Below, one piece after another: positions 1-38,210 of a stretch of DNA of 38,210 nt; the first letter of the stretch is position 1, and every line of letters begins with the position of its first letter. The notes under the pieces are model-generated. The model made no database searches, was not told the DNA's origin, and saw only the letters and a program-made list of their open reading frames with translations. The stretch spans positions 1-38,210 of the IMG/VR virus record IMGVR_UViG_3300036978_000077. One strand, written 5' to 3'. A program made the position numbers and the translations under genes. The stretch is from a virus.

Positions 1-75
1 TAAGTATTTTACTACTCTGAAATCTCCATACTTTGCGTTTTGTTCTACTTTGAATGTTACGTTTAAAGTTGCCAT
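1..75 (-). CDS. 64-aa leader-gene protein, N-terminal part only (cut by window edge)
   Basis: The 25 codons read from the ATG at 73-75 are identical to the first 25 codons of the intact 64-aa gene at 37363-37557. The rest of the gene lies off the left edge of the window. It sits directly downstream of the promoter at 116-147. The function is unknown. Because the same gene appears complete at the other end, this is most simply the same locus seen twice in a circular genome rather than a second gene copy. Confidence 0.8.
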   Translation of the reverse strand, partial: MATLNVTFKVEQNAKYGDFRVVKYL

Positions 76-115
76 TGTTTTTGATTTAGTGATTGATTAT
101 TGAATTATTGATAGG

Positions 116-147
116 CAAATATAGACATTATTTTGAATACGCAATAC
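116..147 (-). promoter_or_regulatory. Bacteroidota-type early promoter (left copy)
   Basis: On the minus strand the -7 box reads TATATTTG (116-123), matching TAnnTTTG. An 18-base spacer separates it from the TTG of the -33 element inside GTATTGC (141-147). The block around the -33 element (GTATTGC, then TCAAAA) is shared with the promoter near 5300 and the element near 14440. Transcription would start near base 109 and run into the leader gene that begins at 75. Confidence 0.75.
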
Positions 148-177
148 ATTTATAAATTATTTTTAATTATTTTTTCA

Positions 178-206
178 TACGTACTAATTTTGATTTTTTG
201 TACGTA
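178..206. promoter_or_regulatory. TACGTAC inverted repeat, possible operator
   Basis: TACGTAC at 178-184 and GTACGTA at 200-206 form perfect 7-base arms around a 15-base AT-rich spacer. The repeat lies between the stop codon of the replication gene and the early promoter. It is not followed by a T-run on either strand, so an intrinsic terminator is unlikely. It is retained in the other allele (around 37675-37690) although flanking bases differ. A protein-binding site is the more likely role; this is inference. Confidence 0.45.
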
Positions 207-209
207 CGA

Positions 210-905
210 CTATATCACATCGTCACCTACATATTTCTGACCTTGAGAAGAACGATTGAATACTGGTTGAACTTGTTTGACAAAGTTGGTAGAGTTAGAT
301 GTCTTGAGTTCAAAAATGCCTATCCAATTATTTTCTATTGATTTTTCAAGAATCTTAACTGCAATATCTTTGTTAGCCTTAGATAGTTCTTTCAATTTAT
401 TAGTCAGTAACTCAACTGCATTCTTAGTTGGAATCTTTTTCATATTGATTCTCATTTGAATAAAGTTGATGAATGTCTTGTTAAGTAGTTCATCAGTTCC
501 TAAGTATTTCTCTGACTCCATCAACTTGACAAAATCAGTTATAGATTTTGGCTCTTTGTCTTTTTTATTTTTATCCTTATTTACATCTTCATCATTATGT
601 TTATCCTTATCCTTATCCTTATAGGCTTCTACTTCGCTTTCAATTCGCTTAGGTTTCGCTTCTGTTTCGCTTATTGTTTGCTTTGATTTCGGTCTACTAC
701 CATTGATATAGTTAGTATTACCTTTCTCTAATACTGGTCTTATGAGCCTCCATATAGTCAATGATAGACCACTTAAAGATGGTTCAACAAAGTCTAATGA
801 GTATTCAAATATGGCATTGTATAACTCAGCTTGATTCTCTTTAGGTAGTTCTTTTATAGATTCAAACATTGAACGATAAAAGATGCAAGTATCTCTGCTA
901 TTCAT
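210..905 (-). CDS. Replication organiser / helicase-loader-like protein, DUF6291-like N-terminus (allele A)
   Basis: This 231-aa protein starts with a region of about 70 residues resembling DUF6291 (motifs FYRSMFESIKELP, QAELYNAIFEYSLD, and an ending near NGSRPKSKQ). That domain is common in Bacteroidota phage replication proteins. A charged Lys/Asp linker (about residues 93-118) follows, then a helical domain (about 120-205) and a short conserved tail ending in QKYVGDDVI. Around the circle it lies between the recombination genes and the leader-gene/DnaB region, which suits helicase loading or origin binding. The N-terminal segment and last 25 residues are nearly the same in the allele at 37694-38210, but the middle is unrelated. 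A structured RNA precedes the start codon. The domain family is a moderate-confidence call; the role is inferred. Confidence 0.65.
   Translation of the reverse strand: MNSRDTCIFYRSMFESIKELPKENQAELYNAIFEYSLDFVEPSLSGLSLTIWRLIRPVLEKGNTNYINGSRPKSKQTISETEAKPKRIESEVEAYKDKDKDKHNDEDVNKDKNKKDKEPKSITDFVKLMESEKYLGTDELLNKTFINFIQMRINMKKIPTKNAVELLTNKLKELSKANKDIAVKILEKSIENNWIGIFELKTSNSTNFVKQVQPVFNRSSQGQKYVGDDVI
601..626. repeat. Hexamer repeat encoding Lys/Asp linker
   Basis: The short unit ttatcc is repeated in tandem and encodes alternating Lys-Asp on the minus strand. The same type of tract appears in the other allele near 38020-38045. It marks the boundary between the conserved N-terminal half and the divergent middle of the replication organiser, so it may act as a flexible linker in the protein and a recombination point in the DNA. 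Confidence 0.6.
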
Positions 906-917
906 AACAATAAAAAT

Positions 918-1016
918 ACCCTATGAAGACTGAGGTAGTAGCGACCTTGATTTTACTCTTAGTCTCTCAGTCACCATAGGGTGAAAAGTTTTACAATACA
1001 CTCAGGCTACTACCTC
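918..1016 (-). ncRNA. Structured leader RNA: pseudoknot or terminator/antiterminator switch
   Basis: Three complementary blocks lie in the 133-base gap before the replication gene. In RNA order (minus strand), segment a GAGGTAGTAGC (1016-1006) pairs with a' GCTACTACCTC (942-932). Segment b (982-966) pairs with b' (934-918) as 8 bp, a 2x2 internal loop and 7 bp. The order a-b-a'-b' is that of an H-type pseudoknot, and a' and b' share three bases, so they may compete. b' is followed by AUUUUUAUU and the start codon lies 13 bases downstream. The pairings are read directly from the sequence. Whether it acts as a terminator switch, a translational control element or an origin structure is inference. 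Confidence 0.7.
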
Positions 1017-1038
1017 TGAATGGTGCTAATTTACAAAA

Positions 1039-1422
1039 TTATTCTTGATTAATATAACTCTCAATCACTTTAATTGTTTCGTCTACACCAGTAGAAAACA
1101 ATGCAGCATAACCTACTTCATTCAATGCTTTAAGTACCTCTGCTTGACGTTCAGTATGCTCATTAGCTTTCAATGTACCATCCTTCTTAAATGGGTTAGC
1201 CTTCTCTGATTTTATTTCGATAAAGAGACCAGCAAAGTTACCTTTAGGTAGTGCAATAAATAAATCAGGATAACCTTTGATTGGATTTTGCGCCCTATGT
1301 TTATTTGCCATATATGGACTTAGGTAAAGTCCAGCAGCAAAGTCAAAACGAAATATGACCTTTGGGTGTTTGATTGTTAAGTAACTTGCTATGACCTTGT
1401 AAATCTCTGCTTCTTGACTCAT
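1039..1422 (-). CDS. VRR-NUC-type nuclease
   Basis: This 127-aa protein shows the VRR-NUC (PD-(D/E)XK superfamily) pattern: an N-terminal Glu in a helix (EAEIYKVIASYL), GYPDLFIALP with Asp53, and LFIEIKSE with Glu69 and Lys71. A basic segment and a C-terminal helix containing QAEVLKAL follow. VRR-NUC proteins in phages act as stand-alone structure-dependent nucleases. It is the last gene of the recombination module before the structured leader RNA. Its start overlaps the upstream gene by 80 bases, which is long, but the N-terminal helix belongs to the domain, so I keep this start. Confidence 0.8.
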   Translation of the reverse strand: MSQEAEIYKVIASYLTIKHPKVIFRFDFAAGLYLSPYMANKHRAQNPIKGYPDLFIALPKGNFAGLFIEIKSEKANPFKKDGTLKANEHTERQAEVLKALNEVGYAALFSTGVDETIKVIESYINQE

Positions 1423-1807
1423 TTAAGAATAGTTTGTAGTTGTGGATAAGTTGACTTCTTGAATTGTTTGCAAGGTAAAGATAGTAGTTCAGTTCGTATA
1501 CTGGTTGCCATTCAAATCTGTATGACTTAGGGTATAGCATTAATAACTCTTTCTCACTATACATTACCTCAATCTTAGGTGCTTCATCTTTTATGTCTAT
1601 ACCAGTCATTAATGACATTTTTTTCTGAATCAGTAAGGTTAACTTATTATGACTTAAATCAAGATAGTTTGCTATTTCATTTGAACGCAATTCACCACCA
1701 CACAAGAACCATCTATTGACTGCTATTGAATACCTTTCATCAATCTCTTTGAACTTGTTTGACTTGTTTGTTAAGTATTCGATGTGTTCGATTATATCAG
1801 CCTTCAT
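1343..1807 (-). CDS. Hypothetical protein with helix-turn-helix-like segment
   Basis: This 154-aa protein has no family I recognise. A segment around residues 40-62 (ELRSNEIANYLDLSHNKLT) looks like a helix-turn-helix. The reading frame extends upstream to a TTG at 1849, but the ATG at 1807 leaves only an 11-base overlap with the preceding gene, so I chose it. The 3' end overlaps the VRR-NUC gene by 80 bases in another frame. The setting, inside the recombination module, suggests a DNA-binding or accessory role, which is only inference. Confidence 0.55.
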   Translation of the reverse strand: MKADIIEHIEYLTNKSNKFKEIDERYSIAVNRWFLCGGELRSNEIANYLDLSHNKLTLLIQKKMSLMTGIDIKDEAPKIEVMYSEKELLMLYPKSYRFEWQPVYELNYYLYLANNSRSQLIHNYKLFLNESRSRDLQGHSKLLNNQTPKGHISF

Positions 1808-2024
1808 ATGATTGTTTATAATAATTTTCTGAATCTGAAAACCTACCAATTGAACATTCGTTGTATCCTTTTTTGTATGCCTCTATAATCTGCATCTTTT
1901 CAATATCAATATAAAGGTTTTCAATTATCTCTATAACTTCAGGGCATTTCTGCATTAGTGGTTGGTGAGTCTTTAATAGGTCAACTAATTTCATCATTGA
2001 TGTTTTCTTATCGTTAAAGTCCAT
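1797..2024 (-). CDS. Small hypothetical protein
   Basis: This 75-aa protein is largely helical and charged, with no recognisable domain. It starts 4 bases after the stop of the PD-(D/E)XK gene and overlaps the next gene by 11 bases, so it is packed into the recombination operon. A second possible start lies ten codons in. Confidence 0.55.
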   Translation of the reverse strand: MDFNDKKTSMMKLVDLLKTHQPLMQKCPEVIEIIENLYIDIEKMQIIEAYKKGYNECSIGRFSDSENYYKQSYEG

Positions 2025-2027
2025 AGT

Positions 2028-2645
2028 TCAAGATTTATAAGATGAATTAAAATTTGATTTGAGTTCGTTAATGTTGATGTCAAGGTAACCAGTAATGAGT
2101 TTGTAGGCATCTGCTATCTCGTGGTCATTGTGCCGATATACTAAGATGCTATCCGATGTGCTACCATTTCTTTTACTTCTTGCAGTTACCCCGATATAAT
2201 AAAAGTTCTTTGGGTCAATTCCAGCAATCAATGAATACCATACTGCTTGAATGTGATTGTAGTGCTTAACCATATCTGAACCAAATACATCTAAGGTCTT
2301 TGCCGATGTAGTTTTGATATCAGCTATCACATTAAGTTGCTTATTGTATATATCAAACATTGCTTTACCTTGAATAGTATACCTACCAATTTCAACATCT
2401 TTAATCATTGGGTGTTCATTAATTGCACCATCCATTATCCTTTTAGCAACTGGATGGTTACCTATTGCCTTGTGTACGTTGTATGCCTCAAGGTTCATTT
2501 GTTCAGGTTTCAAATCTAACAACTGATGGTGTAGGCTAACACCTAACTCTAATGCTACTTTTGCATATGATATATCACCAGTATAGTGCTTCTTGATACG
2601 TGAACACGATAGTGCTGGATAGTATACGAATTGGTCACGAGTCAT
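2028..2645 (-). CDS. PD-(D/E)XK exonuclease-like protein (RecE/DUF3799 type)
   Basis: This 205-aa protein carries an N-terminal SLHHQLLD segment (His39/40), an acidic residue in the helix before the core, GKAMFDIY with Asp98, and ADIKTT with Asp109 and Lys111. QAVWYSLI follows on a helix. This is the arrangement of RecE-like and Cas4-like exonucleases of the PD-(D/E)XK superfamily (DUF3799-like). In phages such enzymes resect double-stranded ends to give single strands for annealing. SSB-like and DUF1351-like genes lie nearby, which supports a recombination module, although no RecT/Erf-type annealase is recognisable. The start overlaps the upstream stop by 4 bases. Confidence 0.75.
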   Translation of the reverse strand: MTRDQFVYYPALSCSRIKKHYTGDISYAKVALELGVSLHHQLLDLKPEQMNLEAYNVHKAIGNHPVAKRIMDGAINEHPMIKDVEIGRYTIQGKAMFDIYNKQLNVIADIKTTSAKTLDVFGSDMVKHYNHIQAVWYSLIAGIDPKNFYYIGVTARSKRNGSTSDSILVYRHNDHEIADAYKLITGYLDININELKSNFNSSYKS

Positions 2646-3094
2646 AATTCAACCCAATTAGTAGTTACCTCTGACTTTGATATCTTATAAAGACCAGTAG
2701 CCTTGAGAAAGTTGATACACATCTCAGCAGTCAATTCAACATTGTTTAATGGTGTTGGTTTATAAACTGGCAATGGATTATGTACTGCATAGACTGGCTT
2801 TTGCTCTTTATCTTTATTCTCATTAGCCTCTTTATCTACATTCAATTTGTTAATAGCATTGACATAGTTGTTGTATGCCTTTCTGCTGAACCTTGAATTG
2901 TATGATGATATACCGCTATAATGGTCACCTGAAAATCCAGCAAGTTTACTTAGTTCTACTTTGTTAAGATTGTGAATCAATCTATATTTTTCAAAGAGTT
3001 CAATCACTTGATAATGGTCTTTGCCTTTAGTAAATGAATACAATGCATTACCTCTTCTTAATTTCTTTTCTTCAATAGTTAGTTGTGTGTTCAT
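2642..3094 (-). CDS. Hypothetical protein, possible HTH DNA-binding protein
   Basis: This 150-aa protein has a central helical region with KVELSKLAGFSGDHYSGI (about residues 45-62), which resembles a helix-turn-helix. A Lys/Glu-rich linker and a C-terminal domain follow. The start (ATG at 3094) is preceded by an A-rich leader. The stop overlaps the start of the exonuclease gene by 4 bases, implying translational coupling. I do not recognise the family. A regulator or recombination accessory is possible. Confidence 0.55.
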   Translation of the reverse strand: MNTQLTIEEKKLRRGNALYSFTKGKDHYQVIELFEKYRLIHNLNKVELSKLAGFSGDHYSGISSYNSRFSRKAYNNYVNAINKLNVDKEANENKDKEQKPVYAVHNPLPVYKPTPLNNVELTAEMCINFLKATGLYKISKSEVTTNWVEL

Positions 3095-3106
3095 TGGTTT
3101 TGGTTT

Positions 3107-3277
3107 TTAGATGTTTGAATATTTGATGTAGTCATTGAGCAAATCCATATATTTCTCTTTCCATTTCTTTGCTGCTAATGCGTGGGCGCATTCAATATGG
3201 TGTCCTCTTCTTGTGACCTCTTCAATAAGTTCCTTATCTGTGAACTTAGATAGTTTTGAAATCTTTGGCTCAGGCAT
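3107..3277 (-). CDS. Small hypothetical protein (56 aa)
   Basis: An open frame runs from an ATG at 3275-3277 to a TAA at 3107-3109 and encodes 56 residues, beginning MPEPKISKLSKFTDKEL and ending YIKYSNI. It starts 4 bases after the stop of the DUF1351-like gene and fills a gap that would otherwise be empty. The sequence is highly charged and probably helical, with RRGHHIECAHALAAKKW in the middle. The spacing and amino-acid make-up look like a genuine small gene. The function is unknown. Confidence 0.65.
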   Translation of the reverse strand: MPEPKISKLSKFTDKELIEEVTRRGHHIECAHALAAKKWKEKYMDLLNDYIKYSNI

Positions 3278-3280
3278 ATC

Positions 3281-3931
3281 TTAACGAATTACTTGTGTCT
3301 TATGGTCGTAAATTTCAATACCATCAATCTTAACCACTCCACATTTCTCCATAGCTTTAGCAAGTGGTGTTAGCAGTTCTTGGTAATCTAATACCTCTGC
3401 TGCAAATAATACATTAAGCACCATTGACCAATTTACCTCACCACATATTCTTGCTTTCTTAGTCACCCTTATGTTCTTAGGTTGCTCAGTATTGATTGAT
3501 ATTGATTGGTCAACTAACTGACCAGCTAATGCAGAGAAATCTTCAATGGTTACATTTTCCAATGCTTTCTCAGATTCAATTCTTAACTTTTCATTTGCCT
3601 CACGTTGCACGCTTTCTAACTCTTCATTGTATGCTAACATCTTAGTCTTAGCAGATTCAATGTAATTCTTGAGTGATTCAGTTGCTTCTTTCTCCACATC
3701 CATTATCTGCTTTTTGTATGCATCAATAGGAGTAGTTACGTATTTACGCATTGATTCAATTGATTTAACGACCTCATTTGCTAATTTGATAGTATGCTCA
3801 GTAATGTCATAAGATAGTTTATCTTCTACCTTAGATGGTGCATCTTTGATTAGTTGTTGAGTCTTCAAAGTATTTGAATGGTTGATGACTTCATAGAGTG
3901 AATCAACCTTGAGTGTGAGTTCTGCCTTCAT
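3281..3931 (-). CDS. DUF1351-like recombination accessory protein
   Basis: This 216-aa protein has a long charged coiled-coil region (about residues 45-125, including VTTPIDAYKKQIMDVEKEA) and a C-terminal globular part. The pattern resembles DUF1351 proteins, which sit beside RecT/exonuclease/SSB genes in phages and whose exact role is unknown. Here it lies between the SSB-like gene and a PD-(D/E)XK exonuclease. A short perfect hairpin precedes its start codon and could tune its expression. Confidence 0.55.
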   Translation of the reverse strand: MKAELTLKVDSLYEVINHSNTLKTQQLIKDAPSKVEDKLSYDITEHTIKLANEVVKSIESMRKYVTTPIDAYKKQIMDVEKEATESLKNYIESAKTKMLAYNEELESVQREANEKLRIESEKALENVTIEDFSALAGQLVDQSISINTEQPKNIRVTKKARICGEVNWSMVLNVLFAAEVLDYQELLTPLAKAMEKCGVVKIDGIEIYDHKTQVIR

Positions 3932-3946
3932 AGTAAAGGGTTTTTA

Positions 3947-3969
3947 AAGGGGGTAGTGTTTACCCCCTT
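3947..3969 (-). terminator. 9-bp hairpin in the intergenic gap, possible attenuator
   Basis: AAGGGGGTA (3947-3955) and TACCCCCTT (3961-3969) are perfectly complementary around a 5-base loop. On the minus strand the stem is followed by only a weak run (TTTAAAAA), so full termination is doubtful. It lies between the SSB-like gene and the DUF1351-like gene, 16 bases before the latter's ATG. Partial termination, or stabilising the 3' end of the SSB-like message, are the likely roles. Confidence 0.5.
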
Positions 3970-3978
3970 ATTAATTAA

Positions 3979-4677
3979 TTAGAAAGGTAATTTTGTTGGG
4001 TCTTCTTGGTCACCTTGCATCCAGTCAAAGTCACTTGGGTTAACACCTTTCTCAATAGTGAATGTAGGTAGTGCTTCAATTTTTGGATACTTAGCAGACA
4101 TCTCTGCATTCATATAAGCAATGAATTCATCACTCAACTTAATCTTATCTTGAACGAATTCAGGTAGACTTCTGAACACAACCATATCGGGTTGCTGAGT
4201 AGAGAATACCAATGGTGGGTTAACTGCTGGAGGGCATACCATACCTTTAGGAACTGGTGTGATAGTTTGAATGTTTGCAAATGTCTTATCTCCACTTTGC
4301 TTGTGGATTATATTAACCATACACTCACGACCAATTAAACTAAACACATTGTATTTCTTAGCCTCGTCCTCAGTCAATGTCTTACCCTCAATAGAGTGAA
4401 CATCTTTTCTCAATGTTGACTTCTCGTGCATTGACAAGGTGTACATATTACGAGCATAGAAAGGTTGCTCTCCTTTGTTAGGGTCAAAGATTGCAGTTTC
4501 TAATGGCAGTTCAAAAAGGACTTGCACCTTTCTTTTCTTACCACCAAACTGACCAGTTTGCTCTGTTGTTCCTAAGTCAATGATTTGATAGATTCTTGCA
4601 AGATGCATTCCTACTGGTGCTATCTTGTTAGTGTAATTGGATTCGCCTCCAATTGGAGCATTTAGTGTTGGTAACAT
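3979..4677 (-). CDS. Single-stranded DNA-binding protein-like
   Basis: This 232-aa protein has a beta-rich N-terminal region (about residues 18-140) with the feel of an OB-fold: alternating hydrophobic strands around ARIYQIIDLG, KVQVLFELPLE and ECMVNIIHKQSGDKTFANIQTI. It ends in an acidic tail finishing EDPTKLPF, close to the acidic-plus-Phe tip that SSBs use to recruit partners. Its place ahead of exonuclease and DUF1351-like genes supports a replication/recombination role. I call it SSB-like from the fold pattern and tail rather than from a clear motif match. Confidence 0.6.
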   Translation of the reverse strand: MLPTLNAPIGGESNYTNKIAPVGMHLARIYQIIDLGTTEQTGQFGGKKRKVQVLFELPLETAIFDPNKGEQPFYARNMYTLSMHEKSTLRKDVHSIEGKTLTEDEAKKYNVFSLIGRECMVNIIHKQSGDKTFANIQTITPVPKGMVCPPAVNPPLVFSTQQPDMVVFRSLPEFVQDKIKLSDEFIAYMNAEMSAKYPKIEALPTFTIEKGVNPSDFDWMQGDQEDPTKLPF

Positions 4678-4704
4678 AACTGATTTGGATTTATTGATTA
4701 AAAA

Positions 4705-4998
4705 TTAAAGTGATTTAAACATGATGTGTGCAGCATCTTCTAACTTAGCCATTGCTTTATCAAATGCTTCTACGTATTCATCTGTTGTAACTGCAATATA
4801 GTCACGATAGATAATAGGTACATTGTGATACTCTTCTTTGTGAAACTGACGAGCCATTACGGCACAATTAGAATCGCATCGGGTGAAGATACCACTATAG
4901 CATCCATCGTTTACAATTGAAACCATTGAGCCGTTCAGATGGTCATAGTGAAAATAGGTGTTACCCTCTACAAGTTTGAAAATAGTTGATGTGTTCAT
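4705..4998 (-). CDS. Hypothetical protein
   Basis: This 97-aa protein has no recognisable family. It is beta-rich in the first two thirds (YFHYDHLNGSMVSIVNDG, then a pair of Cys at about 33 and 42) with a helical C-terminus. It is the second gene of the early recombination operon. Its A-rich leader contains repeated AATCAAT-like units that resemble the leaders of the neighbouring operon genes. Confidence 0.55.
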   Translation of the reverse strand: MNTSTIFKLVEGNTYFHYDHLNGSMVSIVNDGCYSGIFTRCDSNCAVMARQFHKEEYHNVPIIYRDYIAVTTDEYVEAFDKAMAKLEDAAHIMFKSL

Positions 4999-5049
4999 AT
5001 TACATGAATTTTAGATTGATTGATTAGAAATGATTAGTTGATTAGTTAA

Positions 5050-5244
5050 TTAAAATAATGGTATGTCACAAATTTCTCTAAATGATTTTGTTTCTCCATC
5101 TTCATCGTCAATCCACCCATCTTTTAATTTGTCTTTTTTTCCAAGCCTTTTAAAGGCATCTTGAAAATCCTTTGCTTTAATTGTAAAGCATCCAATACCA
5201 AATTCGTTTGGTGTCCAAATTGTAAATTTTTGTAAATTTGTCAT
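5050..5244 (-). CDS. First gene of the early recombination operon, hypothetical (64 aa)
   Basis: This 64-aa protein has a beta-rich start (KFTIWTPNEFGIGCFTIKA), then a helix and an acidic end. It is unrelated in sequence to the other 64-aa leader gene at 37363, but it occupies the same position: first behind a GTATTGC-type promoter, with a nearly identical untranslated leader (AATCACTAAATCAAA just before the ATG). The function is unknown. The shared leader suggests co-regulated early expression. Confidence 0.6.
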   Translation of the reverse strand: MTNLQKFTIWTPNEFGIGCFTIKAKDFQDAFKRLGKKDKLKDGWIDDEDGETKSFREICDIPLF

Positions 5245-5293
5245 AATGTTTGATTTAGTGATTGAGTAAAATTTTTTGTGACTTATTGATAGG

Positions 5294-5326
5294 CAAATGT
5301 AGAACTATATTTTGATTCTGCAATAC
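5294..5326 (-). promoter_or_regulatory. Early promoter of the recombination operon
   Basis: The minus strand carries TACATTTG (5294-5301), a perfect TAnnTTTG box, then a 19-base spacer and TTG within GTATTGC (5320-5326). The extended block GTATTGCAGAATCAAAA matches the two allele promoters at the window ends. The predicted start site is near 5287, giving a leader of about 43 bases before the ATG at 5244. Confidence 0.8.
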
Positions 5327-5354
5327 CTCTATCAAAATAAACACAATTATTTTT

Positions 5355-5375
5355 AGTCACATTACGTAACTGACT
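5355..5375. promoter_or_regulatory. Palindromic site with TTACGTAA core upstream of early promoter
   Basis: AGTCA (5355-5359) and TGACT (5371-5375) flank a palindromic TTACGTAA core (5362-5369). It lies about 30 bases upstream of the -33 element. The other early promoter has a TACGTAC inverted repeat in the same relative place, so a shared binding protein is possible. The arms are slightly off-centre, so this is a weak call. Confidence 0.35.
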
Positions 5376-5399
5376 GATTTTGTGGTTGCCTAATTTCAA

Positions 5400-6074
5400 T
5401 TATTTTATTTGACTGCTCAATCCAATACCTAATAACACACCTACACCTACCTTAAATGCAGTTGATTGATACCACTTAGGTTCTTTTTTAACGTAGATGT
5501 TAGATAGGTTGCTGATTGACATAGTAGGATTATCAATGTGTAATCTCACTACACTATCTGTTTTTCTCAACAAACGATTAATAAGACCATCTCTTAGAGT
5601 ATCACCCACAGAATAGGTCAAAGTACCACTTGATACGATTGAGTCTATTACAAGCACTCCTAATGAGTCAATCTTACCATCAATAGAATACCACTCATTA
5701 TAATCTGAGAATTGAACTGGTAACTTAATATACTTGCTTGAATCAATTGTGATAGGTTCAGCAAGTTGAATCTTAGTCTCTACCTTAGTCTTATATTGAA
5801 TCTTTACAATCTCCTTAGGATTGCGAATGGCTAATAGTTTTATTGCTATATCCTTTGAATCAATCTTACTCTGATAGTTCACCGCTTGACTAATCAACTT
5901 ACTTGAATCTTCTAAATGCTGCACCTTATAATTCTGTACCTCTTCTTTCATCTTACGATAGTCAATAGTTAACTGACCATTCTTTCCACAAGTATGAATG
6001 AAGATAAGAATCATAACAAATGCACATACCATCAGTAAGACCTTATCAAGTGAGTCAAATTTATTTTGTTGCAT
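5400..6074 (-). CDS. Membrane-anchored protein in the lysis region, spanin-like
   Basis: This protein of about 224 aa has one N-terminal transmembrane segment (VLLMVCAFVMILIFIHTC), a coiled-coil stretch (about residues 30-75), a beta-rich central domain and a second hydrophobic segment near the C-terminus (FKVGVGVLLGIGLSS). I chose the ATG at 6074 because the upstream alternative at 6083 is a TTG. It is the last gene after the lysozyme and holin-like genes. The topology and place fit an inner-membrane spanin or a related envelope-disrupting protein; no family match is claimed. Confidence 0.45.
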   Translation of the reverse strand: MQQNKFDSLDKVLLMVCAFVMILIFIHTCGKNGQLTIDYRKMKEEVQNYKVQHLEDSSKLISQAVNYQSKIDSKDIAIKLLAIRNPKEIVKIQYKTKVETKIQLAEPITIDSSKYIKLPVQFSDYNEWYSIDGKIDSLGVLVIDSIVSSGTLTYSVGDTLRDGLINRLLRKTDSVVRLHIDNPTMSISNLSNIYVKKEPKWYQSTAFKVGVGVLLGIGLSSQIK

Positions 6075-6261
6075 AACCACCAATTAACTTTATGAACTTT
6101 TCCCACTTTAATTCAAAGCAAGACTTATCTCTTAGGTTACTTCTAAGAACATTCTTAGCTACATAAATTGGCATTTCTCTCTCAGTCACATAATGCTTCA
6201 CCACATTTAGCAGTCTTTCATCTGCTTCTTCTTCGTCCATTGGTAAGGTGCATTCTCTCAT
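6061..6261 (-). CDS. Small hypothetical protein
   Basis: This 66-aa acidic, helical protein has no recognised domain. It overlaps the PAS-HisKA gene by 4 bases (ATGA) and the downstream membrane-protein gene by 14 bases, so the three are likely translated together. It is not the missing ATPase domain of the kinase-like gene: no N, G1 or G2 box is present. Confidence 0.55.
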   Translation of the reverse strand: MRECTLPMDEEEADERLLNVVKHYVTEREMPIYVAKNVLRSNLRDKSCFELKWEKFIKLIGGYATK

Positions 6262-6827
6262 AATTGCCTTGTTGCTTTCTTGACAAGTAAATGTATTGAT
6301 TCATCTAATCTCTTCATTGAATCATCAACCATCTTTAGTAGTTCATTCTGTTCTTGGTCACCTACCTTCTCTCCTTTATCAAGCAATAACTTAACCACAC
6401 CAGCAACAGATGTCAATGGTTGCCTTAATTCGTGAGATAACATAAACCTAAACTCTTCAAGTAACTGCTTTTGTTTCTCGTGTTCGTGAGATGTTATACT
6501 GGTGACATCGGTAATCTGAAAACCTACGAAATGTAAACTACCAAGTATTGCATAGCAGTTCCAAAGCACCCATCTTAAACCACTATTTTTCTGCTTAGTT
6601 CGTGCGTATATTCTTACTGGGTTAGGTGTAATCTCAATGGCTCTCTTAACAGATTGAACATAATCATCTAACTCAGTATCATCTGTTATGATATCACTTA
6701 CCTTCTTAGGTTTGATGTGTGAACTATACTCTTTGAAAAGGTCATTAGAACTAACTATCTTACCTTCATAGTCAGATACGACATACAACAAGTCAATAGA
6801 ATTGGCTAAGATGTATATTGCTGACAT
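6258..6827 (-). CDS. PAS-HisKA protein lacking the kinase ATPase domain
   Basis: This 189-aa protein has two parts. Residues 5-107 look like a PAS sensor domain (LYVVSDYEGKIVSSNDLF at the start, LHFVGFQITDVT at the end). Residues 120-185 form a HisKA dimerisation helix pair with the H-box FRFMLSHELRQPLTSVAG, where His132 is the expected phospho-acceptor. In a histidine kinase the HATPase_c domain would follow, but the protein ends at residue 189 and the next gene is unrelated. It could therefore be phosphorylated by, or form mixed dimers with, a host kinase, yet not phosphorylate itself. It lies between lysis-region membrane proteins. The domain call is confident; the role as a decoy or sensor is inference. 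Confidence 0.8.
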   Translation of the reverse strand: MSAIYILANSIDLLYVVSDYEGKIVSSNDLFKEYSSHIKPKKVSDIITDDTELDDYVQSVKRAIEITPNPVRIYARTKQKNSGLRWVLWNCYAILGSLHFVGFQITDVTSITSHEHEKQKQLLEEFRFMLSHELRQPLTSVAGVVKLLLDKGEKVGDQEQNELLKMVDDSMKRLDESIHLLVKKATRQL

Positions 6828-6830
6828 TGA

Positions 6831-7319
6831 CTAACTACGTACTATCTTGTTAATCTTACGAATCATATCTAACCAATAGAATGTAGAACGATATAGCCAA
6901 ATAGATGTGGCTAATAACATCAACATCATTACAATTGAGTTAGATAAATCACTATATAAGTAGTCTTGAGCCATCTTATTTTCACATTTTTGTACAGAAT
7001 AAGGTGTAAGTTCAAACTTTTTTCCCTTAATTAACCATTTTGCATCACAAGGTTGGATGGTATCCGATGCTCTAAATGGTATTACTGGTATTGGCTCAAC
7101 TTCTACCTCAACATTTGGCTCAAATTTAGTCAATAATTCATCAACATATAGTACCTCACCCCATTGATTTTTGTAAATGTACATTGAGGTGTCACCCATA
7201 TAGTGATTTACAAACATAAATGGTTCAGGTTCTTTTATTTCCTTACGATTTATAGTATATGTTGTATCATAAGTGACCTTATAGGTAGACTGGATGGTAT
7301 CCTTAACTGCTTCAAACAT
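6831..7319 (-). CDS. Hypothetical membrane protein in the lysis region
   Basis: This 162-aa protein has a soluble N-terminal portion rich in Glu/Pro/Val (residues about 75-95) and one strong C-terminal transmembrane segment (IVMMLMLLATSIWLY) followed by a basic tail. I use the ATG at 7319 because the longer frame starts with GTG at 7337. It overlaps the holin-like gene by 8 bases. It is possibly part of the lysis apparatus or a partner of the PAS-HisKA protein that follows; the family is not recognised. Confidence 0.5.
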   Translation of the reverse strand: MFEAVKDTIQSTYKVTYDTTYTINRKEIKEPEPFMFVNHYMGDTSMYIYKNQWGEVLYVDELLTKFEPNVEVEVEPIPVIPFRASDTIQPCDAKWLIKGKKFELTPYSVQKCENKMAQDYLYSDLSNSIVMMLMLLATSIWLYRSTFYWLDMIRKINKIVRS

Positions 7320-7521
7320 CACTACCTCCTTTCTCACTTGGTTTCCACACCCATTTCAAGGTAACTACTGCACCAATGATATATGCAAATGACTCTTTAT
7401 CTATCTTCTTAGAGAAAAATAGCCAAAATCCAACTACAGATATGAGTGAGCCAATTGTTAGATGCCAATACACCATAATCAAATCGGCTATTTGTTTGAA
7501 TTTCTTTGGTTCGATAGCCAT
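7312..7521 (-). CDS. Holin-like small membrane protein
   Basis: This 69-aa protein has two hydrophobic segments (LTIGSLISVVGFWLFF and FAYIIGAVVTLKWVW) joined by a short charged turn, with a basic N-terminus and a charged C-terminus. It starts 5 bases after the lysozyme stop. The size, topology and position fit a two-segment holin that opens the inner membrane for the endolysin. Holins share little sequence, so the call rests on context. Confidence 0.6.
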   Translation of the reverse strand: MAIEPKKFKQIADLIMVYWHLTIGSLISVVGFWLFFSKKIDKESFAYIIGAVVTLKWVWKPSEKGGSDV

Positions 7522-7526
7522 ACCAA

Positions 7527-7985
7527 CTATACGACCTTTGTGAAATATAGTTCTCCTTCTTTTTGTCTTCTTTTAACCAAACCTTGCACTACTTTTCCAC
7601 CAGCCTTGTTCCATTTAGCAAACTCTAATGGTATCTTAGGGTCATTTGGATTGCTTAGTACCATCTTTAGTAGTGTAGACTTGGATAAGTTACCTAATCC
7701 CACATTAAAGGCAAAACAAACAAGTGCATCAAACTGATATTGAGTCAACTTGACTGATTTGGTGTACTTACTCACATAGATATCGTAGTCTTCAAGAGTA
7801 TTGATTAACAATATCTCTGCTTCATTCTTATCACGTAGCACATCGCCTATCTTCACATTCGACTTATCGGGATAAAAGCAACTTCCAAAACCAATTGTAG
7901 CAACACCAGCACTACACTTGTAGGCATTTAGCCTTAGACCTTCAAAGTCTTTTAAAAGTTGTATACCACGTTTGCTAATGTTCAT
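7527..7985 (-). CDS. Endolysin, GH24 lysozyme
   Basis: This 152-aa protein matches the GH24 phage lysozyme family, which cleaves the peptidoglycan glycan backbone. It has FEGLRLNAY with catalytic Glu15, and C24 and T30 in KCSAGVATIGFG. That gives an E-x(8)-C-x(5)-T triad, as in P1 Lyz, where T4 lysozyme has Asp in place of Cys. QFDALVCFAFNVG and the final GLVKRRQKE helix are also typical. No signal peptide or N-terminal anchor is visible, so export should depend on the adjacent holin-like protein. The start follows the upstream stop by 22 bases. Confidence 0.93.
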   Translation of the reverse strand: MNISKRGIQLLKDFEGLRLNAYKCSAGVATIGFGSCFYPDKSNVKIGDVLRDKNEAEILLINTLEDYDIYVSKYTKSVKLTQYQFDALVCFAFNVGLGNLSKSTLLKMVLSNPNDPKIPLEFAKWNKAGGKVVQGLVKRRQKEGELYFTKVV

Positions 7986-8007
7986 ATGCCGTTGTCAGAC
8001 GATTTCA

Positions 8008-8490
8008 TTAGATGATGAAATATTGCATTGTACAATAAATTGGAGTTAATACTAAGACTAATGTCAAATCATCAGAATTAACTTTTAAAGTATTACCGCT
8101 AATTGTAACATTTATATTTGCGTCAGTATCTATAACTCCAACTCCATATCCAAAACCAGAAGCAATTGAAACTGGTAATGTAAAACTTAAAGTACCAGTT
8201 GGATTGATTGTAAAATCTAACTCTATATTAAAAATAAATGTTAATGTTACTGCATTTCCAATTTTTGAATATACACCATCTGGTCCACCTGTTGATACAA
8301 TTGCCCCTGATAATCCACTTAATGTAGGTGCAAATGCTGCACTTTCATAGTCAAGCAAGTTCCCAACCTCAATGCTTTTTGATGTTCCTTGAGGGGATTC
8401 GGTTGTGTCGCTGATGTCAACGATGTATAATAAGTCTCCACTGACTGCCGTAGCAAGTGGTGTTAAGTCGGTAATTTTTACTCCTGCCAT
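8008..8490 (-). CDS. Tail fibre-associated / structural protein
   Basis: This protein of about 160 aa begins AGVKITDLTPLATAVSGDLLY, a start seen in many Bacteroidota phage fibre-tip or baseplate proteins. A beta-rich body rich in Thr, Gly and Ile follows. The frame extends to a TTG at 8535, but the ATG at 8490 is the better start and leaves a 13-base overlap with the preceding gene. It is the last structural gene before the lysozyme. The role in host recognition is inferred from composition and place. Confidence 0.55.
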   Translation of the reverse strand: MAGVKITDLTPLATAVSGDLLYIVDISDTTESPQGTSKSIEVGNLLDYESAAFAPTLSGLSGAIVSTGGPDGVYSKIGNAVTLTFIFNIELDFTINPTGTLSFTLPVSIASGFGYGVGVIDTDANINVTISGNTLKVNSDDLTLVLVLTPIYCTMQYFII

Positions 8491-8678
8491 GATTGTATTG
8501 GTTTGTAAGTTATCAAAGGTAAGGCTTTCACCCAATCAATTGAGCACTGCTCAACTTCTTCGATGCTGATTACGTGATTTCCATCAGCATCCATGATGGG
8601 GTTGAAATAATTATCGGGCATGAACTGAATGCCAACAAGGCTCTGAGCCTCTTCGTATGTGAGTTGATGTACTTGCAT
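8478..8678 (-). CDS. Small protein of the tail fibre cluster
   Basis: This 66-aa protein has LTYEEAQSLVGIQF and an acidic DADGNHVISIEEVEQC segment that superficially resembles a calcium-binding loop. It lies between two fibre-type genes, with overlaps of 1 and 13 bases. Small proteins in this place can be fibre chaperones or caps, but I do not recognise it with certainty. Confidence 0.5.
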   Translation of the reverse strand: MQVHQLTYEEAQSLVGIQFMPDNYFNPIMDADGNHVISIEEVEQCSIDWVKALPLITYKPIQSWQE

Positions 8679-9469
8679 TATACTTGCCTTGCTAATGTAG
8701 TTTGAAACGCTTGAATTGATGTATAAAGTGCCGCTGCTTCACCATCAGTCAAGCCGCTACCGATAGTTGCAAATGCACATTGTTTTGTTGAAAATAAAAC
8801 AGGAGTTGTGTAATTTAACGCACCTAAATAAATAGTCTTATTAGGTTTTGAGATTGCATTCTGTGTTAAATTATGAGTTTTTGTTGTATTCTTAAATGCG
8901 TTTAAAATATTTGATGCTGGTCTATTTGAACAAAACCAACCTCTTGAATCTGTATTCGCTATATCGCTAATTGCTCCAGTATATACTATTGACCTAAATG
9001 TATTTGTTGCTTGTCTTGATGCAATAACAATATAAGCACTTGGGTCAACTGCTCCACCGATATCATATCTATTCTCTGCGATATTAGTTCTTGAGTAGTA
9101 GCTTATGTGTGAACTATTAATATTTAAAGTTGTATTTGCATTTAAAAAACTATCAGCATAAGAATTAGTTCCGTTAGGCAAAGCACCATTAGCTGAATGT
9201 GTCCAACCACCAATAAAACTCAAGCGAAATGCAGCATTGGTATCAAGTGGATTTTTAAGATTAAATTTTTGAGTGGTTGCAGTATTTCCTACCATTGGAT
9301 AAATCGCATTACACTTTGTCCAAGTTCCATTTACTTTCATCGAGGTAACTAATGTGCAAATGGCAGATGTGATTGTTGCATCTGTAATTCCTGCCGCAGC
9401 TAAGAATGCATTAGCATCTGCATCGGGGCAAGTAATTGCAAATTGATATGGGTTGACTAAAAAACTCAT
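8678..9469 (-). CDS. Tail fibre / receptor-binding type protein
   Basis: This 263-aa protein starts with SFLVNPYQFA, then a short helical region (DADANAFLAAAGITD), then a beta-rich body rich in Asn, Thr and Ser with the look of a lectin-like or jelly-roll domain. The C-terminus is helical (GEAAALYTSIQAFQTTLARQ). It overlaps the long fibre gene by 4 bases. Surface recognition is the likely role; no catalytic motif is visible. Confidence 0.6.
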   Translation of the reverse strand: MSFLVNPYQFAITCPDADANAFLAAAGITDATITSAICTLVTSMKVNGTWTKCNAIYPMVGNTATTQKFNLKNPLDTNAAFRLSFIGGWTHSANGALPNGTNSYADSFLNANTTLNINSSHISYYSRTNIAENRYDIGGAVDPSAYIVIASRQATNTFRSIVYTGAISDIANTDSRGWFCSNRPASNILNAFKNTTKTHNLTQNAISKPNKTIYLGALNYTTPVLFSTKQCAFATIGSGLTDGEAAALYTSIQAFQTTLARQV

Positions 9470-11442
9470 ACGTAAGTACCAATTAAAATTACTTTCAATC
9501 CCTTTGCCGTACCATTTCCAATTTGGTCGATGTCGATTGTAATCTCTGAGTCATCAGCAAGATTGGCATCGCTAATGACTGGAGGAGTGGCAGCCGTTGT
9601 GCTTGTTGTTTCTGTATTGTCGATTGTCAATTTAGTGGATAAAATCGATGTACCACTTTCATTAATATCAATGGTAAAAATACTACCACTTGCTTGAGCC
9701 GTTGTAAGTGATGCTCTAACTGATGTTAAGGTAACTGCTCTTGGCATTCTAAATGTAATCTTTGCCGTTCCAGTAGTTAGTGCAGTAGTCTCATCTGATG
9801 CTGCCACAACTAACTCAAATGGTGTTGCAATATTACCACTACCAAGAATTGATGTGGAATTGATGGTCTTAATATTAGTACCACTTGTTAAGGTATCTTG
9901 TTTACCATTTATCTGTGTTTGAATTGCAGATGTTACATTTTTAACATAGCTTAACTCAGTAAGACTTGGATAGGTAGCAACTGGTAATGATGCTATGATT
10001 CTTGCAGCAGTAAAGTATGCAATCTCATTAGTAGTTCCACTTCCAGTTATTGCATCAACTGGTGTACCATCAAGATTTAAAACCCAAGATGTGTAAGTAC
10101 CACTACCAGTATGATTCTTTATATCTACCACAAGCGCACCAGTAGCAGCATTATAACTTGTTACCTCACCATGCATATGATTAGCAGGATTATGTACAAC
10201 AAGTATTTCTTGCAATGGAATGTAGGAAAGATTAATATCTACTACAAAACTTTTAGAGCCATTGCTTACACTATTAGATGTTACAGATGATGTCTTATAC
10301 CTATCTGCTAATGAGTTAATAATTGGGTCTGTTGCAGTTCCAGTTACAGAAATATTAGTTCCTGAATTAACAGATGTAACCGTTCCATTTGTAATGGTTG
10401 GTTTGTTTAGTATTTCTGCTACACCACTTGAGGCATTCCAATCAGCATTTACTTGTGGTGGTACATCTCCAATAGTGATGAATCCACTATCATTAGTTAA
10501 ATCACTTGTAGCAGTTGGTATAGTTGGTTTGTTTAATATCTGATTGTTTCCACTTGTTGCATTCCAATCTATAGGTCTTTCAATGGTTTGAAAACCAGCA
10601 CCGAGATTAGTCCAATAAGTAGTATTGGTAGGTAATATTGAATCATTGTTAGCAATGCACCTATAAATGTTACCAAGATACCAAACCACATTACCTATCA
10701 CATACTGATTACCAGTTGATGCAAGATGGTCAATTGAGAATGCAATGGCAGTCATTACACCACCACCGCCACCACCACCAATTGCCACCAATGGGTCACC
10801 AATAGAACCATTACCAGTTATTGTTACACCATCTACTGCTACCTCTGTAAGACAAGGTGTGCAAGGTTCAAAATCGGGTAGTGGAATGTCACCAGTTGCA
10901 CATATATCATAACAACCATCTTCAGATGCACTTACTACTGCAACATCAACATCAATAGCAACACAAGCCCACTCATAGTTAGCAGTTAATGACTTAATCT
11001 CATTGACATAACCATTAGGTATTACCTCATATTGAATAACTGCCAATGCACTCTTAAAGTCAGGGTCAGTTCCACTAATCAATCTGTAGATTCGTGATGC
11101 AATCCAATCTTGAGAGTCTTCAGAGTCACAAAGTAAATGTGATTTTCTAACAATTGCATATGCAGTCAATGGAAAAGTAGTTTGGTACAATGTTTTGCAT
11201 CCACTAACCTTGAATGATTCAGTCTTAACTACTGATACCTTACCACGTTTTGCCCAAAAGAGAGTTCCTTGTTTAGCATCAAAATTAGTTACTACCTCAG
11301 CCTGACCATTACCAATATAATGTACCCATGCTTTCTCATTACCATTTGCATTGAGTTCGCATAATGGGTAAAGTTGGTCAAAGATATTAGCTACCTCAAC
11401 CCTTTGATTTAATCTCTCTATTATGCTTTTTAGTAGATTCAT
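9466..11442 (-). CDS. Tail fibre protein with ILNKPTI repeats
   Basis: This 658-aa protein has an N-terminal globular domain (about residues 1-200), a poly-Gly hinge near residue 225, then a segment resembling a carbohydrate-binding WY-type module (NVVWYLGNIYRC). Next come at least two DWNATSGxxxILNKPTI-type repeats that are typical of phage tail fibres, and a beta-rich C-terminus. The repeat region probably forms a trimeric shaft. It overlaps its neighbours by 4 bases on both sides. Confidence 0.75.
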   Translation of the reverse strand: MNLLKSIIERLNQRVEVANIFDQLYPLCELNANGNEKAWVHYIGNGQAEVVTNFDAKQGTLFWAKRGKVSVVKTESFKVSGCKTLYQTTFPLTAYAIVRKSHLLCDSEDSQDWIASRIYRLISGTDPDFKSALAVIQYEVIPNGYVNEIKSLTANYEWACVAIDVDVAVVSASEDGCYDICATGDIPLPDFEPCTPCLTEVAVDGVTITGNGSIGDPLVAIGGGGGGGVMTAIAFSIDHLASTGNQYVIGNVVWYLGNIYRCIANNDSILPTNTTYWTNLGAGFQTIERPIDWNATSGNNQILNKPTIPTATSDLTNDSGFITIGDVPPQVNADWNASSGVAEILNKPTITNGTVTSVNSGTNISVTGTATDPIINSLADRYKTSSVTSNSVSNGSKSFVVDINLSYIPLQEILVVHNPANHMHGEVTSYNAATGALVVDIKNHTGSGTYTSWVLNLDGTPVDAITGSGTTNEIAYFTAARIIASLPVATYPSLTELSYVKNVTSAIQTQINGKQDTLTSGTNIKTINSTSILGSGNIATPFELVVAASDETTALTTGTAKITFRMPRAVTLTSVRASLTTAQASGSIFTIDINESGTSILSTKLTIDNTETTSTTAATPPVISDANLADDSEITIDIDQIGNGTAKGLKVILIGTYV

Positions 11443-12038
11443 TTTAACATTTCATTTATTGCATCAACTACATATTGACCATGTTTCAATAAGAACTCTT
11501 CTTGCTCAATATCGGTAGGTTGGAATATAACACCATAACCACTTGAATATCTATTACCAAATTCTAACCCTTTTGCTTTTAATGTTTCAGAATCAGGTAA
11601 TTTTACCTCAACTGAAAGACCATCTTTAAGCACTTCTGACTGCAAGAATCCACCAGCTAATTTACCAGTTAATTGTAGTGGTAACTTAGCAGATGTCTTA
11701 CTCTTTAACTGAGCATAGCCTTCAGGAAAATATAATGACTTGATTGGTTTACCTTTCTTAGTTTTACCTTTACTATCAGTTGTTGATTTACCAAACTTAA
11801 ATGATGCTGGTGCATTTCTAACTGATTTTGGGTCAACATAAATTGGTTTTATAGAATATGGATAAGTTGGTAAATCTTGCATCTTAGTATTTTTACCACC
11901 CTTATTACCACTACCAAATATACGTTTGAACATTACCCTCTTTAAGTTTGTCCCAGCACGATAGAGTGGTTTAAATTCCTTTAACCAATCACTATATAGT
12001 GCATCTAATTTTATATTGGTTTCCTTTATGGTAGGCAT
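11439..12038 (-). CDS. Minor structural protein, head-tail connection candidate
   Basis: This 199-aa basic protein (many Lys, with GSGNKGGKNTK) includes ARAG-type turns, and LQLTGKLAGGFLQSEV that resembles HK97 gp10-like/tail-terminator proteins. No domain is certain. It lies between the 337-aa capsid-proximal gene and the long fibre, with overlaps of 1 and 4 bases. A tail-completion or connector role is plausible from context. Confidence 0.45.
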   Translation of the reverse strand: MPTIKETNIKLDALYSDWLKEFKPLYRAGTNLKRVMFKRIFGSGNKGGKNTKMQDLPTYPYSIKPIYVDPKSVRNAPASFKFGKSTTDSKGKTKKGKPIKSLYFPEGYAQLKSKTSAKLPLQLTGKLAGGFLQSEVLKDGLSVEVKLPDSETLKAKGLEFGNRYSSGYGVIFQPTDIEQEEFLLKHGQYVVDAINEMLK

Positions 12039-13051
12039 CAGGGTAAAGCAGTTACGTACTTGTAATTTTTATTGCAATCGAAACAATGCCTATCATCAGA
12101 TAGTCTCATATTGGTCAACATTGCACTTAACTCTTCATTGTATCTTGTGGCTGCTATATCTCTTGCTTGAGTTATACCTTCAACATTAATTGATACAGAT
12201 GTATTTACTCTCTTGTTTGGTGCAATTGTAAGAGCATAATCATATATCTCAATGGCAGTTGAATATGCTAATGGCATTGCCATTAATCCACCAATTGAAC
12301 ACAACCAACTTTCTCTATCACAATTCACGTTATACACAAAGGACATTCCTTGAGTGTACTTCTTAGATAGAGATGAGGTAACATTAAAACCATCAGTAGT
12401 TAATTCGATTCCAATTGCATCTACAAATGGGCAGATATGAGCCTCTTTAAGTCTACCTCCACAATCTGTACACGCACCTTTCTTAGTAATCATCTTAGTA
12501 GTATCGTACAATGACTCATAGACAAATGCTAAATCTAACTTTCTTCTTTTAGCTTTGAATGTTTTACCAATAAATTCTTCTACTGCTTCACTCTGATAAT
12601 CGAATGTATCAATCAATTTCAAAGTTGACATATCAAATACCAATATCTCTACTGGTGTATTCATTGTGTAGATGTCAATCTGTAATTGGCTCAAATAGAA
12701 ATTTAAAAACGATGTATTATTTGGGTCAATTTTAACTCTGATACCAGCATAACGACCAGCACCAAGTGCAAGGTCAACATTGGATGCATTAGTTAATACC
12801 TGACCTATTCTCTTATTCTCAATGATAGTATCTGCTTTCATTGTTGCTTGTAGTCTTGTCAAAATATCACTTGACAATTTTCTCCAAGCAAAGGCACGTT
12901 TGCCTTCAAACAATTCTACACCACTTACATACTGGTCTGTGATTAATTGACCAAGTAATGTAGTATTAATGCCCAAATCATCGATATATAAACCAGTAGT
13001 AGGTTCTGACAATTGGCAGCCTTTCAAACCTAAAAGTTTTTCAAAGCACAT
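12038..13051 (-). CDS. Structural protein downstream of the capsid gene, Cys-rich
   Basis: This 337-aa protein has a C-terminal half with Cys clusters (CTDCGG then C twelve residues on, and CFDC near the end) that could bind zinc or form disulfides. Alternating strands and helices resemble capsid-associated or baseplate proteins. It follows the major capsid gene after a terminator and heads the fibre/lysis block. I do not recognise the family; structural assignment is from position. Confidence 0.45.
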   Translation of the reverse strand: MCFEKLLGLKGCQLSEPTTGLYIDDLGINTTLLGQLITDQYVSGVELFEGKRAFAWRKLSSDILTRLQATMKADTIIENKRIGQVLTNASNVDLALGAGRYAGIRVKIDPNNTSFLNFYLSQLQIDIYTMNTPVEILVFDMSTLKLIDTFDYQSEAVEEFIGKTFKAKRRKLDLAFVYESLYDTTKMITKKGACTDCGGRLKEAHICPFVDAIGIELTTDGFNVTSSLSKKYTQGMSFVYNVNCDRESWLCSIGGLMAMPLAYSTAIEIYDYALTIAPNKRVNTSVSINVEGITQARDIAATRYNEELSAMLTNMRLSDDRHCFDCNKNYKYVTALP

Positions 13052-13073
13052 ATTTTAGTTTTTTCAAAGTTAT

Positions 13074-13103
13074 AAAAAAGGGTGGGCATTTAAACACCCA
13101 CCC
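13074..13103 (-). terminator. Intrinsic terminator after the major capsid gene
   Basis: On the minus strand GGGTGGGTG and CCCACCC pair around an AT-rich loop, and the stem runs straight into TTTTTT. It lies 84 bases past the capsid stop and 23 bases before the next gene, so it should isolate the high-level capsid message. Confidence 0.85.
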
Positions 13104-13186
13104 CTCAATTTATTGTGATAGTAAATTGTCACCATTTTGACTCAGCAATTCATCTAAGTTTTCACTCAGTAGAAATTGTGAGTCAA

Positions 13187-14233
13187 TTACGGGACATTGA
13201 CAATAGATACACAATTTACATAGTTCACACCAGCAAATTTATCTCCAGCCTCGTAGATGTCAGTTGGCAATGTAACAATCTTACCAGTAGCAGTTACGAT
13301 AACAGATAAGTTACCGCAATCATCTTTAAGAGTTAAGTCAACTGGTACACCAGCAGGAGTGAATGCAATTGTACGTGAGTAAGCCATACCTACTGATGGT
13401 GTGAAATTAGTATTCCACTCAGCCAAATTGTATGATAACCATTGGATAGCACCAGCAGTAGTAACTAATGCGTGAGTTTGGTCACCTTGTGCTGCTGCAA
13501 CACGAGCATCATAAGCAAAACCAAATCCATTCTGTTGAGAGATAGCTAAGATATCAATACCACTTTGTGAGCAACATCCAGCCTTAACTGCATTTGCATA
13601 TCTCTGCATTGCTGCACCACCGAATGCAATTGGTGCTGCTGGGTAGTTTGCCATTGTTGCTGCTTGTTGAATATCAGCTAAAGCAAATGGGTTAAGATTA
13701 CCACTTGAATCAATAGTAGATACTTCAATGCAGTCACCATCCATTGTGTAGAAACCAGTAACATCAGTACCCCAAGTACCGATAGCAGCAACCGCTTGTG
13801 TAGCAGCAGCAGTAGCAACTTTTCTATCAATTACATCCATAAGGCGCATAACTGACTCTAAAAAGTACACACTATTGTCTTGACAATGACGTGCAATGTC
13901 TGCTCCTGAGATTAACTGAGATGCTTGGTAGGTATCTGTAGTCTCTAATGTGTAGGTCTCAGTTGAGTCACCATAAACATTAGTAGCAGTACAATTCATA
14001 ATCTCTGCACCCTCTTCTACTTCAGTTTCGGGTAGACGTTGAATCCAACGTGCTTCAACGGTTCTTAATTTACCGCCACCAGTTGAAACTTGTTGACGAA
14101 TTAATTTAACATTTTCAGGTGAGTTAAGATACTCAAGAAAAGGTAATGACTCACGTTGACCAACCTCAATGAAGAGTTGACCAAGTGGTGCTTGGATATT
14201 CGGGCATTCCGATAGTATACGAGAAATTGACAT
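13187..14233 (-). CDS. Major capsid protein
   Basis: This 348-aa protein follows the scaffold-like gene and is separately flanked by terminators and a long leader, as expected of the most abundant virion protein. The sequence has an N-terminal arm with LPFLEYLNSPENVKLIR, an alanine-rich central helix (RKVATAAATQAVAA) and beta-rich domains, consistent with an HK97-type fold, though this cannot be proved by eye. No protease gene is visible, so it probably assembles on the coiled-coil scaffold without cleavage, or with a host protease. The reading frame -1 to its end stays open past the stop (see findings). Confidence 0.75.
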   Translation of the reverse strand: MSISRILSECPNIQAPLGQLFIEVGQRESLPFLEYLNSPENVKLIRQQVSTGGGKLRTVEARWIQRLPETEVEEGAEIMNCTATNVYGDSTETYTLETTDTYQASQLISGADIARHCQDNSVYFLESVMRLMDVIDRKVATAAATQAVAAIGTWGTDVTGFYTMDGDCIEVSTIDSSGNLNPFALADIQQAATMANYPAAPIAFGGAAMQRYANAVKAGCCSQSGIDILAISQQNGFGFAYDARVAAAQGDQTHALVTTAGAIQWLSYNLAEWNTNFTPSVGMAYSRTIAFTPAGVPVDLTLKDDCGNLSVIVTATGKIVTLPTDIYEAGDKFAGVNYVNCVSIVNVP

Positions 14234-14349
14234 TTTAGTCGAATTTAAATAGTTAGTTTTTGTCTCATTAAAGGTTGAGATATCTACCTACTTTTTGTAT
14301 CGTGTTAGAGTCACGATTGACTACTTTGTCTTTTTGCGTGGCTAATTTA

Positions 14350-14384
14350 CAAAAATATTTTAGATATTATTTGTTTTTCTCAAA
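14350..14384 (-). promoter_or_regulatory. Candidate capsid promoter
   Basis: TATTTTTG (14350-14357) fits TAnnTTTG on the minus strand. TTTG at 14381-14384 lies 23 bases upstream, at the long end of accepted spacing. The predicted leader is about 110 bases. The GTATTGC element further upstream (14441) lacks a good -7 box at the usual distance, so the two signals may work together or the true promoter may be elsewhere in this block. Confidence 0.4.
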
Positions 14385-14428
14385 TCGTTTTTAAAGCCTC
14401 AAATATGCGATTTAAGACACTTAATGTG

Positions 14429-14447
14429 TTTTTGATACTGCAATACC
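14429..14447 (-). promoter_or_regulatory. GTATTGC/ATCAAAA element upstream of the capsid gene
   Basis: On the minus strand this reads GTATTGCAGTATCAAAA, which differs at a single base from the element at the recombination-operon promoter near 5310. It lacks a matching TAnnTTTG at 18-19 bases, so it may be an activator site reused for late transcription. Confidence 0.5.
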
Positions 14448-14492
14448 TTTTTAAAAAGATAATACTTTTGTCTGATAATCAATCAGTTACAA

Positions 14493-14526
14493 ACATAAAA
14501 AAAGGGTAACATTTCTGCTACCCTTT
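14493..14526 (-). terminator. Intrinsic terminator after the scaffold gene
   Basis: AAAGGGTAGC and GTTACCCTTT pair on the minus strand around a short loop, followed by a T-run of about 7. It lies about 60 bases beyond the scaffold stop and upstream of the capsid regulatory block. Confidence 0.85.
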
Positions 14527-14586
14527 CTCCATTTACTTAATCTTCGCATAAAAAGTAAACCACTATGAACACTCAAAGATACTAAA

Positions 14587-15402
14587 TTACATACCTAAAA
14601 AACGTGGGTTAACACTTTTTGTTTTGTTGTTTTGTGTTGTTTCAAGTGCTGGGATGTATGCACCTTTTTGATTTATGGTCTTACCTTGATGTACATTTTT
14701 TTGGATGATACCAGCATCAGTTGCTTCTTTTAATAGCACATCTGAGATACCCAAAAATGAACCAGCCTTAGCAGTTGACTTTAATCTCTCACCACTCTTT
14801 TTATCTTTCACGATTGCGTTACCATCGTCTTCTAAATCTATCACATACTTTTCTGCAATGACTGACTTAAACCCTCTAAGAGTAATATCACTAACAGATG
14901 GGTCAATCTTAATAGCAGTTAGTTCTTTCTCAAAGATTGAGTTGATAGAATTAACCTTAGTCTCTTCTTTTACTTTCTCCTTGTACTTATCGAACTGAGC
15001 CATTACATCTTGACGTGCAGAATCAACATCATTATGTTTTTTCTCAAGTGACTTATACTTAGATTCCCATTCCTTGATTAAAGTCTCTGAGCCGTTACCT
15101 GATGCTCTCTTTTCCCATTCCTCACGTTGTGCCTCAAATGATTCTTTGGCTCTCTCTGAAGCACTCCTAATTACCTCTTCTACTTTCTTATCTTTGAAAT
15201 CATCTTCAGTAAGTACAATTCCAAATGGCTCAAATGCCTTACGTGCTACGTTAGTAATGCTACCAGTAACACGACCTATCTTAGATGATAGTTCCTCACT
15301 TTTTATCCATTGTGCTGAAAATTTTTCCTTCGCCTCCTCTATAGATTCTGCGTTTTCGAGATTTAGGAACTTCACCAGTTCCAATGCTTCTTGCTCCTTC
15401 AT
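14587..15402 (-). CDS. Scaffold-like protein
   Basis: This 271-aa, highly charged protein has a predicted coiled coil from about residue 75 to 150 (EAQREEWEKRA, KYKSLEKKHNDVD, QFDKYKEKVKEE) and a small globular end (FLGISDVLLKEATDAGI). The composition, length and position immediately before the capsid gene match phage scaffold proteins that template procapsid assembly. The last residues NPRFLGM could contact the capsid protein. Its start overlaps a small upstream gene by 107 bases, which is unusual. Confidence 0.7.
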   Translation of the reverse strand: MKEQEALELVKFLNLENAESIEEAKEKFSAQWIKSEELSSKIGRVTGSITNVARKAFEPFGIVLTEDDFKDKKVEEVIRSASERAKESFEAQREEWEKRASGNGSETLIKEWESKYKSLEKKHNDVDSARQDVMAQFDKYKEKVKEETKVNSINSIFEKELTAIKIDPSVSDITLRGFKSVIAEKYVIDLEDDGNAIVKDKKSGERLKSTAKAGSFLGISDVLLKEATDAGIIQKNVHQGKTINQKGAYIPALETTQNNKTKSVNPRFLGM

Positions 15403-15526
15403 TTGTATTTATGTTTAGTTCAATTGGTTTAAGTTCTAATTTGCGACCACCATTAAGTATAAGCAGTTCAGCAACCATATTGGAGACTTTCTTTATTTCT
15501 CCTTCAGGCATTACAATTACGTTCAT
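15296..15526 (-). CDS. Small head-region protein overlapping scaffold start
   Basis: This 76-aa protein begins NVIVMPEGEIKKVSNMVAELLILNGG, similar in style to small head-module proteins found beside capsid genes. Its C-terminal half is basic. Its last 107 bases overlap the scaffold gene in another frame. The first 41 codons occupy otherwise empty sequence, which supports a real gene; the exact role is unknown. Confidence 0.5.
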   Translation of the reverse strand: MNVIVMPEGEIKKVSNMVAELLILNGGRKLELKPIELNINTNEGARSIGTGEVPKSRKRRIYRGGEGKIFSTMDKK

Positions 15527-15556
15527 GCTTCAAAGATAATAATTTTTTGATTGTGT

Positions 15557-15564
15557 TATATTTG
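15557..15564 (+). promoter_or_regulatory. Possible promoter -7 box for the plus-strand glycosyltransferase
   Basis: TATATTTG fits TAnnTTTG and lies 28 bases before the ATG at 15592. No good TTG lies 17-23 bases upstream, so only half the signal is present. It is the only candidate that could drive the sole plus-strand gene. Confidence 0.35.
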
Positions 15565-15591
15565 AATTAATTTAGACAATAATTTGTAAAT

Positions 15592-16971
15592 ATGATAGGT
15601 GTAGCAATAACCACTCACAACCGAAGAGATGTTGCATTAGAAACTATTTCTAAATGGAAAACTATGCTACCTAATGGTGCAGTAATAGTTGTGGTAGATG
15701 ATGCAAGTGCTGAACCATTTCCAAATGCAGATTACAGATTCAATGAGAATGTAGGTATAGCTAAGGCAAAGAACAAGTGCATAGAGTTACTCATTAACAA
15801 AGGGTGTGATGAATTGTTTTTAGCAGATGATGATACTTACCCTACTTCATCTGACTGGTACAAATCATATATTGAAAGTCCTCACCCATTTCTATCATAC
15901 ACATTTTCAATTGTAGGTAGAAATGTTTATAATGGAAACAAACTTATAAAGAATGAGAATGGTCACAAATGGTATTCAAATCCATGTGGGTGCTTGGTGT
16001 ACATCAATAAGGTTGTAGTAGATAAGATTGGTGGCTATGATTTCCAGTATTCAATGTATGGAGATGAGCATTTAGATTATGCTATTAGGGCAAAGAATGT
16101 AGGTCTTATTGAGTATCCTTATATTGATGTATCAGAGCCTAAATTTTATTGTCTTGACCAAGTTGGGAACTATAGAACATCAAGGTTAGATGCAGCAGCA
16201 CAATCATACATAAGTCATAGAAGACTATCTGAGCAAAAAGATAGTAAAGACTTCATGGACTATAAAGAATCTTCTAATGAACTTCAAGAACCTTATATTA
16301 TTACAAGTTATTTTAATTATTCTAAAGACCCACAGAGACGAATTGTTTTACCAAATTCAATAGATGCACTAATACCACTTATAAATAGTTGTAATGATTT
16401 AGGAATTAGATTAATCATCTTGACTAATTGTGACTTTGAAAATGTAGGTAAAACGGAATTTGTAAAGGTTGAGAATCCTGACCATCAATTTACACCTAAT
16501 GATTTTCGTTGGTTAGTTCAATTGGATTACATACAAAAAAATAAAACAAGCCATGTATGGTGTGTTGATTCAACAGATGTTGAGGTGCTTAAAAATCCTT
16601 TTCAGATTGATGATAACTTACTCTATGTTGGACATGAGGCGCAAACACTTGGTAGTGGTTGGTTGTGGGATTCACAATATAGATACTGCAAAACACCAAA
16701 CTACATTAAGTTGTTTAGAACTTCAAACAAATTAACACTATTAAATTGTGGAGTGGTTGGTGGTTCTTATTCTATTGCACTTAGATTCTTTCAAATAATG
16801 GCAACTGAAACTTATTACAATGCTAAGAAATCAGGTAGAGCAATGGATATGGCAAGTTTTAATTATGTTGTTTATTCACATTTTGCAGATACCTTAGTCA
16901 TGGGTTCTAATGTAGTAACTGATTTCAAAGCATATCAAAGAAATAACATTTCAATGTTTAAGCATAAGTAA
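15592..16971 (+). CDS. Two-domain glycosyltransferase (GT2-like plus second GT domain)
   Basis: This 459-aa protein has an N-terminal GT-A domain of family-2 type (residues 1-215): VAITTHNRRDVALETI, VIVVVDDAS, and LADDDTYP supplying the acidic metal site, with DEHLDYAIR as the likely catalytic/acceptor motif. A second domain (about 235-459) has HVWCVDSTDVEVLKNPF with a DxxD-type motif and LLNCGVVGG, like the GT8-type nucleotide-sugar fold. It would transfer one or two sugars to virion proteins, host glycans or modified DNA. It is the only plus-strand gene, inserted between MuF-like and scaffold genes and nearly touching the MuF-like stop (one base apart). This suggests later acquisition. Confidence 0.8.
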   Translation: MIGVAITTHNRRDVALETISKWKTMLPNGAVIVVVDDASAEPFPNADYRFNENVGIAKAKNKCIELLINKGCDELFLADDDTYPTSSDWYKSYIESPHPFLSYTFSIVGRNVYNGNKLIKNENGHKWYSNPCGCLVYINKVVVDKIGGYDFQYSMYGDEHLDYAIRAKNVGLIEYPYIDVSEPKFYCLDQVGNYRTSRLDAAAQSYISHRRLSEQKDSKDFMDYKESSNELQEPYIITSYFNYSKDPQRRIVLPNSIDALIPLINSCNDLGIRLIILTNCDFENVGKTEFVKVENPDHQFTPNDFRWLVQLDYIQKNKTSHVWCVDSTDVEVLKNPFQIDDNLLYVGHEAQTLGSGWLWDSQYRYCKTPNYIKLFRTSNKLTLLNCGVVGGSYSIALRFFQIMATETYYNAKKSGRAMDMASFNYVVYSHFADTLVMGSNVVTDFKAYQRNNISMFKHK

Positions 16972-16972
16972 T

Positions 16973-17881
16973 CTATGTGAATCCTTCAGCCTTTGCTCTT
17001 GCTTTAACAGATGGGTCAACTTCATCTGCTTCTATTGGCACTAAGTAGTGTCTACAATTCCAACCACCAACAAATGTGAATATTGACTTAGAATCAGTTC
17101 CCTCAATACGACCAGCCCAAGTACCATCAACTATATCATCAATACCAGCAGAGTTAATACCAGCACCCCATTGTTCTATTTCTTTAACATGGAATACCTC
17201 ACCTTCACGATGTTGGCAGAATGGTCTTGTAGTTGGAATCTCACCACCAAGATATTCAAAGTAGGTAGCACCAATGGTTTCATTAACTGCTGCTGAGTAT
17301 GACCTATCTGCTACTGCTTGAGCCGTTAATGCATTGGTCTTAATGTGTCTTAATAACAAACCCTCAGTAGCATCTGTGCCAAGTACCACACCTTGTAGTG
17401 CATTAATGGTATCTCTAAGTGGCGCACGTGCTGATATGTTAGTCACCAATTGTTCAACAAATGGTTGAGTGACATTGTTCTTTAAACCACTCCCTATGAA
17501 AGTATCTATAGCATTAGTCTTAGATATCTGTAATAGCTTAGTTTGTGCAGCCGTTGGTTCAAATGCTGGGTCAAATTTCTGAGCAACTTCATTACTCAAT
17601 ACTACACCCTCATCAATAGAGTTAAGGAATGTCTTGATAACTGCTTGATACTCTTTACCAGCTAATGCCTCATTTAACTTATCTGCTATGATTCCAATTC
17701 TTGCTACATTATTATCACTCTGAATAATGTTACCAGTAGCATCTACCTCAAGGTCATTGATAACTGGTAGTAATTCCTTCCATATCTTTAACTGCACCTT
17801 TTCGGTAGCAGTACCCATCTTATCGGGTGTACTATCAAAAAGTGCAATCTTTTCTTTGACTATATCTCTAAGCGATGCCAC
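16973..17881 (-). CDS. MuF-like head morphogenesis protein
   Basis: This 302-aa protein has a helical N-terminal domain and a C-terminal segment with TTRPFCQHREGEVFHVKEI and GGWNCRHYLVPI, which match the MuF (SPP1 gp7-like) C-terminal motif of a Cys/His pair and a final CRH. MuF-like proteins bind the portal and are ejected or needed for infectivity. The gene follows the portal gene with a 14-base overlap, the usual arrangement. No toxin domain is fused. Confidence 0.85.
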   Translation of the reverse strand: MASLRDIVKEKIALFDSTPDKMGTATEKVQLKIWKELLPVINDLEVDATGNIIQSDNNVARIGIIADKLNEALAGKEYQAVIKTFLNSIDEGVVLSNEVAQKFDPAFEPTAAQTKLLQISKTNAIDTFIGSGLKNNVTQPFVEQLVTNISARAPLRDTINALQGVVLGTDATEGLLLRHIKTNALTAQAVADRSYSAAVNETIGATYFEYLGGEIPTTRPFCQHREGEVFHVKEIEQWGAGINSAGIDDIVDGTWAGRIEGTDSKSIFTFVGGWNCRHYLVPIEADEVDPSVKARAKAEGFT

Positions 17882-19787
17882 TTAATAGATTTTGTTGTGC
17901 TAATTGGATTGGGTCAAGTACCTCTCTTACCTTACCTACCGCAGCATCTCTTAACTGAACTATTTGGTCTTGCATTGGTTGGTCTAAGAAATTTTGATAA
18001 TCAGCATTAGGTACAAATGTTCTTACCAATTCCATCACAAGTTGAGGTGCTGATTGATGCAAGACATCTTGCCATTTCTCAATAGTACCTAAACCAAGTC
18101 TTGCTACTATATCAGCCTGACCCATCAATAACAATTCATCTGCTGACATAATCAGTTCATAAATTGCAGCACTTTCATCATCTGTATAGTTGATTGCCTT
18201 GATATAGTTGTAGACATTAGCATATGTTACCGCTGGAGGTACACCAGCCGCAATACCCTCAGATATAACCGCCAAATAATCACTTGGAGTTGAGATGTCA
18301 AATGATGTAGGATATACCAAGCTAACACCCCCAAAGTATTCGCCATAACGCATCTGACCAATAGTGTTGAGCATAAATTCATACATTCCAAATAGTTGGT
18401 CAGATATAGGTTTAACAAACGCATATAATGCTCTCATTTTATTAAGTGAACCAGTAGCAGTTGATGCCTCACCTATTGTACCTGATTGGTCACTTGATGG
18501 TAAATGTAATACACTCCTTGACTTATCCATTTGAGTATTAATCTCATTTCTAAGAAATGTCAATGTATCCATTGGTGGACTTACAAACTTCATGTAGTCA
18601 CCACTTAATCCACTATCACCCTCACTCATTGATGTCTTAGGTTTAACTAACAACATACCAGTAGGTGAAAAACGACTCTTAACACCAGCACCACTACAAC
18701 TTCCACAAGTACGATAACCACCACCGATAGGGTCAAAGATTTGTCCATTGTCACATCTGTTGCCCTCTCTATCTACAAACTCACATATCTCACCTAATGC
18801 AACCATAAATGGAAATGCACTTGTAGCTTTACTCATCTGCAAGTAAGACTCATCTAATACCACTTGGTCAAGTAATGGTACTGCCGTAATGAATGGAGAT
18901 TGAAACACTAACTCATCATTAACTAACAATGGTGTACCCATCAATTTTCTACAAGGTACATAACCTAAGTCGTGTTGAAAATACACAACTGGTTCACCAA
19001 ATGTTAAGTCAGACTTCTTACCTACTTGTTCAATTCTGTAAATGTATGTATCATCAAATAATTCAAGAATGATTCCACTCTCTTCAGTCTTACTACCTAC
19101 CTTAACGTATGAATTATCTTCATCAATTACCAAGTACCATCTACCATATTCTTGACCTACTATTCTTTTGCAATTATAGTAAGATGGCATTGGTTTAATT
19201 AGGTTGTTACCAAGTAGTACCTCTTCAACATTACCATTATCATTCTCATCTTCATTATCAAAGTCTTCAGGTTCGATGGCAATGATTCCATTAGGGTCAA
19301 TCAACTTTAATGTTGGTAACATCGACTTGACAAATGCCTCAACACTACCAAACTTTTCTATCTCTTCATTGATGAATCTGCTAAAGGTATCTTCACCAAA
19401 TCGTTCATCTAATTCGGGTCTTACATTAATGCTCCAGTTTTGGTCAGCAAATGCACGTGAGATAGTAGCTTTAAAATCTTCAAATACATTTAGAGTAGTA
19501 GCCTTATAATTAGCTTTGATATACTCATATTGCGCCTCTGTTTGATTAGGACTTCTAACAGATAGAAGATGGTCAGGGTAGACATCAGCACGAGCATGAG
19601 GTAAGATTGAATCATACATCATTGCAGAGAAATTGTAACCATCCCAATATTCGGGATACTGGTACATTCCTACCCTACGTTTTGAGATAGGATTGGTCAT
19701 AGACCTTGACTTATCATTCTCGAATGCCTTATGTTTATAGGCAAACTTACTGACTATCTTGTTAACCTCTTCTATAGAGAGTGCCAT
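17868..19787 (-). CDS. Portal protein
   Basis: This 639-aa protein is of portal size and sits before MuF. It has the long helical clip/stem segment (QVVLDESYLQMSKATSAFP), MDKSRSVLHLPSS and a helical crown (KMRALYAFVKPISDQLFGMYEFML). An unusual insert carries four Cys (335, 345, 361, 364; CX10CX15CX2C) that look like a zinc-ribbon or disulfide knuckle. The portal forms the DNA entry ring and docks the terminase. The start ATG overlaps the stop of a tiny upstream frame (TAATG). Confidence 0.8.
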   Translation of the reverse strand: MALSIEEVNKIVSKFAYKHKAFENDKSRSMTNPISKRRVGMYQYPEYWDGYNFSAMMYDSILPHARADVYPDHLLSVRSPNQTEAQYEYIKANYKATTLNVFEDFKATISRAFADQNWSINVRPELDERFGEDTFSRFINEEIEKFGSVEAFVKSMLPTLKLIDPNGIIAIEPEDFDNEDENDNGNVEEVLLGNNLIKPMPSYYNCKRIVGQEYGRWYLVIDEDNSYVKVGSKTEESGIILELFDDTYIYRIEQVGKKSDLTFGEPVVYFQHDLGYVPCRKLMGTPLLVNDELVFQSPFITAVPLLDQVVLDESYLQMSKATSAFPFMVALGEICEFVDREGNRCDNGQIFDPIGGGYRTCGSCSGAGVKSRFSPTGMLLVKPKTSMSEGDSGLSGDYMKFVSPPMDTLTFLRNEINTQMDKSRSVLHLPSSDQSGTIGEASTATGSLNKMRALYAFVKPISDQLFGMYEFMLNTIGQMRYGEYFGGVSLVYPTSFDISTPSDYLAVISEGIAAGVPPAVTYANVYNYIKAINYTDDESAAIYELIMSADELLLMGQADIVARLGLGTIEKWQDVLHQSAPQLVMELVRTFVPNADYQNFLDQPMQDQIVQLRDAAVGKVREVLDPIQLAQQNLLSGIA

Positions 19788-19864
19788 TATGCTACTGATT
19801 TAGGAGTTGTAGTATTGATGATATGTGAGCCACATGATTTTGAACGACAAAATGTAGTTTTCAT
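19787..19864 (-). CDS. Possible 25-codon micro-gene coupled to the portal
   Basis: An ATG at 19862-19864 opens a 25-codon frame ending in TAA at 19787-19789, which overlaps the portal ATG as TAATG. The peptide starts MKTTFCRSKSCGSHII and holds two Cys. The tight coupling suggests a translated leader; the short length means chance is possible. Confidence 0.35.
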   Translation of the reverse strand: MKTTFCRSKSCGSHIINTTTPKSVA

Positions 19865-19868
19865 AGTT

Positions 19869-20384
19869 TTATTTTTTAGATATTAATGTTATACCACGAC
19901 CTTCAGGTGTATTTAATGTTGTTGTATTATAGTTATGTTGTGATGCATACTCAACAAGTCTCTTAGGGTGTTCTATGTGGATTGTATCATGGTATGCAAT
20001 TATACCACCATCACTTACCAACTTTTCAACTAAATGAAATTCGGGTAGTATTGAATCCCAAGAATGGTCACCATCAACAAATATCAAATCAAAATGTTGT
20101 GTTGGTAATGTTCTTAGTTCATTGTGTGAGTTACCAAGAATAAAGTCAATTGACTTACCACCCTCTGCCATATATAACTTAGTTGCATCTGTTCTATAAT
20201 CATGGATATCAATACCAACATATTGACCACCTTTAGGTAAAGCCTTGATTAATGCTTGTGATGTCTCACCCTCAAATACTCCTATCTCAAGAATGGTATC
20301 ATACTTAGACATCTTAACAAGTGCTGCTAAGAATTCACCCACCTCTATCTCAGAGTTCCATTCATGTCTTTCAATCTGACTCAT
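19869..20384 (-). CDS. Class I SAM-dependent methyltransferase
   Basis: This 171-aa protein has the Rossmann motif I LEIGVFEGETSQAL (about residues 32-45), an acidic strand YVGIDIHDY, FVDGDHSWD (Asp/His, about 103-110) and IAYHDT. This is the Methyltransf_24 pattern seen in sugar O-methyltransferases. It directly follows a glycosyltransferase gene, so it may methylate sugar groups placed by that enzyme. The substrate is not known; the SAM fold is secure. Confidence 0.85.
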   Translation of the reverse strand: MSQIERHEWNSEIEVGEFLAALVKMSKYDTILEIGVFEGETSQALIKALPKGGQYVGIDIHDYRTDATKLYMAEGGKSIDFILGNSHNELRTLPTQHFDLIFVDGDHSWDSILPEFHLVEKLVSDGGIIAYHDTIHIEHPKRLVEYASQHNYNTTTLNTPEGRGITLISKK

Positions 20385-20415
20385 TTCTTAGGCTTCTTTT
20401 TAGTTGGCTTGTACA

Positions 20416-21369
20416 TTATTTATTTACGTATTTCTGACCTATGATTCTATCTATTGTAAACTGGTGTGATTTATTATTCTTCTTCATCATAACCTTTAGC
20501 AATCTCTCTAACCACTCAGTATAGAATCTTGATGTAAAGTTACGACCACCAAAATATGATTGGAAATAAAAGTTATCTACTACCTCTTCAAATGTCAAAC
20601 CACGAACATTGGCAAAGTGAATAAACCCAGTCTCAGATTTACCACCTCCTACTATACCATCATTCTTGTATGATGGGTCGTACTTAGTCATTGCCAATGC
20701 AACATTCATATATAGTTCGTCAGGTTGACCATTACCCCATTTCATTCTCAATCTTTTTGTAGGTAGCTGATTGGTCGTATAAAGGATTCTAAGCACTCCA
20801 AATAAATCTTTGGACTCTTTACATACCTTGATAAATTGAAGACTGCTATTGATAGCTGGTAGGATTGAATCAGATTCTAATTTAAAGTGACTCCAAATAT
20901 CATCAGCCCATGCCCATTGCATTGAGGGGATATCACGACCTAAATCAATAGTATGATACCCCACACAATGACTGATGTAATGCCTCTTTGTACTTACTAA
21001 ATCATCAATGAGTGGCTGAATGTCTTTAAGACAAACCGCATCAACATCAAGATATAAATTGTTTTTGAAAGGCAAATACTTATATATGGAAACCTTCAAC
21101 ATTGCTGGGTCAAATTTACCCTCAACATATAGGTCAGAATTTTCTATTTCATTTATTGAATCAACATAGCTATTGATGTCATATGTTGCTGAATTGCACT
21201 TTTTAATGTCATCAACAAAGAGTGCAATCTTTACTGATGGTGAATAATGTTTTATTGAGTAGGCTAAGTTGTAGGCTGCTTGATAGTATCCAGCCTTACC
21301 AAAAGCAAATAGTACCACACCCTCCGTAGAAGATGTGGTAATATCGTTAGTGTTTAATTCCTCAGTCAT
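20416..21369 (-). CDS. Glycosyltransferase, GT-A fold
   Basis: This 317-aa protein (start chosen at the ATG at 21369, which overlaps the upstream stop as TAATG; an upstream ATG at 21426 also exists) has AFGKAGYYQAAYNLAYSIKHY, a nucleotide-sugar entry, LYLDVDAVCLKDI with the DxD metal motif, and NGQPDELYMNVALA, as in GT-A enzymes that modify surface sugars. It lies between the tail-tube candidate and a sugar-type methyltransferase, well inside the structural block, so decoration of virion proteins is a reasonable guess. Confidence 0.75.
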   Translation of the reverse strand: MTEELNTNDITTSSTEGVVLFAFGKAGYYQAAYNLAYSIKHYSPSVKIALFVDDIKKCNSATYDINSYVDSINEIENSDLYVEGKFDPAMLKVSIYKYLPFKNNLYLDVDAVCLKDIQPLIDDLVSTKRHYISHCVGYHTIDLGRDIPSMQWAWADDIWSHFKLESDSILPAINSSLQFIKVCKESKDLFGVLRILYTTNQLPTKRLRMKWGNGQPDELYMNVALAMTKYDPSYKNDGIVGGGKSETGFIHFANVRGLTFEEVVDNFYFQSYFGGRNFTSRFYTEWLERLLKVMMKKNNKSHQFTIDRIIGQKYVNK

Positions 21370-21908
21370 TATCCAAAGATACCCGCTGGTGCAGCGAATT
21401 GAGTAGGAATGTTTTTTTCTCTCCATGAGAAAGTAACTTCATATCTCTGCAATTCGTTATTCTGTTCAGGGATAATAAAGTTAGCAGATGTTGTGATTCC
21501 AACTGGTGGGTCGATGTAAATAACTTTACCGCTATCACATAAATAAGCCATAATCCAACCTACTTTTTGTTGGTTTAATGAGTTATAGAATGCGTTGTTT
21601 TGGTCAGTTACGTTAGCATCGTAAAGAGTAGCAGTTCTATCTTCGTTGATACGAATTGTAGTACCACAACCTACTGGTGAATCAACCGTAATAGGTGAAC
21701 CAGCAGGAAGAGCAAAACGAATATCTTCAACTAATACGGCAGTCCCAGCAAGGATAGCTGCTTCAATTTCAGCAGCATCTTCGGGATTAGCAAGAACAGA
21801 TGCACATGAACCGATAACGATGGCAGACACACCACCTAATTTATATTCACCGCACGACACCAAGTCATGTGGCTCAAGTCCTGATTCGCAATATGAGGCG
21901 CAGCCCAT
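21369..21908 (-). CDS. Major tail (tube) protein candidate
   Basis: This 179-aa protein is beta-rich and compact, with a Cys-rich start (GCASYCESGLEPHDLVSCG) and LQRYEVTFSWREKNIPTQF near the end. Its length fits a tail tube monomer, and its own promoter-like signal upstream (21984) fits a highly expressed gene. No sequence motif confirms the family, and it lies away from the tape-measure gene, so a capsid decoration protein is an alternative. Confidence 0.45.
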   Translation of the reverse strand: MGCASYCESGLEPHDLVSCGEYKLGGVSAIVIGSCASVLANPEDAAEIEAAILAGTAVLVEDIRFALPAGSPITVDSPVGCGTTIRINEDRTATLYDANVTDQNNAFYNSLNQQKVGWIMAYLCDSGKVIYIDPPVGITTSANFIIPEQNNELQRYEVTFSWREKNIPTQFAAPAGIFG

Positions 21909-21983
21909 TGTATATAGATTTAAAGTTGTTCAGTCGCTATTTAAGGTTGCTTCCGTTAAACCTACTGGGTGCAAAAAGATGAA

Positions 21984-22011
21984 CAAATATAATTAATTTT
22001 CTTGATACAAA
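21984..22011 (-). promoter_or_regulatory. Candidate promoter upstream of the tail-tube candidate
   Basis: TATATTTG (21984-21991) matches TAnnTTTG on the minus strand, with TTTG at 22008-22011 sixteen bases upstream. The spacing is slightly short. The predicted start site is near 21977, about 70 bases before the ATG at 21908. A real promoter here would raise expression of an abundant virion protein. Confidence 0.45.
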
Positions 22012-23654
22012 TTAATTGAATCTTGAGTAGTGATTCTGTTATCGTCTTGAGTCAATAAGAATGGCTCATCTCCTAAGTCTAAGATAGATGGTAAACAATC
22101 AGCATCTGAGTCACCACATTGTACCTTAACAACCTTATTCTCTTTCTCAAGTAAGTCAATAGCAAATGAACCTAAGTAGGTATCAGCATCTGACCAATCA
22201 ATAGTTGGGAATGCATTATCTTGAGGAAACATCAATACACCATTGACATAGCAATTGTCATAGTAGAATATGGTAGATAAGAAATCAAGAACATATTCGG
22301 GTAGTCTACCAAAATGAAATGTCCATTGTTTAAGACGATTCACATAGTTAGCTGACCACTTACCTGATGCATATCTAAATGTGTTGGCATTGGTCACGTA
22401 TTGCGCCTTAGACCTTCTACCCTCAAGTCTAATCATTGGTAGAAATGAAGAGCCACCAAAAGCTAAGTTGAATTGGTCTTGAGCATTACAACCTTCTATC
22501 TTAAAATACTTGCACGTATCATTGTAATCTCCTAAATCAAAGACCTCAGAGTATTCTACAAAGGTTGATGACTCAGCAGCTAAATTAACATAAACTGAAT
22601 CAAGGAATACAAATGCACCATTATCCATTGCTTGACCTCTTATAGTTAATGGTTCAGCAAATGCACCAGTAGTAACTTGAAAGGTAAATGTACCAACACC
22701 AGTTACATAGTTTGGTGTAACTGAGCCACCTGATGGTGCAATAACAAATACTCTTACATCTTGTATTGCATCAATCTTAATTGTTACATTATAGACTGAA
22801 TCCTCTTCAGCACAAAGTGATGAATCACTAACCATTAATGCTTGGTCACCAATTAGTACATCAGTAAATACTGCTTGACCACCAGTAATCTCCCACACAC
22901 CATCAGTCAAATCCCAACCTAAACCACTTGTACCAATTGGCACTTCACCATTAAAGTTAGGATTCTCAACACCATATCTTGAGCATCCATTTTCACAAGG
23001 GTCTGTTATAGCTAAACGATGGCATCCAATACCTATTTCTTGAGATGACATTGGAATGGCAGCAGTAACCTTATTGTCTTTTATTGTAGTTATAAAGTCA
23101 GTTACTGGTGCAACATAGTCTAATGTTATTGGGTCTACCCATCCCAACTGCATATCAGTTCCTACACCCCAAGCACCCACTTGTAGATTGAAACAACCTA
23201 CAAATGTTGTTGAGGTAAAGTTGACTTGTAATGATAGGTCACCATTGATAGCTGCTTGAGTTGATAGGTAGATGGTATAATTTCCAGCAGTATAGAATGT
23301 GAATGACTCACCACCTTGTAGTGTTACCAATAACTCACCCTCTGTTAGTTCAGTAACAAGTATCACTAATCTATATACTTCATAAGGGTAAGGTGTGGTA
23401 AACGTAACAGATGCACTACCATTAGATGGTTCAGTTGAGCATACCTCACTACCTTCTAATTCCCAAATGACTGAACCAAGATTACTAACTGGTAACTTAT
23501 CTGTACAATCAGGTGCTTCTACTTGAAAGAATAACTCATCATTAAGGTCAACCAATTGTTTGTAGTCACTATTGCCACATTCAATGCATCCAGTATTAAG
23601 TTCCTCTTCAGTATAGAAGATAATAGGTTGATTTGGAATTGATGTAAAACTCAT
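21993..23654 (-). CDS. Tail tip/baseplate protein with carbohydrate-binding-like domain
   Basis: This 553-aa protein has a beta-rich N-terminal part, a middle domain (about residues 230-360) that starts ENPNFNGEV and has the strand pattern of a CBM4/9-like jelly roll, and a C-terminal part with KQWTFHFGRLPEYVLDFL. It follows the hub-type 652-aa gene with a 4-base overlap. It is probably a tail-tip protein that touches surface glycans; the domain call is from pattern only. Confidence 0.5.
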   Translation of the reverse strand: MSFTSIPNQPIIFYTEEELNTGCIECGNSDYKQLVDLNDELFFQVEAPDCTDKLPVSNLGSVIWELEGSEVCSTEPSNGSASVTFTTPYPYEVYRLVILVTELTEGELLVTLQGGESFTFYTAGNYTIYLSTQAAINGDLSLQVNFTSTTFVGCFNLQVGAWGVGTDMQLGWVDPITLDYVAPVTDFITTIKDNKVTAAIPMSSQEIGIGCHRLAITDPCENGCSRYGVENPNFNGEVPIGTSGLGWDLTDGVWEITGGQAVFTDVLIGDQALMVSDSSLCAEEDSVYNVTIKIDAIQDVRVFVIAPSGGSVTPNYVTGVGTFTFQVTTGAFAEPLTIRGQAMDNGAFVFLDSVYVNLAAESSTFVEYSEVFDLGDYNDTCKYFKIEGCNAQDQFNLAFGGSSFLPMIRLEGRRSKAQYVTNANTFRYASGKWSANYVNRLKQWTFHFGRLPEYVLDFLSTIFYYDNCYVNGVLMFPQDNAFPTIDWSDADTYLGSFAIDLLEKENKVVKVQCGDSDADCLPSILDLGDEPFLLTQDDNRITTQDSINLYQEN

Positions 23655-25609
23655 CTTAATATCTTATTAGACTTTAGTTCAAACGATGCTTCTTGTTCAA
23701 TGATTGATTTAACATCAACCTTCTTAATGTAACCTTCAATAGTTCTTAGTGGGTCATTCCATCTACCAAATGATATTGGTCTTGATGTGTTATTAAGTAT
23801 CTCTTCAATCTCAATCATTGTCAATGGTCGTTCAAAATTATAGATTAATCTTAATATTGAATTCGGGTCAACTGGTTGTAATACATTTGGAAATGGTTCA
23901 CCTATAGCATCGAACTGAGTTGTGTAGATGTCATATGTGTTTTCAATGGTTGCAGTAACTGCTGGAAATGTGTCATCAACTCTCGCCCAAACATTGGCAG
24001 TTACTTCGTCACCTTCATTACAAACCACAACCCAAGTTATATTGCAAACTGCAATCATTGTTATTGGGTCAGCTAAAATAGCTAATTGAGTATAATCTTG
24101 AATGTATACACCAGCACCATCTGACCTTATTAATTGAGCATATGCTTCATAAACATTGCTCACAATTATAGTCGTTTGAAATGTATATGTTCCAGTATAT
24201 GGAATTGTATATTTAAAGAAATCAAAATTATTGCTTGGGTCGATTATCTCATTGCCAAATTTCACGTAAGGTCTAAAGGTCGCAAGGTAGTATGATGTGA
24301 ATACATCACTAATACTCCAAGATTGCAATGGACTTGAATTACTTGTTGCTTGAACTTGAGTACTTCCAGCATTAAAACCTTGAATATATGAATAGATGCC
24401 ATTTGGATATCCACCAATCCAATTGTATGCTACATTATCATTTGTATAATCTCCATTGTATATTGTTTGACCAATACCATATGGGTCAAATTGACGAGCA
24501 TATCCTTTATCTTCAGCAATAAACCAATATGATTGTATTATGAATGTATCATTATTATAATTTTCATTGCTATGAACATAAGTATCTTCAATGACATTAG
24601 TATCAAATACTATTTTATCACTACTAAGACCTAATACATTAGATGTATTACACTCACCAATAAGTCCAAATATCTCATCTTTAAATCCTTTAAATGAGTT
24701 TTGAAAGAATGTACAAGCCGTCTCTCCATTGTTACATTCGTGTTGTTCAAGAAATGGATTAGAGCCAAAGTTGATTGATGCATATTGAGCAGCAGTATCA
24801 TACTTTAATGTTATATCAGGTTGATTATATAAATTAAGTGATGCGCCTTGTTGATTAAAGTATGTTGCTGGTTCTATTCTAAGTAATGGCTTTTGATTTG
24901 GTAATACCTCTATTACCATTCCAAGTCTTATTTTTTTATTTAATGCAGTAAATAAATCAACAAATGATACAATTGCTGGGTCTTTAGTTTCATTAATTAT
25001 TGATAAACCAGTTGTAACAAGGTCAAAGTTTCCATCATTTGCAAAATCAAATGAATAATAGTTACTATCAAAGTCAACTAAGTTATCTGACATACAACTT
25101 ACAAGATGCTTAAATGCATCATATATGCTTACACCATAACAAGGATAACCATATGTACCATCTGATGGTTTAAACATCATTACCTTTCGTTGAATTGGTG
25201 GTACTATAGATTCAAGATTCTTTGTTATAATGCTATTTAAAGGAAATGGTATTGACTTATTGTTATTAATCTTAGTTGAGAATGAGTCATCATACAACTT
25301 GGTTGTAACACTACATCTATCAAGGTCAAATACGCATTCACTTACTACGATATACCCATTAGTTAATCTTTTCCAAATACCAGCACAAAGGTATTGAACC
25401 TGAACTTTAATTAGTGAACACCCACCAGTTTCAATTAGATTATTATAGATATATTCATAAACACCACCAACAAAAATAAGGTCATTATTAAATGATACTA
25501 TTCTTGAATTAATGGTCGTATCTTCTCCAATTGTGAAACCGAAATCATTAGCATTAGTAGGTTGACCTCTATCAGCACCATCAATTAAGAATCTTATGTC
25601 TACTGCCAT
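23651..25609 (-). CDS. Tail tip/hub protein
   Basis: This 652-aa protein starts AVDIRFLIDGADRGQPTNA, with beta-rich segments and a C-terminal FERPLTMIEIEEILNNTSRP. It comes directly after the tape measure (10-base overlap), the place of distal tail or tail hub proteins in siphophages. It is rich in Tyr and Asn. I see no enzymatic motif. Its role in baseplate assembly is inferred from position. Confidence 0.55.
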   Translation of the reverse strand: MAVDIRFLIDGADRGQPTNANDFGFTIGEDTTINSRIVSFNNDLIFVGGVYEYIYNNLIETGGCSLIKVQVQYLCAGIWKRLTNGYIVVSECVFDLDRCSVTTKLYDDSFSTKINNNKSIPFPLNSIITKNLESIVPPIQRKVMMFKPSDGTYGYPCYGVSIYDAFKHLVSCMSDNLVDFDSNYYSFDFANDGNFDLVTTGLSIINETKDPAIVSFVDLFTALNKKIRLGMVIEVLPNQKPLLRIEPATYFNQQGASLNLYNQPDITLKYDTAAQYASINFGSNPFLEQHECNNGETACTFFQNSFKGFKDEIFGLIGECNTSNVLGLSSDKIVFDTNVIEDTYVHSNENYNNDTFIIQSYWFIAEDKGYARQFDPYGIGQTIYNGDYTNDNVAYNWIGGYPNGIYSYIQGFNAGSTQVQATSNSSPLQSWSISDVFTSYYLATFRPYVKFGNEIIDPSNNFDFFKYTIPYTGTYTFQTTIIVSNVYEAYAQLIRSDGAGVYIQDYTQLAILADPITMIAVCNITWVVVCNEGDEVTANVWARVDDTFPAVTATIENTYDIYTTQFDAIGEPFPNVLQPVDPNSILRLIYNFERPLTMIEIEEILNNTSRPISFGRWNDPLRTIEGYIKKVDVKSIIEQEASFELKSNKILR

Positions 25610-28600
25610 TGGTATCTTGAATCAATTGAGTTATTAAATCTTGTCTTAGATTGTCTTAAATCCTTTCTTAATCCCTTTAATTCAGCCTCCATAGTTTTAG
25701 AGTTTAATGTAGCATTTACATTAACACCTACCTCTTTAGCTTTTGAGTTAAGCATATAGTTCATCAATGCTGGACGAACATACCTATCTTGAATTAACTT
25801 CTTAAAGGCATCAGAGGATTGATTTAACGCATTCAATTCTCTACGATGTGCAGATGTTTGTTTTCTGTTAACGATGTACTCACCTTGCTCTGCTTCTACC
25901 ATCGTACCTCCTTGACTATGTCTCTTACCACCAATCTCTCCACCTTTTTCAAACTTAGGTATTGGTTTTGCTAATGCTGCTGCTAATTGAATACCACCAG
26001 CAATACCAATCAATGCTGCTAATGGTGGATTTGGTGGAGGACCAGCAAGTGCAGCCATAATACCACGAGCAGTTGAAAGACCAATCTCAAAGACTGCAAG
26101 TGCTTTATCAGCAACTGCTTGTTTTTGTTTTTGAACTCTTATAGCATCTTGTGTCTTTTTTTCAAGTGCTGCACGAGATTTAATCTTATCACGTTCTAAC
26201 TGGTCTGAATCATTAATAGCTTTTAATTCAGCCTCACTTGATTTAGTAATATCTTCTATTCTTAATTCAGTTGCTTGTTGACTTAATGCATTTAGTTCAC
26301 CAAATATATTGACTACTGCATCTAAGTATTCAAATGCTTTATCAGTTCTTGATTGTTGTTCAGCATTTAACTTAGCAGTAGTATCTGCATTAATCTTAAT
26401 GACTGCTGCATTGTATGCTTCCTCACCAAGTAACTTCTTATCAAGTGCATTGATAGCCTTTTGACCTTCATCTTCAATCAATTTAATCCTTTGCTCAGAT
26501 GTGGCAATACCTAATATCAATGCTGCTTGATTCTCTGCATTATCAATGTCAATACGTTTGTTTGCCTCTACTACTTTAGCTTGAGTTATAGCAGCATCAG
26601 TCTTAGCTATAATAGACTTTCTGTTTGCTTCTTTGACCTCAAGTGAACTATTAGATGATTCGTTTGCTTTTATCTCAGCCTCACCCCTTGCACGTATTAA
26701 TTTTAATTCATCTTCCAATGTAGTTACACCTAACAACTTTTGCAATTCAAATGCTTGAACTCTTAGGTTTAACTCTTCTTGTATTCCTTTGTTCTTAATA
26801 TCTTGAATCTTCTTGACATTGTTTGCAGTCAATAACTCAAGGTCAGCAAATGATGCTTTGTTGACATCTATGAGTGCTTGTAATTTATTCTTTTCAATCT
26901 CAAAGGTCTTATTAGCTATTGCAATCTCTTCTTCAATAGTTGCAGTACCACCTACCTTTTTTGCTTCCAGTATCTTTACTTCATTTTCAATTGCTTTGTT
27001 TGTTGCATCCAATCTTATTTGAGCAACTTTCTCTACTAACTGGGCATCAATAAGTGCAATGGTTGATGCTCTTAGTTTGGCATTGTCAATACTTGACTTA
27101 GCAGCAGCCTTTTCTATTTCTGCTTCTTTCTTAGCTTGGTCAATCTTATTCTGAACTGATTCACCATCGACAATCTCCAATCTTTTTAATCCATTTATTT
27201 CAGCCTTTAGCCTATCTTCAATCAACTTATCATTAAGTTCTTTTAGTTTTGATGCATTCTCTTTGGCAGCATCTGTATCAATGATGTTAATGGATGCTTG
27301 AGCCGTTGTAGATATCTCAGTTTTGATATTAGCAATGTTTGCTCTTACCTCACCTAATGCCTTAGTAGTTGTTTCTTTTTGTTTCTCTAAGTCTTTAATT
27401 GCAGCCTGATTAGTTGATATAGATAATGCTGCACCATCTCGTGTTGACTTAGATGCTAAATCAATGGCTCTTTGTTTTGCTTCAATCTCCCTTGTTATTA
27501 GTGCTTCTTGCTCTATTAACTTTTCTCTTTGTGCTACTTGTGGCTTTAACTGACTATTGATTTCTTCTTGTGCATCACGTTGAATCTTTCTTCTATCTGC
27601 TTCTTGTTGCGTTAACTTACCTCCACTAACCAATAACTTATCATTGAGTTCAGTTCGTTCTTGTGTTTGTTTTCTTATCTCATCAGTAGCAGCCTTATTA
27701 AGTTTTTCTTGTTCAGCAATCAAGTCATTAAACTTCTTTGATGCTGCTGCATTGAGTTGGTATACTTGATACAATGCGCCAAGAACTAAAACCAATGCAC
27801 CAATACCAGTAGCAGCAATTGAAACCTTCAACAAGTCAAGGCTTTTCTTGGTTGCTAATGTAGCCACCGCTGCACCTTCCTCAGCCGTTGTTAATGCAGC
27901 AACTGAACCAGTAGCAGTATTGGTTACCACTACCTTTTCCTTTAAGAAGATATTCTGCAATGCTATCTTAGTCGCACCTTGACCAGTTACCAAGTTTGCT
28001 ATTTCTTGCAACCCAGTTAGTAATGCTAATGCGCCTTGAGTTCTTGCAATGGTCTTTTGTAAATCTTCACTCTCAACACCAAAAGCAGCAGCAGCACCTT
28101 GAGCAATTGAGAAACCAGCAGCAAGTCCTTTGGCAGCACCTACCGCTGCATCGAATTTAAAGGTGTCCGATGCTAAGACCTTAACCCTTTCTTGAGTATC
28201 ACTAACTTGGTCTTGTAGTTTACCAGCCTCAATTGATAGTTTCTGAAATGCAGCACTACCTTCTTGACCAGCAGCCTCAAGTTTTGATAGTTCTTCTTTT
28301 AATTCTCTTAATCTACCTTTGAGTGATTGAGTTCTTTTACTTGTAGCATCAGTACCATTTGATGTATCTGTTAATGTCTTTTGGTACTTGGCTAATGCTT
28401 CTTTTGCTTTAAGAGTTTCAAATGCATTCTCTTTAACAACTTTGCCTAATGAGATTGCAGCCTTGCTAAATTTGATTGATTCACCAGTTAGCTTATTAAG
28501 TGCATCACGATTTTTATTGATGTTAGCAATGTTGCTATTGATTGCCTTAGATACTTCTTGTGAACTAAATGCTGCACCCATTGCTTTACCCATAGCTTTA

Positions 28601-28731
28601 TAAGCATCTGCACCTTCTTTAGCAGCAGCCTCTGCACTATCTCCTATCTGCTTATTGGCATTTATAATAGTATCTGTTACCGCCTTTAACGATGCTGCTT
28701 GTGCTTCGTACTCAATAATTACTTTAGCCAC
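25600..28731 (-). CDS. Tape measure protein
   Basis: This 1043-aa protein is the longest gene in the window. It is dominated by coiled-coil, Lys/Glu/Ala-rich helices, with a hydrophobic stretch near residues 305-325 (GIGALVLVLGALY) and another near 930-955 (PPLAALIGIAGGIQLAAA). A glycine-rich stretch (EKGGEIGGKRHSQGG) follows, and then a globular tail. These are standard features of siphophage tape measures that set tail length and form a channel. It begins 8 bases inside the end of the tail-chaperone frame, as expected. Confidence 0.95.
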   Translation of the reverse strand: MAKVIIEYEAQAASLKAVTDTIINANKQIGDSAEAAAKEGADAYKAMGKAMGAAFSSQEVSKAINSNIANINKNRDALNKLTGESIKFSKAAISLGKVVKENAFETLKAKEALAKYQKTLTDTSNGTDATSKRTQSLKGRLRELKEELSKLEAAGQEGSAAFQKLSIEAGKLQDQVSDTQERVKVLASDTFKFDAAVGAAKGLAAGFSIAQGAAAAFGVESEDLQKTIARTQGALALLTGLQEIANLVTGQGATKIALQNIFLKEKVVVTNTATGSVAALTTAEEGAAVATLATKKSLDLLKVSIAATGIGALVLVLGALYQVYQLNAAASKKFNDLIAEQEKLNKAATDEIRKQTQERTELNDKLLVSGGKLTQQEADRRKIQRDAQEEINSQLKPQVAQREKLIEQEALITREIEAKQRAIDLASKSTRDGAALSISTNQAAIKDLEKQKETTTKALGEVRANIANIKTEISTTAQASINIIDTDAAKENASKLKELNDKLIEDRLKAEINGLKRLEIVDGESVQNKIDQAKKEAEIEKAAAKSSIDNAKLRASTIALIDAQLVEKVAQIRLDATNKAIENEVKILEAKKVGGTATIEEEIAIANKTFEIEKNKLQALIDVNKASFADLELLTANNVKKIQDIKNKGIQEELNLRVQAFELQKLLGVTTLEDELKLIRARGEAEIKANESSNSSLEVKEANRKSIIAKTDAAITQAKVVEANKRIDIDNAENQAALILGIATSEQRIKLIEDEGQKAINALDKKLLGEEAYNAAVIKINADTTAKLNAEQQSRTDKAFEYLDAVVNIFGELNALSQQATELRIEDITKSSEAELKAINDSDQLERDKIKSRAALEKKTQDAIRVQKQKQAVADKALAVFEIGLSTARGIMAALAGPPPNPPLAALIGIAGGIQLAAALAKPIPKFEKGGEIGGKRHSQGGTMVEAEQGEYIVNRKQTSAHRRELNALNQSSDAFKKLIQDRYVRPALMNYMLNSKAKEVGVNVNATLNSKTMEAELKGLRKDLRQSKTRFNNSIDSRYQWQ

Positions 28732-29038
28732 GTTGTTGAGATTTTATGAACGATTCAAATTTAGTCAAAAATAAGTCAACATCACTTTTCATTAATTGAT
28801 TATATGCAACTACGTCACCATCAACTATGGTCATTACTTGATTTTTAATTCTCGTGGTCGTTTCACTCGCTCGGTATCGTGGTGAGAGTCTAAGTGGTTC
28901 AATGCTTTGATTAGGTTGCGTTGTGCCTCCACGTTGTACTCCCATAATTTCTGAAAGTCGCTTGGAGACATAGACATTAAGGGTATTAGCGGCTCTATAC
29001 CCAGTCGTGAAAAAAAATCGTGTGAACCCTCCTTGCAC
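28724..29038 (-). CDS. Tail assembly chaperone, T part in the -1 frame (G/T frameshift)
   Basis: This frame is -1 to the G gene and stays open from before 29038 to the tape-measure gene. It reads through the slippery run at 29010-29017, so a frameshift there gives a fusion of G residues 1-158 with 95 further residues (about 253 aa). The last 36 residues (from VMTIVDGDVVAYNQL) look like a typical T domain, with the DxxAYNxL pattern. They also start with an ATG overlapping the G stop (TAATG at 28834), so separate translation is an alternative. In lambda-type tails the G/T fusion binds the tape measure during tail assembly. Confidence 0.65.
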   Translation of the reverse strand: MQGGFTRFFFTTGYRAANTLNVYVSKRLSEIMGVQRGGTTQPNQSIEPLRLSPRYRASETTTRIKNQVMTIVDGDVVAYNQLMKSDVDLFLTKFESFIKSQQRG

Positions 29039-29484
29039 ATCTTTTCAAAGACTTCTAACTTTTCCTTGTGAATATCGTTGTTGATGATTGTAGGGTCTTC
29101 ATCATCACGTATAATCCAAGTGGCTGCAATGTTAAGTAACAAGTCACGATGGATAATGGTATCTTGCCTCTCTCGAATTATGTGAATGTATGTAGCAACC
29201 AATGCTGCATTCTTAGGATTGGTTAACCCAGCACTTAATGCTTTCTCCATTCCTTCAAGAATCATTTCCATCTCACTACCACTTATACCTGAACTCAATC
29301 GTTCAAGTAATGCCATAGACATTGAGAATCGTTCTAATGGCATATTGGTCTCTTTAGGAAATCTCAAGTAGTTATACCCATTGTGAGTGAATACCTTAAC
29401 TAAGTTGTAACTTGATTGTTTTTGATTCCATCTATTGAATCGATGCCATAACTTGACTGGCATTAATCTTCTGAATAACTTCAT
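28834..29484 (-). CDS. Tail assembly chaperone, G part
   Basis: This 216-aa, mostly helical protein lies directly upstream of the tape measure in the position of phage tail chaperone G. It carries a run of eight T at residues 156-159, which can act as a -1 slippery site, and a second possible slip at TTA AAA ATC near its end. The start at 29484 overlaps the upstream gene by 53 bases; an ATG at 29463 is the other candidate. The function is assigned from position and the frameshift arrangement. Confidence 0.65.
   Translation of the reverse strand: MKLFRRLMPVKLWHRFNRWNQKQSSYNLVKVFTHNGYNYLRFPKETNMPLERFSMSMALLERLSSGISGSEMEMILEGMEKALSAGLTNPKNAALVATYIHIIRERQDTIIHRDLLLNIAATWIIRDDEDPTIINNDIHKEKLEVFEKMCKEGSHDFFSRLGIEPLIPLMSMSPSDFQKLWEYNVEAQRNLIKALNHLDSHHDTERVKRPRELKIK
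29010..29017 (-). promoter_or_regulatory. Slippery site for -1 ribosomal frameshifting
   Basis: The minus strand has TTTTTTTT. In the G frame it reads GAT TTT TTT TCA, so T TTT TTT is a perfect X XXY YYZ heptamer. The -1 frame after it is open for 95 codons to the tape-measure start. No stimulatory hairpin was looked for by folding. Confidence 0.7.
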
Positions 29485-29692
29485 CTATTGTGTTATTGCT
29501 AACCAACCTATCAAGATTGGTTAAGGTTAAAATTGTACTACCTTGATTCTCTACTACCATCATTATTGAATTGACATTGACCAGCACTTTGCAGTCTCCT
29601 AAATCAATTGCAGATAGTTCTTGTAACTCTTCATCTTCAATGTTCTTATTGTATTCAATCAATGTAGACTTTAAGACGATAAAGTTAGCCAT
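29432..29692 (-). CDS. Small protein before the tail chaperones
   Basis: This 86-aa protein begins ANFIVLKSTLIEYNKNIED and ends with a helix. It is strand-rich, with no recognised domain. It lies between the Zn-ribbon protein and the G chaperone, overlapping the latter by 53 bases. The position hints at a tail-completion role; not established. Confidence 0.5.
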   Translation of the reverse strand: MANFIVLKSTLIEYNKNIEDEELQELSAIDLGDCKVLVNVNSIMMVVENQGSTILTLTNLDRLVSNNTIDEVIQKINASQVMASIQ

Positions 29693-29695
29693 AGG

Positions 29696-29902
29696 TCACC
29701 AGTATTCATGTGGGCATTGTGCATCTTCTACCCTTGTTTTAGCTGGTAGGAAGCACCCACAAGCATTGCATAGATTCAATCTCTTATACCTATGTTGACA
29801 ATTGTTACAGATAGCAGTTCGTTCACTACTTAGTTTCTTATTCTTAGAACTTGCAGTAAGGTAGTAGTACCACCCTCTGATGATTGCTGATAACTTATTC
29901 AT
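29696..29902 (-). CDS. Zinc-ribbon small protein
   Basis: This 68-aa protein has Cys at 32, 35, 45, 48, 50 and 63 (CNNC then CNACGC and CPHEYW), a clear zinc-ribbon arrangement. The N-terminal helix (SAIIRGWYYYLTA) is hydrophobic and may contact a partner. Such ribbons are common in Bacteroidota phage structural blocks, but their role is not settled. It overlaps the previous gene's end by 8 bases. Confidence 0.7.
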   Translation of the reverse strand: MNKLSAIIRGWYYYLTASSKNKKLSSERTAICNNCQHRYKRLNLCNACGCFLPAKTRVEDAQCPHEYW

Positions 29903-30242
29903 TGGTAAGATTTACAATGGATGGTTCAGCATCACTAACGGCAATGCTAAAGTCAATGCAAGTATAGGTGTCAGCACCTATGGTTAAGTCTTGTCTTGTG
30001 CCGTTTGGTGTATCTGTTGTTATCCATAAGGTATAACCTTGTAGTGGGTCAATTAACACACCTTCAATGGTAATGTTACCAAACTCATCACTAATGGATA
30101 CAAAAGTCTGAATACGACCAGTAGCCTTATACTGAATGCAGACAAGGTAAGATGTATCGGGTTGTGCTACTCCAAAGGTTAGACCAGTAGCACATACATC
30201 TACATAGCTTCCTGAATCGTAACAAGGTGAACAAATGCTCAT
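29895..30242 (-). CDS. Hypothetical protein after the large terminase
   Basis: This 115-aa protein starts at the ATG at 30242, overlapping the terminase stop by 4 bases; the longer frame to 30284 would start with TTG. The sequence is beta-rich with Cys pairs near the start (CSPC) and middle. It resembles a small Ig-like or decoration protein by composition only. Confidence 0.5.
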   Translation of the reverse strand: MSICSPCYDSGSYVDVCATGLTFGVAQPDTSYLVCIQYKATGRIQTFVSISDEFGNITIEGVLIDPLQGYTLWITTDTPNGTRQDLTIGADTYTCIDFSIAVSDAEPSIVNLTNE

Positions 30243-31519
30243 AGGTATCTTTTTAAAATTGCATTTACAAAATAACGAAAACAATCTAAGAAATCTGCTC
30301 TTTCAGATAAATTCTTTCTGTTTGACTTTATGATACCACCATCAGCATTACATTGTACTTGTTTAGCATCGTATACAAGACCTTTGCACTTTACTGAGTT
30401 GACTTTAATATCTAATCGTGTTAGTGCATTGTTGCAGTCTATTCGACTATTGTAGTGGGTTGGATTAGCTGGTATGATTATCTGTGAGTCAGCAAGGTGT
30501 AACCTTCTTTTGATTTGGGTGTAGGCTGATGAGTTATCACGTTGTTGGATGCTCCTACCTGAACCCATTGCATCACCAGTTATTCTTAGTAGACCACGAG
30601 GTACATTCAATCCTTCAACATAATCACAGAAAGCATCAATACTACCCTTATCAATGTTTATCTCACCAATGACTGAACAACCTTTAGTTGTATGCTGCTG
30701 AATGATTAATGCTGATAGTGGGTTGATGTTGAAATCGACTGAGATAAATACTGGTAGATTAGGATTCAGAGTTAGTGAATCGTCTATGTGTCTTTCATCA
30801 TCCCAAGCATAAAGGAATGGATTTGAAACATCGTCCATTACATCCCAGTCACCTTCAACAAATCGTGCATACTGAATAGGTGGTAACTCTTTAAGTGACT
30901 CTAAGTAGTCTTGACTAATGTATGGGTTATCTGTTATGCGTGAATTGATGTAAGACCATTTCTCAGGTAGTGTATTGTTTCTCCACCTTTCATAGATTAC
31001 TGTCTTAACCCAGTTGTTAGCTGGGTTGCAAGTAGCCAAACATACTATTGGTGGTTCACCTATTGCCTTGTTCCAACTACCTATACGTTCTTGTACCTTG
31101 TAGAATGTTGCTTCTTGCAACTCGTTTACTTCGTCAAGACCAGCACCATTCACCTCAAGACCTCTGAACCTATTTAAGTCCTTATCATCGTCATATGACT
31201 CTGCCATAAAGATTAACTCTGAACCATTGACGAACTTAACCACGTTAGTTCCTAAGTGCCACTCTTTGACATAGGCATTAAGACCATCGTTAAGTATTGA
31301 ACTGAATGAGGGGAATGTTGTACGTTTAAGGTCAGGTAATGTTTTACGAATGATTACCCATCTTGAACGAGGATACTTCAATGCTAATGCTGATAAGGTG
31401 ATAAGCAACCACCATGTCTTGCCACCACGAATTGCACCACCAAAGACAATGACTTTCTTTTCACCATTGAGTGCTAACTTGTATGCTTTGCTCTGTCTGC
31501 TGGTTAGCGTTATGTTCAT
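30239..31519 (-). CDS. terL: Terminase large subunit
   Basis: This 426-aa protein has the Walker A motif GGAIRGGKT (residues 27-35), GAGLDEVNE with the Walker B Asp129 and catalytic Glu130, and LATCNP as coupling motif III. The C-terminal RNase H-like nuclease shows ISVDFNINP, GDAMGSG and DFLDCFRYF, giving the three metal-binding Asp. It pumps DNA into the procapsid and cuts concatemers. It overlaps the small subunit by 4 bases. The length is normal and all key residues are present. Confidence 0.95.
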   Translation of the reverse strand: MNITLTSRQSKAYKLALNGEKKVIVFGGAIRGGKTWWLLITLSALALKYPRSRWVIIRKTLPDLKRTTFPSFSSILNDGLNAYVKEWHLGTNVVKFVNGSELIFMAESYDDDKDLNRFRGLEVNGAGLDEVNELQEATFYKVQERIGSWNKAIGEPPIVCLATCNPANNWVKTVIYERWRNNTLPEKWSYINSRITDNPYISQDYLESLKELPPIQYARFVEGDWDVMDDVSNPFLYAWDDERHIDDSLTLNPNLPVFISVDFNINPLSALIIQQHTTKGCSVIGEINIDKGSIDAFCDYVEGLNVPRGLLRITGDAMGSGRSIQQRDNSSAYTQIKRRLHLADSQIIIPANPTHYNSRIDCNNALTRLDIKVNSVKCKGLVYDAKQVQCNADGGIIKSNRKNLSERADFLDCFRYFVNAILKRYL

Positions 31520-31824
31520 TCGTCATCTTTACTTTCCGTTAGCGTTATGACTAATGGTTGAGATACGTTCACGTTATTATCAATGGTTTGTTTTGCTTTG
31601 CCGTATGCCCTATCAAGCAAGACCTCTGCTGCTCTTATATCACCTTTTGTAGCCTTTGCCCTCAAAGCCTTTAATATCGCCTCTGCTGCGCTTAAACCAT
31701 CCTTTTCTTCGCCCATTACATCTGCGAGTAGTTTATCTAACTCAGGTAGCTTACGAGGTCTTCCATTGGGGTTGCCAGTCTGCCCTTTTTTAAACTTATG
31801 CTTCTCAATATCTTTAGCTGCCAT
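31516..31824 (-). CDS. Terminase small subunit-like, DUF5681
   Basis: This 102-aa protein starts with a basic HKFKKGQTGNPNGRPRKLPEL motif, the DUF5681 signature. The helical rest includes AAEVLLDRAYGKAKQ. DUF5681 proteins sit directly before the large subunit and are thought to be the DNA-recognising small terminase. The overlap with terL supports this. Confidence 0.75.
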   Translation of the reverse strand: MAAKDIEKHKFKKGQTGNPNGRPRKLPELDKLLADVMGEEKDGLSAAEAILKALRAKATKGDIRAAEVLLDRAYGKAKQTIDNNVNVSQPLVITLTESKDDE

Positions 31825-31843
31825 CGTGCTGTTTTTCTGCTGT

Positions 31844-32641
31844 TTAATCTAATCCTACGAATGCCTTTAGTGGGTAGAATATAAGTGAGTTTCTATACCC
31901 TCCTTCATGTGTTGGTACTATGGGTGTTACCCCATGAACATTTCTCCATGCTGGGTACACAAGTATTGAATTGTCTTGTTGTCCTATTGTCGCCCCATAG
32001 TCAGGTATATGTAGGTCACCGCCTTTAGAATTAAACTTCTTGCAGATGATTACATTAACCGCCCCTACTATGTTACCAGTATCTCTGTGAAATGGTGCTG
32101 ATATATTATAGTTTGAGATTGAACTGGTAAATAGGTTTCCAAACTTCCATTTGTCGGGTACACCTTTGAATAGTTCTACTTGTTGTTCGTATTGCTTAGG
32201 TAGTATTTCTTTTATTAGCTGCTCACTTTCTTTAGCAAGTAATAACATTGCCTTGATAAATGTCTGTGCAGTCTTAACCGAGTGTACACTTGATAAGGTT
32301 GCATAGTTCCTTCTCATATGTGGCTTTGGAGGAACGCTTCCTAATATTGCGCTAAATTGCACTACTAATTGTTTGCCACTTTTTAATCTTTCTAATTTAT
32401 CTTTTTTATTTCCTTGTGGACCTCTGCTCATTTCAGTTTTAGGTACATTTGTGCTTCTGAACTCAGCATTAGCTAAGTCAGCAAGTTTGCACATCTTGTC
32501 TGGCATCTTAGTAAGATAAAATCCAACTGGTTCACCTTCGGCATAAAATATACAATCTTCTGTGACGTTAGGCTCGATATAACCACATTGGTCACCTATC
32601 TTGATTGTGTGCTGAACAGATGTTAAATCAATACGTTTCAT
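31844..32641 (-). CDS. TET/JBP-like 2-oxoglutarate Fe(II) dioxygenase
   Basis: This 265-aa protein carries the core of a 2OG-Fe(II) dioxygenase: FHRDTGN with His185 and Asp187, WRNVHG with His236 and YRNSLIFY with Arg250 for 2OG binding. The strand order (FTSSISNYN before the HxD, GGDLHIPDYG after it) follows TET/JBP enzymes, which oxidise methyl groups of thymine or 5-methylcytosine in DNA, more than prolyl hydroxylases. It lies between the terminase and FkbM-like and ParB-like genes. No C5 methyltransferase is in the window, so the substrate could be thymine (JBP-like) or host-made 5mC; that is inference. The family call is good for 2OG oxygenase, moderate for TET/JBP. Confidence 0.7.
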   Translation of the reverse strand: MKRIDLTSVQHTIKIGDQCGYIEPNVTEDCIFYAEGEPVGFYLTKMPDKMCKLADLANAEFRSTNVPKTEMSRGPQGNKKDKLERLKSGKQLVVQFSAILGSVPPKPHMRRNYATLSSVHSVKTAQTFIKAMLLLAKESEQLIKEILPKQYEQQVELFKGVPDKWKFGNLFTSSISNYNISAPFHRDTGNIVGAVNVIICKKFNSKGGDLHIPDYGATIGQQDNSILVYPAWRNVHGVTPIVPTHEGGYRNSLIFYPLKAFVGLD

Positions 32642-32644
32642 ATT

Positions 32645-33343
32645 TTATTTATTATAAGCGAATACATTTGTACACGCTGGAAACCAACTTTTTTGCCAAA
32701 CATCATAATCACGACTTTTGAACTTCCCAGTATTTCCAATATCTTTCAAATCACTATATTGATTTTTTTGTTTTTCGATTATATTCCAAAATCTTGGTAA
32801 GCTATCATCAATATCAAAACTCCATTCATAAACCAACTTTTTGAATACCTTATTGGTATTTTCAAGTATTAACATTTCAGCACCTTCAATATCCATCTTG
32901 CAGCAATCCATATTTTTTGCCTCTAATTCAAAATTTAAACAAGGTACTTTGATTCCTTTATTATTCCACTTCTTAACTATTGAGTTCCTCCATACATTAC
33001 CATTATTGCCAATGAATAGAATTATTTCTTTAGTATCATTATGTACCAATGCTGCTTGTTTAATTTCAGCATCGTAACCATTAAGTTCAAGATTCTTTTT
33101 TATCATTTCGCAGTTGAATGGGTCAGGCTCATATACTTTTACCTTAGCACCCTTAGAACAAGCAAGTAGTGTGAATGCTCCTACATTACCCCCACAATCC
33201 ATCCATGTCTCACCAGTATTAATTGTCATGCCCTTTTTCAAATATACTTGGTTTCCAATAACCTCTTCAAATGTTTTAAGGTCTGACATACCCTCACGAT
33301 AATAGAATTTAATTCCATTAATCTCACCTTTGCTTAACTTCAT
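32645..33343 (-). CDS. FkbM-family methyltransferase
   Basis: This 232-aa protein has SAM motif I WMDCGGNVGAF (47-57), VKVYEPDP with Glu72, and CKMDIEGAEMLIL (148-160), all typical of FkbM-type O-methyltransferases. FkbM enzymes usually methylate sugars or small polyketides, but homologues sit beside DNA-modifying genes in phages. It is flanked by the dioxygenase and the ParB-like gene with gaps of a few bases, suggesting one operon. The fold call is confident, the substrate not. Confidence 0.85.
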   Translation of the reverse strand: MKLSKGEINGIKFYYREGMSDLKTFEEVIGNQVYLKKGMTINTGETWMDCGGNVGAFTLLACSKGAKVKVYEPDPFNCEMIKKNLELNGYDAEIKQAALVHNDTKEIILFIGNNGNVWRNSIVKKWNNKGIKVPCLNFELEAKNMDCCKMDIEGAEMLILENTNKVFKKLVYEWSFDIDDSLPRFWNIIEKQKNQYSDLKDIGNTGKFKSRDYDVWQKSWFPACTNVFAYNK

Positions 33344-33921
33344 ATTTTTTCCTTTTCAGACTTCAAATATTCCATTATCATACCACCAACGTATGCTTCA
33401 CGTTCTCTCCAAAATTTAACCAGTTCGTAAGCCTCTTCATAGTGTTCTGCTTCAAACTCTATCTGTATTGCCTTCTTAACACCATCAGTCATATCTTCAA
33501 GTTGTTGAGATACATCATCATCATCAAGTATCGAGTAATCGATGTCACTTGCAAACTGAGGTACATCTAATCCCCATTCAGCTAATTCATTCGTGTCCCA
33601 TTCTGATTGAATCATATTCCAATCCCATTCACCACCACTTACATTATCCTTAATCAAGAACTCACGCTGCTGGTCTTCTGTTAGGTTATCGGCAATGATA
33701 ATAGGTACTTCTTTCAATCCAGCCTCTTTACAAGCCTTGAGCCTCATATTGCCACCTAATACCACCATATCGGTATTAACAACGATAGGACGTATCTCAA
33801 GCATCTGAGGTAGGTCTTTTATTGATTGAACCAATTTAGCAAATTTATCATCTTTGATAAGTCGTGGATTGTTTGGATTGACTTTTACCTCACTAATCTT
33901 TACACTCTTTGTTTTAATCAT
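33340..33921 (-). CDS. ParB-like nuclease-domain protein
   Basis: This 193-aa protein has a ParB N-terminal domain (residues 5-80): VKVNPNNPRLIKDDKF, the motif VVLGGNMRLKACKEAG and VPIIIADNL. A helical C-terminal half with WDWNMIQSEWDTNELAEWGLD follows, a pattern common in phage ParB-like/methyltransferase proteins; here no methyltransferase domain follows. ParB-like domains have CTP- or nuclease-related roles in DNA sites. It overlaps the FkbM gene by 4 bases. It could recognise or prepare DNA for the neighbouring oxygenase. Confidence 0.85.
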   Translation of the reverse strand: MIKTKSVKISEVKVNPNNPRLIKDDKFAKLVQSIKDLPQMLEIRPIVVNTDMVVLGGNMRLKACKEAGLKEVPIIIADNLTEDQQREFLIKDNVSGGEWDWNMIQSEWDTNELAEWGLDVPQFASDIDYSILDDDDVSQQLEDMTDGVKKAIQIEFEAEHYEEAYELVKFWREREAYVGGMIMEYLKSEKEKI

Positions 33922-34301
33922 TTTGCAAATGTATTTAATTTATCAAGTGATATGAATTTCTGTAACTCAAACCCTTGAGCCTTGAAGTTCATTGTGGTGC
34001 AATGTTCTATCAGATAGTCCTTAGTCACTAACCAGCTATTCTGCTCATCAACTATCTGCACCTTGTCAAATAACTTACCATTCTCAATCAGGTAGTAGTT
34101 GATGCCATATGAGTTATTGGCTCTCATCAGATGCTTTGACCTTGACCTAACCAGCCTAAGAGTTCTTGTGCCTTTATCAATCTGACCTATGGCTCTCTTC
34201 TTACCATCTGCAAGTAATAGTGATAAGTTGATTACTGCATCGTTATGTGTGGCAATTAATCTATTACCACTACCATCTTCTATTGTGTGGGTCTTATTCA
34301 T
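33918..34301 (-). CDS. Hypothetical protein in the ParB cassette
   Basis: This 127-aa protein includes GTRTLRLVRSRSKHLMRANNSYG, an Arg-rich stretch suited to nucleic-acid contact. Beta strands come first and a helical end follows. It overlaps the ParB-like gene by 4 bases and lies 6 bases after GP88. The order GP88, this protein, ParB-like appears to be a fixed set, so a joint role in DNA processing is plausible. Confidence 0.5.
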   Translation of the reverse strand: MNKTHTIEDGSGNRLIATHNDAVINLSLLLADGKKRAIGQIDKGTRTLRLVRSRSKHLMRANNSYGINYYLIENGKLFDKVQIVDEQNSWLVTKDYLIEHCTTMNFKAQGFELQKFISLDKLNTFAK

Positions 34302-34307
34302 AATGTA

Positions 34308-34970
34308 TTACTTTTGATAGTCACTAAACTTTTTAGCACCCATCTTTTTTATGAAGTGTTTTATATTGTTTCGATATAATCCAATTCGATGGTTAGGATT
34401 AATGGCTGCTTGTTTATCGTCTTCTGCTATATCAACATAACCAAGTCTAATCATATCATCATAGTCAGGGAATACATCAGAGTGCCTATCTACTTCTTTA
34501 TTGATATACTGGTCTTGCTTACCACCAAATGAGTATATGACAATGAAGTTATCAGGCTTTTGTAATTCCTTCATCATTGTCACTTCTTTAGTGTAGGTAT
34601 AGAATATTGAATCATTGCACTCAGTAGATATATCAATCCAATCTTGAGCATATGTTTCATTGAAGAAGTCTCCAGCATCATGTATACGAATGTATTTACT
34701 TTTGTACTTAGGCTTCTTAATCTCTTCAATCATTAATCTTTTCCACTCTTCACGATTGTTAAGTACCAATTCTAACTTTTCAATGTGTGCCTTTCTAACA
34801 TTACTGAATAGGTAAGTACCATTCTTGGCGTAACAAAATGCAGCACAAGCACCAGCATTAGGGCAAGTATTAAATTTTGTACCATCTGTCAATGTAACCC
34901 AATGCGCTGGTAATGTCCATCCAAATATACCTGACTTCTTCAAGTCACTATTCTGAGTTAGTAGATTCAT
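34308..34970 (-). CDS. GP88-family protein with Cys cluster
   Basis: This 220-aa protein has FNTCPNAGACAAFCYAKNG with Cys36, 42 and 46 (CX5CX3C), then YIRIHDAGDFFNETY, and a C-terminal basic region. This is the GP88 pattern named after mycobacteriophage gene 88. The three-Cys group recalls an Fe-S site of radical-SAM-like proteins, but the spacing is not the classical CX3CX2C, so redox chemistry is only a possibility. It is coupled to the ParB-like operon, where it may act on nucleotides or DNA. Confidence 0.65.
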   Translation of the reverse strand: MNLLTQNSDLKKSGIFGWTLPAHWVTLTDGTKFNTCPNAGACAAFCYAKNGTYLFSNVRKAHIEKLELVLNNREEWKRLMIEEIKKPKYKSKYIRIHDAGDFFNETYAQDWIDISTECNDSIFYTYTKEVTMMKELQKPDNFIVIYSFGGKQDQYINKEVDRHSDVFPDYDDMIRLGYVDIAEDDKQAAINPNHRIGLYRNNIKHFIKKMGAKKFSDYQK

Positions 34971-35350
34971 AACTGGTAAGTATCAATTCTCTTCTTGACC
35001 ATATCAATGAACTTATCCATCATTGATGCATAGTAACTATTGAAATCTTGGTATCCTTCAGGGTTGCGTTCAAATAGAACATACAAGCAAGACCTCAACC
35101 TTTGACTTGGTGTTTTGCTTCCCATCTCTTCAGCATCTATCTTGATTGATTTGAGTAACTCTTCATCATTGTAGTTGAATGCCTCACCTTTGAATGCCAT
35201 TACACCTACTCCTGATGTCCATTGATTGAATAACTCAGCAGCCTTTGCTGGAGAAAGTTCTTGTGTACCTATAACTACCTTGAGAGTTTTATCTCTTCTT
35301 GTTGCAACTGATTCAATTGCACAAGGTATAAGTAGTAGGTTGCTATCCAT
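34967..35350 (-). CDS. Conserved-looking hypothetical phage protein
   Basis: This 127-aa protein has TLKVVIGTQELSPAKAAELF near the start and SKTPSQRLRSCLYVLFE, a pattern I associate with small proteins near ParB/replication genes in Bacteroidota phages, though without a known function. It is mostly helical, with a Lys-rich C-terminus. It overlaps its neighbours by 4 and 8 bases. Confidence 0.55.
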   Translation of the reverse strand: MDSNLLLIPCAIESVATRRDKTLKVVIGTQELSPAKAAELFNQWTSGVGVMAFKGEAFNYNDEELLKSIKIDAEEMGSKTPSQRLRSCLYVLFERNPEGYQDFNSYYASMMDKFIDMVKKRIDTYQL

Positions 35351-35561
35351 AGAATTGAATATAATGATTTAATGAACCAGTAGATGAAAATCCATAGTTT
35401 TCATTATCTTCTTGACCCATCTCATATGCACCCATAACTTCCATCTTATGTTGAGACTTGAGTTCATCATAGTTGCTATTGAGCCATAAGATAAAATCAT
35501 CTATGTTTAGTTCGTTTTGTTTCTCAAAGATTAATTCAATGGAGGATTGTTCAGCAGCCAT
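35343..35561 (-). CDS. Small acidic hypothetical protein
   Basis: This protein of about 72 aa starts at the ATG at 35561; an upstream ATG at 35600 would give 85 aa but a 50-base overlap. It is helical, with LNIDDFILWLNSNYDELKSQ. The acidic C-terminal segment contains GQEDNENYGF. No domain is recognised. It is the upstream partner of the 127-aa gene. Confidence 0.5.
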   Translation of the reverse strand: MAAEQSSIELIFEKQNELNIDDFILWLNSNYDELKSQHKMEVMGAYEMGQEDNENYGFSSTGSLNHYIQFYG

Positions 35562-35769
35562 AGTGTTCAGATTTAGTTGGTTTATTTGATTTGTATTCAT
35601 TACTCACCCTATCAAGGTATTCTTTGACCATTGCCTTGATTAATGCTTTGTGTGATGTTGGTATACGAAATGTTACATTGATTGTACGTTCACCATACTT
35701 GAATGGGTGACCAGCACCAAGTCTCTTACCACCTCTGTTATCTTTCTTGATTTGTTCCATAGTCAACAA
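35551..35769 (-). CDS. Small DNA-binding-type protein
   Basis: This 72-aa protein has GGKRLGAGHPFKYGE, a basic Gly-rich motif common to small phage DNA-binding proteins, followed by RTINVTFRIPTSHKALIKAM, a strand-helix pattern like ribbon-helix-helix regulators. Its position next to the DnaB gene suggests a regulator or replication accessory. The fold call is moderate. Confidence 0.55.
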   Translation of the reverse strand: MLTMEQIKKDNRGGKRLGAGHPFKYGERTINVTFRIPTSHKALIKAMVKEYLDRVSNEYKSNKPTKSEHYGC

Positions 35770-35786
35770 ATATAGTGATTATCTGA

Positions 35787-35939
35787 TTATGTTGTACAAT
35801 TTTTGTTAGTGCAAAATATCTTGCCGTGATACACTTTAGCAAATTCGCACTTACCACCTCTTATCTCGTAGTAGTTAAACTCACAAGGTAATGGTTCAGA
35901 AAGGTTCGTTGGTTTCTTTATCCCAGTCTTTATCTGCAT
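35787..35939 (-). CDS. Small Cys-containing protein overlapping dnaB end
   Basis: This 50-aa protein starts at the ATG at 35939; the longer frame to 35984 begins with TTG. It has Cys in CEFNYYEIRGGKCEFAKVYHG and a final CTNKNC, four in total, which can bind zinc. It overlaps the helicase 3' end by 44 bases and fills 109 bases that would otherwise be empty. Real-gene status is likely but not certain. Confidence 0.5.
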   Translation of the reverse strand: MQIKTGIKKPTNLSEPLPCEFNYYEIRGGKCEFAKVYHGKIFCTNKNCTT

Positions 35940-37284
35940 AATGTCGTAAGTCTTTATATGGTTGAGGTAAATATGTACTACCAATCTCGTGAGTAGTCAC
36001 ATCTGTAAAGTTGGTCATATTGGATGAGTGCCTAAATTCTACAACACCAGTAGCACCTTGACGATGTTTCTCAAATAGGTAGAAGATATGATTGGTATAT
36101 GGGTTACCATCATCATCATTCAACCCATAGTATGATGGTCTCCAAACAAAGGCAACTGAGTCTGCATCTTGCTCTAATGACCCTGATTCTCTTAAATCAG
36201 ATAATATTGGTTTTTTATCTGCTCTTTTCTCAACCTCCCTACTCAACTGAGCAAGTGCTATAATTGGTATTCCTAACTCTTTCTGCGCTGCTTTTAGTGT
36301 TCGACTAATCTCAGCTACCTCTGCTTCACGATTACCTCCTTTAAAGCCTTCTATAGTCATTAATTGTAAGTAGTCAATGATTGCCCACTTGCACCTACCT
36401 TTTCGATGTTCACGTTTCATAACTCTTATTGCTTCGTGTACTCCACACCTTGCTTTGTCATAGATTAGAAATGGTGCTTTCTCAATGCTACCTATCGTTC
36501 TTTCAAATGAGTGAAGTTCAGATTGACTTAGGTTACCATCTCTAAGTCTTGATGAATGGATTGAATCACCAGCCTCTTGAAGTATTAGCCTCTGACATAA
36601 TTGAGACTTATTCATCTCAAGGTTAAAGTAAATACCAGCCTCACCACTTTTCATTCCGTGAAAGAGTGCCAATGCAGTCTTACCCATACTTGGTCTACCA
36701 GCTATGATAATAAATTCGGGATGGAATCCACCAGTAAACTTATTGAGTGACTTCAAACCAGTCTCAAGACCAGTAGTCTTACCCGATAATGTTAGTGCTG
36801 CTCTACGATAGTATGACTCACGTTCATCATTGGTTAGTTCAGAAAGGTCAATTATATTATCTGAGTTAGTTCCAGTATCAAGTAAATCAGTTAATGACTT
36901 GATAATTGATGTAGCAGTTGTGAAACCATCAGTATTAGCAAGACCTAATGATTGTTCAGTTACAATTGATGCTATTGACCTTTTGATATGATTGTCTTTT
37001 AATATAGCAATATACTCGTTAACTGGTTCATTGTAGGTCAGGTTGTTTGACCAAGTAACTATCTCAGATATTTCTTTAGGTGTAAAATTATCAATCTCTT
37101 TAGCAGTCATAAAGAAATTGACGATATTAGGTGTAAGTCCTTTGTCAATAGCTTTTTTGATTACTGCATAACATCGATTGGTAAGCACCTCATTGAAGAG
37201 ATGCTCACTTAATTGAGGCATTAAGTCTTGATGGATTTCGCCAGTCATTAAGATACCTATGAGTGCTTGTTGTGGGTTGGTCAT
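35896..37284 (-). CDS. dnaB: DnaB-type replicative helicase
   Basis: This 462-aa protein has an N-terminal helical domain (about 1-100), a linker, and the RecA-type motor: Walker A GRPSMGKT (196-203), catalytic Glu223 in NLEMN, Walker B AIIDYLQLM (Asp304), LAQLSRE (about 344-350) and SDLRESGSLEQDAD (362-374), all hallmarks of DnaB. It unwinds DNA at the fork and would need a loader, for which the adjacent DUF6291-like protein is the candidate. It is preceded by a terminator and follows the leader gene. Confidence 0.95.
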   Translation of the reverse strand: MTNPQQALIGILMTGEIHQDLMPQLSEHLFNEVLTNRCYAVIKKAIDKGLTPNIVNFFMTAKEIDNFTPKEISEIVTWSNNLTYNEPVNEYIAILKDNHIKRSIASIVTEQSLGLANTDGFTTATSIIKSLTDLLDTGTNSDNIIDLSELTNDERESYYRRAALTLSGKTTGLETGLKSLNKFTGGFHPEFIIIAGRPSMGKTALALFHGMKSGEAGIYFNLEMNKSQLCQRLILQEAGDSIHSSRLRDGNLSQSELHSFERTIGSIEKAPFLIYDKARCGVHEAIRVMKREHRKGRCKWAIIDYLQLMTIEGFKGGNREAEVAEISRTLKAAQKELGIPIIALAQLSREVEKRADKKPILSDLRESGSLEQDADSVAFVWRPSYYGLNDDDGNPYTNHIFYLFEKHRQGATGVVEFRHSSNMTNFTDVTTHEIGSTYLPQPYKDLRHYADKDWDKETNEPF

Positions 37285-37298
37285 TGGTTAAAAAATTT

Positions 37299-37317
37299 GG
37301 GTGGTTGTTAGCCACCC
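37299..37317 (-). terminator. Intrinsic terminator between leader gene and dnaB
   Basis: GGGTGG (37299-37304) and CCACCC (37312-37317) form a 6-bp stem with a 7-base loop. On the minus strand AAATTTTTT follows and AAAAATCAA precedes, so A/T pairing can extend the stem. It lies between the leader gene stop at 37363 and the helicase ATG at 37284. Partial termination would let the leader gene exceed dnaB. Confidence 0.7.
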
Positions 37318-37362
37318 TTGATTTTTCATTTATATTAAGATTTTTAAAGAAGATAATGCCTA

Positions 37363-37557
37363 TCAGACATTATCTCCCATTGTTGGTATTCCTTTACTTG
37401 CTAAATCTTTATATGCTTTAGCTTTTTGAGTAGCCTTGTTTTTTGTCCAGTTACCATCTCTTTCATTTAACCAAATTTGGTTTAAGTATTTTACTACTCT
37501 GAAATCTCCATACTTTGCGTTTTGTTCTACTTTGAATGTTACGTTTAAAGTTGCCAT
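37363..37557 (-). CDS. Leader-gene protein of the replication operon (64 aa)
   Basis: This 64-aa basic protein has TFKVEQNAKYGDFRVVKYL and a helical Lys-rich second half. It is the first gene after the early promoter and is followed by a terminator. Its first 25 codons recur at bases 1-75. The function is unknown. The short basic design is typical of early phage host-takeover or small DNA-binding proteins, but no family is evident. Confidence 0.7.
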   Translation of the reverse strand: MATLNVTFKVEQNAKYGDFRVVKYLNQIWLNERDGNWTKNKATQKAKAYKDLASKGIPTMGDNV

Positions 37558-37597
37558 TGTTTTTGATTTAGTAATTGATTAGTGAATTATTGATAGG

Positions 37598-37627
37598 CAA
37601 ATATGCAATTATATTTTGATTACGCAA
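37598..37627 (-). promoter_or_regulatory. Early promoter of the replication operon (right copy)
   Basis: The minus strand has CATATTTG (37598-37605), one change from TAnnTTTG, then a 19-base spacer and TTG in GTATTGC. The extended element reads GTATTGCGTAATCAAAA. The weaker -7 box compared with the left copy suggests a strain difference in strength. It drives the intact leader gene at 37557. Confidence 0.7.
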
Positions 37628-37693
37628 TACATTTATGAAAATATTTTTAATTATTTTTTTATACGTACTAATTTTTATTTTTTGTACGTACAA

Positions 37694-38210
37694 CTATATC
37701 ACATCATCACCTACATATTTCTGACCTTGAGAAGAACGATTGAATACTGGTTGAACTTGTTTGACAAAGTTGGTAGTAGGTTGTTTTTCTGTTTGTTTCC
37801 AATTTGAAAGTCTTCTATTAATATTCCAAGCCTTTTCACCAGTCATTCTCATTTTACCATTTGGTAAAGGTTCTGACCAATAAAAGTAGAAAGCATTACA
37901 ACTATCTTTGCCATACTTATCTATATAAGGTTTGATTTGTTCAATAAGGTCTTGATTACTAAATTTAGTATAGTTAGGTGCTTTAGCACTTATTACTTTA
38001 TCCTTATCTATATCTTTATTATTATCCTTATCCTTATCCTTATAGGCTTCGCTTTCGCTTACAATTCGCTTCTGATTCGCTTCTGATTCGCTTATTGTTT
38101 GCTTTGATTTCGGTCTACTACCATTGATATAGTTAGTATTACCTTTCTCTAATACTGGTCTTATGAGCCTCCATATAGTCAATGATAGACCACTTAAAGA
38201 TGGTTCAACA
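37694..38210 (-). CDS. Replication organiser, allele B, N-terminus beyond the window edge
   Basis: This partial frame (171 residues visible) shares the DUF6291-like segment from LTIWRLIRPVLEKGN and the final FVKQVQPVFNRSSQGQ tail with allele A. Between them is a different domain (about 85 residues) with FSNQDLIEQIKPYIDKYG and NGKMRMTGEKAWNINRRLSNW, a C-terminal pattern frequent in DUF6291-type phage proteins. The start lies outside the window. It likely has the same job as allele A with another DNA- or helicase-binding module. Confidence 0.7.
   Translation of the reverse strand, partial: VEPSLSGLSLTIWRLIRPVLEKGNTNYINGSRPKSKQTISESEANQKRIVSESEAYKDKDKDNNKDIDKDKVISAKAPNYTKFSNQDLIEQIKPYIDKYGKDSCNAFYFYWSEPLPNGKMRMTGEKAWNINRRLSNWKQTEKQPTTNFVKQVQPVFNRSSQGQKYVGDDVI

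Follow-up and report, generated by a model that had tools for sequence, protein, structure and literature searches.

What does the structured RNA do that this phage encodes on the minus strand, in the gap after the stop codon of a nuclease-like gene and ahead of the ATG of a DUF6291 gene? The window, i.e. the whole stretch of 38,210 nucleotides that was analysed, carries here a leader element (minus strand, 1033-905) consisting of an interlocked pseudoknot followed by a U tract and ATG. The leader probably represents an RNA switch of early genes that has not been described before. It lacks an Rfam family, stands at the gate of replication genes in many uncultured phages, and literature searches returned no paper describing the leader motif and none on DUF6291.

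Locus and fold in the window

The features of the locus are as follows.

210..905, minus strand: DUF6291/replication-initiation-like protein (PF19808, E 2.7e-13; phrog_678 'replication initiation O-like', E 1.4e-11), the first gene on the leader transcript
909..917, minus strand: U tract after P2, AUUUUUAUU, with U enrichment in relatives
918..982, minus strand: P2, terminator-like hairpin, 982-975/925-918 and 972-967/933-928 with a 2x2 internal loop
934..942, minus strand: GCUACUACC, 3' kissing strand, flanked by P3 and P2b, pairs with 1014-1006
943..964, minus strand: P3, small hairpin inside P2, 964-962 with 945-943; unpaired GA (966-965) just before
999..1022, minus strand: P1 hairpin, 1021-1016 with 1005-1000 (weaker 1022-999); loop 1015-1006
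1006..1014, minus strand: GGUAGUAGC, 5' strand of the kissing/pseudoknot helix, within the P1 loop, pairs with 942-934
1026..1033, minus strand: TAAATTAG, -7 promoter box like the Bacteroidota TAnnTTTG; predicted transcript start at 1021
1039..1422, minus strand: Holliday-junction-resolvase/endonuclease-like nuclease (phrog_5702, E 7e-11), the upstream gene

The preliminary description of this locus had proposed two interlocking helices of a length not expected by chance, and direct reading of the sequence bears this out. Positions 1016-1006 (GAGGTAGTAGC) are perfectly complementary to 942-932, the two-part stem of 982-966 with 934-918 comprises segments of 8 and 7 bp that flank a 2x2 internal loop, and the helices follow each other in the order a-b-a'-b'. 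The U-rich stretch at 917-909 is then followed by the ATG (905-903) of the replication-initiation-like gene. A perfect 11-bp helix within 133 nt was reached in only one of 400 dinucleotide shuffles, across which the longest helix averaged 6.6, and the nested fold of the window leader has a z of -2.6. Three elements had been overlooked. One is the P1 hairpin (1021-1016/1005-1000), on which the pseudoknot loop is displayed, and another is the short helix P3 (964-962/945-943). The third is a box at 1033-1026 that resembles a promoter, with the stop codon of the nuclease gene directly ahead of it.

A DnaB gene is also nearby, reached across the contig ends. These ends (1-790 and 37483-38210) repeat each other with 89-98% identity and diverge in the middle of the DUF6291 gene, which suggests that the record continues past its own starting point, on a genome that is circular or permuted, and joins two strain alleles. 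Elsewhere in the window, a glycosyltransferase-like gene (15592-16971, plus strand; phrog_1579, E 3e-95) is oriented opposite to the other long genes.

Homologous leaders and covariation

Searches with two flanking proteins yielded 80 and 49 viral contigs, and the leader RNA is present in nearly all close relatives among them, with one copy at each fetched locus and on its strand; the opposite-strand matches reflect the palindromic nature of the hairpin itself. Another 86 stretches came from a pattern scan, and a covariance model that left out the pseudoknot confirmed most of them. Covariation was assessed in an alignment of 43 diverse related phage leaders, and pairing statistics were also collected on 108 unique copies.

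A known RNA family was ruled out, as neither the window leader nor the loci of seven relatives matched Rfam 15 at gathering score and permissive E-values produced chance matches only. Searches by blastn of 50,697 phage records and 72,556 plasmids likewise gave chance matches only, DNA similarity being weak for such an RNA. One exact pattern matched bacterial genomes 29 times, none of the matches being accepted by the covariance model, and no leader RNA was found in 395 genomes from the phylum of a Bacteroidota MAG, in a search run without a positive control. In a Riemerella phage with a relative of the replication gene, the 100-nt upstream gap is by eye without such a leader.

From 5' to 3', the consensus of the 43 leaders comprises P1 with its 9-nt loop strand, an A-rich linker, P2 (8 + 6 bp with a 2x2 loop), the unpaired GA, P3 and the 9-nt partner strand, which is located between P3 and P2. 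Covariation in homologous leaders had been named beforehand as the check on the fold, and it is strong in all helices: 94.6% of cells are paired, 28 of 37 pairs have changed on both sides with pairing kept, and the covariation score is 0.414, compared with 0.151 for shuffled and at most 0.088 for slid alignments. Taken singly, P1 is paired in 97.3% of cells (changes on both sides in 7/7 pairs), P2 in 98.8% (9/14) and the pseudoknot helix in 97.9% (6/9), and P3a varies in a compensatory manner at columns 77-96 and 78-95, with 9 and 10 double changes, respectively. The unpaired bases A19 and GA 74-75 as well as the A-rich linker are kept in group I, whereas more distant leaders retain the topology without that sequence.

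Two relations between the interlocking helices had been envisaged, coexistence as a pseudoknot and competition as terminator and antiterminator, on the ground that they share three bases. Positions 934-932 are indeed common to both helices in the window, but the family consensus is without this overlap: its pseudoknot helix has 9 bp (1014-1006/942-934) and its P2 ends at 967/933, so that the two abut. Judging from the alignment, the overlap is a feature of a subclade or a few sequences and not of the family. As the consensus helices do not overlap, the homologues speak for coexistence of the kissing helix and P2. Competition is rejected, since no covarying helix besides P1, the pseudoknot, P2 and P3 was detected in 151 rows that could serve as an antiterminator. 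Because no alternative helix is conserved, any switch would need an outside factor or kinetics.

The kind of mismatch tolerated identifies the molecule under selection. In P1, P2 and P3a of the 108 unique copies, G-U occurs 146 times and A-C 6 times, which implies that selection acts on the RNA of the minus strand rather than on folded DNA, and the asymmetry argues against a DNA-level structure or origin. It also weighs against a replication element, in which the transcript would prime replication or the folded strand would mark an origin beside the replication genes. That idea draws on the position of the single copy, which is close to the initiator-like gene and also, if one reads on over the contig ends, to DnaB, but it appears very improbable, given also that the GC skew has no switch at the leader and that the leader is found ahead of unrelated genes as well.

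The kissing helix differs from the other helices in that, among the 108 unique copies, its pairing is 99.0% Watson-Crick and G-U is absent from all 968 cells, whereas G-U is used freely in P1 and P2. Its strands occur as 19 distinct alleles, and among close relatives they turn over somewhat faster than P2. Such allelic strictness would suit a concentration sensor or self-immunity system, in which the loops of two RNA copies pair and a rising transcript level (copy number) alters termination, as in plasmid antisense attenuators. This explanation is nevertheless quite unlikely: with both partners in the same molecule, pairing within it should outcompete pairing between copies, and the alleles recur across lineages. 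Moreover, the phages carrying the leader look lytic: the scan of the window proteins revealed neither an integrase nor a repressor, and no copies were found in the bacterial genomes searched.

Promoter-like box, terminator-like hairpin and the downstream gene

A box of the form TAnnTT[TA][GA] stands at a fixed distance ahead of P1 in 107 of the 108 unique copies, against a background of 0.0026 per position. The promoter consensus of F. johnsoniae is TTTG/TANNTTTG, with G at -5 (PMC6847099). When the box G is set at -5 after Flavobacterium johnsoniae, the first P1 base falls within -1 to +2 of the predicted +1 in 105/108 copies. On the basis of this box, the host is presumed to belong to the Bacteroidota. 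A non-coding repeat of ~80 bp, found ahead of different genes at 64-150, 5233-5354 and 37546-37658, is probably a common promoter/operator.

At the other end of the leader, U accounts for 91-99% at positions 2-5 after P2 (107 copies) and declines further on; the tract is weak, with a longest run of 3, in 4 of these 107 copies. A conserved hairpin with a U tract at once after it supports the prediction of P2 as an intrinsic terminator. P2, with its too large loop, was not called by a generic terminator scan.

An ORF on the same strand follows in 106/108 unique copies at near-constant spacing, in one of them ~60 nt further on. These ORFs fall into 12 similarity clusters, so the gene after the leader varies; the clusters include DUF6291 proteins, small unknown proteins and DNA-methyltransferase-like proteins, the names other than DUF6291 being read from the sequences. 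As the ORFs vary at narrow spacing, the leader unit appears to control whichever gene comes next. Ahead of the start codon, a gap of 10-28 nt would leave no room for another promoter, and the downstream gene would thus be read through the leader or its terminator. Inserted gene blocks of 2.3-3 kb separate the nuclease gene from the leader RNA in only some phages (L003, L004, L006, L015, L057 and L064). Gene insertions flank the leader on one or the other side depending on the phage, and for this reason the leader is counted as part of an operon boundary rather than of one gene.

The preferred reading, in which belief and doubt are about equally balanced, is that the element is a cis-acting 5' leader that attenuates transcription of the early replication operon. 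RNA polymerase would start at the TAnnTTTG-type box and produce a leader of about 115 nt, the earliest bases of which would fold into P1. With the next P2 arm transcribed, the P1 loop would capture the 9-nt strand in the P2 loop, and upon emergence of the second P2 arm the hairpin would close as an intrinsic terminator beside the U tract, 10-30 nt ahead of the start codon. The kiss may tune the speed or stability of terminator formation, with read-through giving the replication mRNA and termination a compact RNA of ~110 nt. We infer from the sequences that box and terminator work and that read-through is regulated, and likewise the direction of the kiss effect.

The same features could describe a free-standing small RNA, in which promoter, kiss-closed RNA of ~110 nt and terminator form a unit that acts in trans or as a decoy, the downstream gene being served by leak-through or upstream transcripts. 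Nearly all copies do contain the full transcription unit (box, structured body and U tract), and the downstream genes differ between copies. On the other hand, a start codon adjoins nearly every copy at narrow spacing that leaves no space for an extra promoter, and a search of the phage contigs gave no conserved second match to the loop 9-mer, which makes a free-standing RNA rather unlikely. A trans target of the 9-mer was also sought by counting its matches, and the 9 observed, compared with 2.4 expected, proved to be scattered coding sites common to related phages.

Known systems and distant leaders

Structured RNAs near the start of operon transcripts include the processive antiterminators put of HK022 and EAR of Bacillus, which prevent downstream termination. 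The phage leader is likewise placed near the operon transcript start, but its own 3' part is a terminator-like hairpin with a U tract. In IncB/IncIalpha plasmids, a leader pseudoknot before the replication gene repZ activates translation at the Shine-Dalgarno sequence, whereas in the phage leader both pseudoknot strands lie within or before the terminator-like hairpin.

Two other systems are closer in place and logic. The rep-mRNA attenuators of pT181 and pIP501, in which loop-loop kissing is the first contact (PMC4878617), resemble the phage leader in their position ahead of a replication gene, the intrinsic terminator and the loop-loop kissing. In these plasmids the kiss is made with a separate antisense RNA and the terminator has a competing antiterminator, whereas the phage leader has its partner in cis and no conserved alternative helix. 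The CI RNA of phage P4, which is comparable, together with C4 RNA and the Gifsy IsrK, as a phage RNA derived from a leader, causes premature termination upstream of replication genes through RNA-RNA pairing (PMC4825925). It is processed, however, and in lysogens its targets in trans are the separate seqA/seqC sites, while the phage leader is one interlocked unit with no second site found and no sign of lysogeny in the scanned genes. The C4 family (RF01695) did not match the leader. The phage leader may therefore be classed as an attenuator with a cis kissing loop, set apart from pT181-type attenuators and P4 CI because it is without their defining antiterminator and second site.

Distant leaders, collected with a remote replication gene (L080) as the query, are unrelated in sequence to that of the window. 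In 12 of them (group II), the P1 loop kisses the apical loop of a U-tailed hairpin over 7-8 bp, with 98.8% of cells paired over 7 aligned pairs, double changes in 5/7 and no G-U. In most of the distant leaders examined by script, the loop of an upstream hairpin kisses the interior of a hairpin with a U tail; as the chance rate of such a kiss in a single leader ranges from 0 to about 0.3, the weight of these kisses lies in their recurrence and covariation. By eye, the U tract is missing from L068, which has the kiss, and the partner of the 3' hairpin in L069 is the extreme 5' end instead of a hairpin loop. Sensing of a metabolite had been suggested earlier and is disfavoured by these distant phages, as the topology persists with unrelated sequence; a protein or copy-number signal, suggested in the same place, may be involved. 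A broader proposal, tentative and more doubtful than the attenuator reading itself, is that of a sequence-independent phage device: the first hairpin at the 5' end would kiss, in cis, the loop of an intrinsic terminator placed ahead of the start codon of the early replication operon, and whether transcription stops would depend on the kiss itself. The device would be retained, with strictly Watson-Crick pairing, in phages without any common leader sequence. If the leader works as the attenuator reading proposes, early genes would be under protein-free or protein-poor control, with a terminator tuned by a kissing loop of its own transcript, in a leader that is compact, modular and portable between genes.

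In L068 (4910-4990) and in L267, L268, L270, L273, L276 and L282, the loop of the second hairpin matches both the 5' loop and, over 7-8 nt, the start-codon region, a dual complementarity that suggests a decoy acting on translation. Sequestration of the start codon was rejected as a general function of the leader, being restricted to this set. A translational or stability leader, in which the 5'-terminal hairpin and the kiss would protect the mRNA or govern ribosome access and the U-rich spacer would be incidental, is in keeping with this complementarity and with P1 beginning at the predicted 5' end. It is an unlikely account of the element, however, since the window's group and group II are without start-codon complementarity of the P2 loop and U is concentrated directly after P2 in a terminator-like manner. 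In Nitratiruptor phage NrS-3 (L240, 2408-2499), an unrelated leader of a DUF6291-like gene contains a 17-bp hairpin, the loop of which (GTTGGTCCTT) is complementary to AAGGACCAAC immediately before the ATG, and the resulting a-b-a'-b' pseudoknot would hide the ribosome site.
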